Virus record (IMG/VR): IMGVR_UViG_3300027754_005796
Coordinates: 1 to 64,000 of that record
Length of the DNA stretch: 64,000 bases
Direction: 5' to 3' (one strand)
Origin: a virus
Shown piece by piece: positions 1 to 64,000 of this stretch. The position numbers were made by a program, and so were the translations under genes. Below the pieces are notes generated by a model, which saw only the letters and a program-made list of their open reading frames with translations, was not told the origin of the DNA and did not search any database. Position 1 is the first letter of the stretch. Every line of letters starts with the position of its first letter.

Positions 1-3000
1 CTTGAGCACCTTGATTGCCTTGATTACCTTGGAATCCTTGAGCCCCTTGATTGCCTTGGAATCCTTGAGCACCTTGATTCCCTTGGAATCCTTGAGCGCC
101 TTGATTCCCTTGGAATCCTTGAGCACCTTGATTGCCTTGGAATCCTTGAGCACCCTGATTACCTTGGAATCCTTGTGCACCTTGATTGCCTTGATTCCCT
201 TGGAATCCTTGAGCACCCTGATTGCCTTGGAATCCTTGAGCCCCTTGATTGCCTTGGAATCCTTGAGCACCTTGATTCCCTTGGAATCCTTGAGCACCCT
301 GATTGCCTTGGAATCCTTGAGCCCCTTGATTGCCTTGGAATCCTTGGAATCCTTGAGCACCCTGATTGCCTTGGAATCCTTGAGCACCCTGATTGCCTTG
401 GAATCCTTGTGCACCTTGATTGCCTTGATTCCCTTGGAATCCTTGAGCACCCTGATTGCCTTGGAATCCTTGAGCACCTTGATTCCCTTGGAATCCTTGA
501 GCACCTTGATTGCCTTGATTCCCTTGGAATCCTTGAGCCCCTTGATTGCCTTGGAATCCTTGAGCACCCTGATTCCCTTGGAATCCTTGAGCACCCTGAT
601 TGCCTTGGAATCCTTGAGCACCCTGATTCCCTTGGAATCCTTGAGCTCCTATGCCTGCAAAAGAACCTGCAATTCCTTGATTGCCTTGGAATCCTTGAGT
701 GCCCTGATTGCCTTGAGCTCCATCGCCCTGAGCTCCAACACCAGCAGCACCTTGAGCACCTTGATTGCCTTGAAATCCTTGGTTTCCTATACCTGCAAAA
801 GAACCTGCAATTCCTTGATTGCCTTGGAATCCTTGAGCACCCTGATTACCTTGGAATCCTTGAGCACCCTGATTGCCTTGGAATCCTTGGCCTTGATTTC
901 CTTGGAAACCTTGATTTCCTTGGAAACCTTGATTTCCTTGATTTCCTTGCAGACCTTGATTGCCTTGAAATCCTTGAAAACCTTGTAGACCTCTAAGTCC
1001 TTGATTTCCTTGATTGCCTTGAAAACCTTGGAGTCCCTGAAAGCCTCTGAATCCTTGATTACCCTGAAGTCCACGAGCTCCTTGCTCGCCAGTCACGCCT
1101 TGATTTCCTTGCTCTCCTAAATCTCCTTGTGCTCCTACTATGCCTTGCAATCCTTGATATCCCTGTTCCCCTTGGAATCCTTGATATCCCTGAGCTCCAT
1201 CTTCTCCTTGATAGCCTTGGTATCCTTGTTCGCCTTGATTTCCCTGTAATCCAAAACCTTGATATCCTTGTCTGCCCTGAAATCCTTGGAATCCCTGCGC
1301 TCCAAATCCGACTTCGCCTTGTGGGCCTTGAGCGCCAACACTTCCAACGCTACCTTGAGAACCTGTATTTCCAGTATTTCCTTGAGCTCCTTGAGCGCCT
1401 TGAGCTCCATTATTGCCTTGTGCGCCTGTTGCACCCTGAGCGCCTTGGGCTCCCTGAGCTCCATCTAGTCCTGCATCACCTTGCGCACCTTGAGCGCCGA
1501 TTACTCCTTGGTTGCCCTGAAAACCCTTCTCTCCCTGAAAACCTTGGGCTCCTCTAGCTCCAGTTAATCCCTGCAATCCTTGCCCGCCTTGATTTCCTTG
1601 ACTTCCCTGTGAGCCCTGCGCTCCCGTGTTTCCATCGCTACCTTGGACACCTGTACTTCCAACTTCACCTTGTGCTCCTGCCGTACCTTGTAATCCTTGA
1701 TAACCCTGAGCGCCTTGGGCACCTTGTGCGCCCTGAGCGCCTGCATCTCCTTGAGCCCCTTGAGCACCTTGAGACCCTTGAGCTCCAGCGCCGGTAGTGC
1801 CCTGAGCACCTTGAGCACCTTGAGCTCCCTGAGCCCCTAGTACACCTTGATTGCCTTGCAATCCTTGGTTTCCAAATTCACCTTGATTTCCTTGCAGACC
1901 AGTTCCTTGATTTCCCTGAAGACCTTGCAATCCTATATTTCCTTGTGGCCCAGCAAGACCCTGAAATCCTTGATATCCGGTATATCCTTGATTTCCTTGT
2001 TGTCCAGTTAAGCCCTGCAATCCAGTTGCACCATCGTTTCCTTGATAGCCACGAAAGCCTTGATTGCCTTGATTTCCTTGTCTGCCTTGATTGCCTTGAA
2101 ATCCTTGGTTTCCTATTCCTGCAAAAGAACCTGCAATTCCTTGATTTCCTTGAAAACCTTGATTGCCCTGATTGCCTTGGAATCCTTGATTTCCTATTCC
2201 TGCAAAAGATCCTGCAATTCCTTGATTTCCTTGAAAACCTTGTCTGCCTTGATTACCTTGGAATCCTTGTTCGCCTTGATTTCCTTGGAATCCTTGTCCT
2301 TGATTTCCTTGATTACCTTGTCTGCCTTGATTTCCTTGGTTTCCTATTCCTGCAAAAGAACCTGCAATTCCTTGATTTCCTTGTAATCCTTGATTGCCCT
2401 GATTGCCTTGGAATCCTTGATTTCCTATTCCTGCAAAAGATCCTGCAATTCCTTGATTTCCTTGGAATCCTTGTTCACCTTGATTTCCTTGGAATCCTTG
2501 ATTGCCTTGATTGCCTTGATTGCCTTGAAAACCTTGCTCACCTTGATTACCTTGAAAGCCTTGCTCGCCTTGATTTCCTTGAAATCCTTGATTTCCTATT
2601 CCTGCAAAAGAGCCTGCAATTCCTTGATTTCCTTGGAATCCTTGTTCGCCTTGATTTCCTTGATTTCCTTGGAATCCTTGTTCACCTTGGAATCCTTGGA
2701 AACCTTGTCTTCCTTGATTGCCTTGAAAACCTTGATTTCCTTGATTTCCTTGGAAACCTTGTCTTCCTTGATTGCCTTGAAAACCTTGATTTCCTTGATT
2801 GCCTTGAAAACCTTGATTTCCTATGCCTGCAAAAGAACCTGCAATTCCTTGATTTCCTTGGAATCCTTGATTGCCTTGTCTGCCTTGATTTCCTTGGAAA
2901 CCTTGTTCACCTTGATTTCCTTGGAAACCTTGTCTGCCTTGGAAACCTTGATTTCCTTGATTGCCTTGGAATCCTTGATTTCCTTGGAATCCTTGATTAC

Positions 3001-3724
3001 CTTGTCTGCCTTGATTGCCTTGGTTTCCTATGCCTGCAAAAGAACCTGCAATTCCTTGATTTCCTTGGAATCCTTGTTCGCCTTGATTTCCTTGATTGCC
3101 TTGGTTTCCTATACCTGCAAAAGAACCTGCAATTCCTTGATTTCCTTGGAATCCTTGTTCGCCTTGATTTCCTTGGAATCCTTGATTTCCTTGTCTTCCT
3201 TGATTGCCTTGATAACCACGAAAACCTTGATTTCCTTGGAAACCTTGTTCGCCTTGATTGCCTTGGAGTCCTTGGTTTCCTATGCCTGCAAAAGAACCTG
3301 CAATTCCTTGATTGCCTTGAAAACCTTGTTCGCCTTGATTTCCTTGATTGCCTTGTCTGCCTTGATTTCCTTGTAATCCTTGAAAACCTTGATTACCTTG
3401 GAATCCTTGTCTACCTTGATTGCCTTGGAATCCTTGTCTGCCTTGATTTCCTTGGAATCCTTGGCCTTGATTTCCCAAAATTCCCTGAAATCCCTGCTCA
3501 CCTTGATTGCCTTGATTGCCTTGATATCCAGAAGGGGAGCCTTGAACGCCTTGAGAACCTTGATTGCCTTGTTCTCCCTGCATGTTGTCCACGCCAATTT
3601 TTGCGGAAACAACGAAATCTCTCAGGTCTTGGGCTGTGATGCCCCCTGCGATATTGTCGGCAAAAGCGCACAGTAGTTCTTCTTCAGTTCTTGGTGTACC
3701 TTGCGCTCCACATGGATCAGCCAT
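1..3724 (-). CDS. Giant collagen-like (Gly-X-Y) fibre protein, partial
   Basis: The gene starts at ATG 3724 behind an AGGAAA ribosome site and stays open to the window edge, so at least 1,241 residues are visible and the C-terminus is missing. Residues 1-50 form a non-repetitive head (MADPCGAQGTPRTEEELL...). Everything after is Gly-X-Y triplets, mostly G-F-Q, G-N-Q, G-E-Q and G-A-Q, with almost no proline. About eleven copies of the interruption GIAGSFAGIG recur in the proximal half. The distal part (about 1130-1860) has more varied triplets such as GAQ, GVL and GYQ. Collagen-like repeats are known from phage tail fibres, where they form trimeric stalks. A fibre or capsid-fibre role is inferred. 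The many open frames on the plus strand here are its mirror image. Confidence 0.85.
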   Translation of the reverse strand, partial: MADPCGAQGTPRTEEELLCAFADNIAGGITAQDLRDFVVSAKIGVDNMQGEQGNQGSQGVQGSPSGYQGNQGNQGEQGFQGILGNQGQGFQGNQGRQGFQGNQGRQGFQGNQGFQGLQGNQGRQGNQGNQGEQGFQGNQGIAGSFAGIGNQGLQGNQGEQGFQGNQGFRGYQGNQGRQGNQGFQGNQGEQGFQGNQGIAGSFAGIGNQGNQGNQGEQGFQGNQGIAGSFAGIGNQGNQGRQGNQGFQGNQGFQGNQGNQGFQGRQGFQGNQGEQGFQGNQGRQGNQGFQGNQGIAGSFAGIGNQGFQGNQGNQGFQGNQGRQGFQGNQGNQGFQGNQGRQGFQGFQGEQGFQGNQGNQGEQGFQGNQGIAGSFAGIGNQGFQGNQGEQGFQGNQGEQGFQGNQGNQGNQGFQGNQGEQGFQGNQGIAGSFAGIGNQGFQGNQGNQGLQGNQGIAGSFAGIGNQGNQGRQGNQGNQGQGFQGNQGEQGFQGNQGRQGFQGNQGIAGSFAGIGNQGFQGNQGNQGFQGNQGIAGSFAGIGNQGFQGNQGRQGNQGNQGFRGYQGNDGATGLQGLTGQQGNQGYTGYQGFQGLAGPQGNIGLQGLQGNQGTGLQGNQGEFGNQGLQGNQGVLGAQGAQGAQGAQGTTGAGAQGSQGAQGAQGDAGAQGAQGAQGAQGYQGLQGTAGAQGEVGSTGVQGSDGNTGAQGSQGSQGNQGGQGLQGLTGARGAQGFQGEKGFQGNQGVIGAQGAQGDAGLDGAQGAQGAQGATGAQGNNGAQGAQGAQGNTGNTGSQGSVGSVGAQGPQGEVGFGAQGFQGFQGRQGYQGFGLQGNQGEQGYQGYQGEDGAQGYQGFQGEQGYQGLQGIVGAQGDLGEQGNQGVTGEQGARGLQGNQGFRGFQGLQGFQGNQGNQGLRGLQGFQGFQGNQGLQGNQGNQGFQGNQGFQGNQGQGFQGNQGAQGFQGNQGAQGFQGNQGIAGSFAGIGNQGFQGNQGAQGAAGVGAQGDGAQGNQGTQGFQGNQGIAGSFAGIGAQGFQGNQGAQGFQGNQGAQGFQGNQGAQGFQGNQGAQGFQGNQGNQGAQGFQGNQGAQGFQGNQGAQGFQGNQGNQGAQGFQGNQGAQGFQGNQGAQGFQGFQGNQGAQGFQGNQGAQGFQGNQGAQGFQGNQGAQGFQGNQGAQGFQGNQGNQGAQGFQGNQGAQGFQGNQGAQGFQGNQGAQGFQGNQGAQGFQGNQGAQGFQGNQGNQGAQ

Positions 3725-3737
3725 TTTTATTTCCTAA

Positions 3738-4106
3738 TTACCTAAAAGCGTTTTGATCAAAAGATGCAGAAAATTCCGTGCCTTGTCCATTTGCCAGATT
3801 TTCCTGAATGGTTCTACAAGCAATTGTTGCTAGTTCATATGAAACTGGATAACCCACCCAAGCTCCATCTGAAATGTTTCCAATACAAACAGATTGGTTG
3901 CTCTGGGTAGCACAACTGTAAAACCACTCTGCTTTGAAGCAACAATCTGCAAAAGGCGTTCTAAGTGGACAACTTGCAGATGTATTAACGATATTTGAGT
4001 CAGTTTTTTGGGCAGTCAAAGCCTTGCTCATTTGTATTTGACTGTTTCTAATAGCAATCATCGGAACAATTGATGTAGGATTTTTTGTTGGTCTTTGTCT
4101 TGCCAT
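3738..4106 (-). CDS. Hypothetical protein, possible fibre or structural partner
   Basis: The predicted protein has 122 residues and a good ribosome site (AAAGGAG, 5 nt before ATG 4106). I do not recognise a family. The N-terminus is basic (MARQRPTKNPTS). The middle holds several cysteines (SCPLRTPFADCCF, YSCATQSN, VCIGN) and a WVGYPVSYE stretch. It lies 13 nt upstream of the collagen-like gene on the same strand, so both are probably co-transcribed, and a structural or fibre-assembly role is a context guess only. Confidence 0.6.
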   Translation of the reverse strand: MARQRPTKNPTSIVPMIAIRNSQIQMSKALTAQKTDSNIVNTSASCPLRTPFADCCFKAEWFYSCATQSNQSVCIGNISDGAWVGYPVSYELATIACRTIQENLANGQGTEFSASFDQNAFR

Positions 4107-4122
4107 TTTACTCCTTTAATAA

Positions 4123-4404
4123 TTATTTCAGTTCAGGTCCTTGAGTTGCCATCTTTCTTATCAAGTCCGCTAGTGTTCCTTCGCCTGCTCGAACTTTTCC
4201 AATCACTTGTTCTTGAGCTTCATCGCTCAATTCCTTAAATTCTCCCAAACTGTTCAACATACTTATCAAGTTTTCTGGTTCCCAAGTATTGAGTGTTGCA
4301 GACAAACCTTCACTCCTATCTAAATTGAGTTTTCCAAGAACCAAATTCTTGTAAAACTCAAAGTCTTTTTCCTCATCTTCAAGCCAAATTTTGAAACTTA
4401 GCAT
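4123..4404 (-). CDS. Small hypothetical protein with capsid-targeting-like N-terminus
   Basis: This is a protein of about 93 residues starting MLSFKIWLEDEEKDFEF. An in-frame ATG at 4422 would add six residues. I prefer 4404 because GAGAAA precedes it and the F-x-x-W-L signature then lies at the extreme N-terminus, as in six other proteins of this window. The rest is acidic and probably helical (LSDEAQEQVIGKVRAGEG). It is the first gene of the minus operon leading to the collagen-like fibre and is transcribed divergently from 4450. The function is unknown. A virion or prohead protein is inferred from the leader and the late-type promoter. Confidence 0.55.
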   Translation of the reverse strand: MLSFKIWLEDEEKDFEFYKNLVLGKLNLDRSEGLSATLNTWEPENLISMLNSLGEFKELSDEAQEQVIGKVRAGEGTLADLIRKMATQGPELK

Positions 4405-4432
4405 ATATTTTCTCACATACATTAAAAGCCGT

Positions 4433-4444
4433 ATGATATATACA
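4433..4444. promoter_or_regulatory. Divergent TATATA late-type promoter element
   Basis: The 27-nt gap between the divergent starts at 4404/4422 and 4450 contains GATATATAC. Read on the plus strand, TATATA (4437-4442) ends 7 nt before the ATG at 4450, which has no ribosome site. This predicts a start of transcription at or next to the A of ATG. On the minus strand the same box lies upstream of the 4404 gene. The resemblance is to T4 late promoters (TATAAATA). Promoter activity is inferred. Confidence 0.4.
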
Positions 4445-4449
4445 TCTGT

Positions 4450-5262
4450 ATGAACAGATTGTCATTTAGTTATTGGCTTAAAAATGAAATGGCCAATTAC
4501 GGCTTTGGTGATACCACCAACCAGATAATGGGCGGAACCCAGTCAATGACCGGAGATAGCCTTTTTCAGCCTATCAATACATCTTTGATCATGAATGAAC
4601 TGGTCAAAATGCCAAATCTTGGAACTATTGAAGCAAATCAAATTTGGGATGATTGCATCCAATGGGGAACTGAACCCGGAGCTTTTAGCGCATCGATATC
4701 GCCTCTTGGCTCCATGAGAGTAGTCACCAGAAGGCTAACCAAGGACTTAGAAGGCACTCCAACTTGGATTTGCAAAGAAATTTATGGAATCAACGATTTT
4801 GACGACCAGCACAAAGAAAAACATATAGCTCATCGTGTATTTGATGAAATTGTAGAAATGAACAAAGAAAACCTTGATGCTCCTGTAAAAGAATACAACG
4901 ATATTGAAAAACTTGCTTGGAAGCTTTGGCACGCAACCAAAAAACAACATCCTTCATACATCATGTTTCCAACCACGCTCAGAAAACAGGATGAAAATTA
5001 TTACAAGTTAGTTTATGAATTCCGTGGACAGGGAGTTGGGACTCCCAACAACGGAAAAACTGGTCGTGCAGAACAATTCGATATAGATCTTGTCTATTAT
5101 CCAAAAAGAGGCTTAATTCGTTGTTTTGGATATGATATTGACAGCAGAATGAGGCAAAGAGATTGGTATGTATCGACTATGGAGTGGAATGAATTCTTTT
5201 CGCCCCACCAAGATGATACAAAAATAATTGAATCAATTATCAAGATTTTTTTGCAATATTAA
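4450..5262 (+). CDS. Hypothetical protein with capsid-targeting-like leader
   Basis: The predicted protein has 270 residues and starts MNRLSFSYWLKNEMANYG, with the recurring F-x-x-[FWY]-[LI] signature and a glutamate shortly after (WLKNE), comparable with T4 internal head proteins. No known domain is recognised in the remainder. There is no Shine-Dalgarno sequence. A TATATA box ends 7 nt before the ATG, suggesting a leaderless mRNA. The 3' end overlaps the convergent gene 5233-5979 by 30 nt. A head or internal virion protein is a reasonable but unproven guess. Confidence 0.6.
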   Translation: MNRLSFSYWLKNEMANYGFGDTTNQIMGGTQSMTGDSLFQPINTSLIMNELVKMPNLGTIEANQIWDDCIQWGTEPGAFSASISPLGSMRVVTRRLTKDLEGTPTWICKEIYGINDFDDQHKEKHIAHRVFDEIVEMNKENLDAPVKEYNDIEKLAWKLWHATKKQHPSYIMFPTTLRKQDENYYKLVYEFRGQGVGTPNNGKTGRAEQFDIDLVYYPKRGLIRCFGYDIDSRMRQRDWYVSTMEWNEFFSPHQDDTKIIESIIKIFLQY

Positions 5263-5979
5263 TCCTTCTTGCGGAAACAATTCCTGAAATTTCTTAAGAA
5301 CAAGATCGTTGATGCAAGGCTCATAGACCTTTACATCAAAATTGATTTTTTTATGATCTTCTTCTGTTAGCAATTTCTGAGCAAATGGCGAAATTGCTAA
5401 ATAATAAGGAGAAATTTTCTGTAGATTTATCCAGCGAAAAATATTTTTGTTAATGTGGCATTCTTGGATTTTTTCAAAAGTATAATCTCCACCAATTGTT
5501 TTTGCCAAAAACTCTTTGGTTTTTTCAATTCCTTCGAGCGCCTTCAAAATTGCCTGAGGAGATTTTTGTATCTCTTTATCAACCGGTCTTTTACAGATGA
5601 CATCGTATCTTCTCTTCCAAAGCTTCCATCGTTTCCAAGCTTTTTCACCAACCAAGCAGTTGGGATCAATAAGAGGAGTGGATTTTCCACTATTTATATG
5701 GCGCAAAACATCTAATTGTGCTTGAACATAAAGATGATATTCATCATTGGCAAGCACGCCTTGGGTTTCTCTAACCAATTTATAACAAATTTTAAATATT
5801 AAAGATTTTCTTGGATCGCCTTTGGCCATAGTGGCATGGCGATAATTTGGAAAAATCTTTCGGCTTTTGTCTAACCAAAGCAAATTGACTTTATAAGCCA
5901 TTGCTTCAAGCTCGTTCATTTCATATTCGATGATGGCATCGAGTCTCAAATCACCATCTCCATTTTTTCTTTTTGTCAT
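5233..5979 (-). CDS. Hypothetical protein
   Basis: The predicted protein has 248 residues with a GAGG ribosome site (TTGAGGTAGTATG). It starts MTKRKNGDGDLRLDAIIEYE, is rich in lysine and aromatic residues (KAWKRWKLWKRRYDVI), and has no signal peptide or membrane segment. I do not recognise a family. It is divergent from the glycosyltransferase at 6018 and convergent with 4450, so it is a single-gene transcription unit. Confidence 0.6.
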   Translation of the reverse strand: MTKRKNGDGDLRLDAIIEYEMNELEAMAYKVNLLWLDKSRKIFPNYRHATMAKGDPRKSLIFKICYKLVRETQGVLANDEYHLYVQAQLDVLRHINSGKSTPLIDPNCLVGEKAWKRWKLWKRRYDVICKRPVDKEIQKSPQAILKALEGIEKTKEFLAKTIGGDYTFEKIQECHINKNIFRWINLQKISPYYLAISPFAQKLLTEEDHKKINFDVKVYEPCINDLVLKKFQELFPQEGLILQKNLDN

Positions 5980-6017
5980 ACTACCTCAATTTAGATTTTC
6001 CACAAGAGCGCCATCAA

Positions 6018-6905
6018 ATGAAAATAGTTTTTTGTCCTTTGGTCAGCAAAGATTTGCCAAGAGCAATTCGTGCCTGCAATTCAATTCGCAATCAGATGCC
6101 AACACAGTATCTTGAGCAACATTTAGTACCAATTATCAATTCAAAAGATAACGAATTTATTGATCAATTTGCAGAATGGTGTGAAACAGAGCGCATTCCT
6201 TACAGAATAACAAGGTCCAAAGGCACTCCAAGCAGAGGCAAAAACGAAGTTCTGAAGTTTTTTAGAGAATCTGAATATGATGGGATGAGTATGTTTGATG
6301 GAGACGACCTATTTTACCCATCTGCTGCACGACAAATTGAAAGACACTTGCTGCACCACCCCGGTACAGATGTCTTGATCACTAAGCCAAGCGATCAAAT
6401 AAACAACTGTCCAGAAAATGGTATTCCATTATCAGAAAATATTTTTGCATGTGTTTGGGACAGCAACTTTTATCCTATGCCTTACAATTACGGACCCGGA
6501 ACAGCAGATATTTTCATAGCTGGTCAATCAGCTTGCAGGAATTTAGGTGGACATGTCTTTTATAGCAAAAAAGTTGCAAATTTGGTTCAATATGACGAAG
6601 ATCAGTTGTTGGGAGAAGATGCGTTAATTGAATATGAAATGTTAAAATTACATCAAGAAGCAAAAATTTGTTTCTGGTTGACTTTTGCTACAGATATTCA
6701 ATTTCTTGATAGGTCTTATAATGGAAATATACAATCTGAAAGAAATGAAACAGATGGATATTTTTATTTTCAAAGGCTTTTAGGAAAGGTTCCTAACATG
6801 ATAGATGTCAATAGAAGCGCCTTTCGTGAGTTGCCTGTGGAGTTTCCTCCAATTATTTTTACTATACAACAAAAAATTGAATGGATTAGAACACAACTGA
6901 TTTAA
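6018..6905 (+). CDS. GT-A-fold glycosyltransferase-like protein
   Basis: A protein of about 295 residues beginning MKIVFCPLVSKDLPRAIRAC, typical of GT-A glycosyltransferases (GT2-like beta strand then helix). MSMFDGDDLFYPSAA (about residue 93) carries a DxD-type metal and nucleotide-sugar motif. The ATG at 6018 is preferred over 5973 because homology-like sequence starts there and 5973 overlaps the divergent gene's start. No strong ribosome site is seen. Donor and acceptor are unknown. It is one of about fourteen sugar genes in the window. Confidence 0.6.
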   Translation: MKIVFCPLVSKDLPRAIRACNSIRNQMPTQYLEQHLVPIINSKDNEFIDQFAEWCETERIPYRITRSKGTPSRGKNEVLKFFRESEYDGMSMFDGDDLFYPSAARQIERHLLHHPGTDVLITKPSDQINNCPENGIPLSENIFACVWDSNFYPMPYNYGPGTADIFIAGQSACRNLGGHVFYSKKVANLVQYDEDQLLGEDALIEYEMLKLHQEAKICFWLTFATDIQFLDRSYNGNIQSERNETDGYFYFQRLLGKVPNMIDVNRSAFRELPVEFPPIIFTIQQKIEWIRTQLI

Positions 6906-6908
6906 GTC

Positions 6909-6936
6909 TTGACTTAGTGCAAAAATTATTTAAAAT
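6909..6936 (+). promoter_or_regulatory. Sigma70-type promoter of the large non-coding RNA
   Basis: TTGACT (6909-6914) and TAAAAT (6931-6936) are separated by 16 nt, predicting transcription from about 6943. The hexamers are identical to those of the tmRNA promoter (TTGACT, 17 nt, TAAAAT). It lies right after the stop of the preceding gene and no plus-strand reading frame follows for almost 600 nt. Confidence 0.6.
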
Positions 6937-6942
6937 CTAGTT

Positions 6943-7480
6943 ACTGTCGTTGGTAGGCTGGCTTGGTGTTTACAGGTCTTAAATGCCCTGTTCGTCGGCA
7001 AGTTACGCTGAAACTATTTAATAACTGAGATGAGCACTCGCTTGCTTCTTCGACTTTAAAAAGGTTTCGTACTACCTGATTAAAGTTGATGTAAAAACCT
7101 GTGGTGCCCCAAACTGGGTGAGTCTTTGTAGTTGTTGCGAAACAACGAATGCTGCTACGGGAAGCATTGTAAACCACAACAGAGAAGGTAAAGGCTGGGC
7201 GGCAAATTAGGCTGAATTTGCACAAGCAGACAGGGTGTGAACTGCCCAGATTTAGGACTCTGTAACCAAAGTACGCTGTATTGCGCAACTCATATGAGTT
7301 TGCATTGCAGGAGATTGATGTTTTGTAGAAGATTGATTAGGCTTAAACGCCAAAAAATTTGCTCTACTAAATTGATTTCTTCTAAAGGTATAAATTCTAT
7401 ATCTTTATAAATGCAAGAGCATCCTCGAGTCAGCCCCCCGGTGCAATATGGGATTGTAAAGCAGAATTTATAATTTTTTC
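6943..7480 (+). ncRNA. Large structured non-coding RNA, about 540 nt, family unknown
   Basis: This stretch has no credible gene; the two minus-strand frames across it have no ribosome sites or protein-like composition. It is bounded by a promoter (6909-6936) and a hairpin followed by T6 (7454-7479). Strong helices are visible: GTTGTT-GCGA-AACAAC, a GNRA-capped stem (7131-7146); AATGCT/AGCATT around 7148-7167; GCAAATT/AATTTGC around 7203-7221, enclosed by CTGGGC/GCCCAG; AACTC/GAGTT near 7287; TAGAAGA (7326-7332) with TCTTCTA (7378-7384); TAAAG/CTTTA (7383-7407); and long-range ACAGGT (6972-6977) with ACCTGT (7097-7102). It is not tmRNA (found at 50266) and lacks the RNase P GAAAGTCCGGGC core. 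Its size is close to the ROOL class of ornate phage RNAs, but I cannot confirm membership. Confidence 0.6.
7454..7479 (+). terminator. Intrinsic terminator of the large ncRNA
   Basis: TTGTAAA (7454-7460) pairs with TTTATAA (7467-7473), with one G-U pair and a 6-nt loop, and is followed directly by T6. It closes the transcription unit that starts near 6943 and precedes the polymerase gene by about 50 nt. The stem is A/T-rich, so efficiency may be modest. Confidence 0.45.
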
Positions 7481-7531
7481 TTGTTTCTTTTTGCCGTTGA
7501 CTTAATGGCAAAAAAATTTCAGACTTAAATT

Positions 7532-8860
7532 ATGGATACATCAAAACTTGCTGAAACTTTGTCTCAAGTAGATCAACGCCATGTCTACATGCGTTGTAAC
7601 CCTGAAATCTTTGACTTTACAGACAAAGACTCCGTCTATGAGTTGCAGTTTTTTACTCATGGTGGTATGAATTTTACTATAAATTTAACAGACGATAATA
7701 TTCCTATAGTTTTGAGTATGCTTCGTATATCTCTCTTTCATAAAGATTGCAAGGTTTTGGTTTGGAATTGGAAATCTTTTGCTAGTTTTGTTTTATTCAA
7801 AACTAAAAAAGTCTACACAGTTGATGCTGCAATCATAGACTTGAAAATCATCGAATCTTTTTCAGGCTTCAAGCTCAAAGCTCCTAACGGCTTGGTAGAT
7901 GCCCTCAATAGGCTCAAAAATCTCATTACAGGCGGTTTCTGGAAGGATGTTGAGTCAACCTACAAAGTTGTTCATTTCCCCCTAATGACGACAGTTTTGC
8001 CCCATCTGGAGACAACTGGCGTTTTGAGCATCGAGAGTAGCAACAAGGTTTATGGTTATTACGAGATTGATGGTCAAGAGAATGGTCGTCTCAAGTGTCA
8101 TGGTGCTTTCAAACACAGCTTTGTGCCTCATGCTTTGAAGGCTGACACAAAAGCTGATCTGAAGCCAAGGTCGCAAGATGAGTTGTTTATGAACTTTGAT
8201 TTTCGAGGCATGGAGGTTTTTGTTCTAGCGCATTTAAGCGGCGATGAGCTTCTGAAAGAAATGTGTAAAGAAGTTGATATTTATTCATCTTTGTATAGGG
8301 AGTTGATGAAAAAGGAAATTTCTACAAAAGATGACAGGGAATTGGCAAAAAAATTATTTTTGCCGGTTATATATGGACAGTCTGCCTACTCGCTTTCTCA
8401 GCGATGTGGGTTTGCAATAGATATTGCAGAAGCTGTAGTCGAGCGAATTTGTTCTTCGTTCAAGGTCGCAGTTTCTTATGTCGCCGGATTTGAAAATCAT
8501 GTCAAACAACATGGTTACGCTAAAGACCTCTTTGGCAAAAGGCGCAGCAATTTTGAATCTGGCAAAGAGTATCTTGCACGCAATTTTGCCGTGCAATCAC
8601 CTGCTGCCACGATTTGTTCTGAAAAACTGATAAACCTTTATTTTGCTTTGAAAGACAAGGCTAATATCGCTTATACTGTTCATGATGGTTATGTGGTGTA
8701 TGCCACAAAAGACAATTGGAAACAGATTTATCAGATCGGCATGGATATTTTGACATCCGAATCTGATATGTGCGCCGGATTACGGCTTAAAGTGGCTTGC
8801 CGTGCCGGTCGAAATCTCAATGACCTTAAGCCCCTTGGTCGCAAAGGAGAAAAATGTTAG
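7532..8860 (+). CDS. Family A DNA polymerase-like protein, short and divergent
   Basis: The protein has 442 residues. Motif A is FDFRGMEVFVLAHLSGD (about 224-240), retaining the metal-binding Asp and the steric-gate Glu. Motif B is RELAKKLFLPVIYG (about 270), with Arg and Lys of the O helix but Leu where E. coli Pol I has Phe762. Motif C is TVHDGYV (about 382), with Gly in place of the usual Glu after Asp. The N-terminal 180 residues may be a degenerate 3'-5' exonuclease domain, since no DxE motif is seen, and there is no 5' nuclease. It overlaps the next gene by 7 nt. With DnaE also encoded, it may be an accessory or repair polymerase. Confidence 0.75.
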   Translation: MDTSKLAETLSQVDQRHVYMRCNPEIFDFTDKDSVYELQFFTHGGMNFTINLTDDNIPIVLSMLRISLFHKDCKVLVWNWKSFASFVLFKTKKVYTVDAAIIDLKIIESFSGFKLKAPNGLVDALNRLKNLITGGFWKDVESTYKVVHFPLMTTVLPHLETTGVLSIESSNKVYGYYEIDGQENGRLKCHGAFKHSFVPHALKADTKADLKPRSQDELFMNFDFRGMEVFVLAHLSGDELLKEMCKEVDIYSSLYRELMKKEISTKDDRELAKKLFLPVIYGQSAYSLSQRCGFAIDIAEAVVERICSSFKVAVSYVAGFENHVKQHGYAKDLFGKRRSNFESGKEYLARNFAVQSPAATICSEKLINLYFALKDKANIAYTVHDGYVVYATKDNWKQIYQIGMDILTSESDMCAGLRLKVACRAGRNLNDLKPLGRKGEKC

Positions 8861-9414
8861 ACATATGCACTACTTTTCGTATCACCGAAGATGAATATTT
8901 GGAGTTGGAGAGGCGTTTTGGAAAATTGACTTGGCACGCTGCCCATGAGCTTAAAAAGAAAAATTCCAACAACAATTTCATCGAAGACGCAGAAGATATC
9001 AAACAAGAATTGCAAATGTCAATGTTGCGTGCAGGTTCTTATTACAAGCGTCAAGTTTATATCGAAAAATGTCTTGCTGTCGCAAAGAAATATGCCACAG
9101 ACAAGTTTGTTTTGTCTGTTGTCGAAGAACTAGAAAATTTGTGGGCCAATCGAACCCGTCATGGGGCAAATCGTCAAAAATATGGGAAATTTCAAGAAAA
9201 AATTCTTGATAGTATCGTTAGAAAGTTAGTGCCCAAAAACGAAAGTCCCGATAAGTTCGCACCTCTTAGAATTGATGCTAAATTTGCAACTTATTGCAAA
9301 GCAATCGTGTGGAATGGCCAGAAAAGCATGGGTAAGAAAATTACTCGTGAAAAATCCATTCGCAGCGGAATGGTTTCTTTAAGTGAGTTTGATTATTTGC
9401 AGCAGACTCATTAA
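8854..9414 (+). CDS. Probable phage sigma factor (gp55-like, region 2)
   Basis: The protein has 186 residues. ITEDEYLELERRFGKLTW followed by AHEL and EDAEDIKQELQMSMLRA resembles the sigma region-2 helices of phage late sigma factors, whose usual pattern is an N-terminal EYxxLExRYGKL, then E-D-x-x-Q/D-E/D-L. The later segment FATYCKAIVWNGQKSMGK resembles the conserved Y-I/C-x-x-x-x-N-x-x-x-x-x-K helix of gp55-like proteins. No region 4 is seen, as in T4 gp55. It is translationally coupled to the polymerase and lies just upstream of a late-type TAAATA box. The family call is from remembered patterns, so it is moderate. Confidence 0.45.
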   Translation: MLDICTTFRITEDEYLELERRFGKLTWHAAHELKKKNSNNNFIEDAEDIKQELQMSMLRAGSYYKRQVYIEKCLAVAKKYATDKFVLSVVEELENLWANRTRHGANRQKYGKFQEKILDSIVRKLVPKNESPDKFAPLRIDAKFATYCKAIVWNGQKSMGKKITREKSIRSGMVSLSEFDYLQQTH

Positions 9415-9526
9415 TTAATTTAGACGGCATAGTTCCCCGCCTTATTGTTAATCCTACCTATCTATAAAATAATTAATCGGTGAAAATGTTATATCGGATT
9501 GCTGTAAAGTTTTGCGGGGTGCTGTT

Positions 9527-9534
9527 CTAAATAG
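9527..9534 (+). promoter_or_regulatory. CTAAATAG late-type promoter box
   Basis: TAAATA (9528-9533) ends 6 nt before the ATG at 9540, so transcription would begin at the ATG. It resembles the core of the T4 late promoter TATAAATA. A second copy, CTAAATAT, sits in the same position before 36394. An AGG within GGTTAT could alternatively act as a weak ribosome site. Confidence 0.35.
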
Positions 9535-9539
9535 GTTAT

Positions 9540-9920
9540 ATGAGATTTAGAGATTATCTAACACAAAGAGTTTTGGCTTTGGGAGACAAGAACTGGTACG
9601 GCAATTATTGCGGACCCGGACCTGCTTTGTCTAAGCCAGATTGCAACAAGCTTCTTCGTGGCGATCCTTTGCCTCCAGCAAAGGATGGTGTCGATGATGC
9701 TTGCAGAGTTCATGATATCGATTATTGTTTGGCTGGAAAAGACTGGCGTGCAGCCTTGCCGTTACGCCTTTTCAGAAACCCTGACACAGTAAGTGCAGAT
9801 CAAAAGTTTATCAAAAAAATTAATTTTTTGTTTCAAAATTCCAAGCTTTCTCGTGAAGCTGAAGTGGCAGCAAAATTGATTTTGTTATATTTTAACAAGG
9901 TTACGCCTAAATCCGATTAG
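9540..9920 (+). CDS. Phospholipase A2-like protein with capsid-targeting-like leader
   Basis: The protein has 126 residues. NWYGNYCGPG (about residues 18-27) matches the PLA2 calcium loop Y-G-x-x-C-G-x-G, and DDACRVHDIDYC (53-64) matches the catalytic D-x-C-x-x-H-D-x-x-Y helix, with H58-D59 as the expected dyad. Several cysteines could form the disulphides of secreted PLA2 folds. The N-terminus MRFRDYLTQR carries the F-x-x-[FWY]-[LI] signature shared by six other proteins here. The predicted activity is hydrolysis of sn-2 ester bonds in phospholipids with calcium. Parvovirus capsids carry a PLA2 used during entry. Packaging in this virion is inferred from the leader. Confidence 0.7.
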   Translation: MRFRDYLTQRVLALGDKNWYGNYCGPGPALSKPDCNKLLRGDPLPPAKDGVDDACRVHDIDYCLAGKDWRAALPLRLFRNPDTVSADQKFIKKINFLFQNSKLSREAEVAAKLILLYFNKVTPKSD

Positions 9921-9943
9921 TTATGATCCTTGAGCCAAGAAAA

Positions 9944-9966
9944 CCCCCCTGACTTTAGTCGGGGGA
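9944..9966 (+). terminator. GC-rich hairpin after the PLA2-like gene
   Basis: A C-rich arm followed by TGAC, a TTTA loop, GTC and a G-rich arm makes a strong hairpin with one bulge. No T-run follows directly; T6 appears about 20 nt later. It probably separates the PLA2 gene from the helicase transcript or protects a 3' end. Confidence 0.4.
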
Positions 9967-10030
9967 GGATGTCATTTTGACTTTTTTGTGTTATTGTGTT
10001 CTCTAGTGCAAAAAAAAGAGAGAACAACAA

Positions 10031-11557
10031 ATGCGTGAGTTAACTCCCGAAGAGCAAGCCAAACTTGAGGCCATGACTGATCCCGAAGTCGTCAAGCCTA
10101 AGTTTGGTTGGGATGATACATTTCAAAGAAAATTGTTAGGAATGCTGCTCACGGACCAATATATGCTGGTCCAAGCTATGGACAAAATAGAACCTGCTTA
10201 TTTCAGCAATGAAGTCCACATCTTGATTTGTAAAATATTGTTGAAATATTTCAATGAAAGAAAAGCTCTTCCAGAAAAGTGGATTTTGATTCAGGAGTTG
10301 AATGAGCAGATCAAAGAAAGAGATAAGACGGTCCAGCTTCACTATCTCGCTGAATTGAACGCAGTCTATGATTATTTTGTTCCGGGTGTTGAAACTCGTG
10401 AATATTTGATTGATAAAGTCACATATTTTGCAAAGGTTCAGGCGGTAAAGCTGGCTTTCCACACAAGTCTTGAAAAAATGCAGGAAGCTCCTGAAGATGA
10501 AAAGACATGGTCTTTTGTTTACGAAAAAATGCGACAGGCCATGATGATTGACCGAAGTTATGAACCCGGATTGGAATATTTCATAAATATTGATGAAATG
10601 TTCCGGCGAATGGATGATGTTTTTATTGGCAAAGATAGATTTACATCCGGTTTTCCATCCATAGACAACGCACTTACTGGTGGGGGGATGTTTGCAGGTC
10701 AGATTGCCAGTTGGATCGGTCTTCCCGGTACTGGCAAGTCGTTGGCTCTTGTGAAAGCTGCTGTGCAGAATGTCCTCTTGGGACATAAAGTGTTGTACAT
10801 AACTTTGGAAATGGATGAATTAGGCATCACACAGCGTTTTACATCTCAATTTGCCAAGCTTGACATCAACAATCTGCGTGGTGTTAAAGATACGGTCATA
10901 CGAACAATCGAGGAATTCAAAAAGGACAAAGAAGACCCTAACCTTTTGCATGTCAAACAGTTTCCCGGTGGTTCTATTGATGTGAATGGCATTCGTGCCT
11001 ACATGGCTCAATTGGAATTGCGTGGCTGGAAACCAAACCTTTTTGTTTTGGATTATGTTGGCGAAATGAAAGATGATCCAAATTTGAAGAAATACGAATC
11101 GGCATACAAAATTCTGCGTGATCTCAGAGGTTTTGCCGTAGAAAAGCAACATTGCATTTTTACTTGTGTCCAGCCGAATGCTAGTGCTGCAAAGCTTGAA
11201 ATTGGCCAGTATATTGATGAAAGCAACATTGGCACATCTTTCGATCAGTTCAAGCCGTTGGATGCATTTTGGAGCATTAATCAGCAAGTATTGGAAAAGG
11301 ACGCAGAAGTAGGAAGGGTTTTTGTTATTAAGCACCGTAATGGTCGTTCACGGTTTCCTTTCAAAATCTCTTTTGATTACAAGCTGGGCACATTGGATAT
11401 GTTTGAAATAAGCAAGGATAGATATCGTGAAGCCATGAATCTGGTTCAGGAGAAAAAGGCATCTGAGATTTCTCTTGATAATGTTGAAGCCCCTGCGAAA
11501 AAGGGCAGAAGCAAAAAGCCATTTAAGGGCGATGATATTGAAACCTACGAAGCTTAG
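10031..11557 (+). CDS. dnaB: DnaB-type replicative helicase
   Basis: The protein has 508 residues. The N-terminal domain (about 20-160) resembles the DnaB N-domain (FQRKLLGMLLTDQ...). The RecA-fold C-domain has Walker A GLPGTGKS (about 229-236), H1a-like YITLEMDE (about 255), Walker B LFVLDYVGEM (about 340), and a glutamine sensor in FTCVQPNASA. It unwinds DNA 5'-3' at the fork with NTP hydrolysis. The tail (470-508) is lysine-rich then acidic. It is preceded by AGAGAGAA as ribosome site. The next small gene follows after 13 nt, so it heads an operon to about 14528. Confidence 0.85.
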   Translation: MRELTPEEQAKLEAMTDPEVVKPKFGWDDTFQRKLLGMLLTDQYMLVQAMDKIEPAYFSNEVHILICKILLKYFNERKALPEKWILIQELNEQIKERDKTVQLHYLAELNAVYDYFVPGVETREYLIDKVTYFAKVQAVKLAFHTSLEKMQEAPEDEKTWSFVYEKMRQAMMIDRSYEPGLEYFINIDEMFRRMDDVFIGKDRFTSGFPSIDNALTGGGMFAGQIASWIGLPGTGKSLALVKAAVQNVLLGHKVLYITLEMDELGITQRFTSQFAKLDINNLRGVKDTVIRTIEEFKKDKEDPNLLHVKQFPGGSIDVNGIRAYMAQLELRGWKPNLFVLDYVGEMKDDPNLKKYESAYKILRDLRGFAVEKQHCIFTCVQPNASAAKLEIGQYIDESNIGTSFDQFKPLDAFWSINQQVLEKDAEVGRVFVIKHRNGRSRFPFKISFDYKLGTLDMFEISKDRYREAMNLVQEKKASEISLDNVEAPAKKGRSKKPFKGDDIETYEA

Positions 11558-11570
11558 AATGAGGTGAATT

Positions 11571-11741
11571 ATGAAATTTCAAGTTTATGAGATTATTTTG
11601 AATGAGTATGTCCAACACCCCACCCAAAGATTGTTGGGAGAGGTTGAGGCCAAGTCTGCCCAAGAAGCTAATCAAGTGATTCGCTTGCAACATCCCAATA
11701 GAGGTCCGCTTTTAATTAATGGTCAGCAGTTTGACAATTAA
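11571..11741 (+). CDS. Small hypothetical protein (56 aa)
   Basis: The gene begins ATGAAATTTCAAGTTTATG behind GAGGTGAATT, a good ribosome site, and ends at TAA 11739-11741. The protein starts MKFQVYEIILNEYVQ and contains VEAKSAQEANQVIRLQHP, a beta-alpha pattern seen in many small phage proteins. There is no recognised family. It sits in the operon between the helicase and a UvsY-like gene. Confidence 0.6.
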   Translation: MKFQVYEIILNEYVQHPTQRLLGEVEAKSAQEANQVIRLQHPNRGPLLINGQQFDN

Positions 11742-11752
11742 GGAGATGAATC

Positions 11753-12235
11753 ATGGCTAGTGATGCTCCGGTTGAAAAGGTTGTAGTGGAAGTTCGAGGC
11801 AAGAAAATCGTCCTTGATTCAGCTAACATGGAGTACAACGAAGTCAACTTGCCTGAATATATGTCCAAAGAATATGGTTGGATCGATTACTTAGGCAAAC
11901 AACTTGAGTATGCGCAAAAGGATGTTTTGGATGCCGACATCGACTCTGATGCTCTATACAGCCTGAAATTTATTGAGGCAAAAGACGGTGGCAACAGCGA
12001 TAATTACTCCAAGGCATTTGCTACGGCGAATGTCGATTTTGTCGCCTCAAAGAAAAGGTTGAACGAGAAGAAAGAAGTTGTTGGACACATTAAAGCTCAT
12101 TTGAAGGCATGGGACAAAAACCATGATAATGCTCAAAATCGTGGACACACCATTCGTGCCGAGATGAAGTCCCTGAATCGTGACATCTACGAGGACGCTC
12201 CTAAAACCTGCGTGGCAGAAGACTATCTTCGTTAA
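11753..12235 (+). CDS. UvsY-like recombination mediator candidate
   Basis: The protein has 160 residues with a ribosome site AAGGAGATGAATCATG. It is all-helical and charged. IVLDSANMEYNEVNLPEY, then a long helix with lysines (ASKKRLNEKKEVVGHIK) and a terminal NRGHTIRAEMKSL match the layout of T4 UvsY, which has DSTKLQYEAAN, a Lys-rich centre and SRGFAIKHIQDM near the end. UvsY loads UvsX onto gp32-covered ssDNA; both partners are encoded at 19854 and 20937. The match is by pattern, so the call is tentative. Confidence 0.4.
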   Translation: MASDAPVEKVVVEVRGKKIVLDSANMEYNEVNLPEYMSKEYGWIDYLGKQLEYAQKDVLDADIDSDALYSLKFIEAKDGGNSDNYSKAFATANVDFVASKKRLNEKKEVVGHIKAHLKAWDKNHDNAQNRGHTIRAEMKSLNRDIYEDAPKTCVAEDYLR

Positions 12236-12247
12236 AATAGGAAGGTC

Positions 12248-12871
12248 ATGGTAGACCCAACCAAGATAACTAACTACAACCTCGACCAGCATCAGTTGGA
12301 AGAGGTCGTTTTGTTTTGGGTATGTGCAGCGGGGAAAAACGGCGTGACCGCAGCACGCTCCTTAAATAATTTTCTTTCTCGCATATTGAATAGTTCTCCT
12401 TTTGAAGTTATCAGACGGACAGAGAATCTCGCACAAACTATGAAAAACGCAGGTATAGGCTGCTACAACAACAAAGCTAAAACATTCGCATCTTTGGCTA
12501 ATTCGGGATTAAATTTAAAAACTTGCACAGTTGATGATTTGGAAAACATTTCCGGTATCGGCCCCAAAACAGCAAGATGTTTTTTGATACACAGTCGTCC
12601 CAATCAGAATCTTGCCGGTCTCGATACGCATATTTTGTCATTTATGCGTGACTGTGGAATCAATACTCCAAAGTCAACTCCTACGGCAAGAAAATATAAA
12701 GTTTTGGAAAAAATATTTTTACAAATTGTGAAAATGTCCAAAAAATCTGCTGCTGATCTTGATTTGCTTATTTGGAATGTTTATTCTGGTCGTAGGCAAG
12801 ATAGAATTGCTATTGAGTTTATTGATAAAATTAAACTTGATGTTACCAAGGGGTTGAAAATTTATGATTAA
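12248..12871 (+). CDS. HhH-GPD DNA glycosylase-like protein
   Basis: The protein has 207 residues. LENISGIGPKTARCFLIH (about 99-116) is the helix-hairpin-helix motif of the endonuclease III/AlkA superfamily, and AGLDTHILS (about 123-131) supplies the catalytic Asp at the family position (usually VDTHV). No iron-sulphur cysteines are visible at the C-terminus. The predicted role is base-excision repair or a modified-base-specific glycosylase. It overlaps the acetyltransferase by 8 nt. It lacks the catalytic Lys of bifunctional EndoIII at the expected place, so it may be monofunctional. Confidence 0.65.
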   Translation: MVDPTKITNYNLDQHQLEEVVLFWVCAAGKNGVTAARSLNNFLSRILNSSPFEVIRRTENLAQTMKNAGIGCYNNKAKTFASLANSGLNLKTCTVDDLENISGIGPKTARCFLIHSRPNQNLAGLDTHILSFMRDCGINTPKSTPTARKYKVLEKIFLQIVKMSKKSAADLDLLIWNVYSGRRQDRIAIEFIDKIKLDVTKGLKIYD

Positions 12872-13367
12872 ATCATCTGTGCGGTGGTGTCTTAACAACG
12901 ATATTGATCGAATGCTGGAAATTGAAAAACTAAGTTTTGCTTGTCCTTGGGATCGTCAAGATTTCATCACCTGTCTTGCCAAAAAAGACCACAATGGTGT
13001 TGTTGTTGAACGAACTAAAAAAGTAGTCGGTTATATGATGTTTCAAATGTGTGACGAAAAGTTTAAAATTGTCAACATAGCAATTGACCCACAGTACAGA
13101 TTGCAAGGATATGGAAAAAATTTAATTTATTATTTGCAAAAAAGATTGAACGACGAAAGCGCTTTGAGCAAGAAGAAAATAGAACACATAGCTAGTGATC
13201 GCAACTTAGATTTTCACTTATTCAGTAAGTGTGTTGGCTTTGAAGCCATCAAAATAGTTTCAGCTTATTTTGGACCAAACCATGATGGTTATCATTTTGT
13301 TTTAAACTATGAAACTGCATATGTTTCAAAATTAGCGAAGAAAAAAAACGCCAAAACCAAGAGGTAG
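12864..13367 (+). CDS. GNAT-family N-acetyltransferase (RimI-like)
   Basis: The protein has 167 residues. Motif A, IVNIAIDPQYRLQGYGKNLI (about 68-87), contains the acetyl-CoA pyrophosphate loop Q/R-x-x-G-x-G. The N-terminal MLEIEKLSFACPWDRQDF resembles the RimI E-x-x-x-F/S-x-x-P-W signature. The predicted reaction is acetyl transfer to an amine. The target is unknown and could be a host protein, since phage acetyltransferases often modify host enzymes. Its start overlaps the glycosylase. Confidence 0.65.
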   Translation: MIKSSVRWCLNNDIDRMLEIEKLSFACPWDRQDFITCLAKKDHNGVVVERTKKVVGYMMFQMCDEKFKIVNIAIDPQYRLQGYGKNLIYYLQKRLNDESALSKKKIEHIASDRNLDFHLFSKCVGFEAIKIVSAYFGPNHDGYHFVLNYETAYVSKLAKKKNAKTKR

Positions 13368-13371
13368 GGCA

Positions 13372-13803
13372 ATGAATTGGGACTTTTGGCTACTCGGTCT
13401 TGCAAAATACATTTCCACAGCTTCAAAAGACCCATCAACCAAGGTTGGTGCGGTTATCGTCGATGAAGATAGAAGAGTTGTTTCTTTAGGCTACAACGGT
13501 TTGCCCAGAGGTGTTGAAGATAGTCAAGACCGATTAACCAATCGTGACTTAAAATATAAGTTAATTGTTCACGCTGAACGAAATGCGTTGCTTTTTGCTC
13601 GTGGTTCAATTAAAGGTTGTGCAATTTATACTTATCCTATGTTGCCATGTGCTGTTTGCGCCTCGATGGTGATACAATCTGGTATTAAAAAAGTTGTTGC
13701 TCCAGTTAGTGACAATCCACGCTGGCAGGAAGACATCACACTCTCTATACAATTGTTTGGAGAAGCAGGGGTGCAAGTTGAACTTATTGAAGGCTTTGAA
13801 TGA
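13372..13803 (+). CDS. dcd: Deoxycytidylate (dCMP) deaminase
   Basis: The protein has 143 residues. The zinc-deaminase signature is complete: HAERNALLFA (about 67) with His ligand and catalytic Glu, and PCAVCASMVI (about 92) with two Cys ligands. The N-terminal half SKDPSTKVGAVIVDEDRRVVS and GYNGLPRGVED is typical of dCMP deaminases. It makes dUMP from dCMP, the substrate of the ThyX encoded at 33334. It overlaps the methyltransferase by 4 nt (ATGA). The gene symbol is used loosely for the family. Confidence 0.85.
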   Translation: MNWDFWLLGLAKYISTASKDPSTKVGAVIVDEDRRVVSLGYNGLPRGVEDSQDRLTNRDLKYKLIVHAERNALLFARGSIKGCAIYTYPMLPCAVCASMVIQSGIKKVVAPVSDNPRWQEDITLSIQLFGEAGVQVELIEGFE

Positions 13804-14528
13804 TGAACATAGAGCAAGTTAAAAAATACATTGACATGCAGTTATATTATTATGTAGCTGAGTATGAAAATTGGACGGTATCTAATAGAAATCCTGTTGT
13901 TGGAAAATTTGATGATCACAACAACTGGAAGACATACGATACTTGCCTTTGGCGTGATGTTGATTTTGAAACACATCGAAGTTGTTTGGAGTATGGTTGC
14001 GGTCCAGCCAGAAACATAGTTGGATTTAATCGTTATTTTGATCGTTTTGACGGCGTGGACTTGTGTCAAAGAGCAGTAGAAAACGCCAGAAGATGGATAG
14101 AAGTCAACGGGTGCGACCAAGAAAAAACTAAACTTTATGTCAATAATGGATATGATTTAAGCCAAATACCAGACAGTTCATATGATGTGGTAATGTCAAC
14201 CATAGTGTTGCAACATATTTGCGTACATGATATAAGGTCGAATTTGTTCAAGGAGTTTTTCAGGGTGTTGAAGCCCAATGGCATGATAACCTTGCAGATG
14301 TCTTATGGAGCGAGAAGAAATTCGTTTGATTATTACGAAAATTTTTATGATGCCACGACCACCAATGGCTGTGCCGATGTCTTTGTTGATAATCCTTCGC
14401 AATTAGAAAATGATTTGTTGCCTTTGGGTTTTCAAGATTTTCGACATTATTTGACTGTACCGGGACCGGGAGATTATTCATCTCATTGGATATTTTTCAA
14501 TGCGACGAAACCGGCCAGCGTTGCGTAG
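13800..14528 (+). CDS. Class I SAM-dependent methyltransferase
   Basis: The protein has 242 residues. LEYGCGPARNIVGF (about 63-76) is SAM motif I (E/D-x-G-x-G-x-x), FDGVDLCQRAVENAR is motif II, and SYDVVMSTIVLQHI is motif III/IV. The target is not evident. The context (glycan genes on the opposite strand) and the type-11-like sequence suggest sugar or small-molecule methylation. Two tandem ATG codons (13800, 13803) are possible starts. It overlaps the convergent GT9-like gene by 32 nt. Confidence 0.7.
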   Translation: MMNIEQVKKYIDMQLYYYVAEYENWTVSNRNPVVGKFDDHNNWKTYDTCLWRDVDFETHRSCLEYGCGPARNIVGFNRYFDRFDGVDLCQRAVENARRWIEVNGCDQEKTKLYVNNGYDLSQIPDSSYDVVMSTIVLQHICVHDIRSNLFKEFFRVLKPNGMITLQMSYGARRNSFDYYENFYDATTTNGCADVFVDNPSQLENDLLPLGFQDFRHYLTVPGPGDYSSHWIFFNATKPASVA

Positions 14529-15468
14529 CTTTAAAAAACCCTTCAATTATATTTTCTGTCGTTAATTCTTTCATGCAGGGTTTTTGCAGTTCTGAACTTT
14601 TTGGACAATTTGACATAAAATAACAAGGTCCACAATCCCAATCGCCATTATCTCTGTGCTTTTGCACAAGTACGAAATCATAGTATTTGCCGTAGAGTTT
14701 TCCATCTGTAAAAGAAAAAATACCTACAAGCGGTTTCTTTAAACCTGCTGCTAAATGAAATGTAGCTGTGTCAACTGATATTACATAATCTGATGCAGCA
14801 GTAAGTCCAATCCAGTCCTTGGTTTTTTCTCTAAGGAATTGATGGATACCCAATTCCTTCAAAATGGTTTTTTCACGATCACTAGTGTTGAAAACAAAAT
14901 AACCCAAATACTTAAGGGTTTGTGCCGTTTCTATAATTTGTTTTTCCGTAAGACTTTTTCCGGTTCCAAAATCACATGTGGTTGAATATGGTTGAAACAA
15001 TACTGTTGGTAATTTTTTGGTATTTAAAGAGCATAGTCTTTGTTTGTTTCGCTGTTCATCTTCGGGTTTGTAGGACAAATACATATTGTGATTTTCAAGT
15101 TTAATTCCACAAAATTCAGCCCATATGTCACTTCGGTTTTTGTCGTTTTCTGAACCGTACTTGCATTCATGTACTCGACAACATGTTGTGATATCGTAAA
15201 CTATTCCATAGTTTCGATCAACAAAATCGTCGAGACATACAGCTTCTGAGAATGGATGGTTTTCAGCAAATTCGATGTAGTGTTGAGGGCATGTGAAAGT
15301 AATTTGCAGATCGGGATCAGCTTTTTGCATGTCTTCAAATAACATGCGCTGCACTAAAATATCGCCATGTCCTCCTCCTCTTCTTTTTACGGCGATTTTG
15401 TTTCTTCGCAGGTAGTGTTCACGAAGCGTTATTGGCGATAAAGGTTTTTTTTTGATCAATTTCAACAT
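14497..15468 (-). CDS. GT9 (heptosyltransferase-like) glycosyltransferase
   Basis: A protein of about 323 residues starting MLKLIKKKPLSPITL. A GTG at 15489 would extend it by seven residues, but AAGGA lies 10 nt before ATG 15468. GDILVQRMLFEDMQKADPDL (near residue 36) is the N-terminal GT9 pattern (GD-x-x-x-x-x-P/L), VLFQPYST and LTEKQIIETAQTLKYLG follow, and DYVISVDTATFHLAAGL (about 225) matches the nucleotide-sugar site D-T-x-x-x-H-L-A. It probably uses ADP-heptose or a related donor, and HldE at 34339 could supply it. Confidence 0.7.
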   Translation of the reverse strand: MLKLIKKKPLSPITLREHYLRRNKIAVKRRGGGHGDILVQRMLFEDMQKADPDLQITFTCPQHYIEFAENHPFSEAVCLDDFVDRNYGIVYDITTCCRVHECKYGSENDKNRSDIWAEFCGIKLENHNMYLSYKPEDEQRNKQRLCSLNTKKLPTVLFQPYSTTCDFGTGKSLTEKQIIETAQTLKYLGYFVFNTSDREKTILKELGIHQFLREKTKDWIGLTAASDYVISVDTATFHLAAGLKKPLVGIFSFTDGKLYGKYYDFVLVQKHRDNGDWDCGPCYFMSNCPKSSELQKPCMKELTTENIIEGFFKATQRWPVSSH

Positions 15469-15500
15469 ACATAAATTGTCCTTGATCACCTCACATAATG

Positions 15501-15680
15501 TCAGAACATTATAAGATTCCGACTGTCTGCGTGGATGTTTGATTCTTTGTTCTGAACGGAGTTATTTGTTACGCAGGATTGCGATGCTTGTAGGCAGCGA
15601 TCAGACATATGCCCAAAAGAGAAATCAATCTCTGGCAAGGATAAAAGAAGCCAGAGTGTGTAGCTCTGGCTTCAATTTTT
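15501..15680 (+). ncRNA. Candidate small structured RNA with pseudoknot
   Basis: This intergenic stretch of about 180 nt is unusually structured. TCAGAAC (15501-15507) pairs with GTTCTGA (15549-15555). CTGCGT (15527-15532) pairs with ACGCAG (15571-15576), and the two helices interleave as an H-type pseudoknot. GATTGC/GCGATC (15577-15602), AGAGA/TCTCT (15618-15633) and the terminator 15647-15680 follow. No clear promoter is seen; a TATAAG at 15510 lacks a spaced -35 box. It could instead be an untranslated leader or pure intergenic DNA. Confidence 0.3.
15647..15680. terminator. Bidirectional intrinsic terminator
   Basis: GAAGCCAGAG (15647-15656) and CTCTGGCTTC (15664-15673) form a perfect 10-bp stem with a 7-nt loop. 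AATTTTT follows on the plus strand and TTTT on the minus strand. It ends the minus-strand glycan operon (17781 down to 15672) and the possible small RNA on the plus strand. Confidence 0.75.
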
Positions 15681-15821
15681 GCGCCGAGTTCCTTTTATTT
15701 CAAATTTGATCCAACCCACGATTCGATATATGGCATCAAATAAAATCATCGCAACTAGCGCCAAAAGCTCTTTGTAGCGACTTGAATTTTTTTCTGTCTT
15801 GTATATTGTGTCACGCCACAT
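15672..15821 (-). CDS. Small membrane protein (49 aa) at the end of the Glf operon
   Basis: ATG at 15821 lies 2 nt after the TAA of the UDP-galactopyranose mutase gene, and the stop TGA sits inside the terminator stem. The protein begins MWRDTIYKTEKNSSRYKELL. A hydrophobic segment ELLALVAMILFDAIYRIVGW then a basic tail (KGTRRKN) suggest a single membrane span. There is no known family. Its position, directly coupled to the operon and bounded by the terminator, supports it as real. Confidence 0.55.
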   Translation of the reverse strand: MWRDTIYKTEKNSSRYKELLALVAMILFDAIYRIVGWIKFEIKGTRRKN

Positions 15822-15823
15822 GA

Positions 15824-16948
15824 TTAATCCAATATGTTTTTAGCCTTAGTAATTGCAGAGGCTATGGTTTGATCGATATCCAAATATTTATATTCACCAA
15901 GCCTACCACCGAAAGTCACATCTTTTTGATTTTGCTTTAGATCAAGATACTTGTTGTAAATGCTACTATTTTGTTCATCTCTGATCGGATAGTATGGTTC
16001 TGGATGATCTTTGAATTTGACTGGAATATCGTAAGATACGACAGTTGGTGTTTGTTCAACTTCTCTTGAATTATAGTGTTTTTCAAGTCTGTGGTCAAAG
16101 AAGTGTTTGTGTTCAATCGTGCGAATATATGGAGTGTTCATATCAACATGGTTAATCACCGCATTGCCTTGGAAATCGCCTTTTAATTCACGATGTTCAA
16201 ATCTAAGAGTGTTGTATTCTAATTCTCCATGACAATAATTGTAAAATTTATCCACGGGGCCTGTGTAAACTAGGTGTTTAGCTACCTTTCTCCAATCATC
16301 TATTTCAAAAAAGTCCTGTCCTAGTTCGACTTGGATTCCATCCAGCATATTCTCTACGGTTTTTCCGTGGCCCTCACGAGGCATGGCTTGGTATTTCGTT
16401 GTGAAATAATTTTCTTCGTAAGTGAGGCGTATTGGCAATCTTTGAATAATTGATGCTGGCAACTCAGAAGGTTCTTTCATCCATTGTTTTTTGGTATAAC
16501 CGTAAAAGAATAATTCGTAGAGTTCTTTGCCAACACGGTCAAGAATCCATTCTTCAAAATTTCTTGGTTTTTCGCAAGGAATGCGTCTTTTTTGTAGTTC
16601 ATCGAAAGCTTCTTGAGGTGTAACCACACCCCACAATTGATGAAGAGTCATCAAATTGATTGGGAATGAATAAATTTTGTTGTTTGAAAGGACTTTGGGC
16701 TTGTTGATGAATGGGTCCATCGTTGCAAATTTGTTCATGAAATCCCACACCTCTTCACTTTGTGTGTGAAAAATGTGTGCCCCGTATTGTCCGACGATAA
16801 CCCCATTACTCCATTTACGGTCGTAAGCTGCTCCAGCGGTGTGTGATAATTTATCGATTACAAGACAGGATTTACCTGCTTCTTTAACTTTTTGTGCAAA
16901 TGTAGCACCGAAAAAACCCGCCCCCACAATCAAGAAATCGTATTTCAT
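15824..16948 (-). CDS. glf: UDP-galactopyranose mutase
   Basis: The protein has 374 residues, the family's usual length. The N-terminus MKYDFLIVGAGFFGATFAQ is the FAD-binding G-x-G-x-x-G, VIDKLSHTAGAAYD follows, and GQYGAHIFHTQSEEVWDFM carries the family's histidine-rich H-x-F-H-T motif. The Y-G-Y-T-x-K-Q-W element (FFYGYTKKQWMKEP) is also present. It interconverts UDP-galactopyranose and UDP-galactofuranose with reduced FAD, feeding galactofuranose into O-antigen or virion glycans. Its start overlaps the stop of the upstream glycosyltransferase (TAATG). Confidence 0.92.
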   Translation of the reverse strand: MKYDFLIVGAGFFGATFAQKVKEAGKSCLVIDKLSHTAGAAYDRKWSNGVIVGQYGAHIFHTQSEEVWDFMNKFATMDPFINKPKVLSNNKIYSFPINLMTLHQLWGVVTPQEAFDELQKRRIPCEKPRNFEEWILDRVGKELYELFFYGYTKKQWMKEPSELPASIIQRLPIRLTYEENYFTTKYQAMPREGHGKTVENMLDGIQVELGQDFFEIDDWRKVAKHLVYTGPVDKFYNYCHGELEYNTLRFEHRELKGDFQGNAVINHVDMNTPYIRTIEHKHFFDHRLEKHYNSREVEQTPTVVSYDIPVKFKDHPEPYYPIRDEQNSSIYNKYLDLKQNQKDVTFGGRLGEYKYLDIDQTIASAITKAKNILD

Positions 16949-17781
16949 TATCGGTCCTGTAAACTAGCTATGTATTTGGACAAGTGTTGATCACATTTTT
17001 CTTTTTCGTTAGACCATCCATATTTATAACAGTCTTTGTTACCTAGAAAATCCAACACCCAAAAATCAGTTTCTTCTCTCATTCGGTAGCCCCAAGCAGC
17101 AAGTGTCGGCAATCTGCACGCTATACCCCACATTGCAGCCCAACTATCACAGGAAACCACTAAATCGCATCGATACAGAAGGTATGCAACAGATTGCAAC
17201 ATAGACCATTTTCCGCACTTATTTATTATTTTTTCCTCGTATTTAGGGTCAAAAGTTACATGATAAGGGTCGTTTTTTTCCCCGATCATCACAATCTTGT
17301 AGTCTTTTGACAAAAGGGTTTCCAAGCATTCGTTCCAAACTGGAATATATTCGTTAATATTTGCAGATGGTTTGAACTTTAAGCTTATTGGTTGAAACAG
17401 AGCGATTTTGCCTCTTAAATCAAAGTCGTCTGGAATAAAATTGTAAAGTGCCAAATATTTTCGGATGTCTATGAAGTCGCATCCGAATTTTGGCTCTTCT
17501 ATTTTACAACAATGTTTTTTGCTGTAAGCCATTCCGTTTTCTTTGCTATAGTCATAATCAAAGCAAATTTCTTTGACAAAACTGCAATTTTCAAGAATTT
17601 TGATTGCGTTTGGATTGGCTTCGTACTCTAATAAAGGGAAGTTTCTTGTGCGAAATTTTTGACTAACATGAACAATTACATCGGAGTGATTCCCGGCAAT
17701 CATTCCAGCAAATGCTCTGCATAGGCCAATAGCCATATCGCCTATAGCGCCAGTTTCCATAAACATATGCAGCGTGGACAT
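16948..17781 (-). CDS. GT-B (GT9-like) glycosyltransferase
   Basis: The protein has 277 residues. GAIGDMAIGLCRAFAGMIAG near the N-terminus resembles the GD-x-x-x-x acceptor loop of GT9 enzymes. IALFQPISLKFKP starts the second Rossmann domain, and LYRCDLVVSCDSWAAMWGIA (about 205-225) resembles the donor site D-S/T-x-x-x-H/W-x-A. It is translationally coupled to glf, so it may transfer galactofuranose or act in the same glycan. The exact substrate is unknown. It starts divergently from the 17792 gene. Confidence 0.55.
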   Translation of the reverse strand: MSTLHMFMETGAIGDMAIGLCRAFAGMIAGNHSDVIVHVSQKFRTRNFPLLEYEANPNAIKILENCSFVKEICFDYDYSKENGMAYSKKHCCKIEEPKFGCDFIDIRKYLALYNFIPDDFDLRGKIALFQPISLKFKPSANINEYIPVWNECLETLLSKDYKIVMIGEKNDPYHVTFDPKYEEKIINKCGKWSMLQSVAYLLYRCDLVVSCDSWAAMWGIACRLPTLAAWGYRMREETDFWVLDFLGNKDCYKYGWSNEKEKCDQHLSKYIASLQDR

Positions 17782-17791
17782 AAATTATTCT

Positions 17792-18424
17792 ATGATGGAA
17801 AAAATTGAACTACAAACCCTGAAAGAAAAAATTGATGACAATCTCAGACAGCAGGTCGTTGGTGGTCGCACTCTGCTAGACAGATTTTGTGTGATTGAAG
17901 ATGAGTCACGCAAAACTCCAGCTTATGCTGATCCAACTTATTCTGGTTTCTATTACCATCTTGGCAAGCAACTTCAGCCTCTAACTGTTTTGGAAATAGG
18001 CTTTGATTTGGGTTTGCTTTCTGGAAGTTTTTTTATTTCTAATAAAACAGCGAACACATTTCTTGGGTTTCGTGAAAAGTCCAAGGAATTTGCAAGCGTT
18101 CGTCTGGGACGGCAGAATATTAAAAAAGTGATGAAGGGCCAGCGAGATTTTTACATTGGGGCATTGTACGATGAAGCTTTCGACAAGCTATTCAGTATTT
18201 GTCAATGGGATATGGTCATACTTACGGATGAGGCAAAATATGACAAAAACTTGGAATATCTTGATTTTGTATGGTCGCAAATTAGTCCGCAGGGGATAAT
18301 TGTTTGTGAGTATCTTTCAAGAACCCCTGCTGTAAAGGATGCTTTTTTTGCTTTTTGTGAAAATAAATCAAGGGAATATGTAACATTTAAGACAAGATAT
18401 CAAACTGGATTAGTGCAAAAATAA
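17792..18424 (+). CDS. Methyltransferase-like (Rossmann) protein
   Basis: A protein of about 210 residues starting MMEKIELQTLKEKIDDN. LTVLEIGFDLGLLSGSFF (near residue 66) looks like SAM motif I (E-I-G-x-x-x-G) and WDMVILTDEAKYDKNLEYLDFVW resembles motif IV of CmcI/class-24-like O-methyltransferases. Glycines are fewer than usual, so catalysis is uncertain. A GTG at 17774 could extend it but overlaps the divergent start. It flanks the glycan operon. Confidence 0.5.
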   Translation: MMEKIELQTLKEKIDDNLRQQVVGGRTLLDRFCVIEDESRKTPAYADPTYSGFYYHLGKQLQPLTVLEIGFDLGLLSGSFFISNKTANTFLGFREKSKEFASVRLGRQNIKKVMKGQRDFYIGALYDEAFDKLFSICQWDMVILTDEAKYDKNLEYLDFVWSQISPQGIIVCEYLSRTPAVKDAFFAFCENKSREYVTFKTRYQTGLVQK

Positions 18425-18472
18425 ATTCTTAAACTATTTTAGATTAACAATTATTGTTTAACGGAGGAGATC

Positions 18473-19231
18473 GTGGGATTTGAGTGTTGCTACTACTATC
18501 ACGAGCGAGTAGATGGTGAATACAATAAGGAAGAAATAAAAACTCTGCGCAGGAAAGTCGGGGACGCTTTAGAAGATGTCCCTCTTGAAAAGCTGGCAGG
18601 GGCCATTATGGCACAACTTGCACGCAGAGATATTTGGATTACAAATGTAGAAGTTTTTGAAATCAGCAAGAAAGCTGTGAATTTCAAGGAGGCTAAAGGT
18701 GGAATTGTACTGAAAAACAAAAAGTTTTTATTTGATTCGGGTGGTGCTACATCATTCGTTACAGTTGAAGAAATTGAGCCACTCCCACAGTTGGAGCAAC
18801 ATCCTAATTCGCAGATTCAATATCAGCCTCAGCAGTTTTCGCAGCAGCAATCTCAACATCTTTCTGCTGCTGCACATCCGCACAATCTTGCCGCCAAACA
18901 GAAAAAGCCAATTGATTATGTTCTTTTTGCACCAGAGCCTCAACAATTACACGAGGCAAAACGCAAGAACCTTAGATTGACAGTCAATACAAAATATGCA
19001 GTTTTGGAAAAGAAAATGACCCCGACTAACATCGGGGAGATTTATGTCGTATTAGATGATTTAGGTAGAGAACAATCTGTTTCTGATGCATATTTTGTGC
19101 CTGCTAATATCAATCTTGTTGCAGATAGGGAATTAAACTTCTCAGAAACAACAACCGAACGAGAAGGCGGCAACTTGTACTGGGGCGGTGCAAGCGGAGA
19201 TCAAAATATGCCAGATGTTCGCAGAAGATAG
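18473..19231 (+). CDS. Hypothetical protein with Gln-rich linker
   Basis: The protein has 252 residues with a GTG start backed by a strong ribosome site (GGAGGAGATCGTG). Domain 1 (about 1-100) has an N-terminal MGFECCYYYHERVDG. A low-complexity Gln/His linker (about 112-140, rich in QPQQFSQQQSQH) joins domain 2 (about 150-250), which is beta-rich with TKYAVLEKKMTPTNIGEIYV. No known family is recognised. It precedes a coiled-coil protein and the gp32-like gene, so a replication-associated role is possible. Confidence 0.6.
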   Translation: MGFECCYYYHERVDGEYNKEEIKTLRRKVGDALEDVPLEKLAGAIMAQLARRDIWITNVEVFEISKKAVNFKEAKGGIVLKNKKFLFDSGGATSFVTVEEIEPLPQLEQHPNSQIQYQPQQFSQQQSQHLSAAAHPHNLAAKQKKPIDYVLFAPEPQQLHEAKRKNLRLTVNTKYAVLEKKMTPTNIGEIYVVLDDLGREQSVSDAYFVPANINLVADRELNFSETTTEREGGNLYWGGASGDQNMPDVRRR

Positions 19232-19247
19232 TTAAAAGGAGATTTTG

Positions 19248-19715
19248 ATGTCAATGTCTAGAAATAATCCACAGAAGAGAAAATTGCGAGAAAAGGCTGT
19301 CAGGCAAAAAGTCCTTGTCAATCGTGAGGAACTGCGTATTGAACGACGAGCTCAACAGGAAGAGCTTATCAAGGATAGAGAGAGGTTCCTTTTGGAACAT
19401 GGAAAAATCCCTCAAGCAAAACCCGGAAACCCAGAATCTGCTGCACGCTGTGATGCAAAACAGTCGCAAAAAATTGTTGAAAAACTTGCCCATAATCTAG
19501 AAATTCTCAAGGTTTTGGAAAAAGAATACGAGGACGAGCAATCCCGCAGAAATGAAGTCAACGAGAAGCTTGAGTCAGAAGGATATAAAACCATGAAGGA
19601 AAAAATGAATGCACTTCATGAAAAAGCCTTGAAAATGAAGGGCGATGCCGAGGCATTGGCCAAAGCAGAGTCTGATTATGTTGCACAGCATAATTCTGAT
19701 GTACAATCAGAATAA
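19248..19715 (+). CDS. Charged coiled-coil protein
   Basis: The protein has 155 residues, starting at ATG 19248 behind AAAGGAGATTTTG. It is almost entirely charged helix (KLREKAVRQK, EELRIERRAQQEELIK, KVLEKEYEDEQSRRNEV), predicted to be an extended coiled coil. There is no catalytic motif. It lies in one operon with 18473 and ends before the terminator at 19779. The function is unknown; a scaffold or assembly role for replication proteins is possible. Confidence 0.6.
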   Translation: MSMSRNNPQKRKLREKAVRQKVLVNREELRIERRAQQEELIKDRERFLLEHGKIPQAKPGNPESAARCDAKQSQKIVEKLAHNLEILKVLEKEYEDEQSRRNEVNEKLESEGYKTMKEKMNALHEKALKMKGDAEALAKAESDYVAQHNSDVQSE

Positions 19716-19778
19716 AAATTTTGAAAAAGTTCAAGAAATGCCCTAAAGTTTCTTGCACATTTTGTCGATACACTTTAT

Positions 19779-19816
19779 GACAGCACTTGTGGACACCAAA
19801 GTGCTGTCGCTTTTTT
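19779..19816 (+). terminator. Intrinsic terminator
   Basis: GACAGCACTT (19779-19788) and AAGTGCTGTC (19799-19808) form a perfect 10-bp stem with a 10-nt loop, followed by GC then T6. A second smaller stem, CAAGAAA/TTTCTTG, lies just upstream (about 19733-19756). It isolates the gp32-like gene from the upstream operon. Confidence 0.8.
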
Positions 19817-19853
19817 GGTGTCACACTTTTACTTACTTTAGAGGTTAACTTCT

Positions 19854-20852
19854 ATGTCACTTGATTACGAAGCACTCGACATGAGCGATATCATGAACGA
19901 GGTCAAAAGAGTTACCGAGGAAGGCAACTCAGGCGGTGGTAGTTCCGATTACTTGGAGAAGTTTGTCCGTCTCCCAGAACGGGATGGATATGTGCTTCTG
20001 CGCATCATGCCCCGCCGAAAAGGCACTCCTAAGCCTTGGGTGGCAACCCGTGTCCACACCCTGAACAATTCAGCAACCCGCCAGAAGAAGACTTACCATT
20101 GCCCCAAGACCTTGGTCATGACCGACCGTGGTGAAAAGTGGCAAGGCGATTGCATCATCTGCAAGTATTATTCTGACCTGTGGCAGAAGTCCGAAGGCAT
20201 GTCGGGCAAGGCACAGGAGGACTTGCAAAATCAAGCCCGTGCCATCAAGCCTGTCGAACGATACTACTACAATGTCATCGTCCGTTCTGAGAAGGATAGA
20301 GATGGCAATGTGCAGAAGAATGTCGGCCCCAAGATTTATTCTTGTGGCAAACAGGTTCACGCCAAGATTGTCCGTGCCATCGCTGGTGATGAAACCGCTG
20401 GCGAGAAGGCTTTGGGCGATGTCACCAATCCCAAGGACGGTCGTGACTTTAGGGTTGTGAAGAAGGTAGTAAAGGGTGGTGGCGGTGCCGAATACCCTAA
20501 CTACGATAACTCAAAGTTTGAAGCATCCAGCCCGTTGGGTTCGCCCGATGATCTGAAGCTTTGGATCGAAAAGATGCACGACTTGCAGGCTCTTCGCATC
20601 CTGAAAAACGGCGATGAACTCAAGCACGCTCTTCGTGTTCATCTGGGCATGGTCAAGGATGGCGATGCTGGCGCTGATGATGAGTTGGCAGAATTTCGCA
20701 ACGCTAAAACGCCTGCTCCTTCCAGACCCGCTGCTGTTGAAAGCGTTCGTGAAGAGCTCGCTGTTAGTAGCAGTTCCAGCAAGGAAGAAAGTAAGTCATC
20801 CGACGATATGCTGGCCGACGACGACTTTATGAAAGAGTTGTCGAACATGTAA
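19854..20852 (+). CDS. gp32-like single-stranded DNA-binding protein
   Basis: The protein has 332 residues. The core has the T4 gp32 zinc motif: YHCPKTL (His about residue 82) then GDCIICKYY (Cys about 101 and 104). Aromatic and basic residues follow (YYYNVIVRSEKD). The N-terminus MSLDYEALDMSDIMNEVKRV matches the cooperativity region in layout, and the C-terminal tail is Ser-rich then acidic (DDMLADDDFMKEL), as expected for partner binding. It coats ssDNA in replication and recombination. It is a single gene between two strong terminators, consistent with high expression. Confidence 0.88.
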   Translation: MSLDYEALDMSDIMNEVKRVTEEGNSGGGSSDYLEKFVRLPERDGYVLLRIMPRRKGTPKPWVATRVHTLNNSATRQKKTYHCPKTLVMTDRGEKWQGDCIICKYYSDLWQKSEGMSGKAQEDLQNQARAIKPVERYYYNVIVRSEKDRDGNVQKNVGPKIYSCGKQVHAKIVRAIAGDETAGEKALGDVTNPKDGRDFRVVKKVVKGGGGAEYPNYDNSKFEASSPLGSPDDLKLWIEKMHDLQALRILKNGDELKHALRVHLGMVKDGDAGADDELAEFRNAKTPAPSRPAAVESVREELAVSSSSSKEESKSSDDMLADDDFMKELSNM

Positions 20853-20861
20853 TGTCTTTCT

Positions 20862-20907
20862 AAAGCCATTTTGCAGGAGAAAATCCTGCAAAATGGCTTT
20901 TTATTTT
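20862..20907 (+). terminator. Strong intrinsic terminator after the gp32-like gene
   Basis: A perfect 17-bp inverted repeat (arms 20862-20878 and 20884-20900, core CCATTTTGCAGGA) has a 5-nt GAAAA loop and is followed by TTATTTTT. It is one of the strongest hairpins in the window. Confidence 0.88.
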
Positions 20908-20936
20908 TCTTGTAATCAAACTTTGGGGATACACAT

Positions 20937-22166
20937 ATGGCTAGGAAGAAAAATGCCGAAGGCATTGATGATGATTTTTTTTCTGAATTTGCAAAAGAAA
21001 CTGGCGGTAATGTATTGAGCGATGATGATTCTGTTACATATTTTGTAGATACAGGCTCATTAGCTCTCAATTACATTTGCTCTGGTCAATTCATCACGGG
21101 TGGTATTCCCGGCGGAAAATTGACTGAAATTTACGGTCACAACAGTAGCAGCAAGTCGCTCTTTGGTGCCAACATTTTGTTTGGATGCCAAAAAATGGGT
21201 GGTGTAGCAATCCTGCTTGATTGTGAAAACAGCGCAAACAAGGAGTTCATTCAGAAGGCAAGCCATTGCGATCTGCGAAGGATCGTCAGGGCTGCTCCAG
21301 AGACTCTGGAAGATGTTTTTGTCAAGATGTATAAGATGATTGAGTTTGTACGGTCCAAGAAGGGCAATGATTTGCCTATTGTGATCGTTTATGATTCAAT
21401 TGGCGTGTCTCCATCCGCTCGTGAACTGCGAGAGGTTGATCTTCCAGAGGGATACACCAAATCGCAGTTTAAGTCGATTGTGGGTGGAAATGAGCAACCC
21501 GGAGAGCGTGCTAAGATTTGCTCTCGTGAACTTCGCAAACTCAACACCATTATGGAAAGGCATAATGCTACGGTTGTGATACTCAACCAGACTCGTGCCA
21601 AAATCGGCGGTTGGGCTCCTATGGGGCAACAACCAATGACCACCGCTGGTGGTGGCAATGCTCTTCCTTTCTATGCATCTTTGAGGATTGAAACCAAAAC
21701 CCTCAAACGCATTGAAAAGAAATTGACAGCAACCAAGAAGAAAACTCTTGGTATCAATGTGCGTCTGAAAAACATTAAAAACAAGACGCATCGTCCTTTC
21801 GTTGAAACTGAAAATGTTCAGTTGCTTTTCGACAAGGGTATCAATCCAATCAGCGGACTTTTGAGTTGCTTGCTGGACGCTGATCGCCTTTCAATCAAGG
21901 GTACGGGTACTTTTTTGGTTAACCCTGCTTATTCAGGTGGTGAAGAAGTAAAGTTCAGGGCAAACACCGAAAGGAATGATGTTCCCATCGATATTTTGTT
22001 CAAGTGTCCCGGACTTATCGACGCAGCTAGTGTGGAACAGGTTGAAAAATACCTTGAGCCATACAAGGCAGCTTTGGAAAGCCGAGCAGAGGATGATTCT
22101 GAAGTCGAACTTTCCGAGGTCGGAGATAGTGCCGACGAGGAAATTGACGAAGAATTAGAGGAATGA
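20937..22166 (+). CDS. uvsX: UvsX/RecA-like recombinase
   Basis: The protein has 409 residues. Walker A is GHNSSSKSLFG (about 66-73); the usual Gly before Lys is Ser, as in the T4 UvsX type G-x-x-x-x-F-K-S. GVAILLDCENSANKEFI holds the catalytic Glu, LPIVIVYDSIGV is Walker B, and VVILNQTRAKIGG corresponds to motif 4/L2. The C-terminal 30 residues are strongly acidic. It forms filaments on ssDNA and performs strand exchange with the gp32-like protein, and probably the UvsY-like protein at 11753. Confidence 0.85.
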   Translation: MARKKNAEGIDDDFFSEFAKETGGNVLSDDDSVTYFVDTGSLALNYICSGQFITGGIPGGKLTEIYGHNSSSKSLFGANILFGCQKMGGVAILLDCENSANKEFIQKASHCDLRRIVRAAPETLEDVFVKMYKMIEFVRSKKGNDLPIVIVYDSIGVSPSARELREVDLPEGYTKSQFKSIVGGNEQPGERAKICSRELRKLNTIMERHNATVVILNQTRAKIGGWAPMGQQPMTTAGGGNALPFYASLRIETKTLKRIEKKLTATKKKTLGINVRLKNIKNKTHRPFVETENVQLLFDKGINPISGLLSCLLDADRLSIKGTGTFLVNPAYSGGEEVKFRANTERNDVPIDILFKCPGLIDAASVEQVEKYLEPYKAALESRAEDDSEVELSEVGDSADEEIDEELEE

Positions 22167-22184
22167 GGCCAAATCTACGGGCGG

Positions 22185-23261
22185 TCAGGGAAGACTGCCT
22201 TTAGCAAAATGCAATATTTTGATGAGTGCGTAGTCTTTCCAAACAAATAATTTCTCGTCTGTAGTCTGGAAGTAAGCTACTTCTTCATCATTGTCGTCGC
22301 TGTAGACAGCCAAAGTATTATCAATTTTACACCATAGTCCGATTTGGTCTGTATTTCTGTAGTCTAATTGACCATCTCCAGTCTGTATTACAGTTACGGT
22401 GTGGTTTTCATTGAATTTGACTACTTTTTTGGCACCATTCTTAGGACCAAAAAAGAAAGTTTGATTTTCCACAGCGGGATAAGGTTCTTTGTTAAAAGCA
22501 TCAAGCCAATAAAGCGCCTTAGGATTTCTGTCACGACTAATCCAATGCACATGATGTCTTATGCCTCCAAACAGGCTTAAATTACACAGTTCGGCTTCAT
22601 GTGTTAAAAATTTTACAAGAGTCGGGTAGACTTTTGCAATTTTGAGTGCGTGAGTCATGCTGTGATCTCCATAGCCCTCAGCGAATTCTTTACGCATCTC
22701 CAGATATCTCATGGCGACATCGCTTCTTTTCATTCTTTGTACAGCAGCGTTACTTGTTATTGAAATTTCATGCTCATGTGGAGGAGCAATGTGGAATGAC
22801 ATATTTGGATGAGGTCTGTACCAATTTCCAAAACCAAGCATAGTTAAAAGAGTTTGGTCAATAGGCTGCACATCATAGCTAAATTCGCTAACTATGTGAT
22901 ATTCTCTGGTGTGATCAAACTCTAATTCCAAGGTCTGAAACAACCTGTCCAAATCTGTAATGCTGTCTTCATCAATCCTCATGTACCATTTTGCACGGTT
23001 TGGTTCAATTGTTGTTGAATAATAGTAGTAAATTTTCTGAGCCACATGTCCGTATGGAGTCACTATTGCTTCAACATCAACATTGTCAGGCCAACCAGAA
23101 TTTATTTCTTCTGGTTTATTTTTGGCAGATAACATCAAATATAATTTAATTTTTCTGTTGCCGATATTTTGAAGTCCATACTTACGAAAGTCGTGAGCTC
23201 TTGTCAACAACCTTTTATCATTTGTCTCAATCGGAACTATGATTTCGTAATCGTACATCAT
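22185..23261 (-). CDS. Probable GT-A-type glycosyltransferase
   Basis: The protein has 358 residues. The N-terminal half has a nucleotide-sugar-binding pattern: YEIIVPIETNDKRLLTRAHD, then AKWYMRIDEDSITDLDRLF (about 90-108), where D-E-D acts like the DxD metal motif. The C-terminal 100 residues (from about FFFGPKNGAKKVV) look like a separate beta domain. The call is by motif only. It starts 3 nt inside the upstream minus gene, so the two are coupled. Confidence 0.5.
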   Translation of the reverse strand: MMYDYEIIVPIETNDKRLLTRAHDFRKYGLQNIGNRKIKLYLMLSAKNKPEEINSGWPDNVDVEAIVTPYGHVAQKIYYYYSTTIEPNRAKWYMRIDEDSITDLDRLFQTLELEFDHTREYHIVSEFSYDVQPIDQTLLTMLGFGNWYRPHPNMSFHIAPPHEHEISITSNAAVQRMKRSDVAMRYLEMRKEFAEGYGDHSMTHALKIAKVYPTLVKFLTHEAELCNLSLFGGIRHHVHWISRDRNPKALYWLDAFNKEPYPAVENQTFFFGPKNGAKKVVKFNENHTVTVIQTGDGQLDYRNTDQIGLWCKIDNTLAVYSDDNDEEVAYFQTTDEKLFVWKDYALIKILHFAKGSLP

Positions 23262-23716
23262 ATCACCTTGTAATTGCCTGCGCTTAATTTAATAAATTGA
23301 AATCCTTGATTTTCAAGGGTTGTTTTAACTTTTCGCAAATGGTTGCAAAGTGCTGCGCTTCCTATGCCGTCTTCTTGGTACTTTTCTCTAAGGTCTTTTA
23401 ATGATACTGTTTTACGCTCTAAGAATCGATTTGTGATGTATTTTTGTACTATTTTGGCCAATATAAGGGTTTGTTTTCTGTCTTTTACTGCCAAAATTTT
23501 GTTTTCTAGTATCTCATATTGTATTGCAGATATTTTTACGGTTGGATTGCAGATAGCAGGCACAAGTTTGTCTAGATCTAGAAGTTCTCCCTGTGTCATG
23601 TTGACTATTTTCATATTTGCATGAAAACTTTTGCAAAACTCCACTAGTTGAACCATATTTTCTTTGTGTGTAAAAAATTTTCTTTTGTCTTTTAACTCGA
23701 TGAGAAGACACTTCAT
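23258..23716 (-). CDS. Conserved phage-type hypothetical protein, possible winged-helix
   Basis: A protein of about 152 residues starting MKCLLIELKDKRKFFTHKEN. The N-terminal segment resembles a family that I recall only as hypothetical in large phages. The C-terminal part, VSLKDLREKYQEDGIGSAALCNHLRKV, is a plausible helix-turn-helix followed by a beta wing (FIKLSAGNYKVI). A DNA-binding regulatory role is possible. It is divergent from the amidoligase gene. Confidence 0.55.
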   Translation of the reverse strand: MKCLLIELKDKRKFFTHKENMVQLVEFCKSFHANMKIVNMTQGELLDLDKLVPAICNPTVKISAIQYEILENKILAVKDRKQTLILAKIVQKYITNRFLERKTVSLKDLREKYQEDGIGSAALCNHLRKVKTTLENQGFQFIKLSAGNYKVI

Positions 23717-23808
23717 GAGCAACTCCTTTGGTTCACGATAATTATAGATTGTTTTGACACAATTGCTACTTTCAAGCGTAAATCATATAATGAAGATCGG
23801 AGGAGCAA

Positions 23809-24831
23809 ATGGATTCAGTTAAACAAAATTTGAATCTTGAGAGCTTCCGCAGATTTGGCGCTGAGATTGAAATCAACGCTTTTGATTTGCGCAACCGACC
23901 GATAGGTCATCAGGAAGGCAGACTTCCTGAAGGTACGCATCATGTAGCTAATTTGGTGAAAAAAACTGTTAAAAAACCAGTTAGAATTCACAAATGGGCT
24001 TACGATCACAACAACAGCGTATGGATTATAAAACCCGATAGTAGTTGCGGAATTGAAATATGCACTCCAGTTCTTAAAGGCTGGACCGGTTTGATGGAGA
24101 CATGTCGTGTTGTTAATGCTCTGAGCTTGGATTCAAAAATAAAAGTTGATGATAGATGTTCGTTTCATGTTCATGTTGATATCGGTGATTTAAGCGAGTC
24201 TGAAGTTGCCAGCATTTTGACTTGGTGGACAAAATGCGAAGCTGTTTTCATGGACTCGGTTCCTATGAACCGCAAGAGAAATCAATATTGCCAGTTATTG
24301 GGCCAGTCGGAAATATTCGGAAATGTTGAAGATGGCTTCATGCCAAATGAAACTTTAATTCGCAAATTGGGTTTTTGTAAATATTATACTATCAACACAT
24401 ATCATTATTATAACAACAAGCGAAAAACCATTGAATTTAGAATTATGGACAGCGAATGCTGTATTGATCCTTGGATTTGCAAAAATTGGATTAGGCTAAT
24501 TTTGCAGTTGATTGATAGGTCTTTGAAATTAGGGATGCCAATTGAGTATCAGCAAGGAAGTCCTTGGTCGGGCTATTGTTGGCTTGACCCATTGGATGTT
24601 TTTACTTTTTTGGGATTTGATGGTAGTTACAACCTTTCTTTAGCCCTCGAACAGGTTCGTGGATGGTTTTTAGAACGGCTTTATAACAATTCCAAGATGA
24701 CATATTTGCATGGAGTTATGGGATACAAATCCAGAAGTCCTGCACAAAGGGAAATTGATTTGTTGCATGAAAAATTCGAGGATAATGAATTCTTTTACGG
24801 AGATGTATTTAGCAAAAAATTCAGTAAATAA
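23809..24831 (+). CDS. Amidoligase-family enzyme (COOH-NH2 ligase fold)
   Basis: The protein has 340 residues with a ribosome site GGAGGAG. RRFGAEIEINAF (about 14-25) supplies the E-x-E metal-binding strand, CSFHVHVDIGDL (about 116-127) matches the family's C-G/S-x-H-V-H, and KRKTIEFRIMDSE (about 203) matches T-x-E-x-R. These are the hallmarks of the Amidoligase_2 family of glutamine-synthetase-like ATP ligases, which join a carboxylate to an amine. In phages they are suspected of modifying peptides or the cell wall. The substrate is unknown. The downstream 24855 gene may be a partner. Confidence 0.7.
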   Translation: MDSVKQNLNLESFRRFGAEIEINAFDLRNRPIGHQEGRLPEGTHHVANLVKKTVKKPVRIHKWAYDHNNSVWIIKPDSSCGIEICTPVLKGWTGLMETCRVVNALSLDSKIKVDDRCSFHVHVDIGDLSESEVASILTWWTKCEAVFMDSVPMNRKRNQYCQLLGQSEIFGNVEDGFMPNETLIRKLGFCKYYTINTYHYYNNKRKTIEFRIMDSECCIDPWICKNWIRLILQLIDRSLKLGMPIEYQQGSPWSGYCWLDPLDVFTFLGFDGSYNLSLALEQVRGWFLERLYNNSKMTYLHGVMGYKSRSPAQREIDLLHEKFEDNEFFYGDVFSKKFSK

Positions 24832-24854
24832 ATTAATTGGTTTGAAGGAAATTT

Positions 24855-25313
24855 ATGATCAAGCCTGCAACGCTATCTGAAATTGTTGAAGTCATGACAG
24901 GTATCGGTGAAGTTCTTGTGCCATTCAATTTTCCCAAAGCACCGATTAATCTGGAGGATCAATTGGGCATTTTTAAGGCTCGTGATGCGGAAATAGATGG
25001 ATATTCTATGTTTTTGCATTATCAAAAGTCTGACCACGACGATTATTACATTGAAACCCTTCAAATCAACAATCGAAGAGGGCCTTTTTTACCTTTTAAT
25101 TTGATTTGTAAAATAGGCACAAAGTTTCTGGGCACTTTGAATCTTTCCTTAATTGAAATATTCAGGGAAAACAAGAAGATTTATGTCTGGTCTAAATGTA
25201 CAGATAAAAAAGGCAAGTCTATTCCTGTTCCAAACAATTCAGAGTCTGAATCATGTGATTATGAGGGTTTGCAATATCTTTACATGCAGCCAAATGATGT
25301 AGATTTTCTGTGA
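24855..25313 (+). CDS. Hypothetical protein
   Basis: The predicted protein has 152 residues with a GAAGGAAATTTATG ribosome site. It starts MIKPATLSEIVEVMTGIGEV and is rich in beta-type segments (FNLICKIGTKFLGTLNLSL, KIYVWSKCTDKKG). There is no family I recognise. It lies 23 nt after the amidoligase, probably in the same operon, and ends before a TATATAAG promoter. Confidence 0.6.
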   Translation: MIKPATLSEIVEVMTGIGEVLVPFNFPKAPINLEDQLGIFKARDAEIDGYSMFLHYQKSDHDDYYIETLQINNRRGPFLPFNLICKIGTKFLGTLNLSLIEIFRENKKIYVWSKCTDKKGKSIPVPNNSESESCDYEGLQYLYMQPNDVDFL

Positions 25314-25358
25314 TAATTTTAAACCTGCAATTTGCGTCACAATAGCACGGCAAATTGA

Positions 25359-25366
25359 TATATAAG
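25359..25366 (+). promoter_or_regulatory. TATATAAG late-type promoter box
   Basis: TTGATATATAAGG lies 46 nt before the ATG of 25413. The same 8-mer TATATAAG occurs at 57879 and 58112 upstream of late-type genes. A small hairpin AACGC/GCGTT followed by TTTTCCTTTT (about 25370-25398) lies between box and ribosome site and may act as a leader attenuator. Confidence 0.4.
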
Positions 25367-25412
25367 GCACAACGCTTTCTTATGGCGTTTTCCTTTTACG
25401 AGGGTCTAAACC

Positions 25413-25712
25413 ATGAAAAAAAACAAGATTCAAGCCATGTTGGTTGAGCATCTTATGAAGTATGGCTCTATCGAAATAATTTTGCCAGATAGTGTTAAAG
25501 TTGAAATTGGTCTGACTCAAGAAAATCAAAATGGCAAGCTAATCGTAAAAGAAAATTATTGTTGGGTCATCACATCCAGAGAAAACAGGTCAACTAGTCT
25601 GGATGCTTACAATATGGGTCTGAGATTTTCGGATGACGATAAGATGCTTGTGCTTGAGGATAAGTTCATCGATCAAAATGGAGAGAATGTACGAAGATTA
25701 GATGTCGTTTAA
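25413..25712 (+). CDS. Small hypothetical protein
   Basis: The predicted protein has 99 residues, with GAGGG 10 nt before ATG. The sequence MKKNKIQAMLVEHLMKYGSIEII then a beta-rich remainder (KLIVKENYCWVITSREN, LVLEDKFIDQNGE) looks like a compact alpha/beta domain. There is no family. It has its own late-type promoter and ends 4 nt into a convergent gene. Confidence 0.55.
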   Translation: MKKNKIQAMLVEHLMKYGSIEIILPDSVKVEIGLTQENQNGKLIVKENYCWVITSRENRSTSLDAYNMGLRFSDDDKMLVLEDKFIDQNGENVRRLDVV

Positions 25713-26047
25713 GACTCCATGATACTACCTGTTATTGTGTTGTAATTAATTTCGCTTTTGGTATTTAAAAAAAGTTCAATCGTGCCCTCTGCCAAGCGGT
25801 TGTTTGACAGAGGCACGCTGAAATCAACCCATATCGTGAATCCCAGTCCTTTAAAGGCGAAGTTTGATATGGTTATGGTTGCGCCTTTGTTTTTGATTTT
25901 TGCACAACTTATAATTGCGAGGCAGTCGGCATTTTCTTGTACTTTTTTTAGTACAAATGCCAACAGCTTGGAACTGTTTATAAACTGTGTCCAATTAGCC
26001 ACGAGCAACGCTTCAAATTTTTCTTGGTCGAATAATTTGGACAACAC
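25709..26047 (-). CDS. Small hypothetical protein, GTG start
   Basis: The predicted protein has 112 residues, with GTG at 26047 preceded by AGGA 8 nt upstream. The sequence starts with a helix (LSKLFDQEKFEALLVANWTQFI) then beta segments (GATITISNFAFKGLGFTIWVDFSVPL), a sensible amphipathic pattern. The plus-strand frame across the same region (25758-26078) has an unlikely composition and is taken as its shadow. The function is unknown. Confidence 0.5.
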   Translation of the reverse strand: MLSKLFDQEKFEALLVANWTQFINSSKLLAFVLKKVQENADCLAIISCAKIKNKGATITISNFAFKGLGFTIWVDFSVPLSNNRLAEGTIELFLNTKSEINYNTITGSIMES

Positions 26048-26074
26048 AGTAAGATTCCTGAGGAAGTTTTTTAT

Positions 26075-26332
26075 ATGAAAAAGCCAGAGGTTTATCTAAA
26101 AGAGTATTGTCAAAAAATTTCGGACGATCATGTCAAGTTTTTGATTGGCAGGCTCAACCAAAGATTAAACGGCGACCTTGCTGAAGCTGTTGATTTCTTA
26201 AGCAATGTGAGAGAAATTGACAAGTGGCTTGTTGCAGCCGAGGATTCTACAGAATTTTATGATATGATTGATCTCATCCACAACGCTGTTGCTCGTGAAC
26301 ACGACAAAAGGCTCGGCGTTGTGCCTGCATGA
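26075..26332 (+). CDS. Small helical hypothetical protein
   Basis: The predicted protein has 85 residues with a GAGGAAG ribosome site. The sequence MKKPEVYLKEYCQKISDDHVKFLIGR and AVDFLSNVREIDKWLVAAED is mainly helical and acidic. There is no recognised family. A strong terminator follows directly. Confidence 0.55.
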   Translation: MKKPEVYLKEYCQKISDDHVKFLIGRLNQRLNGDLAEAVDFLSNVREIDKWLVAAEDSTEFYDMIDLIHNAVAREHDKRLGVVPA

Positions 26333-26354
26333 TTTACAATAAATTTTTTCCACG

Positions 26355-26382
26355 AGCGCCTCTTTTTAGGGGCGCTTTTTTC
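26355..26382 (+). terminator. Intrinsic terminator
   Basis: AGCGCC (26355-26360) pairs with GGCGCT (26371-26376), extended inward by two more pairs, with a T-rich loop, and is followed by T5. It separates the 26075 gene from the helicase gene. Confidence 0.75.
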
Positions 26383-26436
26383 GTTGAATGTTTGTGCATT
26401 TCGTGTTAAGGTGATTCATCAACAATTGGAGTTTTT

Positions 26437-28479
26437 ATGCCACCCATCGTCCATCTGAATGATCAAGAAGTTTGCGTTGCCACTTTGGACTATCCCCATG
26501 CAAAGTGGAAGTTTGAGAAATTAAACCCTGTGCAGAGCAGGATGATGGAGGTCTACAACAAAGACATGAATGGTTTGATCGCTGCCAGTACCTCAGCAGG
26601 AAAAACAGTTGTTGCTGAAATGTTTCTTGCTCAAGAAATTCGTGAGCGTGGCGGTAAAGGCATGTTTCTTGCCCCTCTTCGTGCTTTAGCTCGGGAAAAA
26701 ATTAACGATTGGAAAGGACTTGGTTATCACTTTTCAGACTTAAATATAAGTATTTGTACTGGTGATTATCGCCTTACAAAAGAAAGATCACAAGAACTAA
26801 ATGACGCTAATTTAATTATCATGACGAGTGAAATGCTCAGTCATCGCAGTCGCAATTATAAGTCTGAACAAAATCAGTTTTTGAAAGAGGTTGGAACGCT
26901 AGTTTTGGACGAGAGCCATTTGCTTACAGTCCCCGGTCGTGGAGATCATCTTGAAGTTGGATTGATGAAATTCACTCAAATCAATCCAAAAGCAAGGCTT
27001 ATTCTTCTTTCGGCAACCATGCCAAATGTGGAAGAAATCGCTGAGTGGATTAGCTATATGTTGACAGGTCGAGAAACTTTTGTTCTTAGGTCTAAATATC
27101 GGCCTGTACCACTTATTACACATTATGAACCATATAGCGATGATATGGGCCGTTATGACTTGATTGAAAAAGAAAAAATCAATAAGGCTATGGATATTGT
27201 CGAATGGTACAAAAGCGACAAGTTTTTAATTTTCGCCCACACTAAAAGAACAGGCGAAATGATGAAAAAAGAACTTCAATCCGCAGGTATTGAGGCAGAA
27301 TTTCATAATGCAGATTTAGAAACTTCGCAGCGTGCAAAGCTTGAGGATCGCTTCAAAAATGATCCCGAATTCAGAGTAATCGTAGCGACATCTGGTTTGG
27401 CTTGGGGTCTTAACCTTCCAGCTAGAAGAGTGATTATTTTGGGTGTCCATCGTGGAGTAGAAGAAGTTGAATCTCACGACATTTTGCAAATGGTTGGTCG
27501 TTCTGGTAGGTATGGTATCGATCCTATGGGAGATGCTTATATCCTTGTTCCAGAAAGCAAGATGCGTATTTATACTCAAAAGTATAGCGCTCCTCGTAGA
27601 ATTGAAAGTCAGTTGCTTGAAAAAACAGGTTCTCAGCATAAGTCTTTGGCATTTCATTTGGTTAGCGAGATATTTTTTGGTGGTATTTCTACAACAGATG
27701 ATTTTCACAATTGGTACAAGCGATCTCTAGCACATTATCAAAATAAACAATTACACGGAACAGTAGTTGACGACACGCTTGAATTGTTGAGAAAATGCGG
27801 TGCCATAGGTCAAGAAGACGGCAAATGGACCGCTAGGCCGATTGGCAAAATATCGAGTATGTTTTACATCAGTCCATTTGATGTCTCGGATTTGTATTTT
27901 GGATTCAAAAGCCTTTTTGATTCCAAGCGTGAAGAAGATGATTATGCTCTTTCAATCACGATTGCAAACTTAGACAGCCAACGCATGAATATCGTTTCCA
28001 AGGCTGAAAAAGACGAAATTAGCCTGTATGCAAACAAGATTAGAGTGATGATGACTGGTAAATTTTTGACTGATGGATGCATCAAGGCAGGATATTGTTA
28101 TTTCAATTTGCTTACGGGCAACAATTCGCAAGTTCTTGCTGCTTTTCAAAGAAATTTGCAGCAAGATTACAACAGAATTTCACAAGTTTTACAAGCTATG
28201 GATGCCATGACTGGTCAATGGGATCGTTCTGGCTGGTTCAAAACCCTTGAATTTCGCATAGCCAGCGGAGTGCCAGCACATCTTATCGATTTGTGCAAGA
28301 TAGCAAACATTGGCAAAGCAAGGGCCACTAAGCTTTATGATTCTGGATACAAGACATCAAAAGATTTGTCGAAGCTTGATGCTGCAAAGCTGTCTAAATT
28401 AATTAATGTGAAATTGGACATGGCTCAAGAAATGTTGCAGTCTGCCAAGGGTAAATCAATTGATTTTTTTGAAGCGTGA
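26437..28479 (+). CDS. Ski2/Hel308-like DExH helicase
   Basis: The protein has 680 residues. Q-motif-like LNPVQSRMMEV is followed by motif I ASTSAGKT (about 51-58), motif Ia APLRALAREK, motif II LDESH (about 157), motif III SATMPN (about 193), motif IV FAHTKRTGEMM, motif V ATSGLAWGLNLP and motif VI QMVGRSGRYG. The C-terminus has a ratchet-like helical region and ends in helix-hairpin-helix sequence (IANIGKARATKLYDSGY). Ski2-like helicases unwind forked DNA or RNA with a 3'-5' polarity. The role here is probably fork restart or recombination. The last 24 nt overlap the convergent gene. Confidence 0.82.
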   Translation: MPPIVHLNDQEVCVATLDYPHAKWKFEKLNPVQSRMMEVYNKDMNGLIAASTSAGKTVVAEMFLAQEIRERGGKGMFLAPLRALAREKINDWKGLGYHFSDLNISICTGDYRLTKERSQELNDANLIIMTSEMLSHRSRNYKSEQNQFLKEVGTLVLDESHLLTVPGRGDHLEVGLMKFTQINPKARLILLSATMPNVEEIAEWISYMLTGRETFVLRSKYRPVPLITHYEPYSDDMGRYDLIEKEKINKAMDIVEWYKSDKFLIFAHTKRTGEMMKKELQSAGIEAEFHNADLETSQRAKLEDRFKNDPEFRVIVATSGLAWGLNLPARRVIILGVHRGVEEVESHDILQMVGRSGRYGIDPMGDAYILVPESKMRIYTQKYSAPRRIESQLLEKTGSQHKSLAFHLVSEIFFGGISTTDDFHNWYKRSLAHYQNKQLHGTVVDDTLELLRKCGAIGQEDGKWTARPIGKISSMFYISPFDVSDLYFGFKSLFDSKREEDDYALSITIANLDSQRMNIVSKAEKDEISLYANKIRVMMTGKFLTDGCIKAGYCYFNLLTGNNSQVLAAFQRNLQQDYNRISQVLQAMDAMTGQWDRSGWFKTLEFRIASGVPAHLIDLCKIANIGKARATKLYDSGYKTSKDLSKLDAAKLSKLINVKLDMAQEMLQSAKGKSIDFFEA

Positions 28480-29019
28480 CACGATTGATTTAATTAGTTG
28501 TTGCTTTCTTCTTCTTGCAATTAAAGAAGGTGGTGGTGCATCGGGACACAATGTGCCAGATGTCCAACTGTCTATAATGGTATTCCAAGATGGACAGCAG
28601 AAAGGTGCGCTAGTGGGTCCGCCATTTACTTGAATTGTGTCGCAATTGTTGTAATATTTAGTTACATCTGGTGATGCATAAGTTCCGTCTAAACCTACTC
28701 TCCAAAAACCTGAAGAATATCCGCAGGAATATGATACTCCGCTGTTTGTGACGGTTACATTTCCACTTCCGCCTTGCATTTTGAAGGTCGCAAGACCCAA
28801 GCTGTTAACGCTCAACGGGATCAAACAACAGGCATCTGTGCTTATTGTATTGTAAATCACTATAGAATCACCACCCGAACATCCGGGGTTTATAAGTTGT
28901 GGGATTGTAGTCTTCCAAGTTAGTGAGGTGTAGCATGGACATTCTGGACAACCACATTGAGGACATGGACAGCCACACCAACTTGCAGGTTCACCACAAT
29001 ACGGAGGGTTACAGGCCAT
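28456..29019 (-). CDS. Cysteine-rich N-terminus protein, possibly a virion decoration
   Basis: The protein has 187 residues. The first 30 residues contain nine cysteines in a Pro/Gly setting (PYCGEPASWCGCPCPQCGC). The middle is Ser/Thr/Gly-rich beta sequence with paired Cys (DACCLIPLSV, FCCPSWNTI), and the tail is basic (RRRKQQLIKSIVSRFKKIN). It is unrelated to known families I can recall. The pattern (short Cys-rich head plus beta domain) suits a secreted or surface structural protein. A second extreme Cys-rich protein lies at 35730. Confidence 0.55.
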   Translation of the reverse strand: MACNPPYCGEPASWCGCPCPQCGCPECPCYTSLTWKTTIPQLINPGCSGGDSIVIYNTISTDACCLIPLSVNSLGLATFKMQGGSGNVTVTNSGVSYSCGYSSGFWRVGLDGTYASPDVTKYYNNCDTIQVNGGPTSAPFCCPSWNTIIDSWTSGTLCPDAPPPSLIARRRKQQLIKSIVSRFKKIN

Positions 29020-29024
29020 GCGAT

Positions 29025-29288
29025 TTAACTTTCCCCGAAGAAATTTTTTGGATATTCAATTTTGACTGTGCCATCGCCAGCAACTGGATTGCCTTCGTTG
29101 TCTTCAACCCACCAGCGTACTTGTTGCACGGGAATATTTAGTTCTTCCATGTGGCATTTATCTTTTGGATTAACAGGAATGTGATATTCGGTTCCCTCGA
29201 TAAGAATTGCAACTTTACACTCCTTTTTTTGATGGTTGTAAAGCAGACAGTTTCCACAAATTTTTTCTATTTCTTTTTTTTTGGTCAT
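29025..29288 (-). CDS. Small zinc-finger-like phage protein
   Basis: The protein has 87 residues. CGNCLLYNHQKKECKVAI and KDKCHMEEL give a C-x2-C...C...C arrangement typical of small phage proteins with C-G-N-C starts, likely binding one zinc. The C-terminal half has VRWWVEDNEGNPVAGDGTVK. It lies 5 nt upstream of the Cys-rich gene on the same strand and is probably co-transcribed. The function is unknown. Confidence 0.6.
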   Translation of the reverse strand: MTKKKEIEKICGNCLLYNHQKKECKVAILIEGTEYHIPVNPKDKCHMEELNIPVQQVRWWVEDNEGNPVAGDGTVKIEYPKNFFGES

Positions 29289-29341
29289 TTGATCTTTCCT
29301 CTGAGCAATTATAATGTTAATTAACTAAGTGAGGGATTTTC

Positions 29342-29965
29342 ATGAAAATTATTGCAACAGCAGGGCAGTTAAACACAGGCAAGGATGAATTTTCTGATTA
29401 TTTAGTTAAAAAATTAAATCCAGATTCTTGGATTCGATCTGCGTTTGCCAATGCTGTGAAAAATACATTCTGCAATTCTTTTAGTGTAGATCGTGCGTTC
29501 ATCGAAAAATGGAAGCGTATCCCAGAAGCCCCTCCCGGTATGAAAATGCCAGTAAGACAGGCTTTGCAGTTTATTGGCGATGGGTTTCGTCAAATTGTTC
29601 CAGACATCTGGATTGATATAGCACTTCGTTCAGATAGCAACATGATTCTTAGCGATTCAAGATATATCAATGAGGCCAAAGCCGTGAAGCAAAGAGACGG
29701 CAAAGTTTTCATTATGTATCGTCCCGGTTTTTTGAATGATGATCCCAACCCAAGTGAAGCCCAGATCAAGCCTTTAGTTGAATTCTGCAAAAATAATTTG
29801 CAGGAGGGGCCTCTGCCTGAGTTTCGTATACTGCAAGAGAAATATTCAAATATTCCAGAAGGTATGCAATATTTTGATTATTTTCTTGTAAATGATGGCA
29901 CAATCCAAGACCTGTACAAAAAAATAGATAATTTTGTAATTCCATTTTTAAATGATTATACATGA
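29342..29965 (+). CDS. Deoxynucleoside monophosphate kinase (T4 gp1-like)
   Basis: The protein has 207 residues. The P-loop GQLNTGKDEFSDYL (about 8-21) has the G-x4-G-K-D form of T4 gp1 and related dNMP kinases. MPVRQALQFIGDGFRQIVPD (about 63-83) and NMILSDSRYINEAKAV match the family's substrate region (R-x-x-L-Q-x-x-G and D-x-R). It phosphorylates dNMPs with ATP. In phages with modified DNA this enzyme also accepts modified monophosphates. It overlaps the next gene by 4 nt. Confidence 0.8.
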   Translation: MKIIATAGQLNTGKDEFSDYLVKKLNPDSWIRSAFANAVKNTFCNSFSVDRAFIEKWKRIPEAPPGMKMPVRQALQFIGDGFRQIVPDIWIDIALRSDSNMILSDSRYINEAKAVKQRDGKVFIMYRPGFLNDDPNPSEAQIKPLVEFCKNNLQEGPLPEFRILQEKYSNIPEGMQYFDYFLVNDGTIQDLYKKIDNFVIPFLNDYT

Positions 29966-30660
29966 ACATCCTAGTGCCTATGGCAGGTGCCGGTCTTAGG
30001 TTGGCGCAGGCAGGTTATGTATTGCCCAAACCTTTAGTTGAAGTAGGCGGCAAACCTATTATCAAAATTGCCATAGATTCATGGGGACTTCAAGGAAGAT
30101 ATATTTTTGTTGTGCAGAAAGAGCACGATCAGAAATATTCCTTTGAGAGCATGTTCTGTCAAATGGTTGATGATTTTGAAATTGTCAAAGTTGATGGATT
30201 GACACAAGGCGCAGCTTGCACGGCGCTGCTTGCTGAAGATTTCATCGATAATCAAGAAGAGTTAGTGATTGCAGTTGCTGATACATACAACAGAATTCCA
30301 AGTCAGCCGTGGTCTTTAAGTCCGTGTGATGGTGTGATTTTCACTATGGAATCACAAAATTCTGGTTACAGTTACGCTAAAATTGGACCAGACGGTTTTG
30401 TTGCGGAAGTGGCAGAAAAGATCGTCATTTCTAATTGTGCTACTTCTGGAATATATCATTGGACTCATGGTTCTGATTTTGTTAAATATGCAAAACAAAT
30501 GATCCAAAAGAACATTCGTATAAATAATGAGTTCTATTTATGTCCTGTCTATAACCAAGCGATATCAGACGGTAAAAATTTTGTTTTGAAACAGATTGAG
30601 CATATAGAGGATTTGGGAACGCACGAGAATATACAAAATTATTTAAAAAACAACAGATGA
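29962..30660 (+). CDS. Sugar-phosphate nucleotidyltransferase
   Basis: The protein has 232 residues. The N-terminus LVPMAGAGLRLAQAGYVLPKPLVEVGGKPII is the NTP_transferase signature (G-x-G-x-R then P-K-P-L). VIAVADTY is the metal strand, and EDLGTHENI near the end is typical. It makes an NDP-sugar from a sugar 1-phosphate. A partner of HldE (34339), such as a heptose-1-phosphate guanylyl- or other transferase, is possible but not provable. It is in an operon with 29342 and 30657 through 4-nt overlaps. Confidence 0.78.
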   Translation: MNILVPMAGAGLRLAQAGYVLPKPLVEVGGKPIIKIAIDSWGLQGRYIFVVQKEHDQKYSFESMFCQMVDDFEIVKVDGLTQGAACTALLAEDFIDNQEELVIAVADTYNRIPSQPWSLSPCDGVIFTMESQNSGYSYAKIGPDGFVAEVAEKIVISNCATSGIYHWTHGSDFVKYAKQMIQKNIRINNEFYLCPVYNQAISDGKNFVLKQIEHIEDLGTHENIQNYLKNNR

Positions 30661-31415
30661 AAATCCATGTATTGCTTCGTGGTCAGCATTATTTGGACGA
30701 TTTAAGTCCTTGGAAACACAAGTTTATAAAAAGAGATTTTCTGTTTATTGTAAGAAATTTTAGCCATTTTTTCTTACAAGATTTAAAAAAAGAACACGAA
30801 GTAAATGTGTCAGTAATCACTTGGGAAAGTCCAGTACAAGAAGTATTTTACAAATTTGCTGATAATGTACAGATTCTACCAAATAGTTTATTTGGCAAGG
30901 AAGGCTACAGGCAATTTGATTTAGTCGCTCAGGGTTTGCAGATGATACCTGAAAACGATAATGCAATTGTGATTATTTTTCGTTTAGATATGATTTGCAA
31001 GAAATATATCACCGAGTGGTTTGATTTTACTGATGAATTTGACATAGTCTTGCCTTGGAGAGAGACAAGCGAGGAGTGCTGGAAAGATTATTTCATGGAT
31101 TGGAAAGGGCGTTGGTCAAGACATAGAGTTGGTGATAGTTTTTATTTTTTAAGAAATAGAAATAATTTATTGCAAAAATTTAAATCAATAATTCAAGTTG
31201 ACCCAAATGATGGTCATGAAATTTATGACTTATTGATTGAAAATAGCTTTGATGTGAAATTCTGTGTCGATGGTTATTTTGACAGCGATACATCTAAGAT
31301 GACATCGCAGGCTGATAATCCTCTTTTTTTATTGCAGAGGCCGTACCATCATTTTATTGACGAGTTTGAGTTAAAATTAATCGACAGCTTTGGTGAACCT
31401 TTGTATGGTTACTAA
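30657..31415 (+). CDS. Probable glycosyltransferase-like protein
   Basis: The protein has 252 residues, begins MKIHVLLRGQHYLDDLS and has IVIIFRLDMICKKYITEWFDF (about 100-120), where R-L-D-M resembles the R-x-D metal-site region of some GT-A-like proteins. The operon with a sugar nucleotidyltransferase (4-nt overlap) supports a glycan role. No certain family is assigned. Confidence 0.45.
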   Translation: MKIHVLLRGQHYLDDLSPWKHKFIKRDFLFIVRNFSHFFLQDLKKEHEVNVSVITWESPVQEVFYKFADNVQILPNSLFGKEGYRQFDLVAQGLQMIPENDNAIVIIFRLDMICKKYITEWFDFTDEFDIVLPWRETSEECWKDYFMDWKGRWSRHRVGDSFYFLRNRNNLLQKFKSIIQVDPNDGHEIYDLLIENSFDVKFCVDGYFDSDTSKMTSQADNPLFLLQRPYHHFIDEFELKLIDSFGEPLYGY

Positions 31416-31525
31416 ACCTCGTTTTTCGTTTATGATCGTGCCGAGTTGAGGGTGCGATCCCTGAAGCCACCGGATGCCGATTTGAGAGTTTTTGCCTGAA
31501 TATGTTATTTGTTCATCAAGAATTT

Positions 31526-32197
31526 TTATTGCTGTTGAGCTTTCAATTGTTTTCTGAGCTTGTTCAAGCCGACCTCCGTCAACACCATAAATCCTAATCC
31601 CCTCGCTTGGCAATACTGATCGCATGCTGTCCATTTTGCTGAATTCCTTGGTAAATGAGTTTGATCCGAAGGCTTGATTTCCCAAATTTCTACTCGTCCG
31701 TCACTAAACAAGACTTTCAAGTCTGGGTTATATTCGTGAAGATTCCCTTCAAAAGTATATTGCACCGAGAACGGTTCGACCTCATATCCAATCACTTCTG
31801 GCAATACTTCTAGGCATTCATATACATCGCATTCCATTCCTGAACGGTAGTGCATTTCTTTACCGCCGTTTTTTGATGACATCAAATAACCTTCCCTGAA
31901 CTTCGGCTTCCTTTGTTTCATTTTGCCGGTTTTTGATGATATGTCTTTCCAAACAATAGCTTTCATTTGTCCTATTTTTGGAATATTTTTTTCGTATGGG
32001 TGTTTGGCTTTCATGTGTGTCCTGACGCAGCGTACAGGGCATCCACAACGAGCCAGAGGGCATACGACAAATTCTCGTCCTTCTTCATGATTTTCAACAA
32101 CATGTTGTTTGTATGCTTCAAAGTCTGTAAGGGTAAATCCACACACAAAACAGGTGTATTTTCTTAATCCGTTGTCTTTTTCAAATGGTAATGTCAT
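31526..32197 (-). CDS. Zinc-finger plus TnsA-like PD-(D/E)xK endonuclease
   Basis: The protein has 223 residues. The N-terminal half has C2H2-like zinc sites: YTCFVCGFTLTDFEAYKQH (C-x2-C...H) and VCPLARCGCPVRCVRTHMK. The C-terminal half is a nuclease core: GMECDVYECLEVLP (Glu), YNPDLKVLF (Asp) and VEIWEIKPSDQT (E-x-K), as in TnsA N-terminal and related phage nucleases. It probably cleaves DNA in head completion, packaging or host DNA breakdown. It overlaps the upstream gene by 4 nt. Confidence 0.6.
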   Translation of the reverse strand: MTLPFEKDNGLRKYTCFVCGFTLTDFEAYKQHVVENHEEGREFVVCPLARCGCPVRCVRTHMKAKHPYEKNIPKIGQMKAIVWKDISSKTGKMKQRKPKFREGYLMSSKNGGKEMHYRSGMECDVYECLEVLPEVIGYEVEPFSVQYTFEGNLHEYNPDLKVLFSDGRVEIWEIKPSDQTHLPRNSAKWTACDQYCQARGLGFMVLTEVGLNKLRKQLKAQQQ

Positions 32198-32619
32198 TTT
32201 TTATTTGATTTCTTGGTTGCGTGTTTCATCATTTGTTTGACTGCCGACTCTCTGTCGCAAACCTTGATTTTGGGAAGGTCTTTGAGGCTGAAAACACTTT
32301 GCACAGAGCTTTCGTCATCTTTACTATCAAGACATTTAAACAAATTTATTGCTGGAAATTGTGCTTCTTGCCGGAAATTTGGCATCATTGGTTCATCATC
32401 ATCGTCGGTTTTAAGTTTGGCAAAAATTACCCTGCTATCTTCAGGAGCTCCAAATAACTCCTTGTCTTTATTGAAAAAAAGGATGATTTCATGCTTGTCC
32501 AAAATGTCATTTAAACTGTCTTCTTGTTCTTGCAGGGCGCAATGGTGGTCCCATAGGTCCATCAAACCACGAAAACTGCTAAACGCTGGAGAAAAATTGT
32601 TGCTCATATATTTGCTCAT
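32194..32619 (-). CDS. Hypothetical protein
   Basis: The predicted protein has 141 residues starting MSKYMSNNFSPAFSSFRGLM; the second Met (MSNNF) is an alternative start. It is acidic in the middle (KLKTDDDDEPMMP) and basic at the end (HATKKSNKK). No family is recognised. It is divergent from 32635 across a short TATATA region and coupled to the TnsA-like nuclease by a 4-nt overlap. Confidence 0.55.
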   Translation of the reverse strand: MSKYMSNNFSPAFSSFRGLMDLWDHHCALQEQEDSLNDILDKHEIILFFNKDKELFGAPEDSRVIFAKLKTDDDDEPMMPNFRQEAQFPAINLFKCLDSKDDESSVQSVFSLKDLPKIKVCDRESAVKQMMKHATKKSNKK

Positions 32620-32621
32620 TG

Positions 32622-32630
32622 AATATATAG
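32622..32630 (+). promoter_or_regulatory. TATATAG promoter box at the start of 32635
   Basis: TATATA (32624-32629) ends 5 nt before the ATG at 32635, and no Shine-Dalgarno sequence is present. This predicts a leaderless transcript within one base of the ATG. A second ATATAT at about 32607-32612 could serve the divergent minus gene. Confidence 0.35.
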
Positions 32631-32634
32631 TTTT

Positions 32635-33105
32635 ATGTACAAGACTTTTAGCGGTTTTAAGAGATTCATCGAAGAAATGGACCCTTCACCTGAAAAAAGG
32701 CGTGATGATGCGGAATCGTCTGACGATCAAGCCAGCGCAGGTAAAGAAGACTACTTTGCTGCCTTGGGCGACGAAGAGGGGCTAGAGTGGGGAGAAATTG
32801 CGAATGCGTTCCAAAGCGAACCTTGGATTAGTTCTCATTTTGCACTAGGGTCGCCTGATAAAGAGGTTTTGTATAAACTTTCGCCTTGGAAAATCGTTAA
32901 GGGAACTTTGACTCCCCACGGCGCTGATATTCGCCTGAAACAACAAAAGGGCGGTAGAAGTTACCTTAAAGGAAATCGTTTAAATAAGTCAAAATATCAA
33001 GACACTAAACGATATCATTTAAATCGTTCTGAATTGGTAAAGTTTTTAACAACAGGCTGGACACCCGCTGCACAACAGGCTGGTGGTGGCAGTCAACCCA
33101 TGTGA
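32635..33105 (+). CDS. Hypothetical protein with capsid-targeting-like leader
   Basis: The protein has 156 residues. The N-terminus MYKTFSGFKRFIEEMDPS contains G-F-K-R-F-I-E-E, close to the T4 internal-protein leader (MKTYQEFIAE), including I-x-E where the T4 prohead protease would cut. The middle is acidic and the C-terminal part basic (GGRSYLKGNRLNKSKYQD). It has no known domain. The next leader-bearing gene follows after 6 nt. It is likely an internal head or capsid protein (inference). Confidence 0.55.
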   Translation: MYKTFSGFKRFIEEMDPSPEKRRDDAESSDDQASAGKEDYFAALGDEEGLEWGEIANAFQSEPWISSHFALGSPDKEVLYKLSPWKIVKGTLTPHGADIRLKQQKGGRSYLKGNRLNKSKYQDTKRYHLNRSELVKFLTTGWTPAAQQAGGGSQPM

Positions 33106-33111
33106 GGAATT

Positions 33112-33288
33112 ATGCGCTTTAAAGAATGGCTTAAATTACAAGAGGTGGGAACCAGCACAGCAAATGTTGCTGTTTTCGCTCGTCCTCTGTTTGGCGGTCC
33201 AGCAACTCGCATGTATCCAGAACCTGTGATAATCGGTGGACGGGAAGTTACTAAGAAAAAGAAAAAGAAATATCGACATCTTCCTTGA
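33112..33288 (+). CDS. Small basic protein with capsid-targeting-like leader (58 aa)
   Basis: ATG at 33112 lies 6 nt after the stop of 32635 with a GAGGA ribosome site, and the stop is TGA 33286-33288. The protein begins MRFKEWLKLQEVGTSTANVA: F-x-x-W-L plus L-Q-E, which matches the T4 prohead protease consensus (L/I)-x-E. It ends with a run of lysines (VTKKKKKKYRHLP). A small basic protein behind such a leader fits a packaged DNA-binding protein. Confidence 0.6.
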   Translation: MRFKEWLKLQEVGTSTANVAVFARPLFGGPATRMYPEPVIIGGREVTKKKKKKYRHLP

Positions 33289-33333
33289 TTTGTCTTAGAA
33301 TTTATTTGTCATTTTTATGCAAAGGAATTCAAG

Positions 33334-34224
33334 ATGCTGCAAGACTTGATGGATTTGGTTCCCAACAAAACAATCCAATGCCTTGACAATATCGGAGAAG
33401 TTCAATTAATCGATGTGATGCCCAGAGTTGCACCTCAAGGACAAACTGCCGATTATGCAATTGCACAGGCAGCAAGAGTTTCATACGGCGATGGCACTAA
33501 ATCCGTGAATGAAGATAGCGGCTTGGTCCGATACCTTCTTCGACACAGCCATTCGACTCCCACAGAAATGGTGGTTTTTAAGTTTAGAATAAAGGTGCCT
33601 ATTTTTGTCAGCCGACAAATGTGCAGACACAGAATGATTTCGATGAATGAAATTTCAGGAAGATATTCTGTGATGCGGGATGAATTCTATATCCCAAAGC
33701 CAGAAGACCTCAGAAAACAATCAACTGTCAATAAGCAAGGCTCTGAAGGTGTTATTGAGGCTGAAAATGCTAGTTATTTTTCAACCGCAATAGAACAAAA
33801 TTGCAAACAGGCATATGAGTTATATCTCAAAATGATTGAGGCTGGTATTGCTCGTGAGCAAGCCAGAATGATTTTACCTTTAAATCTTTACACCGAATAT
33901 TACTGGAAGCAAGATTTGCATAACCTTTTGCATTTCTTGGCTTTGCGTATGGATTCACATGCACAGCATGAGATTCGTGTGTTTGCTCAGGCCATGTATG
34001 ACCTTGTCAAGCCTTTGGTGCCTGTGACTATCCAAGCCTTTGAGGATTATCACTTTATGCGAGGTGCTGTAAAGTTGACCCGTCTGGAAGTTGAAGCTCT
34101 GCAAAAGACCCTGCAAGAGGAAGCTTCACATGTCAAGATTCCACAGATTGATACTGAGAATAAGAGAGAACAAAATGAATGGACAGACAAGGCTCAAAAG
34201 CTTGGTTTTCAACAACCAAGTTAG
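33334..34224 (+). CDS. thyX: Flavin-dependent thymidylate synthase
   Basis: The protein has 296 residues. The ThyX signature R-H-R-x7-S-x-R is present as RHRMISMNEISGRYSV (about 99). SHSTPTEMVVFKFRIKVPIF and the C-terminal NLLHFLALRMDSHAQHEIR are also family-typical. It methylates dUMP to dTMP using FAD, NADPH and methylene-tetrahydrofolate. It uses dUMP from the deaminase at 13372. The C-terminal 60 residues extend beyond typical ThyX. A CTTGGTT/AACCAAG stem lies at the stop codon. Confidence 0.93.
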   Translation: MLQDLMDLVPNKTIQCLDNIGEVQLIDVMPRVAPQGQTADYAIAQAARVSYGDGTKSVNEDSGLVRYLLRHSHSTPTEMVVFKFRIKVPIFVSRQMCRHRMISMNEISGRYSVMRDEFYIPKPEDLRKQSTVNKQGSEGVIEAENASYFSTAIEQNCKQAYELYLKMIEAGIAREQARMILPLNLYTEYYWKQDLHNLLHFLALRMDSHAQHEIRVFAQAMYDLVKPLVPVTIQAFEDYHFMRGAVKLTRLEVEALQKTLQEEASHVKIPQIDTENKREQNEWTDKAQKLGFQQPS

Positions 34225-34282
34225 CCCTGTCGTCTGGTGTGAAAGACATGTTTGCGAGAATGAGCATTAAAAAACCAATCAT
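34133..34282 (-). CDS. Possible small membrane peptide antisense to thyX end (49 aa)
   Basis: On the minus strand AAAGGAGAAAGTTATG gives an excellent ribosome site at 34282. The peptide starts MIGFLMLILANMSFTPDD, a short hydrophobic segment, and ends at 34133. It overlaps the last 90 nt of thyX in antisense, which lowers confidence. The ribosome site in the thyX-hldE gap has no other evident gene to serve. Confidence 0.3.
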   Translation of the reverse strand: MIGFLMLILANMSFTPDDRANLVVENQAFEPCLSIHFVLSYSQYQSVES

Positions 34283-34338
34283 AACTTTCTCCTTTTTAAA
34301 TGGATGTTTGAATTATTCTAGAAAATGGGTGGTGTATT

Positions 34339-35742
34339 ATGCAACTATATTCTGATTTTATTGATGCTGATCGACAAGGACCAAAAATTAGTGTTGGTGT
34401 CGTTGGCGATGCCATGATAGATGAGTTCATGGATGTTGACATCAAGAAAATATCACCAGAATTCCCCATAATTGTTTTGCAATCTGAAGAGGAAAAATAC
34501 CAGTATCTTCCCGGTGGTGCAGCAAATTGTGCATATCAGTTTACCCATTTTAATGCAGATGCTCATCTCTATGCTTTTTCTGACGATCATGCTTCCAAAG
34601 TATTTCTCCAAAATAATTTAAATTTGTCTGGTGTTGTAGAAATTGGCAATCAAATTCCCAGAAAAAGAAGATTGTATAGTCAAGGCTTGCCAGTCAGTAG
34701 AACTGACATTGAGTCAAAAAGTTATGGATTTAGCAAAGATATTCTTCATTTACGATCCGCAGATGTTTTCAAAAATCTGAAAAACAACACGGGTTTGGAA
34801 GCTTTGATTTTGTCGGACTATAACAAAGGTTTGTTTGCCGGTTTCGATCAAGAAATAATTCGTGAATTCAAAAATGTGATTGTTGATCCAAAATGCGGAG
34901 ACTTGAATCGCTGGCGAGGTTGTACGGTTTTCAAGCCGAATCTTGAAGAGGCTCTTAGGCTAAGTGGCAAATCAACCATTCTTGAGGCTGGTGCGTATTT
35001 GTTAGACTTATTGTCTTGTCAGGCTGTTGTTGTAACTATGGCTGGTGATGGAGTTATGGTTTTCCAACAAACTAAAAATCCAATACACATTCGTGCTCAA
35101 AGAAAATTGCCTACAGCAGAGTCTGTGATTGGTGCGGGAGATTGTTTCGCAGCTTTTTATGCCATGTCTTTGGTAAGAGGCTTCAACTATGAGCAAGCTG
35201 CTGAAATATCTTTTCATGCTGGCACTTTATATGTGCAAAATAAACATAATACACCTTTAAGTCCCAAGCAATTCAAGTCATCTTACGACCCTTTTAGCCT
35301 CAAATTTGTCGATAACCCTGAGGTTTTCTTTGACAAAAGAAATTACAAACTTGTTTTTACGAATGGATGCTTTGATTTTGGCCTAACTTCTGGGCATGTC
35401 GAGTGCATCAATTTTGCCAAAAATCAAGGCGACAAGCTTGTGGTTGCTTTGAACAGCGATGATAGCGTAAAGCGACTGAAGGGAAATGGCAGACCTATTT
35501 TGCCTTTTGCTGATCGTGTCAAAATAATTTCTAGTTTGCAATCTGTTGATTATGTTATCGGATTTGACGAAGACACTCCTCTAAAAATTATTCAGCAAAT
35601 TGTGCCAGACTTAATTGTTAAGGGAGGGGATTACACCATAGATCAAGTTGTGGGCAATCATTTAGCTCAAGTGAAAATTTTTGATTTTGTTAACTCGATT
35701 TCCACAACTCAAAAAATTGAAAAAATGAATCATCTAGCTTGA
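34339..35742 (+). CDS. hldE: HldE-like bifunctional heptose kinase / adenylyltransferase
   Basis: The protein has 467 residues, the normal HldE length. The kinase half (about 1-310, PfkB type) has GDAMIDEFMDVDIKKISPE, the GGAANCA sugar-binding loop and the catalytic loop SVIGAGDCFAAFYAM (G-A-G-D). The nucleotidyltransferase half (about 335-467) has VFTNGCFDFGLTSGHVE, NSDDSVKRLKG and DEDTPLKIIQQIVPDLIVKGGDY. The usual H-x-G-H of this fold is T-S-G-H, so the first catalytic His is replaced. HldE makes ADP-glycero-manno-heptose for LPS cores. GT9-like enzymes nearby could use the product. Confidence 0.88.
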   Translation: MQLYSDFIDADRQGPKISVGVVGDAMIDEFMDVDIKKISPEFPIIVLQSEEEKYQYLPGGAANCAYQFTHFNADAHLYAFSDDHASKVFLQNNLNLSGVVEIGNQIPRKRRLYSQGLPVSRTDIESKSYGFSKDILHLRSADVFKNLKNNTGLEALILSDYNKGLFAGFDQEIIREFKNVIVDPKCGDLNRWRGCTVFKPNLEEALRLSGKSTILEAGAYLLDLLSCQAVVVTMAGDGVMVFQQTKNPIHIRAQRKLPTAESVIGAGDCFAAFYAMSLVRGFNYEQAAEISFHAGTLYVQNKHNTPLSPKQFKSSYDPFSLKFVDNPEVFFDKRNYKLVFTNGCFDFGLTSGHVECINFAKNQGDKLVVALNSDDSVKRLKGNGRPILPFADRVKIISSLQSVDYVIGFDEDTPLKIIQQIVPDLIVKGGDYTIDQVVGNHLAQVKIFDFVNSISTTQKIEKMNHLA

Positions 35743-36056
35743 CATTTTATGCACTCACAACCTGCACAACATTTGTGATCTGGACAGCAGGGGCACGGCG
35801 GGTTGTGAATAGACACACATTTGCAACATGTCTTGTTTGATCCACATCCCTTGCAACAGGTGCAATTCTCGCAGCATTGTCCAAGTTTTTCGCACCCACA
35901 AGTTGTACCGCAACAATCACATCCGCATTCGCAAGGCTTGCAAGACCTGTCTACTTCGCAGCAAGGTTTATCGCACTTTATTTTAGGCATAAATATAATC
36001 GAACCATAAGCTCCAGCTACTGCTCCGACAATAAAAGACAGAATTATCAAAATCAT
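35730..36056 (-). CDS. Membrane-anchored ultra-cysteine-rich protein
   Basis: The protein has 108 residues with ribosome site AAAGGAG. Residues 1-24 (MILIILSFIVGAVAGAYGSI) form a membrane anchor or uncleaved signal. The rest is about one-third cysteine: 28 Cys in about 82 residues, many as C-C, C-x-C and C-x2-C (KPCECGCDCCG, ENCTCCKGCG). Such density suggests metal binding (metallothionein-like) or a disulphide-rich periplasmic domain. No known family is recognised. It converges with hldE, overlapping by 13 nt. Confidence 0.65.
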   Translation of the reverse strand: MILIILSFIVGAVAGAYGSIIFMPKIKCDKPCCEVDRSCKPCECGCDCCGTTCGCEKLGQCCENCTCCKGCGSNKTCCKCVSIHNPPCPCCPDHKCCAGCECIKCQAR

Positions 36057-36075
36057 TTTGCTGCTCCTTTGCCTG

Positions 36076-36086
36076 CATATATAATG
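36076..36086. promoter_or_regulatory. TATATAAT promoter region between divergent genes
   Basis: GCATATATAATG lies between the Cys-rich gene (minus, ATG 36056, with a proper ribosome site) and the HNH gene (plus). On the minus strand it reads CATTATATATGC, 22 nt upstream of the minus ATG. On the plus strand, TATATG at 36091-36096 ends just before ATG 36102. Direction is uncertain and both are possible. Confidence 0.35.
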
Positions 36087-36101
36087 ATTGTATATGCGAA
36101 C

Positions 36102-36380
36102 ATGAAAAGAAATAAAAAATTAATCGATAAAAAGGTCAAAAAAAGAATTGCAGGTAAATGCAAATTCTGTCCTTGCGATATTTATGAGCTTTTAGATGTT
36201 CATCGTATAGTTGAAGGCAATGAGGGCGGTCGATATACTGACCAAAATACTGTCTGTTGTTGTGTTTCCTGCCACAGGAAAATTCATGCTGGAATTATCA
36301 AGATAGACCGCCAATATCCTTCGATAAGTGGAAATTTGGTTCTTCATTATTGGATCGATGGTCAAGAATATTGGGAATGA
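36102..36380 (+). CDS. Small HNH endonuclease-like protein
   Basis: The protein has 92 residues (ATG 36084 could add six). CKFCPCDIYELLDVHRIVEG (C-x2-C then D-x-H) and NTVCCCVSCHRKIHAG (C-x2-C-H-x3-H) form a zinc-stabilised HNH core with D-V-H in place of the first H. HNH enzymes nick or cut DNA and are common as free homing endonucleases or packaging factors. No terminase is seen nearby, so the role is open. Confidence 0.65.
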   Translation: MKRNKKLIDKKVKKRIAGKCKFCPCDIYELLDVHRIVEGNEGGRYTDQNTVCCCVSCHRKIHAGIIKIDRQYPSISGNLVLHYWIDGQEYWE

Positions 36381-36393
36381 ACTAAATATTTGT

Positions 36394-36570
36394 ATGATGA
36401 CCTTTCGGCAATTTCTTGAAGCAAAAAGCACCGGCAAATTCGGCATGGGTACAGGCCAGTCTCCCACAAAGCTGATGGCTGTTGGCGCATCAAAGCCAGC
36501 AAAACCCAGCCATTTAAAATATACTGGTTTGGCAGTAACTGGCCTTTATTCTGTTGCAAAAATTAAATAG
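36394..36570 (+). CDS. Small protein with capsid-targeting-like leader (58 aa)
   Basis: Tandem ATG codons lie at 36394 and 36397, with no ribosome site; CTAAATA (36382-36388) ends 5-8 nt before them. The protein begins MMTFRQFLEAKSTGKFGMGT: F-R-Q-F-L-E, the clearest match to the T4 leader Y-Q-E-F-I. The remainder is basic and Gly/Ser/Ala-rich (KLMAVGASKPAKPSHLKY). It resembles 33112 in size and character, and a packaged internal protein is inferred. Confidence 0.55.
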   Translation: MMTFRQFLEAKSTGKFGMGTGQSPTKLMAVGASKPAKPSHLKYTGLAVTGLYSVAKIK

Positions 36571-36585
36571 TTACTCCACTACAGC

Positions 36586-37185
36586 ATGGAAGTTTCAAGT
36601 TTAGGCGACAATCTCGCCATTCTCATCAAATGTGATCACGCTCCACACCATGATTGGATGTCGTTTTTTTGCTGGTATTCCATCAGTAAAAATCTTCCTG
36701 AAGCGAAAGTTGTCGTCGCATGTTCTAGAGGCGGTGAAATGAATTTTGATATTTTCAATTGGCCAAAACGCTGTGGAGTGCAATTTGCCTACCACAATCC
36801 GGGATTAGACACCGTTAAATTCGTTCTTGATAACGATAAATTTGGAACAGGAACTCCTTTGCTTGTTTTGGAACCTTGTACTGCATGTCTTCGGGATTTT
36901 GATGAAGCGCAGTTCGATCAATCCACTCTCGCAAAAAATGAAGTTTTTAAAGCAAAAGAATTAAGTGGGTTGGTAGGTGAAGCTAAAGACGAAAATCCTT
37001 CCGTTTTCACCGATTACAGCAATGGTTGGGGCAAGTTTGTTACTAGTTCTTGGATAAATAAAGCAAGCACGCCGCTCGTGACCGGACTCAGCTTGTTTAA
37101 GCCTATGATGTCTGTCAACGAGTCAAGACTAGGAAAGTTGTGGGATCGTGCCTCTTTAATGTACCAAAGTGTATCGAGAGGATAA
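36586..37185 (+). CDS. Hypothetical protein
   Basis: The protein has 199 residues starting MEVSSLGDNLAILIKCDHAPHHDWMSFF. The N-terminal part has an alternating beta pattern with VVVACSRGGEMNFDIFNW, and later TGTPLLVLEPCTACLRDFD. It vaguely resembles GT-A-like or Rossmann proteins but has no firm motif. There is no clear ribosome site. It is followed at 1 nt spacing by 37187, so the two are translationally coupled. Confidence 0.55.
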   Translation: MEVSSLGDNLAILIKCDHAPHHDWMSFFCWYSISKNLPEAKVVVACSRGGEMNFDIFNWPKRCGVQFAYHNPGLDTVKFVLDNDKFGTGTPLLVLEPCTACLRDFDEAQFDQSTLAKNEVFKAKELSGLVGEAKDENPSVFTDYSNGWGKFVTSSWINKASTPLVTGLSLFKPMMSVNESRLGKLWDRASLMYQSVSRG

Positions 37186-37186
37186 C

Positions 37187-37465
37187 ATGAGAAGATTTAA
37201 CTACGATGACAATGATGAGTTCCGTGAAGATATTGACAAGTTCTTCAACGACGATGAACTAGACACATACGAAGAGCTCGTTTCCCAAGAAATTGCTATG
37301 CAGGAAGCGCAAATTGATTTGTCTTACAAGGATTTGAATGTTCGCATTATGCGAACTGCTGTTAGAATCTGCGAGAAATCTTTTTGGTGGTCTTTTTATT
37401 CGCAGCCTACTCGTATAAAGATGATCGCTGACACATACAAAAAATTGAAAAGTCTAGAAATATGA
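37187..37465 (+). CDS. Small acidic/helical hypothetical protein
   Basis: The protein has 92 residues, starting at ATG 37187 with GAGAGGATAAC before it. The N-terminus is very acidic (FNYDDNDEFREDIDKFFNDDELD) and the C-terminus is basic and aromatic (CEKSFWWSFYSQPTRIKM). No family is recognised. It lies between 36586 and the zinc-ribbon gene, with short gaps typical of an operon. Confidence 0.6.
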   Translation: MRRFNYDDNDEFREDIDKFFNDDELDTYEELVSQEIAMQEAQIDLSYKDLNVRIMRTAVRICEKSFWWSFYSQPTRIKMIADTYKKLKSLEI

Positions 37466-37473
37466 GGTGAACT

Positions 37474-37809
37474 GTGCCTTTTTACCAGTTTAAATGCAAG
37501 AAGTGTAAAAAAGAATATGAAGAACTTTGCCCTTACGACTCAAAAGGCAAATATTCTGATGTTCGATGCTTATTTTGTAACAGCAAGTCGAAAACAAAAT
37601 TGATGTCTGCTTGCAACTATAATTTCGCAAATCCAGAAGGTACTGATCGCTGGAACAGCGAAAGCGGTGGACACGATTACAGGTTTCACCACAATCTGCC
37701 GAAGGTTTTGTCTCAAAGACAGGCTGCTGAAGAGGCTGGCAAAGACCCAAATCCTTATAACAAAATCAATGATTTGGGAAACGACAATGCTTGGGGCGAA
37801 GTAAAGTAA
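37474..37809 (+). CDS. FmdB-type zinc-ribbon protein
   Basis: The protein has 111 residues, with GTG start and ribosome site GAGGTGAACT. MPFYQFKCKKCKKEYEELCP and VRCLFCNSKSKTKLMS form the C-x2-C...C-x2-C zinc ribbon of the FmdB/CxxC-CxxC-SSSS family. The C-terminal half is polar (GHDYRFHHNLPKVLSQ) and unique. These small ribbons occur in many phages without a fixed function. It is the last gene before a terminator. Confidence 0.7.
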   Translation: MPFYQFKCKKCKKEYEELCPYDSKGKYSDVRCLFCNSKSKTKLMSACNYNFANPEGTDRWNSESGGHDYRFHHNLPKVLSQRQAAEEAGKDPNPYNKINDLGNDNAWGEVK

Positions 37810-37831
37810 AAAAAGTTAAAAATAAATTTTT

Positions 37832-37862
37832 AACCTCGATCATTATGATCGGGGTTTTTTTA
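37832..37862 (+). terminator. Intrinsic terminator
   Basis: AACCTCGATCA pairs with TGATCGGGGTT across a 3-nt TTA loop (one T-G pair) and is followed by TTTTTTTATTTT. It ends the 36586-37809 operon. A TATAAT (about 37887) just downstream may start the PrkA transcript. Confidence 0.8.
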
Positions 37863-37944
37863 TTTTATTTGCTCACTTATAATTGCTGCTGACACAGTCC
37901 ATCTATGTTTTATAAAACTGGCAGCATCAAACTTTGGAGGAATC

Positions 37945-40023
37945 ATGGCCAGCGTTCTTAAAAAGTACATCGAAAAATTCGACCGCTCTCGTTTTCGTGA
38001 GCTTAATTCGGAATTCAGTTTTGCCGAGTACATTGAGCTTTGTTACAAGAATCCAAAGCTCATTCGCAACTCTTGGCAAACCATTTATGATATGATCATG
38101 GAGAAGGGAAGCTACCAAGTCGAAGAGTATCGTAAGACTTACACCAACTACAACTTCTTTGATGACTCAGATTATCCTATCATTGGACTTACACCTATGA
38201 AGGATTCCCTTGTTAAGTTTGTCAAGGGTGCTGCCGGTGGATACGGAACTGAAAAAAGAATTCTCCTACTGCATGGTCCCGTGGGCAGTAGCAAGTCCAC
38301 TCTTTGTCGCTTAATTAAGCGCAGTATGGAAAAGTACAGCCGTACAGATGATGGCGCTTGGTATTCATTCAAGTGGATCAACTTGCCAACTGGTTCTGAT
38401 GGCCTCTATACCGATACCGAATGTCTTTGCCCCATGCACGAGCAGCCCCTAAAGCTTCTCCCTAATGAAGTGCGTCAGGAAATCGTTGCAGAACTGAACA
38501 AGATTCACGAGGAGCATGCCGCTGAATCACAAAAGCCAGACCTTTACACGCTCAAGTGCAACGATGAACTTGATCCTCTTTGCAAGCGATTCATGAAAGA
38601 TTTGCTCAAGCGATATGATGGCGATCTTGAAAAGGTGCTTGAAAATCACATTCGTGTGATTCGCAAGGTTTACTCCGAGGCTGATCGGTGCGGCATCGCA
38701 ACCTTCCAGCCCAAAGACGAGAAGAACCAAGACAGCACCGAATTGACGGGCGACATCAACTTTCGTCAAATCGGAAACTTTGGTACAGACAGCGATCCAC
38801 GAGCTTTTAGTTTTGATGGCGAATTCTGTGTGGGCAATCGTGGTATCATCGAGTTTATCGAAGCCCTTAAGCTTGATACTGCATTCCTTTATGATCTCCT
38901 TGGTGCAAGCCAAGAGCAGAGCATTAAGCCTAAGAAGTTTTCGCAGGTCAGCATTGATGAGGCAATTCTCTGTCACACTAACGATCCAGAATTCCAGAAA
39001 TTGAAATCCAATCAATACATGGAAGCTTTCCGTGATCGCACCACCAAGATCGATGTACCCTACACTCTGAGGTGGTCAGAGGAACTCAAGATTCTTGAGA
39101 AGGACTATGGTCCCGGCAAGGTGCGTCAACACATTGCCCCACACACCCTTGAAATTGCCGCCCTTTGGTCTGTTCTCACCCGTCTGGCAGATGATAAGGA
39201 TGGCAAGCTCAGTTTGGTCGAAAAGGCTGAACTATATGATGGGAAGCTTCTCCCCGGCTGGACCGAAGACTCCGTCAAGGAGTTGAAGGACAAGTATCCA
39301 GACGAAGGAATGATGTTTGGCGTGTCTGTGCGTTACTTGCAAGACAAGATTTCCAACTGTCTTGCAAATAACCATGACTATGTCAATATGTTCATGGTTT
39401 TGAATGAGCTCAGAGATGGTCTTGATCATAGTTCCTTGCTCACAAACAAAGAGCAAGTTGGTCGCTACATTACTTGTATCGACCTTTGCATCAAGAAGCT
39501 TACTGAAATCCTTAAAACGGAGGTTCAAAAGGCTTTGGTTGGAGATAAGGAAGCTATCAAACGCCTTTGCACTAATTACATAGACAATGTGATGGCATAC
39601 ATCAACAAGTCCAAGATTAAGGACCAAATTACGGGACAAGACCGTAAGCCCGATGAAAGGCTTATGCGAGCAATCGAGGAAAAGATTCAGATTCCAGATA
39701 CTGGATGTGATGATTTTCGTCGTCAAATCGCTGCTTTCATTGGTCATTTGGCGCATGAGCACAAGATTTTCCAATGGGATAGCAATCCCAAGCTTCGCAA
39801 GGCTCTTGAGGCCAAGCTGTTTGAGGATGTTAAGGACACCATCAAGTTGAGTGCTCTCAGCGTGAATGGTGCTTCTGTTGTTGACAAGGACATCCAAGAA
39901 AAGATTGATGCAGTTAAAACACGACTCATCAAAGATTTTGGGTACAACGAAAGGTCTGCTACAGATGTGCTAGAATTTGTGGGTGCGATTTTTAGCAGAG
40001 GAGACCTTGCTGAAGACGAGTAA
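37945..40023 (+). CDS. prkA: PrkA-type serine protein kinase / AAA+ protein
   Basis: The protein has 692 residues, near the family's usual 640-650. The N-terminal AAA+ PrkA domain begins FSFAEYIELCYKNPKLIRNSWQTIYDMI. Walker A is GPVGSSKST (about 110-118), followed by the family's KWINLPTGSDGLYTDTECLCPMHEQPLKLLP. The C-terminal PrkA domain includes LRWSEELKILEKDYGPG and AELYDGKLLPGWTEDSVKELKD. PrkA acts in sporulation or stationary-phase stress, together with DUF444 (YeaH) and SpoVR (YcgB). All three are encoded here in the same order, separated only by a terminator and one small gene. Confidence 0.88.
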   Translation: MASVLKKYIEKFDRSRFRELNSEFSFAEYIELCYKNPKLIRNSWQTIYDMIMEKGSYQVEEYRKTYTNYNFFDDSDYPIIGLTPMKDSLVKFVKGAAGGYGTEKRILLLHGPVGSSKSTLCRLIKRSMEKYSRTDDGAWYSFKWINLPTGSDGLYTDTECLCPMHEQPLKLLPNEVRQEIVAELNKIHEEHAAESQKPDLYTLKCNDELDPLCKRFMKDLLKRYDGDLEKVLENHIRVIRKVYSEADRCGIATFQPKDEKNQDSTELTGDINFRQIGNFGTDSDPRAFSFDGEFCVGNRGIIEFIEALKLDTAFLYDLLGASQEQSIKPKKFSQVSIDEAILCHTNDPEFQKLKSNQYMEAFRDRTTKIDVPYTLRWSEELKILEKDYGPGKVRQHIAPHTLEIAALWSVLTRLADDKDGKLSLVEKAELYDGKLLPGWTEDSVKELKDKYPDEGMMFGVSVRYLQDKISNCLANNHDYVNMFMVLNELRDGLDHSSLLTNKEQVGRYITCIDLCIKKLTEILKTEVQKALVGDKEAIKRLCTNYIDNVMAYINKSKIKDQITGQDRKPDERLMRAIEEKIQIPDTGCDDFRRQIAAFIGHLAHEHKIFQWDSNPKLRKALEAKLFEDVKDTIKLSALSVNGASVVDKDIQEKIDAVKTRLIKDFGYNERSATDVLEFVGAIFSRGDLAEDE

Positions 40024-40034
40024 TGTCTAACTGA

Positions 40035-40060
40035 GAGGGGCCTAGTGCCCCTCGTTTTTT
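40035..40060 (+). terminator. Intrinsic terminator between prkA and the DUF444 gene
   Basis: GAGGGGC (40035-40041) and GCCCCTC (40047-40053) with a 5-nt loop are followed by G then T6. It probably gives partial termination, setting PrkA above the downstream genes. Confidence 0.8.
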
Positions 40061-40072
40061 AGGAGAAGTGAT

Positions 40073-40291
40073 ATGCAAAATCCTTGGTTGAATGTTTCTA
40101 AGAGTAAGCAAACGATGAGAGAGATTGATGAAATTGCAATGGAAGTTTGGGGAGATAGTGGAACCCTGAGCGATTTCTTTGCAGCACTTACAGATGAACA
40201 AACAGATTTTCTATTCAGCATGAAAATCAAAGACTTTGCCTGCGATCTTGATGATACGACCTGTGGTTTTGAACTTTCTGATCCAGAATGA
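40073..40291 (+). CDS. Small acidic hypothetical protein within the PrkA module
   Basis: The protein has 72 residues with ribosome site TAGGAGAAGTGAT. MQNPWLNVSKSKQTMREIDEI and FFAALTDEQTDFLFSMKIKDF are helical and acidic. No family is recognised. Its position between prkA and the DUF444 gene suggests a module-specific adaptor, but no sequence evidence supports a function. Confidence 0.55.
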   Translation: MQNPWLNVSKSKQTMREIDEIAMEVWGDSGTLSDFFAALTDEQTDFLFSMKIKDFACDLDDTTCGFELSDPE

Positions 40292-40332
40292 GTATGTAAA
40301 AACAGTTTTTTGTATAGCTTATGAGGTAAAAA

Positions 40333-41544
40333 ATGTGCCCTCGCCGTATAGAAGAGGATCATAAAGATTTTCGTGATGTCGTTTCTGGACGCATCCGCAA
40401 AGCTTTAAAGAAGTTTATTAAAAGCGGACAGATCGTAAGAAATAGGGGCAAAAACGGGAAGATATCAATCAGTATTCCCAAGATTGATATTCCGCACATT
40501 GTCTACGGTGACAGCGGTGAGGGAGCAGGTCGTGGCCCCGGTAAGGAAGGCGATGTAATTGGCAAAGACCCCAAAGGTGGCAAGGGTAATGGTGCAGGTC
40601 AGGGAGAATCTGAAGGTATAAATATCAACCTTGATCTTGAAGATGTTTTGAAATTCATGCAGGACGAACTGCAACTTCCCAACCTCAAAAAGAAACCAAA
40701 TGAAATCTACGATGAAGTGAAAATCAAATACAATAAGATTTCACTTATCGGTCCAGAATCTCTTCGTCACAATAGACGCACCTTGATGCAAACCATGAAG
40801 CGTCAAGCAGCAGAGGGTACTTTAAATAATCTCAAGGTTGTTCCCGGCTTGAAAGACCCTGTACGAGTCTTGCAGCCTATTAATGAGGACAAGCGTTATC
40901 GACAGTTCAGCGAAGTAAAACTGCCATCAAGCAATGCCTTAGTGGTTTTTGCTCGTGACGGCTCAGGTTCAATGGACGAAACCAAGTGCGAAATTGTCAG
41001 CGATATGACTTGGTGGATCGATACTTGGATCAGAAGATTTTATGACCGTGTTGATAGGCTTTATGTCTGGCACGATAGTACGGCTATGGAAGTAGATGAA
41101 GATAAGTTTTACAAATATAGGTATGGCGGTGGCACTACTTGTTCGTCGGCCCTAAAATTCATCACAAAGCAATTTGAGAACAGATACCCGCCTGACAAGT
41201 GGAATATTTATGTGTTTTATTTCACCGATGGGGAAAATTGGGGTGATGACAACGATATTTTCATTAATGCCTTGGCTGAAGAATTTAAACCAAATATCGT
41301 TAATTTTACAGGCATAACTCAAATTCTTGCAGGAACTTATAACGATTCTGTCAAGCATCATGTTGATGATGCCATTAAGAATGGAAAACTTGACAAGGAG
41401 TATGTTCGCACCGTGGCTATTGGAGGCGGGAGCGGAGCAACCCCTTGGTCTATGCCTTCATTGTCTGAGCAAAATAGGAATGAACAAATAATTGATGCAA
41501 TTCAGGTGCTTCTAGGAAATCCAAATAAAGTTTCTCGTGATTGA
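40333..41544 (+). CDS. yeaH: DUF444 (YeaH/YhbH) VWA-domain protein
   Basis: The protein has 403 residues. The N-terminus has the family pattern RRIEEDHKDFRDVVSGRIRKALKKFI, a Gly-rich linker (GEGAGRGPGKEGDVIGKDPK), then the VWA domain with MIDAS VVFARDGSGSMDETK (D-x-S-x-S form, about 207), GGGTTCSSAL and VFYFTDGENWGDD. In bacteria YeaH is co-transcribed with PrkA (YeaG) and its function is poorly known. It overlaps nothing, and the SpoVR gene starts 11 nt downstream. Confidence 0.85.
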   Translation: MCPRRIEEDHKDFRDVVSGRIRKALKKFIKSGQIVRNRGKNGKISISIPKIDIPHIVYGDSGEGAGRGPGKEGDVIGKDPKGGKGNGAGQGESEGININLDLEDVLKFMQDELQLPNLKKKPNEIYDEVKIKYNKISLIGPESLRHNRRTLMQTMKRQAAEGTLNNLKVVPGLKDPVRVLQPINEDKRYRQFSEVKLPSSNALVVFARDGSGSMDETKCEIVSDMTWWIDTWIRRFYDRVDRLYVWHDSTAMEVDEDKFYKYRYGGGTTCSSALKFITKQFENRYPPDKWNIYVFYFTDGENWGDDNDIFINALAEEFKPNIVNFTGITQILAGTYNDSVKHHVDDAIKNGKLDKEYVRTVAIGGGSGATPWSMPSLSEQNRNEQIIDAIQVLLGNPNKVSRD

Positions 41545-41555
41545 GAGGATCAGAC

Positions 41556-44500
41556 ATGTCCAGTAAGTTTTTTCACGGCTCCAGCGTTCTTCTTGGTGAC
41601 AACACAGTTCCCGGTGTGGGGCTTTCCAAGGAATTAAAAGAATTCATTCCCAAGATTCTCCACGCTTGTCGTGAATGGGGCTTGGATTTTCATCCCACGG
41701 TTGTTCAAATGTTGACTTACGATGAGATCAGCGAAATAGCTGCATATGGCGGTTTTCCCGTTCGTTTTCCACATTGGTCTTTCGGCATGGAATACGAAGA
41801 GCTCCAGCGTGGTTACGAATTCGGAATGCACAAAATATATGAAATGGTTATTAATTGCTTAATTTCTTCTGTAAATTTAAGCAGCACAAGGGGTTGCATT
41901 AAAGTTTCCGATGTTGAGGTTGGGGATGTTTTATTCAGCAAGAATGGACCAAGGAAGGTAGTAGCGATTAAAAAGCAACAAAAAAGCAAGGTTTGCAAAA
42001 TCAACGCAATTGGTTATGCACAAGAAACAATTTGTACGCCAAATCATAAGTGGCAAGTCTTAAGAGGGAGCAAGCCCGAATGGGTAGAGGCAGCTAATTT
42101 AGTTGAAGGCGATCTTTTGATTGCAGGTGGTAAGTATGAGAATTTCTTAGGGCTTGCCTCTCGTATTTATTGGTCTAAGGATAAGGTTTTTGAATCGACT
42201 CTGCCGAATGTTAGGTGGAAGTTGGAGGAAATTGATCCTCCAAACCACATGACCGTTGAGCTTGCTGAACTTTTGGGAATTTGCACCGGGGATGGAAGTT
42301 CAGGGGTAAGCGGTTCCGAAAATACAATTGCAATTGCTGTTGGTAAGAAAAACAAGCAATACCAATTGCACATCAAGAATTTGTTTTTTAATGTATTTCA
42401 AAAAGAATCTGCCATATACGAAAAGACGGGCGGCGACAGCGTTACGCTTTGCTCAAAATATGCTGTGGACTATTTCAATGTTATTGGTTTGAAAAAGAAT
42501 GTTACTTTTGAATCAAAAAGGGTTCCGTCTTCAATTTGGCAGTCATCTAACGAGTATAAAGCATTCTTTTTAAGAGGTGTTTTTGACACAGACGGTCATG
42601 TTAAAACTAGTTTGCAAATGTCCAGTAAGAGTTTTGATTTAGTTAAAGATGTACAGCTTTTGCTCCTTGAAATTGGCATTTTCAGTAAAGTGGTCCATGT
42701 TGAAAATAAACATAACAATATTTATGTTTTGTACATTCATGGAAGAAGCAATCAGATTGCTTTTGCAAAATATGTCAATTTTTCAATTCAATATAAGAAG
42801 GAAGCTTTAGAAAATTTGATCAATTCAGGTTATGCAATTGCTCATGGCAATAAGATGCCTGAATTGCAAAAAGAGATACTTAAAAGGTTAGAAGAACTTC
42901 CAAATCCAAGAAAAATCCTGGCTTGGATTAAGAGATGGAAATGGATTTCTAAAAAAAACGATTTGGGCTCAAACTCTTTGTGGAGTTTTGTTTCTAGGCT
43001 TAAAAGTGCGGGTTTTTTAGGCTTTGAAGATTTGCTCCAAATACTAGAAAGTCCTATGTACATAGTCGAAAGTGTTTCCGACTGTGGTGAGGACGAAACC
43101 ATAGACATTGCTCTGGACCACGACGAGCATGATTTCTTGGCGAATGGTTTAGTGTCCCACAACACTAATCCTTGCTATATCTACAATTTAGCTTCTAATA
43201 CTTTGGCCGATCACTTGACTGTTGTTGCACATGCGACTGGCCACAATGATTTTTTCAAAAACAATATTCATTTTTCGGCAACTGATACAAACATGTTGAA
43301 TAAGATGGCTAATCATGGCACTCGTATTCGCAAATATATGGCTCGTTGGGGCAAGGAGAGAGTTGTTGAGTTTCTCGATCATGTAATGCGCCTTGAAACT
43401 TTGATTGATGGTGCTGAGGCTTGGGACGATAGGATTATTAAAGAAAAAAACATTCGTGACGAAAGGCAATATCGCACGCCGAAGAGACTTGTTGTTGATA
43501 AGCAGCGAATGTACATGGAACCTTTCTTAAATACCTCTGAATATCGCAAGAAACAAAACGAAAAGTGCTACGATGCAGACATTTCGGAAGAAATCGGTTT
43601 CTTTAAGCAGCCAACCAAAAATATTCTGGGTTTTTTGAGAGACAATGCCCCTCTTAAACCTTGGCAGGCTGATATTGTGTCGATGCTTTATGAAGAGGCT
43701 ATGTATTTTTATCCTCAGAGGCAAACTAAGGTATTGAACGAAGGATGGGCCTGCGGGGAACGCAATACTTTGGTTGCTACAGATAGGGGTATTTTGACTT
43801 TAGGTGAAATCGTAGATAAGCGATTGCCTGTCACGGTTTATGACGGAGACAACGAGAGGAAGGTCGCTAATTGGTTTACTTTTGAAAACCGTGATGTTTA
43901 TCAGATAGAGACACGGCGTGGATACTTATTTAAGGGATCAAACAATCATCGGGTTATGGGAGATCAAGATTGGGTTCGTCTTGATAACATGAAGATTGGT
44001 CAATCGGTAAAAATTTCTTGTTCCAACCTTTGGACAGAAGAGCTTCAGGCAATTGAATATCAGCCGATCCAAAGGCGAATTGAATTGAAAGAAATTGCTC
44101 AAAAAGCTTCTGTTTCTGTAAGTCAGGTTGCCTACAGGAAGTATCAGTATGAGGGAGAAGAGAAGGCCGACCAATTGGGTCTGCTTTTGAAGGATTACGA
44201 TAATCAAACGGCCACAACCATGAGGAACAAGAGGAAATCTATCGTTTTTCCTTCTTTGATGGACGAGGATTTTGCTTCTTTCATCGGCTACATGATTGGC
44301 GATGGACATATAAGCAAAAAAAAGAGGACTTTGGGTCTTACTACAGGCGATAAAGAGCAATGTGATAATTATGCCTTTTTGTTGGACAAACTTTTTGGTC
44401 TGAGGTGCAAGATTCGCTGGGATAATTCGTCGAAGAATGGAAGATATAGAATTAGCACTAGCTCTAAAGAGCTTGAAGATTTGTTGGTCTATTTGGGATT

Positions 44501-45662
44501 GAAGACTGGCATATGTGCTCGAATCAAGGAAATTCCAGAAATTATTTTGAAGTCACCGAAGAGCGTGGTCGCTGCTTTTATTCGTTCTTATTTTGATTGT
44601 GATGGTTATGCTGGAAATGCTGGTGTGATTCTATCGACATCAAGTGAATCAATGTCAATACAAATTCAGAATGTTTTGCTTAATTTTTCTATCATTTCAA
44701 CAAGACGAAAGCAGCAAGATTCTTGCTGGCATATTCGTATCACCGGCAGCGAAGCAAAAAAATATCATGAACAAATTGGCTTCGGGCTGAACAGGAAGCA
44801 AGACAAGCTCGAAAAATATATTTCTGATCACAAATGGTTTATTGAACCGAAGTTGGAAGATAAAATTGTCTCTGTTGAAAAAATCGGCACCGATGTTGTT
44901 TACGACATCACGGTCGAAACCACTCATCGATATGCTGCCGCAGGGTTTGTAAACCACAACAGCACCGTAGACTCTGTAATCATGGCTGAAATGGGCTTAA
45001 TTTCTCTTGGCCAAAAGAGCGATGATGTAGGCATCGTTGAATATGCAGAGCACAAAATGGGTGTTCTTGGTGGCAAATATAGCACAAATCCTTATAAGCT
45101 TGGTTATTATTTGTTGTCTGATATTCGTGAGCGATGGGACAAGGGCAGGTTTGGGCAGGAGTGGGAGGAGTGCAACGATATGCACAAGAAAGAAACTTGG
45201 GACATCCCGACCAATCAAGGTAAAGATAAAATTTTTGAGGTGAGAAAGTATTATGACGATCTCACTTTCATTCACGAGTTTTTTACAGAGGATTTTTGCC
45301 GTAAGCAGGAATATTTTTACTGGAAACATTATCCCAACGGTGAATATCGTCTTGAGAGTCGTGATTACAAAAAAATCAAACAAATACTCATGCGAAAGCA
45401 TATCAATGGTGGTCTGCCAGATATTAAATTGACTGAGCCGAACTACTCAGGACGAGGAATTATGATGCTCCAACACGAGTATGATGGCAGGCCTTTGTAC
45501 GACCCTTACATTGGTGATGTTCTGTCTTCAATTCGATACATTTGGAACAATGATGTTGTTTTAGCCACGCAGGACAAGACTGGCAAGGAAAAGTTTTATT
45601 TTGCTTCCGGCAACAATACTGTTCAGTTATTGGATCGTCAACAGTTGAAAAAAGTTGTCTAA
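41556..45662 (+). CDS. spoVR: SpoVR-family protein interrupted by two inteins
   Basis: The frame encodes about 1,368 residues. The start is ATG 41556 (AGAGGATCAGAC before it). Exteins are 41556-41855 (100 aa), 43164-43751 (196 aa) and 44961-45659 (233 aa). Joined, they make about 529 residues, the normal SpoVR/YcgB size. Family features are GFPVRFPHWSFGMEYEELQ, then HATGHNDFFKNN (H-x3-H) and LNEGWA, suggesting a metal site completed only after splicing. SpoVR proteins act with PrkA and YeaH in spore cortex or stationary-phase physiology. The inteins fall exactly at IN|T and WA|S, next to these conserved motifs. The stop overlaps the next gene's ATG. Confidence 0.88.
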   Translation: MSSKFFHGSSVLLGDNTVPGVGLSKELKEFIPKILHACREWGLDFHPTVVQMLTYDEISEIAAYGGFPVRFPHWSFGMEYEELQRGYEFGMHKIYEMVINCLISSVNLSSTRGCIKVSDVEVGDVLFSKNGPRKVVAIKKQQKSKVCKINAIGYAQETICTPNHKWQVLRGSKPEWVEAANLVEGDLLIAGGKYENFLGLASRIYWSKDKVFESTLPNVRWKLEEIDPPNHMTVELAELLGICTGDGSSGVSGSENTIAIAVGKKNKQYQLHIKNLFFNVFQKESAIYEKTGGDSVTLCSKYAVDYFNVIGLKKNVTFESKRVPSSIWQSSNEYKAFFLRGVFDTDGHVKTSLQMSSKSFDLVKDVQLLLLEIGIFSKVVHVENKHNNIYVLYIHGRSNQIAFAKYVNFSIQYKKEALENLINSGYAIAHGNKMPELQKEILKRLEELPNPRKILAWIKRWKWISKKNDLGSNSLWSFVSRLKSAGFLGFEDLLQILESPMYIVESVSDCGEDETIDIALDHDEHDFLANGLVSHNTNPCYIYNLASNTLADHLTVVAHATGHNDFFKNNIHFSATDTNMLNKMANHGTRIRKYMARWGKERVVEFLDHVMRLETLIDGAEAWDDRIIKEKNIRDERQYRTPKRLVVDKQRMYMEPFLNTSEYRKKQNEKCYDADISEEIGFFKQPTKNILGFLRDNAPLKPWQADIVSMLYEEAMYFYPQRQTKVLNEGWACGERNTLVATDRGILTLGEIVDKRLPVTVYDGDNERKVANWFTFENRDVYQIETRRGYLFKGSNNHRVMGDQDWVRLDNMKIGQSVKISCSNLWTEELQAIEYQPIQRRIELKEIAQKASVSVSQVAYRKYQYEGEEKADQLGLLLKDYDNQTATTMRNKRKSIVFPSLMDEDFASFIGYMIGDGHISKKKRTLGLTTGDKEQCDNYAFLLDKLFGLRCKIRWDNSSKNGRYRISTSSKELEDLLVYLGLKTGICARIKEIPEIILKSPKSVVAAFIRSYFDCDGYAGNAGVILSTSSESMSIQIQNVLLNFSIISTRRKQQDSCWHIRITGSEAKKYHEQIGFGLNRKQDKLEKYISDHKWFIEPKLEDKIVSVEKIGTDVVYDITVETTHRYAAAGFVNHNSTVDSVIMAEMGLISLGQKSDDVGIVEYAEHKMGVLGGKYSTNPYKLGYYLLSDIRERWDKGRFGQEWEECNDMHKKETWDIPTNQGKDKIFEVRKYYDDLTFIHEFFTEDFCRKQEYFYWKHYPNGEYRLESRDYKKIKQILMRKHINGGLPDIKLTEPNYSGRGIMMLQHEYDGRPLYDPYIGDVLSSIRYIWNNDVVLATQDKTGKEKFYFASGNNTVQLLDRQQLKKVV
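41856..43163 (+). mobile_element. Intein 1 in SpoVR (436 aa, LAGLIDADG)
   Basis: The intein begins with Cys (CLISSVNLSSTRGCIKVSDV), contains block B-like TICTPNHKW, and ends with DEHDFLANGLVSHN followed by Thr as the +1 residue. The central homing endonuclease has two DOD motifs: LAELLGICTGDGSSG and FLRGVFDTDGHVK. All splice-site residues (Cys1, His-Asn end, Thr+1) are present, so splicing should work. The insertion splits YEMVIN|TNPCYIY, a conserved region of SpoVR. Confidence 0.9.
43752..44960 (+). mobile_element. Intein 2 in SpoVR (403 aa, LAGLIDADG)
   Basis: The intein starts CGERNTLVATDRGILTLGEI (Cys1, block A), has block B GSNNHRVMGDQDW, two endonuclease motifs FASFIGYMIGDGHIS and AFIRSYFDCDGYAG, and ends YDITVETTHRYAAAGFVNHN with Ser+1. 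Splice residues are complete. It splits NEGWA|STVDS, inside the most conserved SpoVR motif. Sequence similarity to intein 1 is low, implying independent invasion. Confidence 0.92.
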
Positions 45663-46306
45663 TGACCACAACATACCAAAAAAATGGACACATACACGGT
45701 CACTATAATCCTGTAAGAGGCGGTGTATTTGACAGGATTGGCAGGGGTGCTGCTAGTATTTTCTGGACTCAAAACGGATATGAAATCAAAGATCACGACC
45801 GTGATGAGCAGCAAAGGTTGGTATGGCAGAATACTGACTTGAGAGTTTACAAGGAAAACAAATTCATAAACATAGAAGCTGCTGCCAAAAGAGCCAATTT
45901 ATTTAGATATGTGCGTCAAGGTGTTGATGTTGAAACCAGAAAATTAAAGATGACCCGCCCAGATGAGAAATCATTTGTGTGTATGTGTGACTACATTAAT
46001 GTGAGTGGAGTCAAGACTCACGGCGATGAGATGTTGATCATTCCGATGGAATGTCTAGTCGCTGCACAAAAGGATTGTGGTGAAACCTATGACGGCCAAA
46101 GAGATGTTGCGAGACATTCCGGGTTTTCGATGCCCGACCACGGTTGTCACCGAGTGAGAAAAAGGTGTATTCAAGGCATGATGCAGACTGGTGAAATCGA
46201 GGATTTTTATCGAGTGCCATATGAGTATGTGGTGCATTATAGAAAAAACGAAAATGGCCGATATGTTTTGTTGTACAATGCAGAAAGGAAAATGAAAAAT
46301 GGATGA
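45662..46306 (+). CDS. Hypothetical protein coupled to SpoVR
   Basis: The protein has 214 residues. The start overlaps the SpoVR stop by one base (TAATG). MTTTYQKNGHIHGHYNPVRG is His-rich, CMCDYINVSGVKTHGDEML and GCHRVRKRCIQGMM follow. No family is recognised. Translational coupling suggests it works with the PrkA/DUF444/SpoVR set. Confidence 0.6.
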   Translation: MTTTYQKNGHIHGHYNPVRGGVFDRIGRGAASIFWTQNGYEIKDHDRDEQQRLVWQNTDLRVYKENKFINIEAAAKRANLFRYVRQGVDVETRKLKMTRPDEKSFVCMCDYINVSGVKTHGDEMLIIPMECLVAAQKDCGETYDGQRDVARHSGFSMPDHGCHRVRKRCIQGMMQTGEIEDFYRVPYEYVVHYRKNENGRYVLLYNAERKMKNG

Positions 46307-46517
46307 TACAAACTACCTTTTGACTGATGAGTTTTTGGCTTTTGCTGAAAAGATCAAAACAGTACATGAAGATAAGAAGGCTAAAAAGGCCGAACTTAAG
46401 GTGTTCTTTGACAAGATACAAAATGATCTAAAAGCTCTAGATATTAAAGCCAAGGAATTAGAGGACCAATTCAATGCATGGAAAAAGGCACAAAGCACAA
46501 AGAGCAAAGAAGAATGA
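46299..46517 (+). CDS. Small coiled-coil protein
   Basis: The protein has 72 residues, overlapping the upstream gene by 8 nt. Beyond MDDTNYLLTDEFLAFAEK it is a Lys/Glu-rich helix (KKAKKAELKVFFDKIQND). It has no family. It overlaps the next membrane-protein gene by 4 nt. Confidence 0.55.
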   Translation: MDDTNYLLTDEFLAFAEKIKTVHEDKKAKKAELKVFFDKIQNDLKALDIKAKELEDQFNAWKKAQSTKSKEE

Positions 46518-46777
46518 GCGAAACTCCAAAAAAAAGTGATTATAACGCAACATATATCGCTAATGCTTATGCTACAGGATTGGCAGTTTGTCTAGTTGTT
46601 TTCATGAAGTCTTTTTCACCATCCTATTGGGTTGCCGCAAGTGTATTGGCTTGTTTGCTGTACGCTTTTGCGGCTATCAAACAAAGAAAAGATACCGGTT
46701 TTTTTGGGATGGTGTTTCTGTCTAGCCTTTGGTTTGTAATTTCATATATGTTATTCAGTCAATTTAAGCCAATGTAG
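46514..46777 (+). CDS. Small membrane protein, about three spans
   Basis: The protein has 87 residues, starting at ATG 46514 (ATGA overlap). Hydrophobic segments are TGLAVCLVVFMKSF, WVAASVLACLLYAFAAI and FGMVFLSSLWFVISYMLF. No signal peptide cleavage is needed. No family is recognised. Possible roles are holin-like or membrane remodelling, but three spans alone are not evidence. Confidence 0.55.
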   Translation: MSETPKKSDYNATYIANAYATGLAVCLVVFMKSFSPSYWVAASVLACLLYAFAAIKQRKDTGFFGMVFLSSLWFVISYMLFSQFKPM

Positions 46778-46786
46778 GATTGAAAC

Positions 46787-47536
46787 ATGCCTAAGGTAAT
46801 AGATTGCTTTACCTTTTACAATGAATTCAAACTGCTTGATTTACGGCTTAAAGAATTAGATCAGATCGTAGATCAATTTGTTTTAGTGGAAGCAACAAAA
46901 ACATTCACGGGTCAAGATAAGCGTTTGTTTTTTGATGAAGTCAAGGATCGGTACAATAAGGCCAGAATAATTCATGTGGTTGTTGATGACATGCCTTCGG
47001 ACACAGACGCTTGGGGGCGTGAGAGACATCAAAGAAATTGCATAAGCAGGGGTTTGGATAGGATTTCTTTAAAAGACGATGACATTGTGGTTTTGACAGA
47101 TGTTGATGAAATACCAGATTCCCTTGCTTTAGAAATTGTATCAAAAGCTTGCATAAATGATTGCTTTGTGTTGGAAATGGATTTTTACTACTACAACCTG
47201 AATTGTAAATGGGAAGACAAATGGATGCATCCCAAGGTGTCCAATTACGGTAAATGCAAGGAGATGGGCGATTTTGAGACCATGAGAAGGTGGCCTTGTA
47301 GCATGGTTGTACCACATGGAGGTTGGCATTTTAGTTATTTTGGCGATATCGATTTTATTCGCAACAAGATTCAATCTTTCTCGCATCAAGAATACAACAC
47401 AGAAGAATACACTTCCCCAGAAAAAATTAAAAAATGCATCGATGAAGGAATTAGTTTGTTTGGAGAAAATAGAAGCACCCATGTTGATCCAGATGAAAAT
47501 AATTACTTGCCTAAAAATTGGAGGCTCTTGGCTTGA
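46787..47536 (+). CDS. GT17-like N-acetylglucosaminyltransferase
   Basis: The protein has 249 residues. The start VIDCFTFYNEFKLLDLRLKEL, then FVLVEATKTFTGQ, GRERHQRNCISRGL and VVLTDVDEIPDS (about 100-111) are diagnostic of family GT17 (the bacterial and viral relatives of MGAT3). GWHFSYFGD is also conserved. It would add GlcNAc in beta-1,4 linkage to a glycan. Such genes are found in large viruses and phages with glycosylated virions. It lies 9 nt after the small membrane protein. Confidence 0.82.
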   Translation: MPKVIDCFTFYNEFKLLDLRLKELDQIVDQFVLVEATKTFTGQDKRLFFDEVKDRYNKARIIHVVVDDMPSDTDAWGRERHQRNCISRGLDRISLKDDDIVVLTDVDEIPDSLALEIVSKACINDCFVLEMDFYYYNLNCKWEDKWMHPKVSNYGKCKEMGDFETMRRWPCSMVVPHGGWHFSYFGDIDFIRNKIQSFSHQEYNTEEYTSPEKIKKCIDEGISLFGENRSTHVDPDENNYLPKNWRLLA

Positions 47537-47664
47537 TTGTTGATCAATCCATTAAGGTTTTTGCGTAGAACGGCAGAAATCGGCTTGATTAAATCAAAAC
47601 CAAATGCTTAAATCGCCCATAGGTAGATTTAAGTAGATTTTTAGGAACGGCTGAAATAAACATC

Positions 47665-49121
47665 ATGAGCAAAGAAAGATCATGTGTGGAGATAGTAGGT
47701 TATGAGCACCTACATCTCCACACAGATTCCTTGCCCCCGGCAGAATATCTGTCGGGGGCGCAAAAAACTTTAGTACGCTTGACGGATATGGGACTGTAGA
47801 GGAGTATGCCTTAAGGTCCATTTCAAATAATCAGAATTTTCTCACGGTTACAGATCATGGAATGATGGGTGTCATTCCACGGCAAATTCGAGCCTGCGAC
47901 AAGATTTGTGACAAACACGGCAAAGATAAACTATCTCCAATATTTGGATGTGAATTGTATGTAAATCGTCTTCAGCCAGCTACTGAAGGCTTGGAAGACA
48001 TGCGTAAGTTTATGGCCGATCTCAATGAGGAAGAGGCATTTGAACTCAAGGCTAGTCCTCATCTTTTGGCAATTGCATACAACGAAACGGGTTATAAAAA
48101 TCTGGTCAGACTTTCCAGTTGGGGTTGGACTAAGGGCTTTTATCGCCGCCCCAGAGTCAACTATGAACAGTTGCAAAAGTATAAAGAGGGTTTGATATTT
48201 ACAAGTTGTTGTTACAACAGCGAAATTGGTAGAGCCTATGAGGCTGGTGGCGAAGAAGCCGCCTGTGCCATGATCGAGCGATATGTTGGCATGTTTGGCA
48301 AAGAAGACTTTTATCTTGAAATCATGCTCTTGGATTTCAAGAAACAAAAACCCTATGACGCTTTCATAGTCAAAGCCAAAGAAAAATATGGTTTGAAATT
48401 AATCATTACGAACGATGTGCATTATTGTAATAAGCAGGACAGTCATTTTCAAAGATTGATGCTCATGGTTCAGACAAACAGGAGTATCAAGGATATTCAG
48501 CGTGCTTTGGCCGAAGACAATATGCGAGACTTTTTTGAATTGCAGGATTCTAATTTGTGGTTTAAGTCCGAAGAGGAATTAAATGAAAAGTGGATCGTTG
48601 AATACAGCGATGTGATTCCTTATGAGTTATTTTGCGAAGCAAAGCGCACTACTGTTGAAGTTTGCCGTAAGGCTAAAGGTGTAGAACTTGACCGGAGTCT
48701 TAAACTTCCGCAGATACCTAATGCTGATGATATTTTGAAAGATGAAGTTCTGAGGGGTGCGAAGTTCCGTGGAATTCCACACACGAGAGAATATTTAAAT
48801 CGAATCAAGGAAGAATACAGCTTGATCATTCGTAAGGGCTTTGCAAGTTACTTTTTGATACAAAAGATGATGACAGACGAGGCACGCAGAGTTTGCGTTG
48901 AGCTTCTTGGGTGGGGAGATGGTTCGCAAGCTTTGGGTCCCGGTCGTGGGAGTGCTGTGGGAGCTTTGACTTGTTACTGCTTGGGTATTACGAATGTTGA
49001 TCCCGTGAGAGAAGGATTGTTGTTCAGTAGATTTCTTTCTGAGGCCCGTGGTGGCAGGTCTTTGGTCCTTGAGTTCAAAAATATTGATCCATTGCCGCCA
49101 CATGAGGCTTTTAAAGATTAA
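47665..49121 (+). CDS. dnaE: DnaE (DNA polymerase III alpha) N-terminal half, needs recoding
   Basis: Translation starts at ATG 47665 (MSKERSCVEIVGYEHLHLHTD), the first strand of the PHP domain. This frame stays open to TAG 47797-47799. The rest of the PHP domain (FSTLDGYGTVEEYALRSI, then LTVTDHGMMGV) continues in the -1 frame from about 47769 to 49121. The downstream part has FGCELYVN, TNDVHYCNKQDSHFQ and the palm motif GPGRGSAVGALTCYCLGITNVDP. It ends just before the PDIDID catalytic segment, which is encoded at 54086. No start codon exists in the second frame before 47862, so frameshifting, bypassing or a sequence error must join them. It is followed by a terminator. Confidence 0.7.
47683..47767 (+). 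other. Candidate recoding signal in dnaE (two hairpins, A6 run)
   Basis: Hairpin A pairs 47683-47700 with 47708-47724 (17 bp, one bulged A, 7-nt loop) and covers the codons before the HTD motif. Hairpin B pairs GCCCCCGGCAGA (47733-47744) with TCTGTCGGGGGC (47748-47759), a perfect 12-bp stem with a 3-nt loop. A6 follows (47762-47767). About 41 nt between GAT (Asp, 47725) and TTT (Phe, 47769) have no counterpart in DnaE; skipping them gives H-T-D-F-S-T-L-D-G, the family sequence. A -1 slip on A6 would instead insert 14 residues. The layout recalls T4 gene 60 bypassing, but take-off and landing codons (GAT, AAC) do not match. Confidence 0.5.
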
Positions 49122-49124
49122 AAA

Positions 49125-49150
49125 AAACACGGGGCATAAACCCCGTGTTT
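49125..49150. terminator. Bidirectional intrinsic terminator
   Basis: AAACACGGGG (49125-49134) and CCCCGTGTTT (49141-49150) make a perfect 10-bp stem. T-runs follow on both strands, stronger on the minus strand (T8 including the stem end). It ends the dnaE N-half and the convergent scaffold-like gene. Confidence 0.82.
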
Positions 49151-49160
49151 ACTTTGTAAA

Positions 49161-50156
49161 TCAATATCCACGCATTTTGCGCATCATGGGATTATCCTTC
49201 ATGGCATCGAGAGGCTTGTGCATCTTGCGCATCATGGGATGATTCCTCATGGCATCGAGAGGCTTCTTCTTGGGCATATCCAAGTCTAAGTCTCCGTGTT
49301 CGTCGCCGTGCATGTCTTCATCATCATGGTGCATGCCTTCGTCGTCTTCGTCATGCTCATCTTCATCGCCGTGCATGTCTTCATCATCATGGTGCATGTC
49401 TTCGTCGTCTTCGTCATGATCGTCTTCGTCATGATCGTCTTCGTCTTCGTGCTCGTCGTCATGGTGCATATCTTCATCATCGTGATGATCTTCTTCATGA
49501 TCTTCGTCGCCAATTGGAGGACCGACCATTTCTCCAACCGCCTCTGCCAGTTTGCGGGCAAAAGTGTAGTCGGTTTCCATAAGATGAGTTACGACAGGCA
49601 TCGATTCTGGTTGTTGTGCCATGTATGCGAAGACGCTCTCAAAAATGCCCTTACGGCGCATTTCGAGAACAACATCAGCGATGTAAGAGTAGTTGCGTTG
49701 GCAAACAGAAACTGTCTCTCGGATTGCGTCATAAGCAACGCTTGTGCCTTCGTCCAAACCCTTCATTCGCTGTGTCCTAACTTTCTTAGCAAACTCAGCC
49801 AAGCTTAATCCCTTAGTTTTGTTGATCCATTCGCTGGTCTTGATATTGGGATAGCTCTTCAGTTCTTTATTGGAAACCGTATTTGTATGTTGGGTCTTGG
49901 GCATGTAATGGTGGCTCTTGTCTCCCTTGTGTCCGAGGCCATCTTTTCCATGTCCCTTGTTGGGGTCGGGAGCGTTTTTACCGCCTTTGTATGGGTGAAC
50001 TTTACCGCTTTGTCCTTTGCCTCCCGAGTGTTCAGGGGTTTTGCCAAATTCAGGAGCAGCGGGGCTGGGTCCATCATAATCGGAAACAACTGCAATCTTG
50101 GGCTTTTTGTTGCCTTTTTGTGTATCGAGAAACTCGTGAAATTTCATGTATCCCAT
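49161..50156 (-). CDS. Acidic His/Asp-repeat protein, prohead scaffold-like, with leader
   Basis: The protein has 331 residues with an ACGGAG ribosome site. The N-terminus MGYMKFHEFLDTQKGNKK carries the F-x-x-F-L signature. Residues 20-90 are Gly/Lys/His-rich. A helical domain follows (about 105-205). Residues about 208-295 are an extremely acidic repeat of D, E, H and M (EDMHHDDEDMHGDE). The end has a duplicated KPLDAM-x-x-x-PMMRKM. Highly acidic proteins with such a leader resemble T4 prohead core components (gp67/68 type). The His/Asp content may bind divalent metals. The role is inferred. Confidence 0.6.
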   Translation of the reverse strand: MGYMKFHEFLDTQKGNKKPKIAVVSDYDGPSPAAPEFGKTPEHSGGKGQSGKVHPYKGGKNAPDPNKGHGKDGLGHKGDKSHHYMPKTQHTNTVSNKELKSYPNIKTSEWINKTKGLSLAEFAKKVRTQRMKGLDEGTSVAYDAIRETVSVCQRNYSYIADVVLEMRRKGIFESVFAYMAQQPESMPVVTHLMETDYTFARKLAEAVGEMVGPPIGDEDHEEDHHDDEDMHHDDEHEDEDDHDEDDHDEDDEDMHHDDEDMHGDEDEHDEDDEGMHHDDEDMHGDEHGDLDLDMPKKKPLDAMRNHPMMRKMHKPLDAMKDNPMMRKMRGY

Positions 50157-50214
50157 AATTTCATCTCCGTTCTATTGTTCAGTTCGGTGGCTTTATAAAA
50201 CTCAACCTCTGCAA

Positions 50215-50223
50215 CTATATAAT
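50215..50223 (-). promoter_or_regulatory. TATATAG late-type promoter for the scaffold-like gene
   Basis: On the minus strand CATTATATAGTTGC lies about 60 nt upstream of ATG 50156. It matches the TATATA boxes before the other leader-bearing genes. A nearby TTTTATAAAG (about 50193) is an alternative. Confidence 0.35.
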
Positions 50224-50226
50224 GAG

Positions 50227-50255
50227 TTGACTCTAAAAAAACTTTAGTATAAAAT
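50227..50255 (+). promoter_or_regulatory. Sigma70-type promoter of the tmRNA gene
   Basis: TTGACT (50227-50232), a 17-nt spacer and TAAAAT (50250-50255) place the start near 50262, just before the mature 5' end at 50266. The hexamers are the same as at 6909-6936. Confidence 0.65.
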
Positions 50256-50265
50256 ATAAAAACAT

Positions 50266-50615
50266 GGGGTTGTACTGGTATCGATTCAGACTCATAATCC
50301 CTAAGTGGCACGCAGAGGTTGGCCGAACGGACTCTTAAAAATTCGGCTGTCGATATAAACGACGAAACTGTTCACGCTTTGGCTGCTTAATTTAAGCAAC
50401 CACGAACCTAGGGGGCGATGTGGGTAGCGCCCGAAGGTTCGACGCTAAATCCTGCTGGTTTTGTGGCTCCAACGACCACTTAACGAGACAAAGTTGGTAA
50501 GGCCGAAGCAAGTTTTGTTCTTGGTACTTGCAAGGTTTGATTAAACAAAGAAACAAGCGTGTAGAGGCTTAGAGAGAGTGGTTTGAAGACAGGGGTTCAA
50601 CTCCCCTCAACTCCA
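50266..50615 (+). ncRNA. ssrA: Transfer-messenger RNA (tmRNA)
   Basis: 5' GGGGTTG (50266-50272) pairs with CAACTCC (50608-50614) as a seven-pair acceptor stem with one G-U; discriminator A is 50615. The T arm AGGGG-TTCAACT-CCCCT lies just before. The CCA is not encoded (CTA follows). The tag frame reads GAT ATA AAC GAC GAA ACT GTT CAC GCT TTG GCT GCT TAA (50352-50390), giving D-I-N-D-E-T-V-H-A-L-A-A if GAT is the resume codon. The A-L-A-A end is the ClpXP-type degradation signal. tmRNA rescues stalled ribosomes. Phage copies are known from some large phages. Confidence 0.93.
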
Positions 50616-50617
50616 CT

Positions 50618-50650
50618 AAAAAATCCGTTGTTAATACAGCGGATTTTTTT
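50618..50650 (+). terminator. Intrinsic terminator of tmRNA
   Basis: AAATCCGTTG and CAGCGGATTT form a stem of about 10 bp (one T-G pair) with a 6-nt loop, followed by TTTT. It starts 3-5 nt after the tmRNA 3' end. Confidence 0.8.
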
Positions 50651-50711
50651 GTTTGCCTCACGGAGATTGCTTTTTTATAATATATCAAAGCCATCTTTAC
50701 AGGGGTATTCG

Positions 50712-51932
50712 ATGAAAATTTCAATTTTTACACCGACTCACAATACCAAGTACCTTGGTAGATTATACGAAACGATTAAGAAGCAAACATATCAAGATTA
50801 TGAATGGGTGATTGTGCCAAACAATGGAACAGAGATAAATCTTGAGCCTAATCCCAAAATCAAGATTTTCCCCACTAATGATTCCTCCAATATTGGATTT
50901 CTCAAGAATTATGCTTGCAGCAAGTCTACGGGCGAAGTTTTTTGTGAAGTAGATCATGATGATGAGCTCTTTCCAACCGCCTTGGAAGAGTGTGCCAAAG
51001 CTTTTCAAGACCCAACGGTTGATTTTGCATATAGCAATTGTTGTGATGTTGGAGAAAATTACAAGCCAAGGTTTTTTGGCGAGGCTTTTGGTTGGGTCAA
51101 CAGAAATACTGAATATGCTGGTCGAACTTTAATTGAGACTGTAGCTTTTCCTCCAAATCCTGAATCTGTAAGTAAAATCTGGTATGCCCCTAATCACTTC
51201 AGGGCATGGAGGGCAAGTTTCTACGCCAAAATTGGCGGGCATAACCCTAATCTTGACATCCTCGATGATCAAGATATCATGTGCAGAACTTATATTCAAG
51301 GCAAGATGCATCATATCGACAAGCCTCTTTATGTTTATCATTTGCACCCAGAGAACACATGTTACGGCGAAAAGAATGCCAAGATTCAGACCATGACCTT
51401 GGACCTGCATGATCAGTACATTTATCCGATGGTTGAGAAGTGGTGTGACATCAACAATTTGCCAAAAATTGATCTTTGCGGAGGGTACAGCAAGCCTAAA
51501 GGATATACCAGTATTGATCTTCTGAATGGCGATATAAACGCAGATTTGAATCAGCGATGGCCTTTTGAGGATGGGACGGTTGGTTTATTCAGAGCTCACG
51601 ATGCTCTGGAGCACATCAAGGACCCGATTCATGTGATGAAGGAAGCTTATCGTTGCTTGGCACCAAACGGTTGGTTTTTGACTTTTACTCCCTCCACGGA
51701 TGGCAGAGGGGCTTTTCAAGACCCAACTCACATCAGCTTCTGGAACAGCAACAGTTTTTGGTATTACACCAAGGCAGAAACTGCGAAGTACATCAACACT
51801 CCCGTTAAGTTTCAATTGAACAGGATCAAGAATTATTTCCCTAATGAGTATTGTGAATTGCACAATATTGTATATGTTAAAGCAGACTTATTGAAATTCA
51901 GCGGTCGCACTCCGGGCGCTATTGAAATATGA
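50712..51932 (+). CDS. Glycosyltransferase 2 fused to a methyltransferase
   Basis: A protein of about 406 residues, with ATG 50712 behind AGGGG (the upstream in-frame extension runs into tmRNA and is rejected). Residues 1-250 are GT2: MKISIFTPTHNTKYLGRL, CEVDHDDELFP (DxD-like, about 84) and LDILDDQDIMCRTY (E/D-D-x-D acceptor site). Residues 260-400 are a class I methyltransferase-like domain: SKPKGYTSIDLLNGDIN, FRAHDALEHIKDPIHVMKE (H-x-L-E-H-I) and LAPNGWFLTFTPS. One enzyme could extend and O-methylate a glycan, a known way to cap chains. Confidence 0.75.
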   Translation: MKISIFTPTHNTKYLGRLYETIKKQTYQDYEWVIVPNNGTEINLEPNPKIKIFPTNDSSNIGFLKNYACSKSTGEVFCEVDHDDELFPTALEECAKAFQDPTVDFAYSNCCDVGENYKPRFFGEAFGWVNRNTEYAGRTLIETVAFPPNPESVSKIWYAPNHFRAWRASFYAKIGGHNPNLDILDDQDIMCRTYIQGKMHHIDKPLYVYHLHPENTCYGEKNAKIQTMTLDLHDQYIYPMVEKWCDINNLPKIDLCGGYSKPKGYTSIDLLNGDINADLNQRWPFEDGTVGLFRAHDALEHIKDPIHVMKEAYRCLAPNGWFLTFTPSTDGRGAFQDPTHISFWNSNSFWYYTKAETAKYINTPVKFQLNRIKNYFPNEYCELHNIVYVKADLLKFSGRTPGAIEI

Positions 51933-51998
51933 TTCAAGAGATGATTGCGGGGAAAAATATCTGGAATTTGGCTAACCCGGTAGATAAAGGTTAATTTT

Positions 51999-53537
51999 AT
52001 GATTCTTGCAGCATACGGCTACCACGATTCAAGTGTGTGTCTAAAAGATGGTGATCAATATTTTGTTTATGAGTTTGAGCGTTTTGCAAGAAGACGCTAT
52101 GCCGTATTAACTAAATGGTATATTGCACCGCACCAGATTGTTACAGATGAAGAATTTTTGGGGTTTTTCGATCACATCAAACAACAACACAAATTAAAAG
52201 AAATTGATGTATTTTATCATCATGAAATTTATCCTGATGATATCACACTCATCAAAAAACTGTTTGATGTAAAAGAATTTGTTCGATACGACCATCATTA
52301 CGCTCACGCAGCAAGTGTTTATAGACAAAGTCCTTTTCAAGACTGTTTCATCATCTCATACGATGGCAACGGCCAGAATAAAGATGATAGCATGAGTAGT
52401 TTCACCTTTTGGGAGGCGAGAAAAAATAAAATCAATTTGATCAAGGACTTTCAGCCTTGGGAACCATATAGTCTGGGCAACTGTTACATTTCGTTGTCTG
52501 GCGCTATGTCTTCAATAAAAAGCCATGAGAATTTGTCACGCCCCGGAAAATTGATGGGATTTTCGGGATATGGGACGGCAGTTGAGGCTTGGAAACCTCA
52601 TTTTGAAAAGTTTTTTGAGGGTGGTCATATCGAACACTTTGAAGAACTTCGTCACAATTTGGATATGAGTTTGGACAGAGACAGCTTGTCTGGTCAAATC
52701 GAAATGGATTTCGCAGCAACCATTCAATGGGCATTTGAAAATAAATTTTTCAAAGTTTTTAATTCTTTGAACATTCCGTCTGGTGCTAATATTTGCATAA
52801 CAGGTGGATGCGCCTTGAATATTTTGGTTAATCAGCGTTTATTCGACATGGGCTACAAGGTTTATGCTTCGCCTGTAAGTGGCGATTGCGGTCTTACTAC
52901 GGGCATGGTTGCCGATTATTATGGCGACAGAAATGTTGATGTCACATATCAAGGTTTTGATATACTAGACAAGGACTACAGAGATAGTGCTTTTACGGAG
53001 AAGCCTGTAAACACCGCAGAACTTGCGAAAATGCTTTGTTATGATCGAAAGATTCTTGGATATATTTGTGGACGCAGCGAAGTTGGACCAAGAGCTTTAG
53101 GCAATAGAAGTATTTTGTGTTATCCAGACATAGCTGGACTTAAAGATCGTCTTAATGCTGAAATTAAATTCAGAGAATGGTACAGGCCTTTTGGTGCTAT
53201 CTGCAAACTCGAATCTCTATCCAAATACTTTGAAAATGCTTGCGAATCACCATACATGAACTTCTGTCCTGTGTTAAAGCCTGAATACAGGTTTGATTCG
53301 ATTACTCATATTGACCAGACTTGTCGAATTCAGACTGTCACTCGTGAACAACACCCAGAAATCTATGATTTGTTGACAGAAATGGAAAAACTAGGCGCTG
53401 TGGGTCTTTTGTTGAACACATCTTTCAATATAAAAGGCCTACCAATTTTGACAAGACTCAAGGATGCATTTGACAGTATGCATCAAACCAAATTAGATGG
53501 TTTTTATTTCAATGGTAGGTATTTTGGAAGGAATTGA
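51999..53537 (+). CDS. NodU/CmcH-family carbamoyltransferase
   Basis: The protein has 512 residues. YDHHYAHAASVYRQSPF (about 95) is the family's H-H-x-x-H-A metal/adenylate site. FIISYDGNGQNKDDS, ITGGCALNILVNQRLF, YASPVSGDCGLTTGM, CGRSEVGPRALGNRSIL and KFREWYRPFGAI are all NodU/CmcH/TobZ signatures. It transfers a carbamoyl group from carbamoyl phosphate via carbamoyl-AMP to a hydroxyl, typically on a sugar. The gene follows a GT2-MT fusion, so a carbamoylated glycan is likely; hypermodified DNA is the alternative. Confidence 0.9.
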   Translation: MILAAYGYHDSSVCLKDGDQYFVYEFERFARRRYAVLTKWYIAPHQIVTDEEFLGFFDHIKQQHKLKEIDVFYHHEIYPDDITLIKKLFDVKEFVRYDHHYAHAASVYRQSPFQDCFIISYDGNGQNKDDSMSSFTFWEARKNKINLIKDFQPWEPYSLGNCYISLSGAMSSIKSHENLSRPGKLMGFSGYGTAVEAWKPHFEKFFEGGHIEHFEELRHNLDMSLDRDSLSGQIEMDFAATIQWAFENKFFKVFNSLNIPSGANICITGGCALNILVNQRLFDMGYKVYASPVSGDCGLTTGMVADYYGDRNVDVTYQGFDILDKDYRDSAFTEKPVNTAELAKMLCYDRKILGYICGRSEVGPRALGNRSILCYPDIAGLKDRLNAEIKFREWYRPFGAICKLESLSKYFENACESPYMNFCPVLKPEYRFDSITHIDQTCRIQTVTREQHPEIYDLLTEMEKLGAVGLLLNTSFNIKGLPILTRLKDAFDSMHQTKLDGFYFNGRYFGRN

Positions 53538-53538
53538 A

Positions 53539-54033
53539 ATGGAACCAATCTTGCTTTCAAAAGAGTATATTCTTGTAATCGATACTGACAAAATAGCATA
53601 TGATTTTTACAAGGAGCTTTGCTCATATTGCACGGGATTCACTCATGAGTCTGCAAGAGATAATTTGTTTAGCGATATGTTTGACGAAGAAGTAGAAGAG
53701 GCAAATTTATTTGCCGAAATGATTTCAGACAGATTGGACGATGATGGCTACCTTGCTCCATCTTGCGTCTGGTTGAACAAAAGATATCGCTGCAACGATG
53801 TCGGTAGGTATGAATTGCTGGATGAAAATAATTTCGAGGAATATTCTTGTCCAGCGCCCATGAGTATAGGAATATTTCTCAGTCAAGAGCCAGAGCAACG
53901 GCATTTGGATGTGATTAAACAAAGAGCCAAACAATTCTTTGAGAAAGTTTGGAAACCAGCCGGTGTTGTGGCAATCGAAGGTTTTAGGCTGATCGTCCAT
54001 ACCAAATATGGTGAGGAGAGGATCATAGACTAG
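53539..54033 (+). CDS. Hypothetical protein
   Basis: A protein of about 164 residues, with ATG 53539 and an ideal GGAAGGA ribosome site, 1 nt after the carbamoyltransferase stop. It begins MEPILLSKEYILVIDTDKIA, is acidic in the middle (FDEEVEEANLFAEMISDRL) and ends VVAIEGFRLIVHTKYGEERI. No family is recognised. Confidence 0.6.
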   Translation: MEPILLSKEYILVIDTDKIAYDFYKELCSYCTGFTHESARDNLFSDMFDEEVEEANLFAEMISDRLDDDGYLAPSCVWLNKRYRCNDVGRYELLDENNFEEYSCPAPMSIGIFLSQEPEQRHLDVIKQRAKQFFEKVWKPAGVVAIEGFRLIVHTKYGEERIID

Positions 54034-54085
54034 ACTTTTTTCACATTTGTGTTATCTTGATTTGTCGAAATAATCGAGGCAGCAC

Positions 54086-56833
54086 ATGAGTCGTGAAGAA
54101 TTTATACATGTTTTGGACAAGGCATTCAAGAATAGCGGACACGCCAATGATGTCCGTTATCAGAAAAGGTATAAGTGGGAATTTGATGAGATTTTAGGGA
54201 AAGAAAAATACCAGTATTTTTTTGATCTGTATAAAACAAAAACTCGCTATCCGCAGAATCAAAACAATCTTTTGGTCTGCAAGTTATTGGGAATTGTTCC
54301 CGATTTTGATATAGATAAAGAACCCGCCTATGTTTTTACAGGCGATTTGCCAGATATCGATATCGACTACTTGCCTGCTGTGCGTGATTATTTAAAAAAC
54401 ACTTGGGCAAGTAAGACATTTGGCGAAGAGTATGTTTGCAATATTGGGAACTACACTACTTTTGGATTAAAGTCCGCTCTGATTGACATGGCTCGTGTCC
54501 ATGATGAATCTCGTGAAGAGATAATGGCGATTACTAAAAACTTAGAGGCGAAGGATGATGAAGGTAATCCCATGACTTGGGACGCTGCCTTGCGTTTGAA
54601 TTTAGAGCTTAAGGAGTATGCTGATAAGTATCCACAGATCGCAGATGCTGCTCGTAGATTGGTGAACCGCAATCGTGGCATGGGTGTTCATGCTGCTGGG
54701 CTTATTGTTTCAAGCATTCCCCTGCATGATCTTGTGCCCTTGGTGAAAAGAAAAGATACCCCACAGGCATCGGCATGGGTGGAAGGCTTGCATGGTCAGG
54801 ACTTGCAGCCTGTAGGGTTGGTAAAGTTTGATTTACTGGTTATTTCAAACTTATTGCAGATTGCTCGGTGTTGTGAATTGGTTAAGAATCGTCGTGGCTT
54901 AAAGGGCATTTGCAATCGTCCAAACGAACCCGACTGGACAGATGTTGATCAATGGCGAAACGATCCTGAAGCACTTTCGATGGCAAATGCCGGTGATCTG
55001 AAGTGTATTTTCCAGTTTGATAGCGAGGGCATGCGAGGTCTTATCCGTTCTGGTGGTGTTGATCGATTTGAAGACTTAGTGGCCTATTCTGCGCTTTTTA
55101 GGCCGGGTTGCTTAGCGTCAGGTATGACCAAGCGTTATGTTGAACGCAAGAAGGGTCGTGAGAAATTTTCTATCCATCCTCTGATGCAGCCCATTCTTGA
55201 AAAAACTTATGGGATTATGGTCTATCAAGAACAAATCATGCAGGTATTGTATGTGGTCGGTGATATTCCTTTAAAAGACTGTGAAATTATTCGTAAAGCG
55301 ATCAGTAAGAAGAAGATTGAGGCTTTTATCAAATATAAAGAAATGTTCATTGTCAATGGACAAAGGAATCTGCAAGCTTCAGAAGAATATTTGGTTGAGC
55401 TTTTTCAGCAGGTCGAGACATTTTCAGAGTACGGGTTTAACGCTTCTCATGCAGTTGCTTACAATTACATTTCTAGCATGTTGTTGTATCTCAAAGCCCA
55501 TTATTCTCATGAGTTCTATGCTTCTATGTTGAGTTGTGAAACTCTGAGTGAAAAAATCAAGGATTACAAAATGGAGGCCAAGGTGCATGGGGTGGACATG
55601 CATCGTCTTGATATCAATAAATCTAAGGTCAATTTTGAATTGATTGGCGATATGATTTATTATGGGTTTTCAAAGGTGAAGGGAATAGGAGACAAACCAG
55701 CAGAAAAGATTGTCGCTGGGCAACCTTACAAATCGTTCGAGGACTTTTTGTATCGTTGCACAACTGACTCATCTATTTTGAAACCAATTCTTGGTTTGCG
55801 TTGTTTTCGTGATCGTGATCCAGTTGTGCTTTGGAAGTTTGCTGATCATTTCAAAGACTGCATGAAAAAGAATGACGATAAAAAAAAGCGATATGAAAAG
55901 TCGTTGGAAAAGTATGAAATGGAGTTCAAGGAGCTTGTCCCATCTGATACTAGACTTTTGAGTGATTTTTCCGGCGATCAGCCTTTTGATGCTGATGAAT
56001 GGAAAAAGTACGATGTCAACGAACTAGTGGATGTGGATCAAGAAACTGAGTGCGAGCAGTCCGAGGGAGGCGAGGCAAGGATCGTTAAGGAAGAAGTGAC
56101 AGTTGATGATACTGATGTGTTGGTTGAGCGTGAAGTCACACGCTATTTCAAGATTGTAAAAATCAAAAAGCCTAGAAATGTTTTGGTGCAATTAAAGAAG
56201 TTGTGGAAGAAGCGAAAGCTGACCATAGATCGCCGTATGAATGCGACTTTCAAGGAATTGCCTCAGTTGGTTGAGTTTAATGGTGATGAGCATCAAATTG
56301 ATGATAGTCTTTTGAAGGAATTGCGTGATCCGGTCCAATGTGAGCAGCTTTATTATGGATGGGCTTGGATACATGAATTGGAGCGCAGTCCAGACTACAA
56401 GGGGAATCTGACTTTTGATGCTCTTCGCAACAATATTGATCAAGTTGCAGGTCCTGCGGAATTACAGATTAAGAAAAGCGCATCTGTAAAGAGTCAGAAG
56501 GGAACGACATATAGGCAGATAATTGCTGAGGATGTGACTGGACAGGAGAATAAGATCAATATTTGGGCCGAGGATTGGGGGCGTTGGGCAGAAGAATTTA
56601 AAGTTGGTAACTTACTTAGAGTACGGATACAGCCTCCGTCTGGCGGGTTCAATACTTTTACTTTGGAATCGAACCAGCTAGGCAAATACCGTGGCAGCAA
56701 AAAATATCGGGACAAGGATGATGATCCAAGGGTTTTTGTCATGCAATTTGGCAAGAAAGAAGAGGAAAAATTTCTTAGCGACGAGGAGGCATTGTTACAG
56801 TTTTCGGCTTGTAAAATGAAAGAGAAACCATGA
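54086..56833 (+). CDS. dnaE: DnaE (DNA polymerase III alpha) C-terminal half
   Basis: The protein has 915 residues. After a unique 75-residue N-terminus, FTGDLPDIDIDYLPAVRDYL (about 86-105) carries the catalytic aspartates, then RGMGVHAAGLIVSS, CIFQFDSEGMRGL, RPGCLASGMTKRYVERKKG, YGIMVYQEQIMQV (thumb/fingers) and FNASHAVAYNYISSMLLYLKAHY. An HhH region (FSKVKGIGDKPAEKIV, about 530) and an OB-fold (KGTTYRQIIAEDVTGQENKIN, about 810) follow. The PHP and GS motif lie in the other gene, 5 kb upstream. The active site must therefore be assembled from two chains. A charged insertion (about 590-720) is unusual. Confidence 0.88.
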   Translation: MSREEFIHVLDKAFKNSGHANDVRYQKRYKWEFDEILGKEKYQYFFDLYKTKTRYPQNQNNLLVCKLLGIVPDFDIDKEPAYVFTGDLPDIDIDYLPAVRDYLKNTWASKTFGEEYVCNIGNYTTFGLKSALIDMARVHDESREEIMAITKNLEAKDDEGNPMTWDAALRLNLELKEYADKYPQIADAARRLVNRNRGMGVHAAGLIVSSIPLHDLVPLVKRKDTPQASAWVEGLHGQDLQPVGLVKFDLLVISNLLQIARCCELVKNRRGLKGICNRPNEPDWTDVDQWRNDPEALSMANAGDLKCIFQFDSEGMRGLIRSGGVDRFEDLVAYSALFRPGCLASGMTKRYVERKKGREKFSIHPLMQPILEKTYGIMVYQEQIMQVLYVVGDIPLKDCEIIRKAISKKKIEAFIKYKEMFIVNGQRNLQASEEYLVELFQQVETFSEYGFNASHAVAYNYISSMLLYLKAHYSHEFYASMLSCETLSEKIKDYKMEAKVHGVDMHRLDINKSKVNFELIGDMIYYGFSKVKGIGDKPAEKIVAGQPYKSFEDFLYRCTTDSSILKPILGLRCFRDRDPVVLWKFADHFKDCMKKNDDKKKRYEKSLEKYEMEFKELVPSDTRLLSDFSGDQPFDADEWKKYDVNELVDVDQETECEQSEGGEARIVKEEVTVDDTDVLVEREVTRYFKIVKIKKPRNVLVQLKKLWKKRKLTIDRRMNATFKELPQLVEFNGDEHQIDDSLLKELRDPVQCEQLYYGWAWIHELERSPDYKGNLTFDALRNNIDQVAGPAELQIKKSASVKSQKGTTYRQIIAEDVTGQENKINIWAEDWGRWAEEFKVGNLLRVRIQPPSGGFNTFTLESNQLGKYRGSKKYRDKDDDPRVFVMQFGKKEEEKFLSDEEALLQFSACKMKEKP

Positions 56834-57321
56834 GTGAGTTGGTTATAGATGAAAGCAATTTCTCCCAATATTTCAGAGATTGCCGTATGCATCGTCCAGA
56901 GCGTGGAGATGTCATGGCTTGTTATATTGCTGTTGCCGAGTTTGTTGATGGTGCGATGAAAAAGGATGTTATTGAGTTGTTGTTAAACCATGAGAAGGCT
57001 TTGGCAGCTACCAGAGTCCTAAGGAAGCTTGGTTGCGCCAAAGAAAGAGATGCCATTAGAATCTGTCGTGAAATTGCTGAAGATTTGGCAAATGGCATGA
57101 ACAAGGAAGAGGTTGAGAACAAGCCTTATGAGTATGAATTAGAGGCTTTTTATTATACCAAGAAGGAATATGTTCCAGTTGATGATTCTCATTGGTCAAT
57201 AATTAGCCTTAGCAATCTCGATCAATTCTTGGACAAGGAAAAGAAGGTGCAGATGTCTGCCAAATTTGTCCGTAATGAACACCCTAGTCAGGATAATGTT
57301 TCTGATGAAGCGCAAGTATAA
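56830..57321 (+). CDS. Hypothetical protein coupled to DnaE C-half
   Basis: The protein has 163 residues and overlaps dnaE by 4 nt (ATGA). The sequence SELVIDESNFSQYFRDCRMH and MACYIAVAEFVDGAMKKDVIELL is helical; AAATRVLRKLGCAKERDAIR resembles small phage replication-associated proteins, but no family is certain. It overlaps the next gene by 17 nt. Confidence 0.6.
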   Translation: MSELVIDESNFSQYFRDCRMHRPERGDVMACYIAVAEFVDGAMKKDVIELLLNHEKALAATRVLRKLGCAKERDAIRICREIAEDLANGMNKEEVENKPYEYELEAFYYTKKEYVPVDDSHWSIISLSNLDQFLDKEKKVQMSAKFVRNEHPSQDNVSDEAQV

Positions 57322-57865
57322 TGAGACGATTTTTATAGAAACTCCTTACAGGCCTGAGTTGGGTTCATTTTCCAAACCTAAAGGCTTGATCGAAGGTCGC
57401 TACAAGATTGATCATTGGTTTTATTGCCGTGAGTTGTTCCACAATATTTTTTTCAGAATCAAAATGCTCTTTTTTTCGCATGGCGCTAATAAAGGCGCTC
57501 ATGTCGCTGCTTTCATGCAGGAAATTGAAAACAGGCTGAATGTGGTGCCAAGGTCGGAATATGGACCGACCCAAAGAAAAAATATTATGTGGATAAAACC
57601 TAGCAAATGGTGGCTTCAATATTCGATGCGAAGGTCTTTGTTTACAATTTTGTTGCGTACTGGAATTCATTACAACGCTACTAAGAAAAACTTTGATGAA
57701 GCAGTCTTAGCTCAAAAATATCTTAAAAGCACGCCTTATGCTTTTGAAAGATTTATGGCTGGGTGTACAAAGTATGTTGGTCACAAAAGAGGCTGGTACA
57801 AGCAGTTTTTTCACTTGAATCCCAACAAGAAAGAGATAGATAAATTGTTGGTAAAGCCTAAATAA
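57305..57865 (+). CDS. Basic hypothetical protein
   Basis: A protein of about 186 residues starting MKRKYNETIFIETPYRPELG (ATG 57296 is an alternative). It is Lys/Arg/aromatic-rich (WIKPSKWWLQYSMRRSLF, GHKRGWYKQFFHLN). There is no membrane span or known domain. The composition suggests nucleic-acid binding. It precedes a late-type promoter. Confidence 0.55.
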   Translation: MKRKYNETIFIETPYRPELGSFSKPKGLIEGRYKIDHWFYCRELFHNIFFRIKMLFFSHGANKGAHVAAFMQEIENRLNVVPRSEYGPTQRKNIMWIKPSKWWLQYSMRRSLFTILLRTGIHYNATKKNFDEAVLAQKYLKSTPYAFERFMAGCTKYVGHKRGWYKQFFHLNPNKKEIDKLLVKPK

Positions 57866-57878
57866 ATAATTTTCTACA

Positions 57879-57886
57879 TATATAAG
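57879..57886 (+). promoter_or_regulatory. TATATAAG late-type promoter box, copy 1
   Basis: TACATATATAAGT lies 26 nt before ATG 57913, with ribosome site AAGGAA. The surrounding 46 nt are nearly identical to copy 2 at 58112. Confidence 0.45.
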
Positions 57887-57912
57887 TCGTAAGTATAACC
57901 TAAGGAATTTTT

Positions 57913-58098
57913 ATGAACCCTACAAGCGATATGATGGACGACCTCAACAAGTACGCTGCCATCTGGGACAAGGCTGTTGCGAATGGGGTTTTTGACGATG
58001 CTTCCAAGCCTGTTGCCAAAAGGACTAGTGATTCAAACGGCTTTTTTGGCAACAGCATTAGCGACGACTATGACATGGACGGGCCTATCAACGAATAA
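57913..58098 (+). CDS. Short paralogue of the 58146 protein (61 aa)
   Basis: The sequence MNPTSDMMDDLNKYAAIWD and AVANGVFDDASKPVAK...FFGN...DYDMDGPINE is about 75 percent identical to the first 62 residues of the next gene, then stops. It arose by tandem duplication including the promoter. It has its own late-type promoter, so it is probably expressed as a separate short form. The function is unknown; a virion or assembly protein is inferred from the promoter. Confidence 0.65.
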   Translation: MNPTSDMMDDLNKYAAIWDKAVANGVFDDASKPVAKRTSDSNGFFGNSISDDYDMDGPINE

Positions 58099-58111
58099 AT
58101 AATTTGCGACA

Positions 58112-58119
58112 TATATAAG
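58112..58119 (+). promoter_or_regulatory. TATATAAG late-type promoter box, copy 2
   Basis: GACATATATAAGT lies 26 nt before ATG 58146, with ribosome site GAGGAA. It is the same arrangement as copy 1. Confidence 0.45.
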
Positions 58120-58145
58120 TAATAAGTTCAATCTGAGGAATTTTC

Positions 58146-58748
58146 ATGAACACTACCAGCGATATGATGGCAGATATTAACAAGTATGCTGCAATCTGGG
58201 ACAAGGCTGTTGCGAACGGCGTGTTTGACGATGCTACCAAGCCTGCTGTAACACAGCCCGGCGATGACGAGTCAACCGACTTTTTTGGCAATTACATGAG
58301 CGACGAATATGACATAGACAGACCCATGAATGAGGTAGATTGCAAGTATTGGGCCATGCTTTCTAAGAGTGCAGCCGATAGAAGCGCTTATGAACTCAAA
58401 TTTAATGAGGAGCGCAAGGTCAGCAAAAAAGAGGCGAAAGCGGCTTCCAATAAGCTTGGCAGCACATTTAATCCTGTTTATTCCAACACTCAGGGCAAGG
58501 ATCAAGATGTCATTGTCACCCAAAATTGGGGAGTTGGTGGCAAGAAGCTCAATGACTTGGAAGATTTGAAGAAGCGTCTTTATGAGTTGGAAGTCAAACT
58601 AAATTCGGCTGGGATTGTTACTGCTGATAAAAAGAAGAAAAAGAAAGATTCCGACGAGAGCACCATTCTAAAAGGACTTGCTGATCTCAAGGCCCAAATT
58701 GATGAACTTAGTAATAAACTTAATGGTAATCGCAACGACGAAAATTGA
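58146..58748 (+). CDS. Hypothetical protein, duplicated N-terminus plus coiled coil
   Basis: The protein has 200 residues. Residues 1-62 repeat the preceding short gene (NKYAAIWDKAVANGVFDDA). Residues 63-130 are charged (NEERKVSKKEAKAASNKLG). The C-terminus is two coiled-coil heptad stretches (DLEDLKKRLYELEVKLNSAG, LKGLADLKAQIDELSNKLNG) separated by a Lys-rich loop. It is probably oligomeric. The late-type promoter suggests a structural or assembly protein. No family is recognised. Confidence 0.6.
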   Translation: MNTTSDMMADINKYAAIWDKAVANGVFDDATKPAVTQPGDDESTDFFGNYMSDEYDIDRPMNEVDCKYWAMLSKSAADRSAYELKFNEERKVSKKEAKAASNKLGSTFNPVYSNTQGKDQDVIVTQNWGVGGKKLNDLEDLKKRLYELEVKLNSAGIVTADKKKKKKDSDESTILKGLADLKAQIDELSNKLNGNRNDEN

Positions 58749-58801
58749 TTTGATATAGCTTAAATCCTTACAATTGTTTGTACTATTGTGAGGATTTTTT
58801 T

Positions 58802-59356
58802 ATGGCCGTTGCACCTTGGAAAGCATCCGAAGAAGTTCTTAATTTGCTGCAAAAAGTAAAGCAGAAGCACCATTCTCCTAGGTTGGATGGTGCTTCTGTT
58901 GCTATTTGCTTTATTGAAGCTAAGAGTTTTATCAAAAATAAGTTAAATCTCGGAAAGTTGAGCAAATTTGCTCCTACTGCTCGTTTGTATCAAAATATCA
59001 AACATGATTTTTGTTTGTGTATTCCATTCGATCTTTGGCAAGATGTTCTTAATGAAACGCAAAGAGATGCGTTTTTGGACCTGCATCTGACTCGATTGAC
59101 TGTGGAGTATGTTCCTGAAACCGTAGAGGAAAATGGCAAGAAATTTAAAGTGACCGATGATTGGGGTAGAATCAAGTACACAGAGGAAGTGAAGTACGAC
59201 GAGGAGGGAAACCCTTTCTGGAAGATCGAGCCTTTGGATTTAGAAGTTTTTGCCAAAAATGTGAGTAGATATGGATTGTGGCAAGAGGAATTGGTTTCTT
59301 TAAGTGAAGCCATTAAAGCAAGCGAGGGTAATGATGGGGCGCTCCAAACTGATTGA
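58802..59356 (+). CDS. Phage metallopeptidase-family protein with degenerate active site
   Basis: A protein of about 184 residues, with ATG 58802 behind GAGG. The ends match the putative phage metallopeptidase family: an N-terminal helix and ARIA-like strand (GASVAICFIEAKSF), FCLCIPFDLWQDVLNETQRDAFLDLHL, and a C-terminal FWKIEPLDLEVFAKNVSRYGLW. The family normally has D-H-E-L-x-H; here it reads D-L-H-L-T-R, losing the catalytic Glu and one His. It may be a non-catalytic relative. It overlaps the next gene by 26 nt. Confidence 0.5.
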   Translation: MAVAPWKASEEVLNLLQKVKQKHHSPRLDGASVAICFIEAKSFIKNKLNLGKLSKFAPTARLYQNIKHDFCLCIPFDLWQDVLNETQRDAFLDLHLTRLTVEYVPETVEENGKKFKVTDDWGRIKYTEEVKYDEEGNPFWKIEPLDLEVFAKNVSRYGLWQEELVSLSEAIKASEGNDGALQTD

Positions 59357-59771
59357 GATAACTGTTTTGGGCGTGTGGTTATTAATTGCGGTTTTGTTCT
59401 TTTTTAAGACAAAATTACCACATAAAGATGAAATAGTTTTGCCAGAGGGTTTGAATACAGACACTCTTTCGAGTGTCGATAAAGGCAAGGATTTCGACCT
59501 GCGCAAAATAGTTTTGATGGAGGATGGCAGGTTTGATTTGACATTGAAAGACGATACCTCCAGCAGAATTCTTGCTGACCTGACAGTACAAATTGTTAAG
59601 GGATCTAGGGGAAAGGTTTTGGATTTCTTGAATATCATCACGAAACCGAGAGTTCTATTGAGGGAAAGAAAGTTTGATGGCAAGTGGCTGGTAGATGTTT
59701 TTGTTGTCGCTGATGGTAAAGAAATGAATCTTGCAGACTGGTTGAAGGATAACAATTTAGCTTACAAATGA
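59331..59771 (+). CDS. Membrane-anchored protein, possible SNase-like domain
   Basis: A protein of about 146 residues, with ATG 59331 behind GAGGG. The anchor is LIEITVLGVWLLIAVLFFF (about 6-24), then an external or periplasmic domain. The C-terminal part LRERKFDGKWLVDVFVVADG and MNLADWLKDNNLAYK resembles the last strands and helix of staphylococcal-nuclease folds (V-x-x-x-L-x-x-x-G-x-A-x), but the catalytic Arg/Glu set is not evident. The nuclease call is weak. Confidence 0.5.
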   Translation: MMGRSKLIEITVLGVWLLIAVLFFFKTKLPHKDEIVLPEGLNTDTLSSVDKGKDFDLRKIVLMEDGRFDLTLKDDTSSRILADLTVQIVKGSRGKVLDFLNIITKPRVLLRERKFDGKWLVDVFVVADGKEMNLADWLKDNNLAYK

Positions 59772-59783
59772 CTATGATATTGC

Positions 59784-60002
59784 ATGGAAAACAATTTTAT
59801 AATCCGTTGTCTTAAATGTAGATGGGCACAGTTGACTACTGGTTTGCCTGACGACTTGAAGGGTTTGTACGAGGTAGCAAATAGTTGTTCCAAATGTGGT
59901 AAACCCAGAGAATTTCGCTGCCCAAAATGTGGTCGTAATTCAAAAATGACTCGAATTCGTGGTGGTGGTCATACCGCTACAGAACAAAAAAATCCCGAGT
60001 AA
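59784..60002 (+). CDS. Small zinc-ribbon protein
   Basis: The protein has 72 residues. CLKCRWAQ, SCSKCGKPREFRCPKCGRN give three C-x2-C knuckles, enough for one or two zinc sites. The tail has an R-G-G-G-H stretch. There is no ribosome site; TATGAT ends just before the ATG. The function is unknown; nucleic-acid or protein binding is expected. Confidence 0.55.
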   Translation: MENNFIIRCLKCRWAQLTTGLPDDLKGLYEVANSCSKCGKPREFRCPKCGRNSKMTRIRGGGHTATEQKNPE

Positions 60003-60006
60003 AACT

Positions 60007-61176
60007 ATGAAATTCTTTGCTTCTTGTTGCCGAACATCCGGTAACGGAAAGCTCATAAATGAACAGATGCTTGAAGAAGTGAAATTTTATCGTCACAAGT
60101 TCAATAATCGACCCATACCTCAGAATAAGAAAAAAATTCTAATAATCACCTGTTTCACAGAATTTGGCTGTGAATCTATGAGTTTAATGTATTGCATACC
60201 CAAGGCAATTGCTCACAATCCCGGCGCTTATGTGATTTGCGCTGGTTGGTGGGGTAGGGCCTATTTGTATAAGCATTTGGCAGATGAATTCTGGGAGATT
60301 CAAGAGTCTGCCATGTTTATGAGGGACTACGCAAATGCTTTCATCAACACATCAAGAAATGTTCGCAAAATTGAAAAACTTCTTTCAAATTACGGTTCGG
60401 TTTTTAATGGCGAGAAGATGGGTCATTTTTGTGTCGCCAACCGCTGCAATATCTGCAAAAAAATGTGGAACAGCGATGAATTTCAAGAGTGTTGTGAATC
60501 TTGTTATTCTACAAATATAGAACGAGCTATTTTTGCAAACATAAGATACAGTAAAAAATTTGCAGTACAGGTTCCACGACCAAGTCTGAAAGCTATGGAA
60601 TCAGTAAAAAAATATCTGAAACCGAAATCTGTTGGCATATTTGCACGCAATAGAAAGTTATATGGCAGAAATTTGGATAGCAATTTTTATTTAAAGCTGA
60701 TTCGATTGTTGCAAGACAAAGGTTACAATCCTATTTGGCTTGGCGAAAAACAAAGTATTTTGCCTTGTCCAGCAGATGATATTTTAGATTTTAGCAACTT
60801 GCCTGAAGCAAGAAATCTTGAACTTACTTTGGCTTTGATTGCCAATTTGGAGTTTACCATACAGTTTTGGACTGCCAGCACACGACTTGCATCGATGGTG
60901 GGAACGCCTTGGATGTTGTTTGAAACACCGGATCAGATTGTAGGAGCGGGCCAAGAAGGTAAAAGAATTGCTCTTACTACTGATGAAAATAAGAAAAAAT
61001 TGATATTATCTCATTATTTTAATGTAGTTGAAAAACCAGAAGAAGCTTATGGTCTGATAGACAGGGCTATTGAAGAAATGAAAAATGATAATTGGGATGA
61101 CATTGTCGGATTAGTAGAATATCCCAATATCATACAGGAAAGTTTGAAGAAACAATTAACTTGGAGGGACTTGTGA
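60007..61176 (+). CDS. GT-B glycosyltransferase-like protein with zinc knuckle
   Basis: A protein of about 389 residues starting MKFFASCCRTSGNGKLINEQ. The first Rossmann domain contains KKKILIITCFTEFGCESMSLMY. A cysteine cluster (CVANRCNICKKMW, ECCESCY, about 145-170) is inserted. The second domain has VGIFARNRKLYGRNLDSNFY, YNPIWLGEKQSI and LALIANLEFTIQFWTASTRLASMVGTP (about 280), as in GT9/GT-B donor sites. It is paired with 61173, which shares the same overall pattern, and overlaps it by 4 nt. Confidence 0.55.
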   Translation: MKFFASCCRTSGNGKLINEQMLEEVKFYRHKFNNRPIPQNKKKILIITCFTEFGCESMSLMYCIPKAIAHNPGAYVICAGWWGRAYLYKHLADEFWEIQESAMFMRDYANAFINTSRNVRKIEKLLSNYGSVFNGEKMGHFCVANRCNICKKMWNSDEFQECCESCYSTNIERAIFANIRYSKKFAVQVPRPSLKAMESVKKYLKPKSVGIFARNRKLYGRNLDSNFYLKLIRLLQDKGYNPIWLGEKQSILPCPADDILDFSNLPEARNLELTLALIANLEFTIQFWTASTRLASMVGTPWMLFETPDQIVGAGQEGKRIALTTDENKKKLILSHYFNVVEKPEEAYGLIDRAIEEMKNDNWDDIVGLVEYPNIIQESLKKQLTWRDL

Positions 61177-62315
61177 GTTCCCTAGTAGAATTTTTAAAGC
61201 GTGCTGCTGAAAGAAATGGTTTTCGCAGAGATCGTTTTGATGAAAAGCGAATACCAACTGATTTCACAAATGTATGTATTTTGCCATTTTTTGGCGATTT
61301 GCGTGGCAGCATGGTTCTCAGTTCTTTCTTGTTGAAAAGATATCGGGAAGAAGTCCGTGGCTCCAAGTATTTCATTTTGGCATCGTGGCCGGGACAACAA
61401 GGTTTGTTTCCTTTTGTTGATGAATACTGGTCATTCACCGATGAAGCCGTACTCAAGAAATTCTTCGGAGACAGCGAGGGGTTCAGAAATAAATCAAATT
61501 TTTATACGATTTATTGTCGGAATTTAAATGAGTTTTTTAGAGATGTTATTGATTTGAGTGATGTTGAAAAATATTACAGAAATGGTTTTACAAATTATTT
61601 TTTTGAAAAATTCAAGGATACAAAAAGATTCCTGCCTTTTGTTCCGAGTGTTTCTATTTTGGGTAGGGATTTTAATCGAGAGCTTGCAACAAGATCGGGC
61701 TACAAGGTTTTTATAAATCCAGCGATATACAGCAGATTTTGGCATAACGGCATCAGCGATTCTATTCGTGTTCAGAAAGAGTTTTACATTGAATTGTGTA
61801 AGTATCTCTTACAGAACCAAGTGATGCCTGTGATTTGGCAGCATAATCTTGCTTATGATTTGGTTGCAGAATTGTCTGATTCTTGCATTATGTTGAGAGA
61901 AAACGATACGATTCGTGTGCTTTCTGCCATGAGGGCTTGCAGTTGCGTTTTAGACACCTTTAACGGAACTTCAAGATTGGCTCTTTTTGCTAGATCACCA
62001 TTTTTGTGTGTCGATGAGCGTTCAAGATATGCGGGCACCAAAGAATTCGAGATAGATGATTTGTGTGCAGATAAGTTACCACATCAATATATTTTTACTT
62101 TTTCCACTATCTTAACTGAAGGAAAACTATCTTTCTGGGAGCAGGATATTTTTCCTACCATCAAGCGAAAGTTGGATGGTTTTCTTCCCGGTTTGAACAG
62201 GGACGCTTTGCCCCCTACGGCAGAATCACATGAGTTGGTGCCATATCACCATTTCGTGCAGCCTAAGAAGAAAAAGAAAATGGGTATGCGATTTATTAAA
62301 ATTACACATGATTGA
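61173..62315 (+). CDS. GT-B glycosyltransferase-like protein
   Basis: A protein of about 380 residues, with GTG 61173 behind GGAGGGA and overlapping the upstream stop (GTGA). VCILPFFGDLRGSMVLSSFLL resembles the N-terminal acceptor loop and MRACSCVLDTFNGTSRLALFARSP (about 250) the donor-site S/T-x-x-x-x-L-A of GT9-like proteins. It ends basic (PKKKKKMGMRFIKI). It is probably a diverged duplicate or partner of 60007. The substrate is unknown. Confidence 0.5.
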   Translation: MSSLVEFLKRAAERNGFRRDRFDEKRIPTDFTNVCILPFFGDLRGSMVLSSFLLKRYREEVRGSKYFILASWPGQQGLFPFVDEYWSFTDEAVLKKFFGDSEGFRNKSNFYTIYCRNLNEFFRDVIDLSDVEKYYRNGFTNYFFEKFKDTKRFLPFVPSVSILGRDFNRELATRSGYKVFINPAIYSRFWHNGISDSIRVQKEFYIELCKYLLQNQVMPVIWQHNLAYDLVAELSDSCIMLRENDTIRVLSAMRACSCVLDTFNGTSRLALFARSPFLCVDERSRYAGTKEFEIDDLCADKLPHQYIFTFSTILTEGKLSFWEQDIFPTIKRKLDGFLPGLNRDALPPTAESHELVPYHHFVQPKKKKKMGMRFIKITHD

Positions 62316-62324
62316 GGATTTGAA

Positions 62325-62615
62325 ATGGCTTGTAGAGTTGAACTAAGAGATTTGCCTCCCAACCCCAGTTGGTATGAGCGTGAAGTTGCTTTTAAGAAGA
62401 TGTTTTCTGCTTTTAAGAAGCAGGTTGCAGAAGCTGGCATTTTGCACGCCTATAAGGAGCGTGAGTTTTACGAGAGTCCCGGTCGGGAGCGCCGTAGAAA
62501 GAGCCGTGAGGCCGAGAATCAGCGTATGAAAGAGAAGTTGCGTGAGAACTTCCCAGAGCGTAGAAAGCCCAAGAAGAGCGACAATAAAAAGCCCAAAAAG
62601 CAAGGTGAGGCATGA
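62325..62615 (+). CDS. rpsU: Ribosomal protein bS21 homologue
   Basis: The protein has 96 residues. FKKMFSAFKKQVAEAGILHA and YKEREFYESPGRERRRKSRE match bS21 (F-K-R-x-V-x-x-x-G-I-L-x-x-x-R-x-R-x-x-Y-E-x-P-x-x-x-R-x-R-K). It has a Lys/Arg-rich extension of about 30 residues. bS21 sits near the 30S anti-Shine-Dalgarno and affects initiation. Homologues are known in large phages and may bias host ribosomes to phage mRNAs. It is followed by an RHH protein and deformylase. Confidence 0.85.
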   Translation: MACRVELRDLPPNPSWYEREVAFKKMFSAFKKQVAEAGILHAYKEREFYESPGRERRRKSREAENQRMKEKLRENFPERRKPKKSDNKKPKKQGEA

Positions 62616-62872
62616 GTAAGAAAGGCACGATTATGAGTCTTTCAATCGATTCTGACATTCAGGAGCGAATGAAAGCTGTTGCAAAAAAGAGAAACATCAG
62701 CGTTTCTAAGTTGATTCGTGATTTGGCTGAAAAAAATCTTCCTGTTGATGAAAACGAGGAAACCGATACTGTTATTTTTAAGATTCCCGCTGCTGCCAAG
62801 GTAAGTACAGATGTCTTAAAACAATGGTTTCATATTCGTGTGGACGCTGTAGTAAAGGCTTTGATTTTATAA
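62612..62872 (+). CDS. Ribbon-helix-helix (CopG-like) DNA-binding protein
   Basis: The protein has 86 residues and overlaps bS21 by 4 nt. IMSLSIDSDIQERMKAVAKKRNISVSKLIRDLAEKNL (about 7-43) is a classic RHH: a beta strand with alternating polar residues, then two helices with an I-S-V-S-K turn. The C-terminal half is alpha/beta without known function. It probably acts as a dimeric repressor, perhaps of its own operon. Confidence 0.72.
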   Translation: MSKKGTIMSLSIDSDIQERMKAVAKKRNISVSKLIRDLAEKNLPVDENEETDTVIFKIPAAAKVSTDVLKQWFHIRVDAVVKALIL

Positions 62873-63364
62873 ATGGCAGAACCTCTTGTAATTTTGCCTG
62901 CTGAAGAGATTCCAAAAGCTAAGGATGCGCTTTTGGATGATCCCATGTCCTTATTCCGTCTCGCAGCCAATATGGAGCCTGTCTGTGAAAGGGAAGAAGG
63001 AATCGGCTTGTCAGCAGTTCAGGTCGGGGTGCCTTTAAAATTTTTCATCATCAAAGTGGGTCGAAATTTTGAATATTTTGTAAATTGCGAATATGATGGT
63101 GTTGGTGAAAAACAAAAATCTATTGAAGGATGCTTGTCTTTGAAAAAAGAGGATGGATCGTTCAGGCGATTTGAAGTAGATCGTTTTTCTGCTATAAAAT
63201 TGACAGGCAAGCAGTTGAAAATCACAAACACACCATCTGTTGTTTTAGAAGATGTATCAAGGTTGGAGATTGGACTGCGAGCTATTGTTTTACAGCACGA
63301 AATTGATCATGGCAACGACATTTTGATTAGTCAAATAGGCAAAGAAATTGAATTTTTAATGTGA
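62873..63364 (+). CDS. def: Peptide deformylase
   Basis: The protein has 163 residues. All three motifs are present: GIGLSAVQVG (about 44-53; consensus G-x-G-L-A-A-x-Q), EGCLSL (about 84-89) and QHEIDHG (about 140-146) with the two zinc His and catalytic Glu. It removes formyl groups from new proteins. Phage deformylases are known from marine phages and are thought to favour host photosystem or virion protein maturation. The ATG is directly after the RHH stop. Confidence 0.92.
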   Translation: MAEPLVILPAEEIPKAKDALLDDPMSLFRLAANMEPVCEREEGIGLSAVQVGVPLKFFIIKVGRNFEYFVNCEYDGVGEKQKSIEGCLSLKKEDGSFRRFEVDRFSAIKLTGKQLKITNTPSVVLEDVSRLEIGLRAIVLQHEIDHGNDILISQIGKEIEFLM

Positions 63365-63373
63365 GGTCTTTCG

Positions 63374-63649
63374 ATGTTGAGTTTGAAACAACTTAAAGAT
63401 GTTTGCTTGTTGGACGACAGCACAAGTGATCGCTGTAAGTATTTGTCTCAGGACGAAAACGATTCCTCAAAATATTTTTGCCTCAAGCTTTCTAGCAAAG
63501 GTAGGGAAATTGATGAAGAAATCGAGTCTTATTTGAATGATATTCGCAAGAGAGGCAAAGATCCAAGAAAAGATAATTTGCCGCTTAGTGACAATTGTCC
63601 CGGCTATCCTGTTCTCAGAAATATAGAGCAGGGATACGATTACGATTGA
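63374..63649 (+). CDS. Small hypothetical protein
   Basis: The protein has 91 residues, with GAGG near the start. MLSLKQLKDVCLLDDSTSDRCKYLSQ, KYFCLKLSSKGREIDEEI and NCPGYPVLRNIEQGYDYD resemble small phage proteins with C...C...C patterns often found next to translation genes, without known function. It ends overlapping the convergent ligase gene by 10 nt. Confidence 0.6.
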   Translation: MLSLKQLKDVCLLDDSTSDRCKYLSQDENDSSKYFCLKLSSKGREIDEEIESYLNDIRKRGKDPRKDNLPLSDNCPGYPVLRNIEQGYDYD

Positions 63650-64000
63650 ATTTCACAAACAAATTCCTCGTGTTTGTAATTTGTGAAACTTCGTTGATGT
63701 CTGACTTCAACATGAATAGATGTTTGTAGCATTTTTTGAACCTCTAATTTCAGTTCATTTTCTTTTTCTGCTGTGAGCGGAGGAGATACGATTTGAAGCT
63801 CAAGAAAATCCAGTTTTTTCTGTATGGCTTTGAATTGTTTAATTCCGTATTTTTCATTGAAGGTAAGACTGCCTAGTAGGGGCCATTTCTTTTGCCCATT
63901 GGGCATGACAAAAAAGTTTCTAACTCTGCCATAAATTTTTGTGATGGTTTGTAGTGATCGGCCACAAGCACACGATCCTAGCAATGCAACATCTCCATTT
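63640..64000 (-). CDS. C-terminal end of a phenylacetate-CoA ligase/CapK-like enzyme (partial)
   Basis: The frame is open to the window edge; the visible 118 residues read N-G-D-V-A-L-L-G then SCACGRSLQTITKIYGRVRNFF. The pattern G-D-x...C-x-C-G-R-x-L-x...G-R-x-x-D/N matches the C-terminal part of adenylate-forming PaaK/CapK/F390-synthetase enzymes. A C-terminal helix-rich domain follows (FKAIQKKLDFLELQIVS). CapK-type proteins occur in capsule and LPS clusters, matching the many sugar genes here. The N-terminal AMP-binding core lies outside. Confidence 0.6.
   Translation of the reverse strand, partial: NGDVALLGSCACGRSLQTITKIYGRVRNFFVMPNGQKKWPLLGSLTFNEKYGIKQFKAIQKKLDFLELQIVSPPLTAEKENELKLEVQKMLQTSIHVEVRHQRSFTNYKHEEFVCEIQS

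Follow-up and report, generated by a model that had tools for sequence, protein, structure and literature searches.

How can a replication gene yield its protein when its first codons and the remainder of its first domain lie in different reading frames? This question is raised by dnaE in a stretch of viral DNA of 64,000 nucleotides, positions 1 to 64,000 of the IMG/VR record IMGVR_UViG_3300027754_005796, which is referred to here as the window. The answer that we consider likely is that the 41 nt between the two frames form a programmed translational-bypass segment akin to that of T4 gene 60, spread or protected by HNH homing. The support for this answer is comparative only, without protein, RNA, or ribosome data.

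Reading frames of dnaE in the window

Translation of frame A, on the plus strand, runs from ATG 47665 to the codon GAT at 47725-47727 and gives MSKERSCVEIVGYEHLHLHTD, a first open reading frame (ORF1, 47665-47727, 21 codons) that matches the N-termini of relatives with uninterrupted ("clean") dnaE and includes an in-frame GTG at 47686 as a possible alternative start. By alignment to the clean alleles, GAT encodes Asp7 of the HLHLHTD motif and is the putative take-off codon. Past GAT, frame A continues through SLPPAEYLSGAQKTLVRLTDMGL and then reaches a stop. Frame B, which is the -1 frame, opens at TTT 47769 with FSTLDGYGTVEEYA, leads to LTVTDHG and remains open to 49121 (ORF2, 47769-49121, plus strand); it encodes the remaining PHP domain and the first part of the polymerase domain, up to the natural end of the DnaE N-half. 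The resumed sequence, FSTLDGYG, is without a start codon, and no in-frame ATG, GTG, or TTG was found between TTT 47769 and the DHG motif.

The two frames are separated by exactly 41 nt (47728-47768, plus strand), composed of TCCT, TGCCCCCGGCAGA-ATA-TCTGTCGGGGGCG, and CAAAAAAC. In Pfam, frame B corresponds to the PHP domain from position 7 on, and the first residues that it lacks are those encoded by frame A; in the aligned dnaE of clean relatives, HLHLHTDFS.LDG is unbroken. The gap and the two frames are thus established, and three claims of the first-pass annotation, namely a frame change in the PHP domain, a separation of exactly 41 nt, and the absence of a usable start between, held upon translation and alignment.

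The stop at 49121 is unrelated to the anomaly. In this phage group, DnaE is normally encoded in two parts, as relatives' DnaE ends at the same place and the C-half, comprising the rest of PF07733, the finger domain, and HHH_6, is encoded at 54086-56833 (plus strand); a split intein at 49121 was rejected on the same grounds. Two other genes of the window may be recorded here. A phage-encoded tmRNA with the tag peptide DETVHALAA lies at 50266-50616 (plus strand), as one also does in the relative L033 (8616-8974), and its position next to a gene in which the ribosome would stall by design may be mere coincidence, although tmRNA is a rescue RNA. A carbamoyltransferase gene at 51999-53537 (plus strand), close to glycosyltransferase-like genes, possibly serves glycan or DNA modification.

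Gaps and hairpins among relatives

Relatives were gathered by protein, alignment, and DNA-pattern searches of viral contigs. Among 73 distinct dnaE 5' ends, 37 are clean, with the pattern HLHLH-T/S-D-F-S-x-L-D-G, 33 have short interruptions, and 3 have group I introns. Three further interrupted cases were recognized later (L123, L139, on a contig of a Neisseriaceae genome bin, and L250, which is highly divergent), bringing the interrupted alleles to 36. The 41 nt of the window are missing in all 37 clean alleles and have homologues of 40-42 nt in L195, L196, L199, and L200. A DNA-level search of annotated phages returned a single weak hit. Among the cultured or annotated phages that were read, dnaE is uninterrupted in Francesca, phiT1, and the huge phage LR756511, most of the 1,310 cultured matches remaining unread; that of NiceHouse is also uninterrupted, judged from the annotated CDS only.

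The gaps measure 5, 6, 7, 8, 40, 41, 42, 46, or 47 nt, so that each of the three frames is represented. Those whose length is a multiple of 3 invariably include an in-frame stop, and gaps of all lengths restore the same protein motif. One rule, resumption at the same protein position, therefore fits all gaps, and no single frameshift does. Recoding of TAG or TGA was rejected, as it cannot fix the frame. In type 1, the take-off codon is that of His5 (CAY) and the gap, of 5-8 nt, always opens with TAG or TGA. In type 2, take-off is at Leu11 and the arrangement is CTT TAA CTA, CTC TAA CTT, or CTT TAA CTT, which amounts to a 6-nt stop hop between matched codons; L139 has a variant one step further 5', ahead of the last His (CTT TGA CTA), and the layout in L250 is CAT TAG CTG CAT. 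Type 3 gaps, with take-off at Asp7, are 40-47 nt long with a strong hairpin and occur in the window, L195, L196, L199, L200, L048, L027, and L222. One allele, L062, has two gaps, of 8 and 46 nt. A stop codon (TAG, TGA, or TAA) directly follows the take-off codon in 24 of 24 alleles with 5-8-nt gaps, as well as in L048 and at the second gap of L062. There is none after take-off in the window, where GAT is followed by TCC.

Two hairpins flank the take-off codon of the window. The upstream one lies within the coding sequence (47683-47724, plus strand), with arms at 47683-47700 and 47708-47724 forming 17 bp around a bulged A47694, and its 3' arm ends on the base immediately 5' of GAT. The minimum free energy (MFE) of the 48 nt 5' of GAT is -25.3 kcal/mol, whereas synonymous resampling gives -8.0 on average (z -6.6; 0 of 400 as low). 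The gap hairpin, TGCCCCCGGCAGA-ATA-TCTGTCGGGGGCG (47732-47760, plus strand), has 13 bp including two wobble pairs, one an internal G.U and the other a terminal U.G, and starts 4 nt past GAT; whether it folds in the A site is not determined from sequence. It is found again in four other alleles, the 40-42-nt homologues, with sequence variation and with pairing kept. The 17-bp upstream hairpin of the first-pass annotation accordingly held, with its one bulge, whereas the claim of a perfect 12-bp gap hairpin failed in detail. A search of all viral contigs for the gap-hairpin motif returned only dnaE loci, in no other gene, plus one unrelated GC-rich hairpin (L197).

The coding-sequence hairpin ends on the base before the take-off codon in every class (one base earlier in L196), so that its end lies 0-1 nt 5' of the take-off codon at three different sites, His5, Asp7, and Leu11. 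For this placement, types 1 and 3 were assessed together and type 2 from 72-nt windows; the exception is L139, in which a 9-bp stem takes in the take-off codon itself. Mean hairpin MFE is -17.1 kcal/mol for type 1 (n=20) and -22.1 for type 3 (n=8), while 31 clean alleles, each taken at the best of three positions, average -7.7 (Mann-Whitney p 4e-10 versus interrupted), and mean z against synonymous resampling is -3.5, -5.5, and -0.07, respectively. Some type-1 and all type-2 alleles do not individually reach p 0.01 in such resampling. Clean genes lack the take-off hairpin, the folding energy in sliding windows peaks at the take-off codon, and the hairpin follows this codon from site to site. 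The type-1 hairpins also covary: 4 of 11 pairs are changed on both sides, 165 of 165 pair cells are standard (15 distinct rows), the covariation score was reached by 0 of 500 shuffles, and slid versions are only 40-52% paired. This design at several codon positions favors a role at the take-off event over a simple block to initiation. When HNH loci and the window were searched for a hairpin, codon, and stop ahead of long frames, only the dnaE cases were found (4 hits among 982 tested stops).

Mobility and neighboring selfish elements

Close relatives differ in whether dnaE is clean or interrupted. When the five states are mapped on a tree of the DnaE body, built by a quick search method, 25 changes are required, and at least 16 switches between clean and interrupted fall on supported branches of the dnaE tree, so gain and loss have been recurrent. 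Two pairs of relatives reveal what moves. L281, which is clean, and L200, whose gap is 40 nt long, share 99.1% identity over 2,258 nt, as far as 46 nt short of the HLHLH motif; beyond this point, L200 has about 1.2 kb bearing an HNH gene, together with a rewritten start of dnaE, and the two sequences are similar again directly past the gap. Similarly, clean L063 and L127, which has a 7-nt gap, share 95% identity upstream, after which come 0.85 kb present only in L127, HNH gene included, and then 90% identity. These empty and occupied sites show, for the relatives and not for the window, that HNH endonuclease gene and gap were inserted together.

The ORFs upstream of the gaps match the HNH endonuclease family PHROG 559 (E 1e-15 to 1e-21) and have in common the invariant motif DHIFP.KAF...N.L.NL.P...N; the proteins are recognized by PHROGs and unrecognized by Pfam. 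HNH genes or their remnants adjoin 13 of 33 interrupted alleles versus 3 of 37 clean ones (Fisher p 0.003; tree-aware median p 0.03). No HNH gene was found in the window's own record. Since L195 and L196 have the same cassette-like leader as the window, as far as a point about 34-39 nt short of the motif, the window may be a copy from which the nuclease has been lost.

Several observations extend beyond the interrupted alleles. An HNH gene lies directly upstream of three clean dnaE alleles (L153, 1964-2773; L108, 2-1258; L022, 2687-3655), and altered target-motif residues in L108 and L153 could represent resistance by substitution. The same HNH family also occurs upstream of a primase-like gene and other apparently uninterrupted genes (L168; L166-L167). 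In the cultured Rhodococcus phage Francesca (L381), an endonuclease VII gene (1059-1532) overlaps the start of uninterrupted dnaE, resembling the HNH genes that overlap dnaE in L196, L199, and L200.

Group I introns use the same part of the gene. Rfam confirms them in dnaE of L033, L056, and L132, all within the same 12 codons: that of L132 lies exactly between GAT and TTC, which is the D|F insertion point of the window, and in L033 and L056 the intron precedes the Leu11 site by a few bases. Although the sites are the same, the short gaps are far too small to be such introns and have no counterpart in Rfam; gap and group I intron were not found to be similar in sequence, and no Rfam match to a group I catalytic core was found in the window. 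Inteins were seen as well. The dnaE of L022 (about 3750-5000) and L054 (about 4000-5000) has a LAGLIDADG-type insert at G|CELYVN, a second insertion hotspot in the gene, and a SpoVR-like gene of the window (41541-45662, plus strand) is apparently interrupted by two inteins with LAGLIDADG domains.

Proposed bypassing, its rivals, and known systems

The least improbable rival, itself unlikely, involves no bypass: the first piece would end early, a shorter DnaE would be made from a downstream start, and the hairpin with its short ORF would be an expression-controlling leader or damage. In its favor, the hairpin overlaps the start region, a ribosome-binding site lies a few bases before the left arm in many short-gap alleles, and methionine codons are present at a DHGMMG motif. 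However, in 20 of 32 interrupted alleles the stretch from landing to SDHG is devoid of in-frame start codons, and in the remaining alleles no Shine-Dalgarno sequence precedes any such start. Furthermore, the codons from landing to DHG, along with HLHLH, are conserved as in clean genes, and the hairpin shifts together with the take-off codon. Reinitiation was rejected as well. A recent inactivating insertion, as the first-pass annotation had also considered, is contradicted because the downstream frames are intact, with about 430-450 open residues after the gap in all interrupted alleles with complete loci (about 820 with an intein), and because the hairpins covary.

Removal of the segment from RNA by a minimal splicing-like or cleavage-ligation reaction is very unlikely. 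It could draw on the group I introns at the same D|F point (L132) and at a nearby point (L033, L056), and the gap hairpin would bring the two ends together; yet gaps of 5-8 nt cannot be any known kind of intron, the window has no Rfam intron, and a stop directly after the take-off codon is meaningful only for translation. There is even less to recommend a -1 ribosomal slip or polymerase slippage at the A6 run (47762-47767), by which the gap would be read through and 14 residues added. An A6 run does precede the frame change in the window, L195, and L196, and the gap of the window has no in-frame stop. Nevertheless, the shift required at the same A6 would be +1 for a homologous gap of 40 nt, -1 for one of 41 nt, and 0 for one of 42 nt, A6 is missing in L199 and L200, and TAA stands in the loop of L196, L199, and L200. 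A constant shift direction at a conserved slippery site was not found, gap lengths modulo 3 being 0, 1, and 2 among homologues. An assembly or sequencing error, which might be suspected in a single metagenome-derived record, is all but excluded for the window and is refuted for the family, given that interruptions recur in 36 alleles, drawn from numerous independent metagenomes and from one contig of a genome bin (L139), and that there are homologous 40-42-nt elements. The slip and the error had both been listed as alternatives in the first-pass annotation, and neither stands.

The bypassing proposed in that annotation, on the other hand, is supported by the comparative data, as clean relatives lack the gap, homologous and analogous gaps cover every frame, and the upstream hairpin keeps to the take-off codon from one site to another; synthesis of a joined protein has not been shown. 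In the inferred mechanism, the ribosome would translate 21 codons to GAT, where peptidyl-tRNA-Asp would release the mRNA, slide across 41 nt, re-pair imperfectly at AAC (47766-47768, plus strand, including the end of the A6 run), and resume at TTT, with the predicted product ...HLHLHTD-FSTLDGYG... joined within HLHLHTDFSTLDGYG. The upstream hairpin could refold only as the ribosome moves forward and would thus act as a ratchet, while the gap hairpin of the window would replace the stop codon and A-site structure used elsewhere. In the absence of a long nascent-peptide signal, the hairpin ratchet may do more of the work, and it is this step that most needs experiment.

Landing is likewise inferred. 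In 26 of 27 distinct inserts, the take-off tRNA pairs with at least two positions of the triplet that precedes the resumed codon; take-off and landing codons are matched in L127, L044, L051, and L250, and in the window AAC pairs with the Asp tRNA of GAT at 2 of 3 positions. This pairing favors re-pairing of the peptidyl-tRNA. However, the control over landing offsets is not clean, as the neighboring offsets +2 and +6 score high, possibly because the triplet stems from a duplicated His or Asp codon, and the evidence on landing is therefore moderate. Other features that count against bypassing in the window are the lack of a stop after take-off, the lack of an HNH gene in the record, the mismatch of AAC to GAT, and the length of ORF1, which at about 21 codons is too short for a nascent-peptide signal like that of gene 60, a short signal not being excluded.

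Within this bypassing model, the element of the window would be one member of a family at a phage dnaE hotspot, with either 5-8-nt gaps (stop-codon hops from His or Leu) or 40-47-nt gaps (from Asp or Leu), acquired together with an upstream HNH endonuclease gene and probably shielding the site from that nuclease; such protection from cleavage is an inference. A bolder reading, toward which the balance tips only slightly, is that natural bypass elements form a mobile family for which phage dnaE is a hotspot and which includes the first 5-8-nt stop-codon hops found in nature. A refolding hairpin fixed to the take-off codon would drive the hop without a long nascent-peptide signal, and the elements, having arisen or been exchanged on many occasions, would serve an HNH homing cassette as its resistant allele. 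If true, what passed for a T4 oddity would be a whole mobile family. The 36 alleles, with varied gap lengths, take-off codons, and hairpins beside clean sister genes, would offer a natural mutational series for ribosome release, sliding, and landing, and the link to HNH genes would open the origin of the gaps to testing, the proposal being that they are the protected form of a site targeted by a selfish cassette.

For efficient programmed bypassing in bacteria, T4 gene 60 has been essentially the sole case. There, translation halts on GGA, the codon ahead of UAG; a small stem-loop moves into the A site, and sliding is powered by EF-G, while 5' and take-off stem-loops refold behind the ribosome and keep movement forward (PMC11194080). 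The ribosome crosses gaps as long as 56 nt at a processivity of 99% for each nucleotide (PMC11194080), and the locus carries the HNH gene mobA (PMC3014915). The dnaE family is similar in having a non-coding gap near the start of a replication gene that is missing in relatives, an upstream stem-loop, a stop after take-off in most members, and an HNH endonuclease gene at the locus. In addition, the 40-47-nt class is near the T4 gap of 50 nt (PMC11194080; PMC3014915; PMC5009743), and all dnaE gaps are under the 56-nt T4 limit. Unlike gene 60, the family is found in the PHP domain of dnaE, in many phages and at several insertion sites, with gaps down to 5 nt; take-off is from His, Asp, or Leu rather than Gly, landing codons often match at two positions only, and the leader of about 14-21 codons leaves no room for a long nascent-peptide signal. 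The window differs further in its lack of a stop codon and an HNH gene.

The byp elements of Magnusiomyces mitochondria are likewise short inserted blocks skipped in translation, with imperfect matches between take-off and landing (PMC5009743). They are reportedly mostly independent of mRNA context and occur in many genes, whereas the dnaE gaps have a strong hairpin for each take-off codon and occur in one gene. Counterparts of bypassing over shorter distances have long been presumed and not found (PMC5009743), and no natural in-frame stop-hop was known as of a 2016 review (PMC5009743), prior reports outside the open-access literature not being excluded. Synthetic stop-hops in Escherichia coli, in which matched codons surround a stop, have the same or nearly the same layout as L051 (CTT TAA CTT), L044 (CTC TAA CTT), L139 (CTT TGA CTA), and L250 (CAT TAG CTG CAT). 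However, these are known from constructs only, whereas the dnaE cases are natural and hairpin-bearing.
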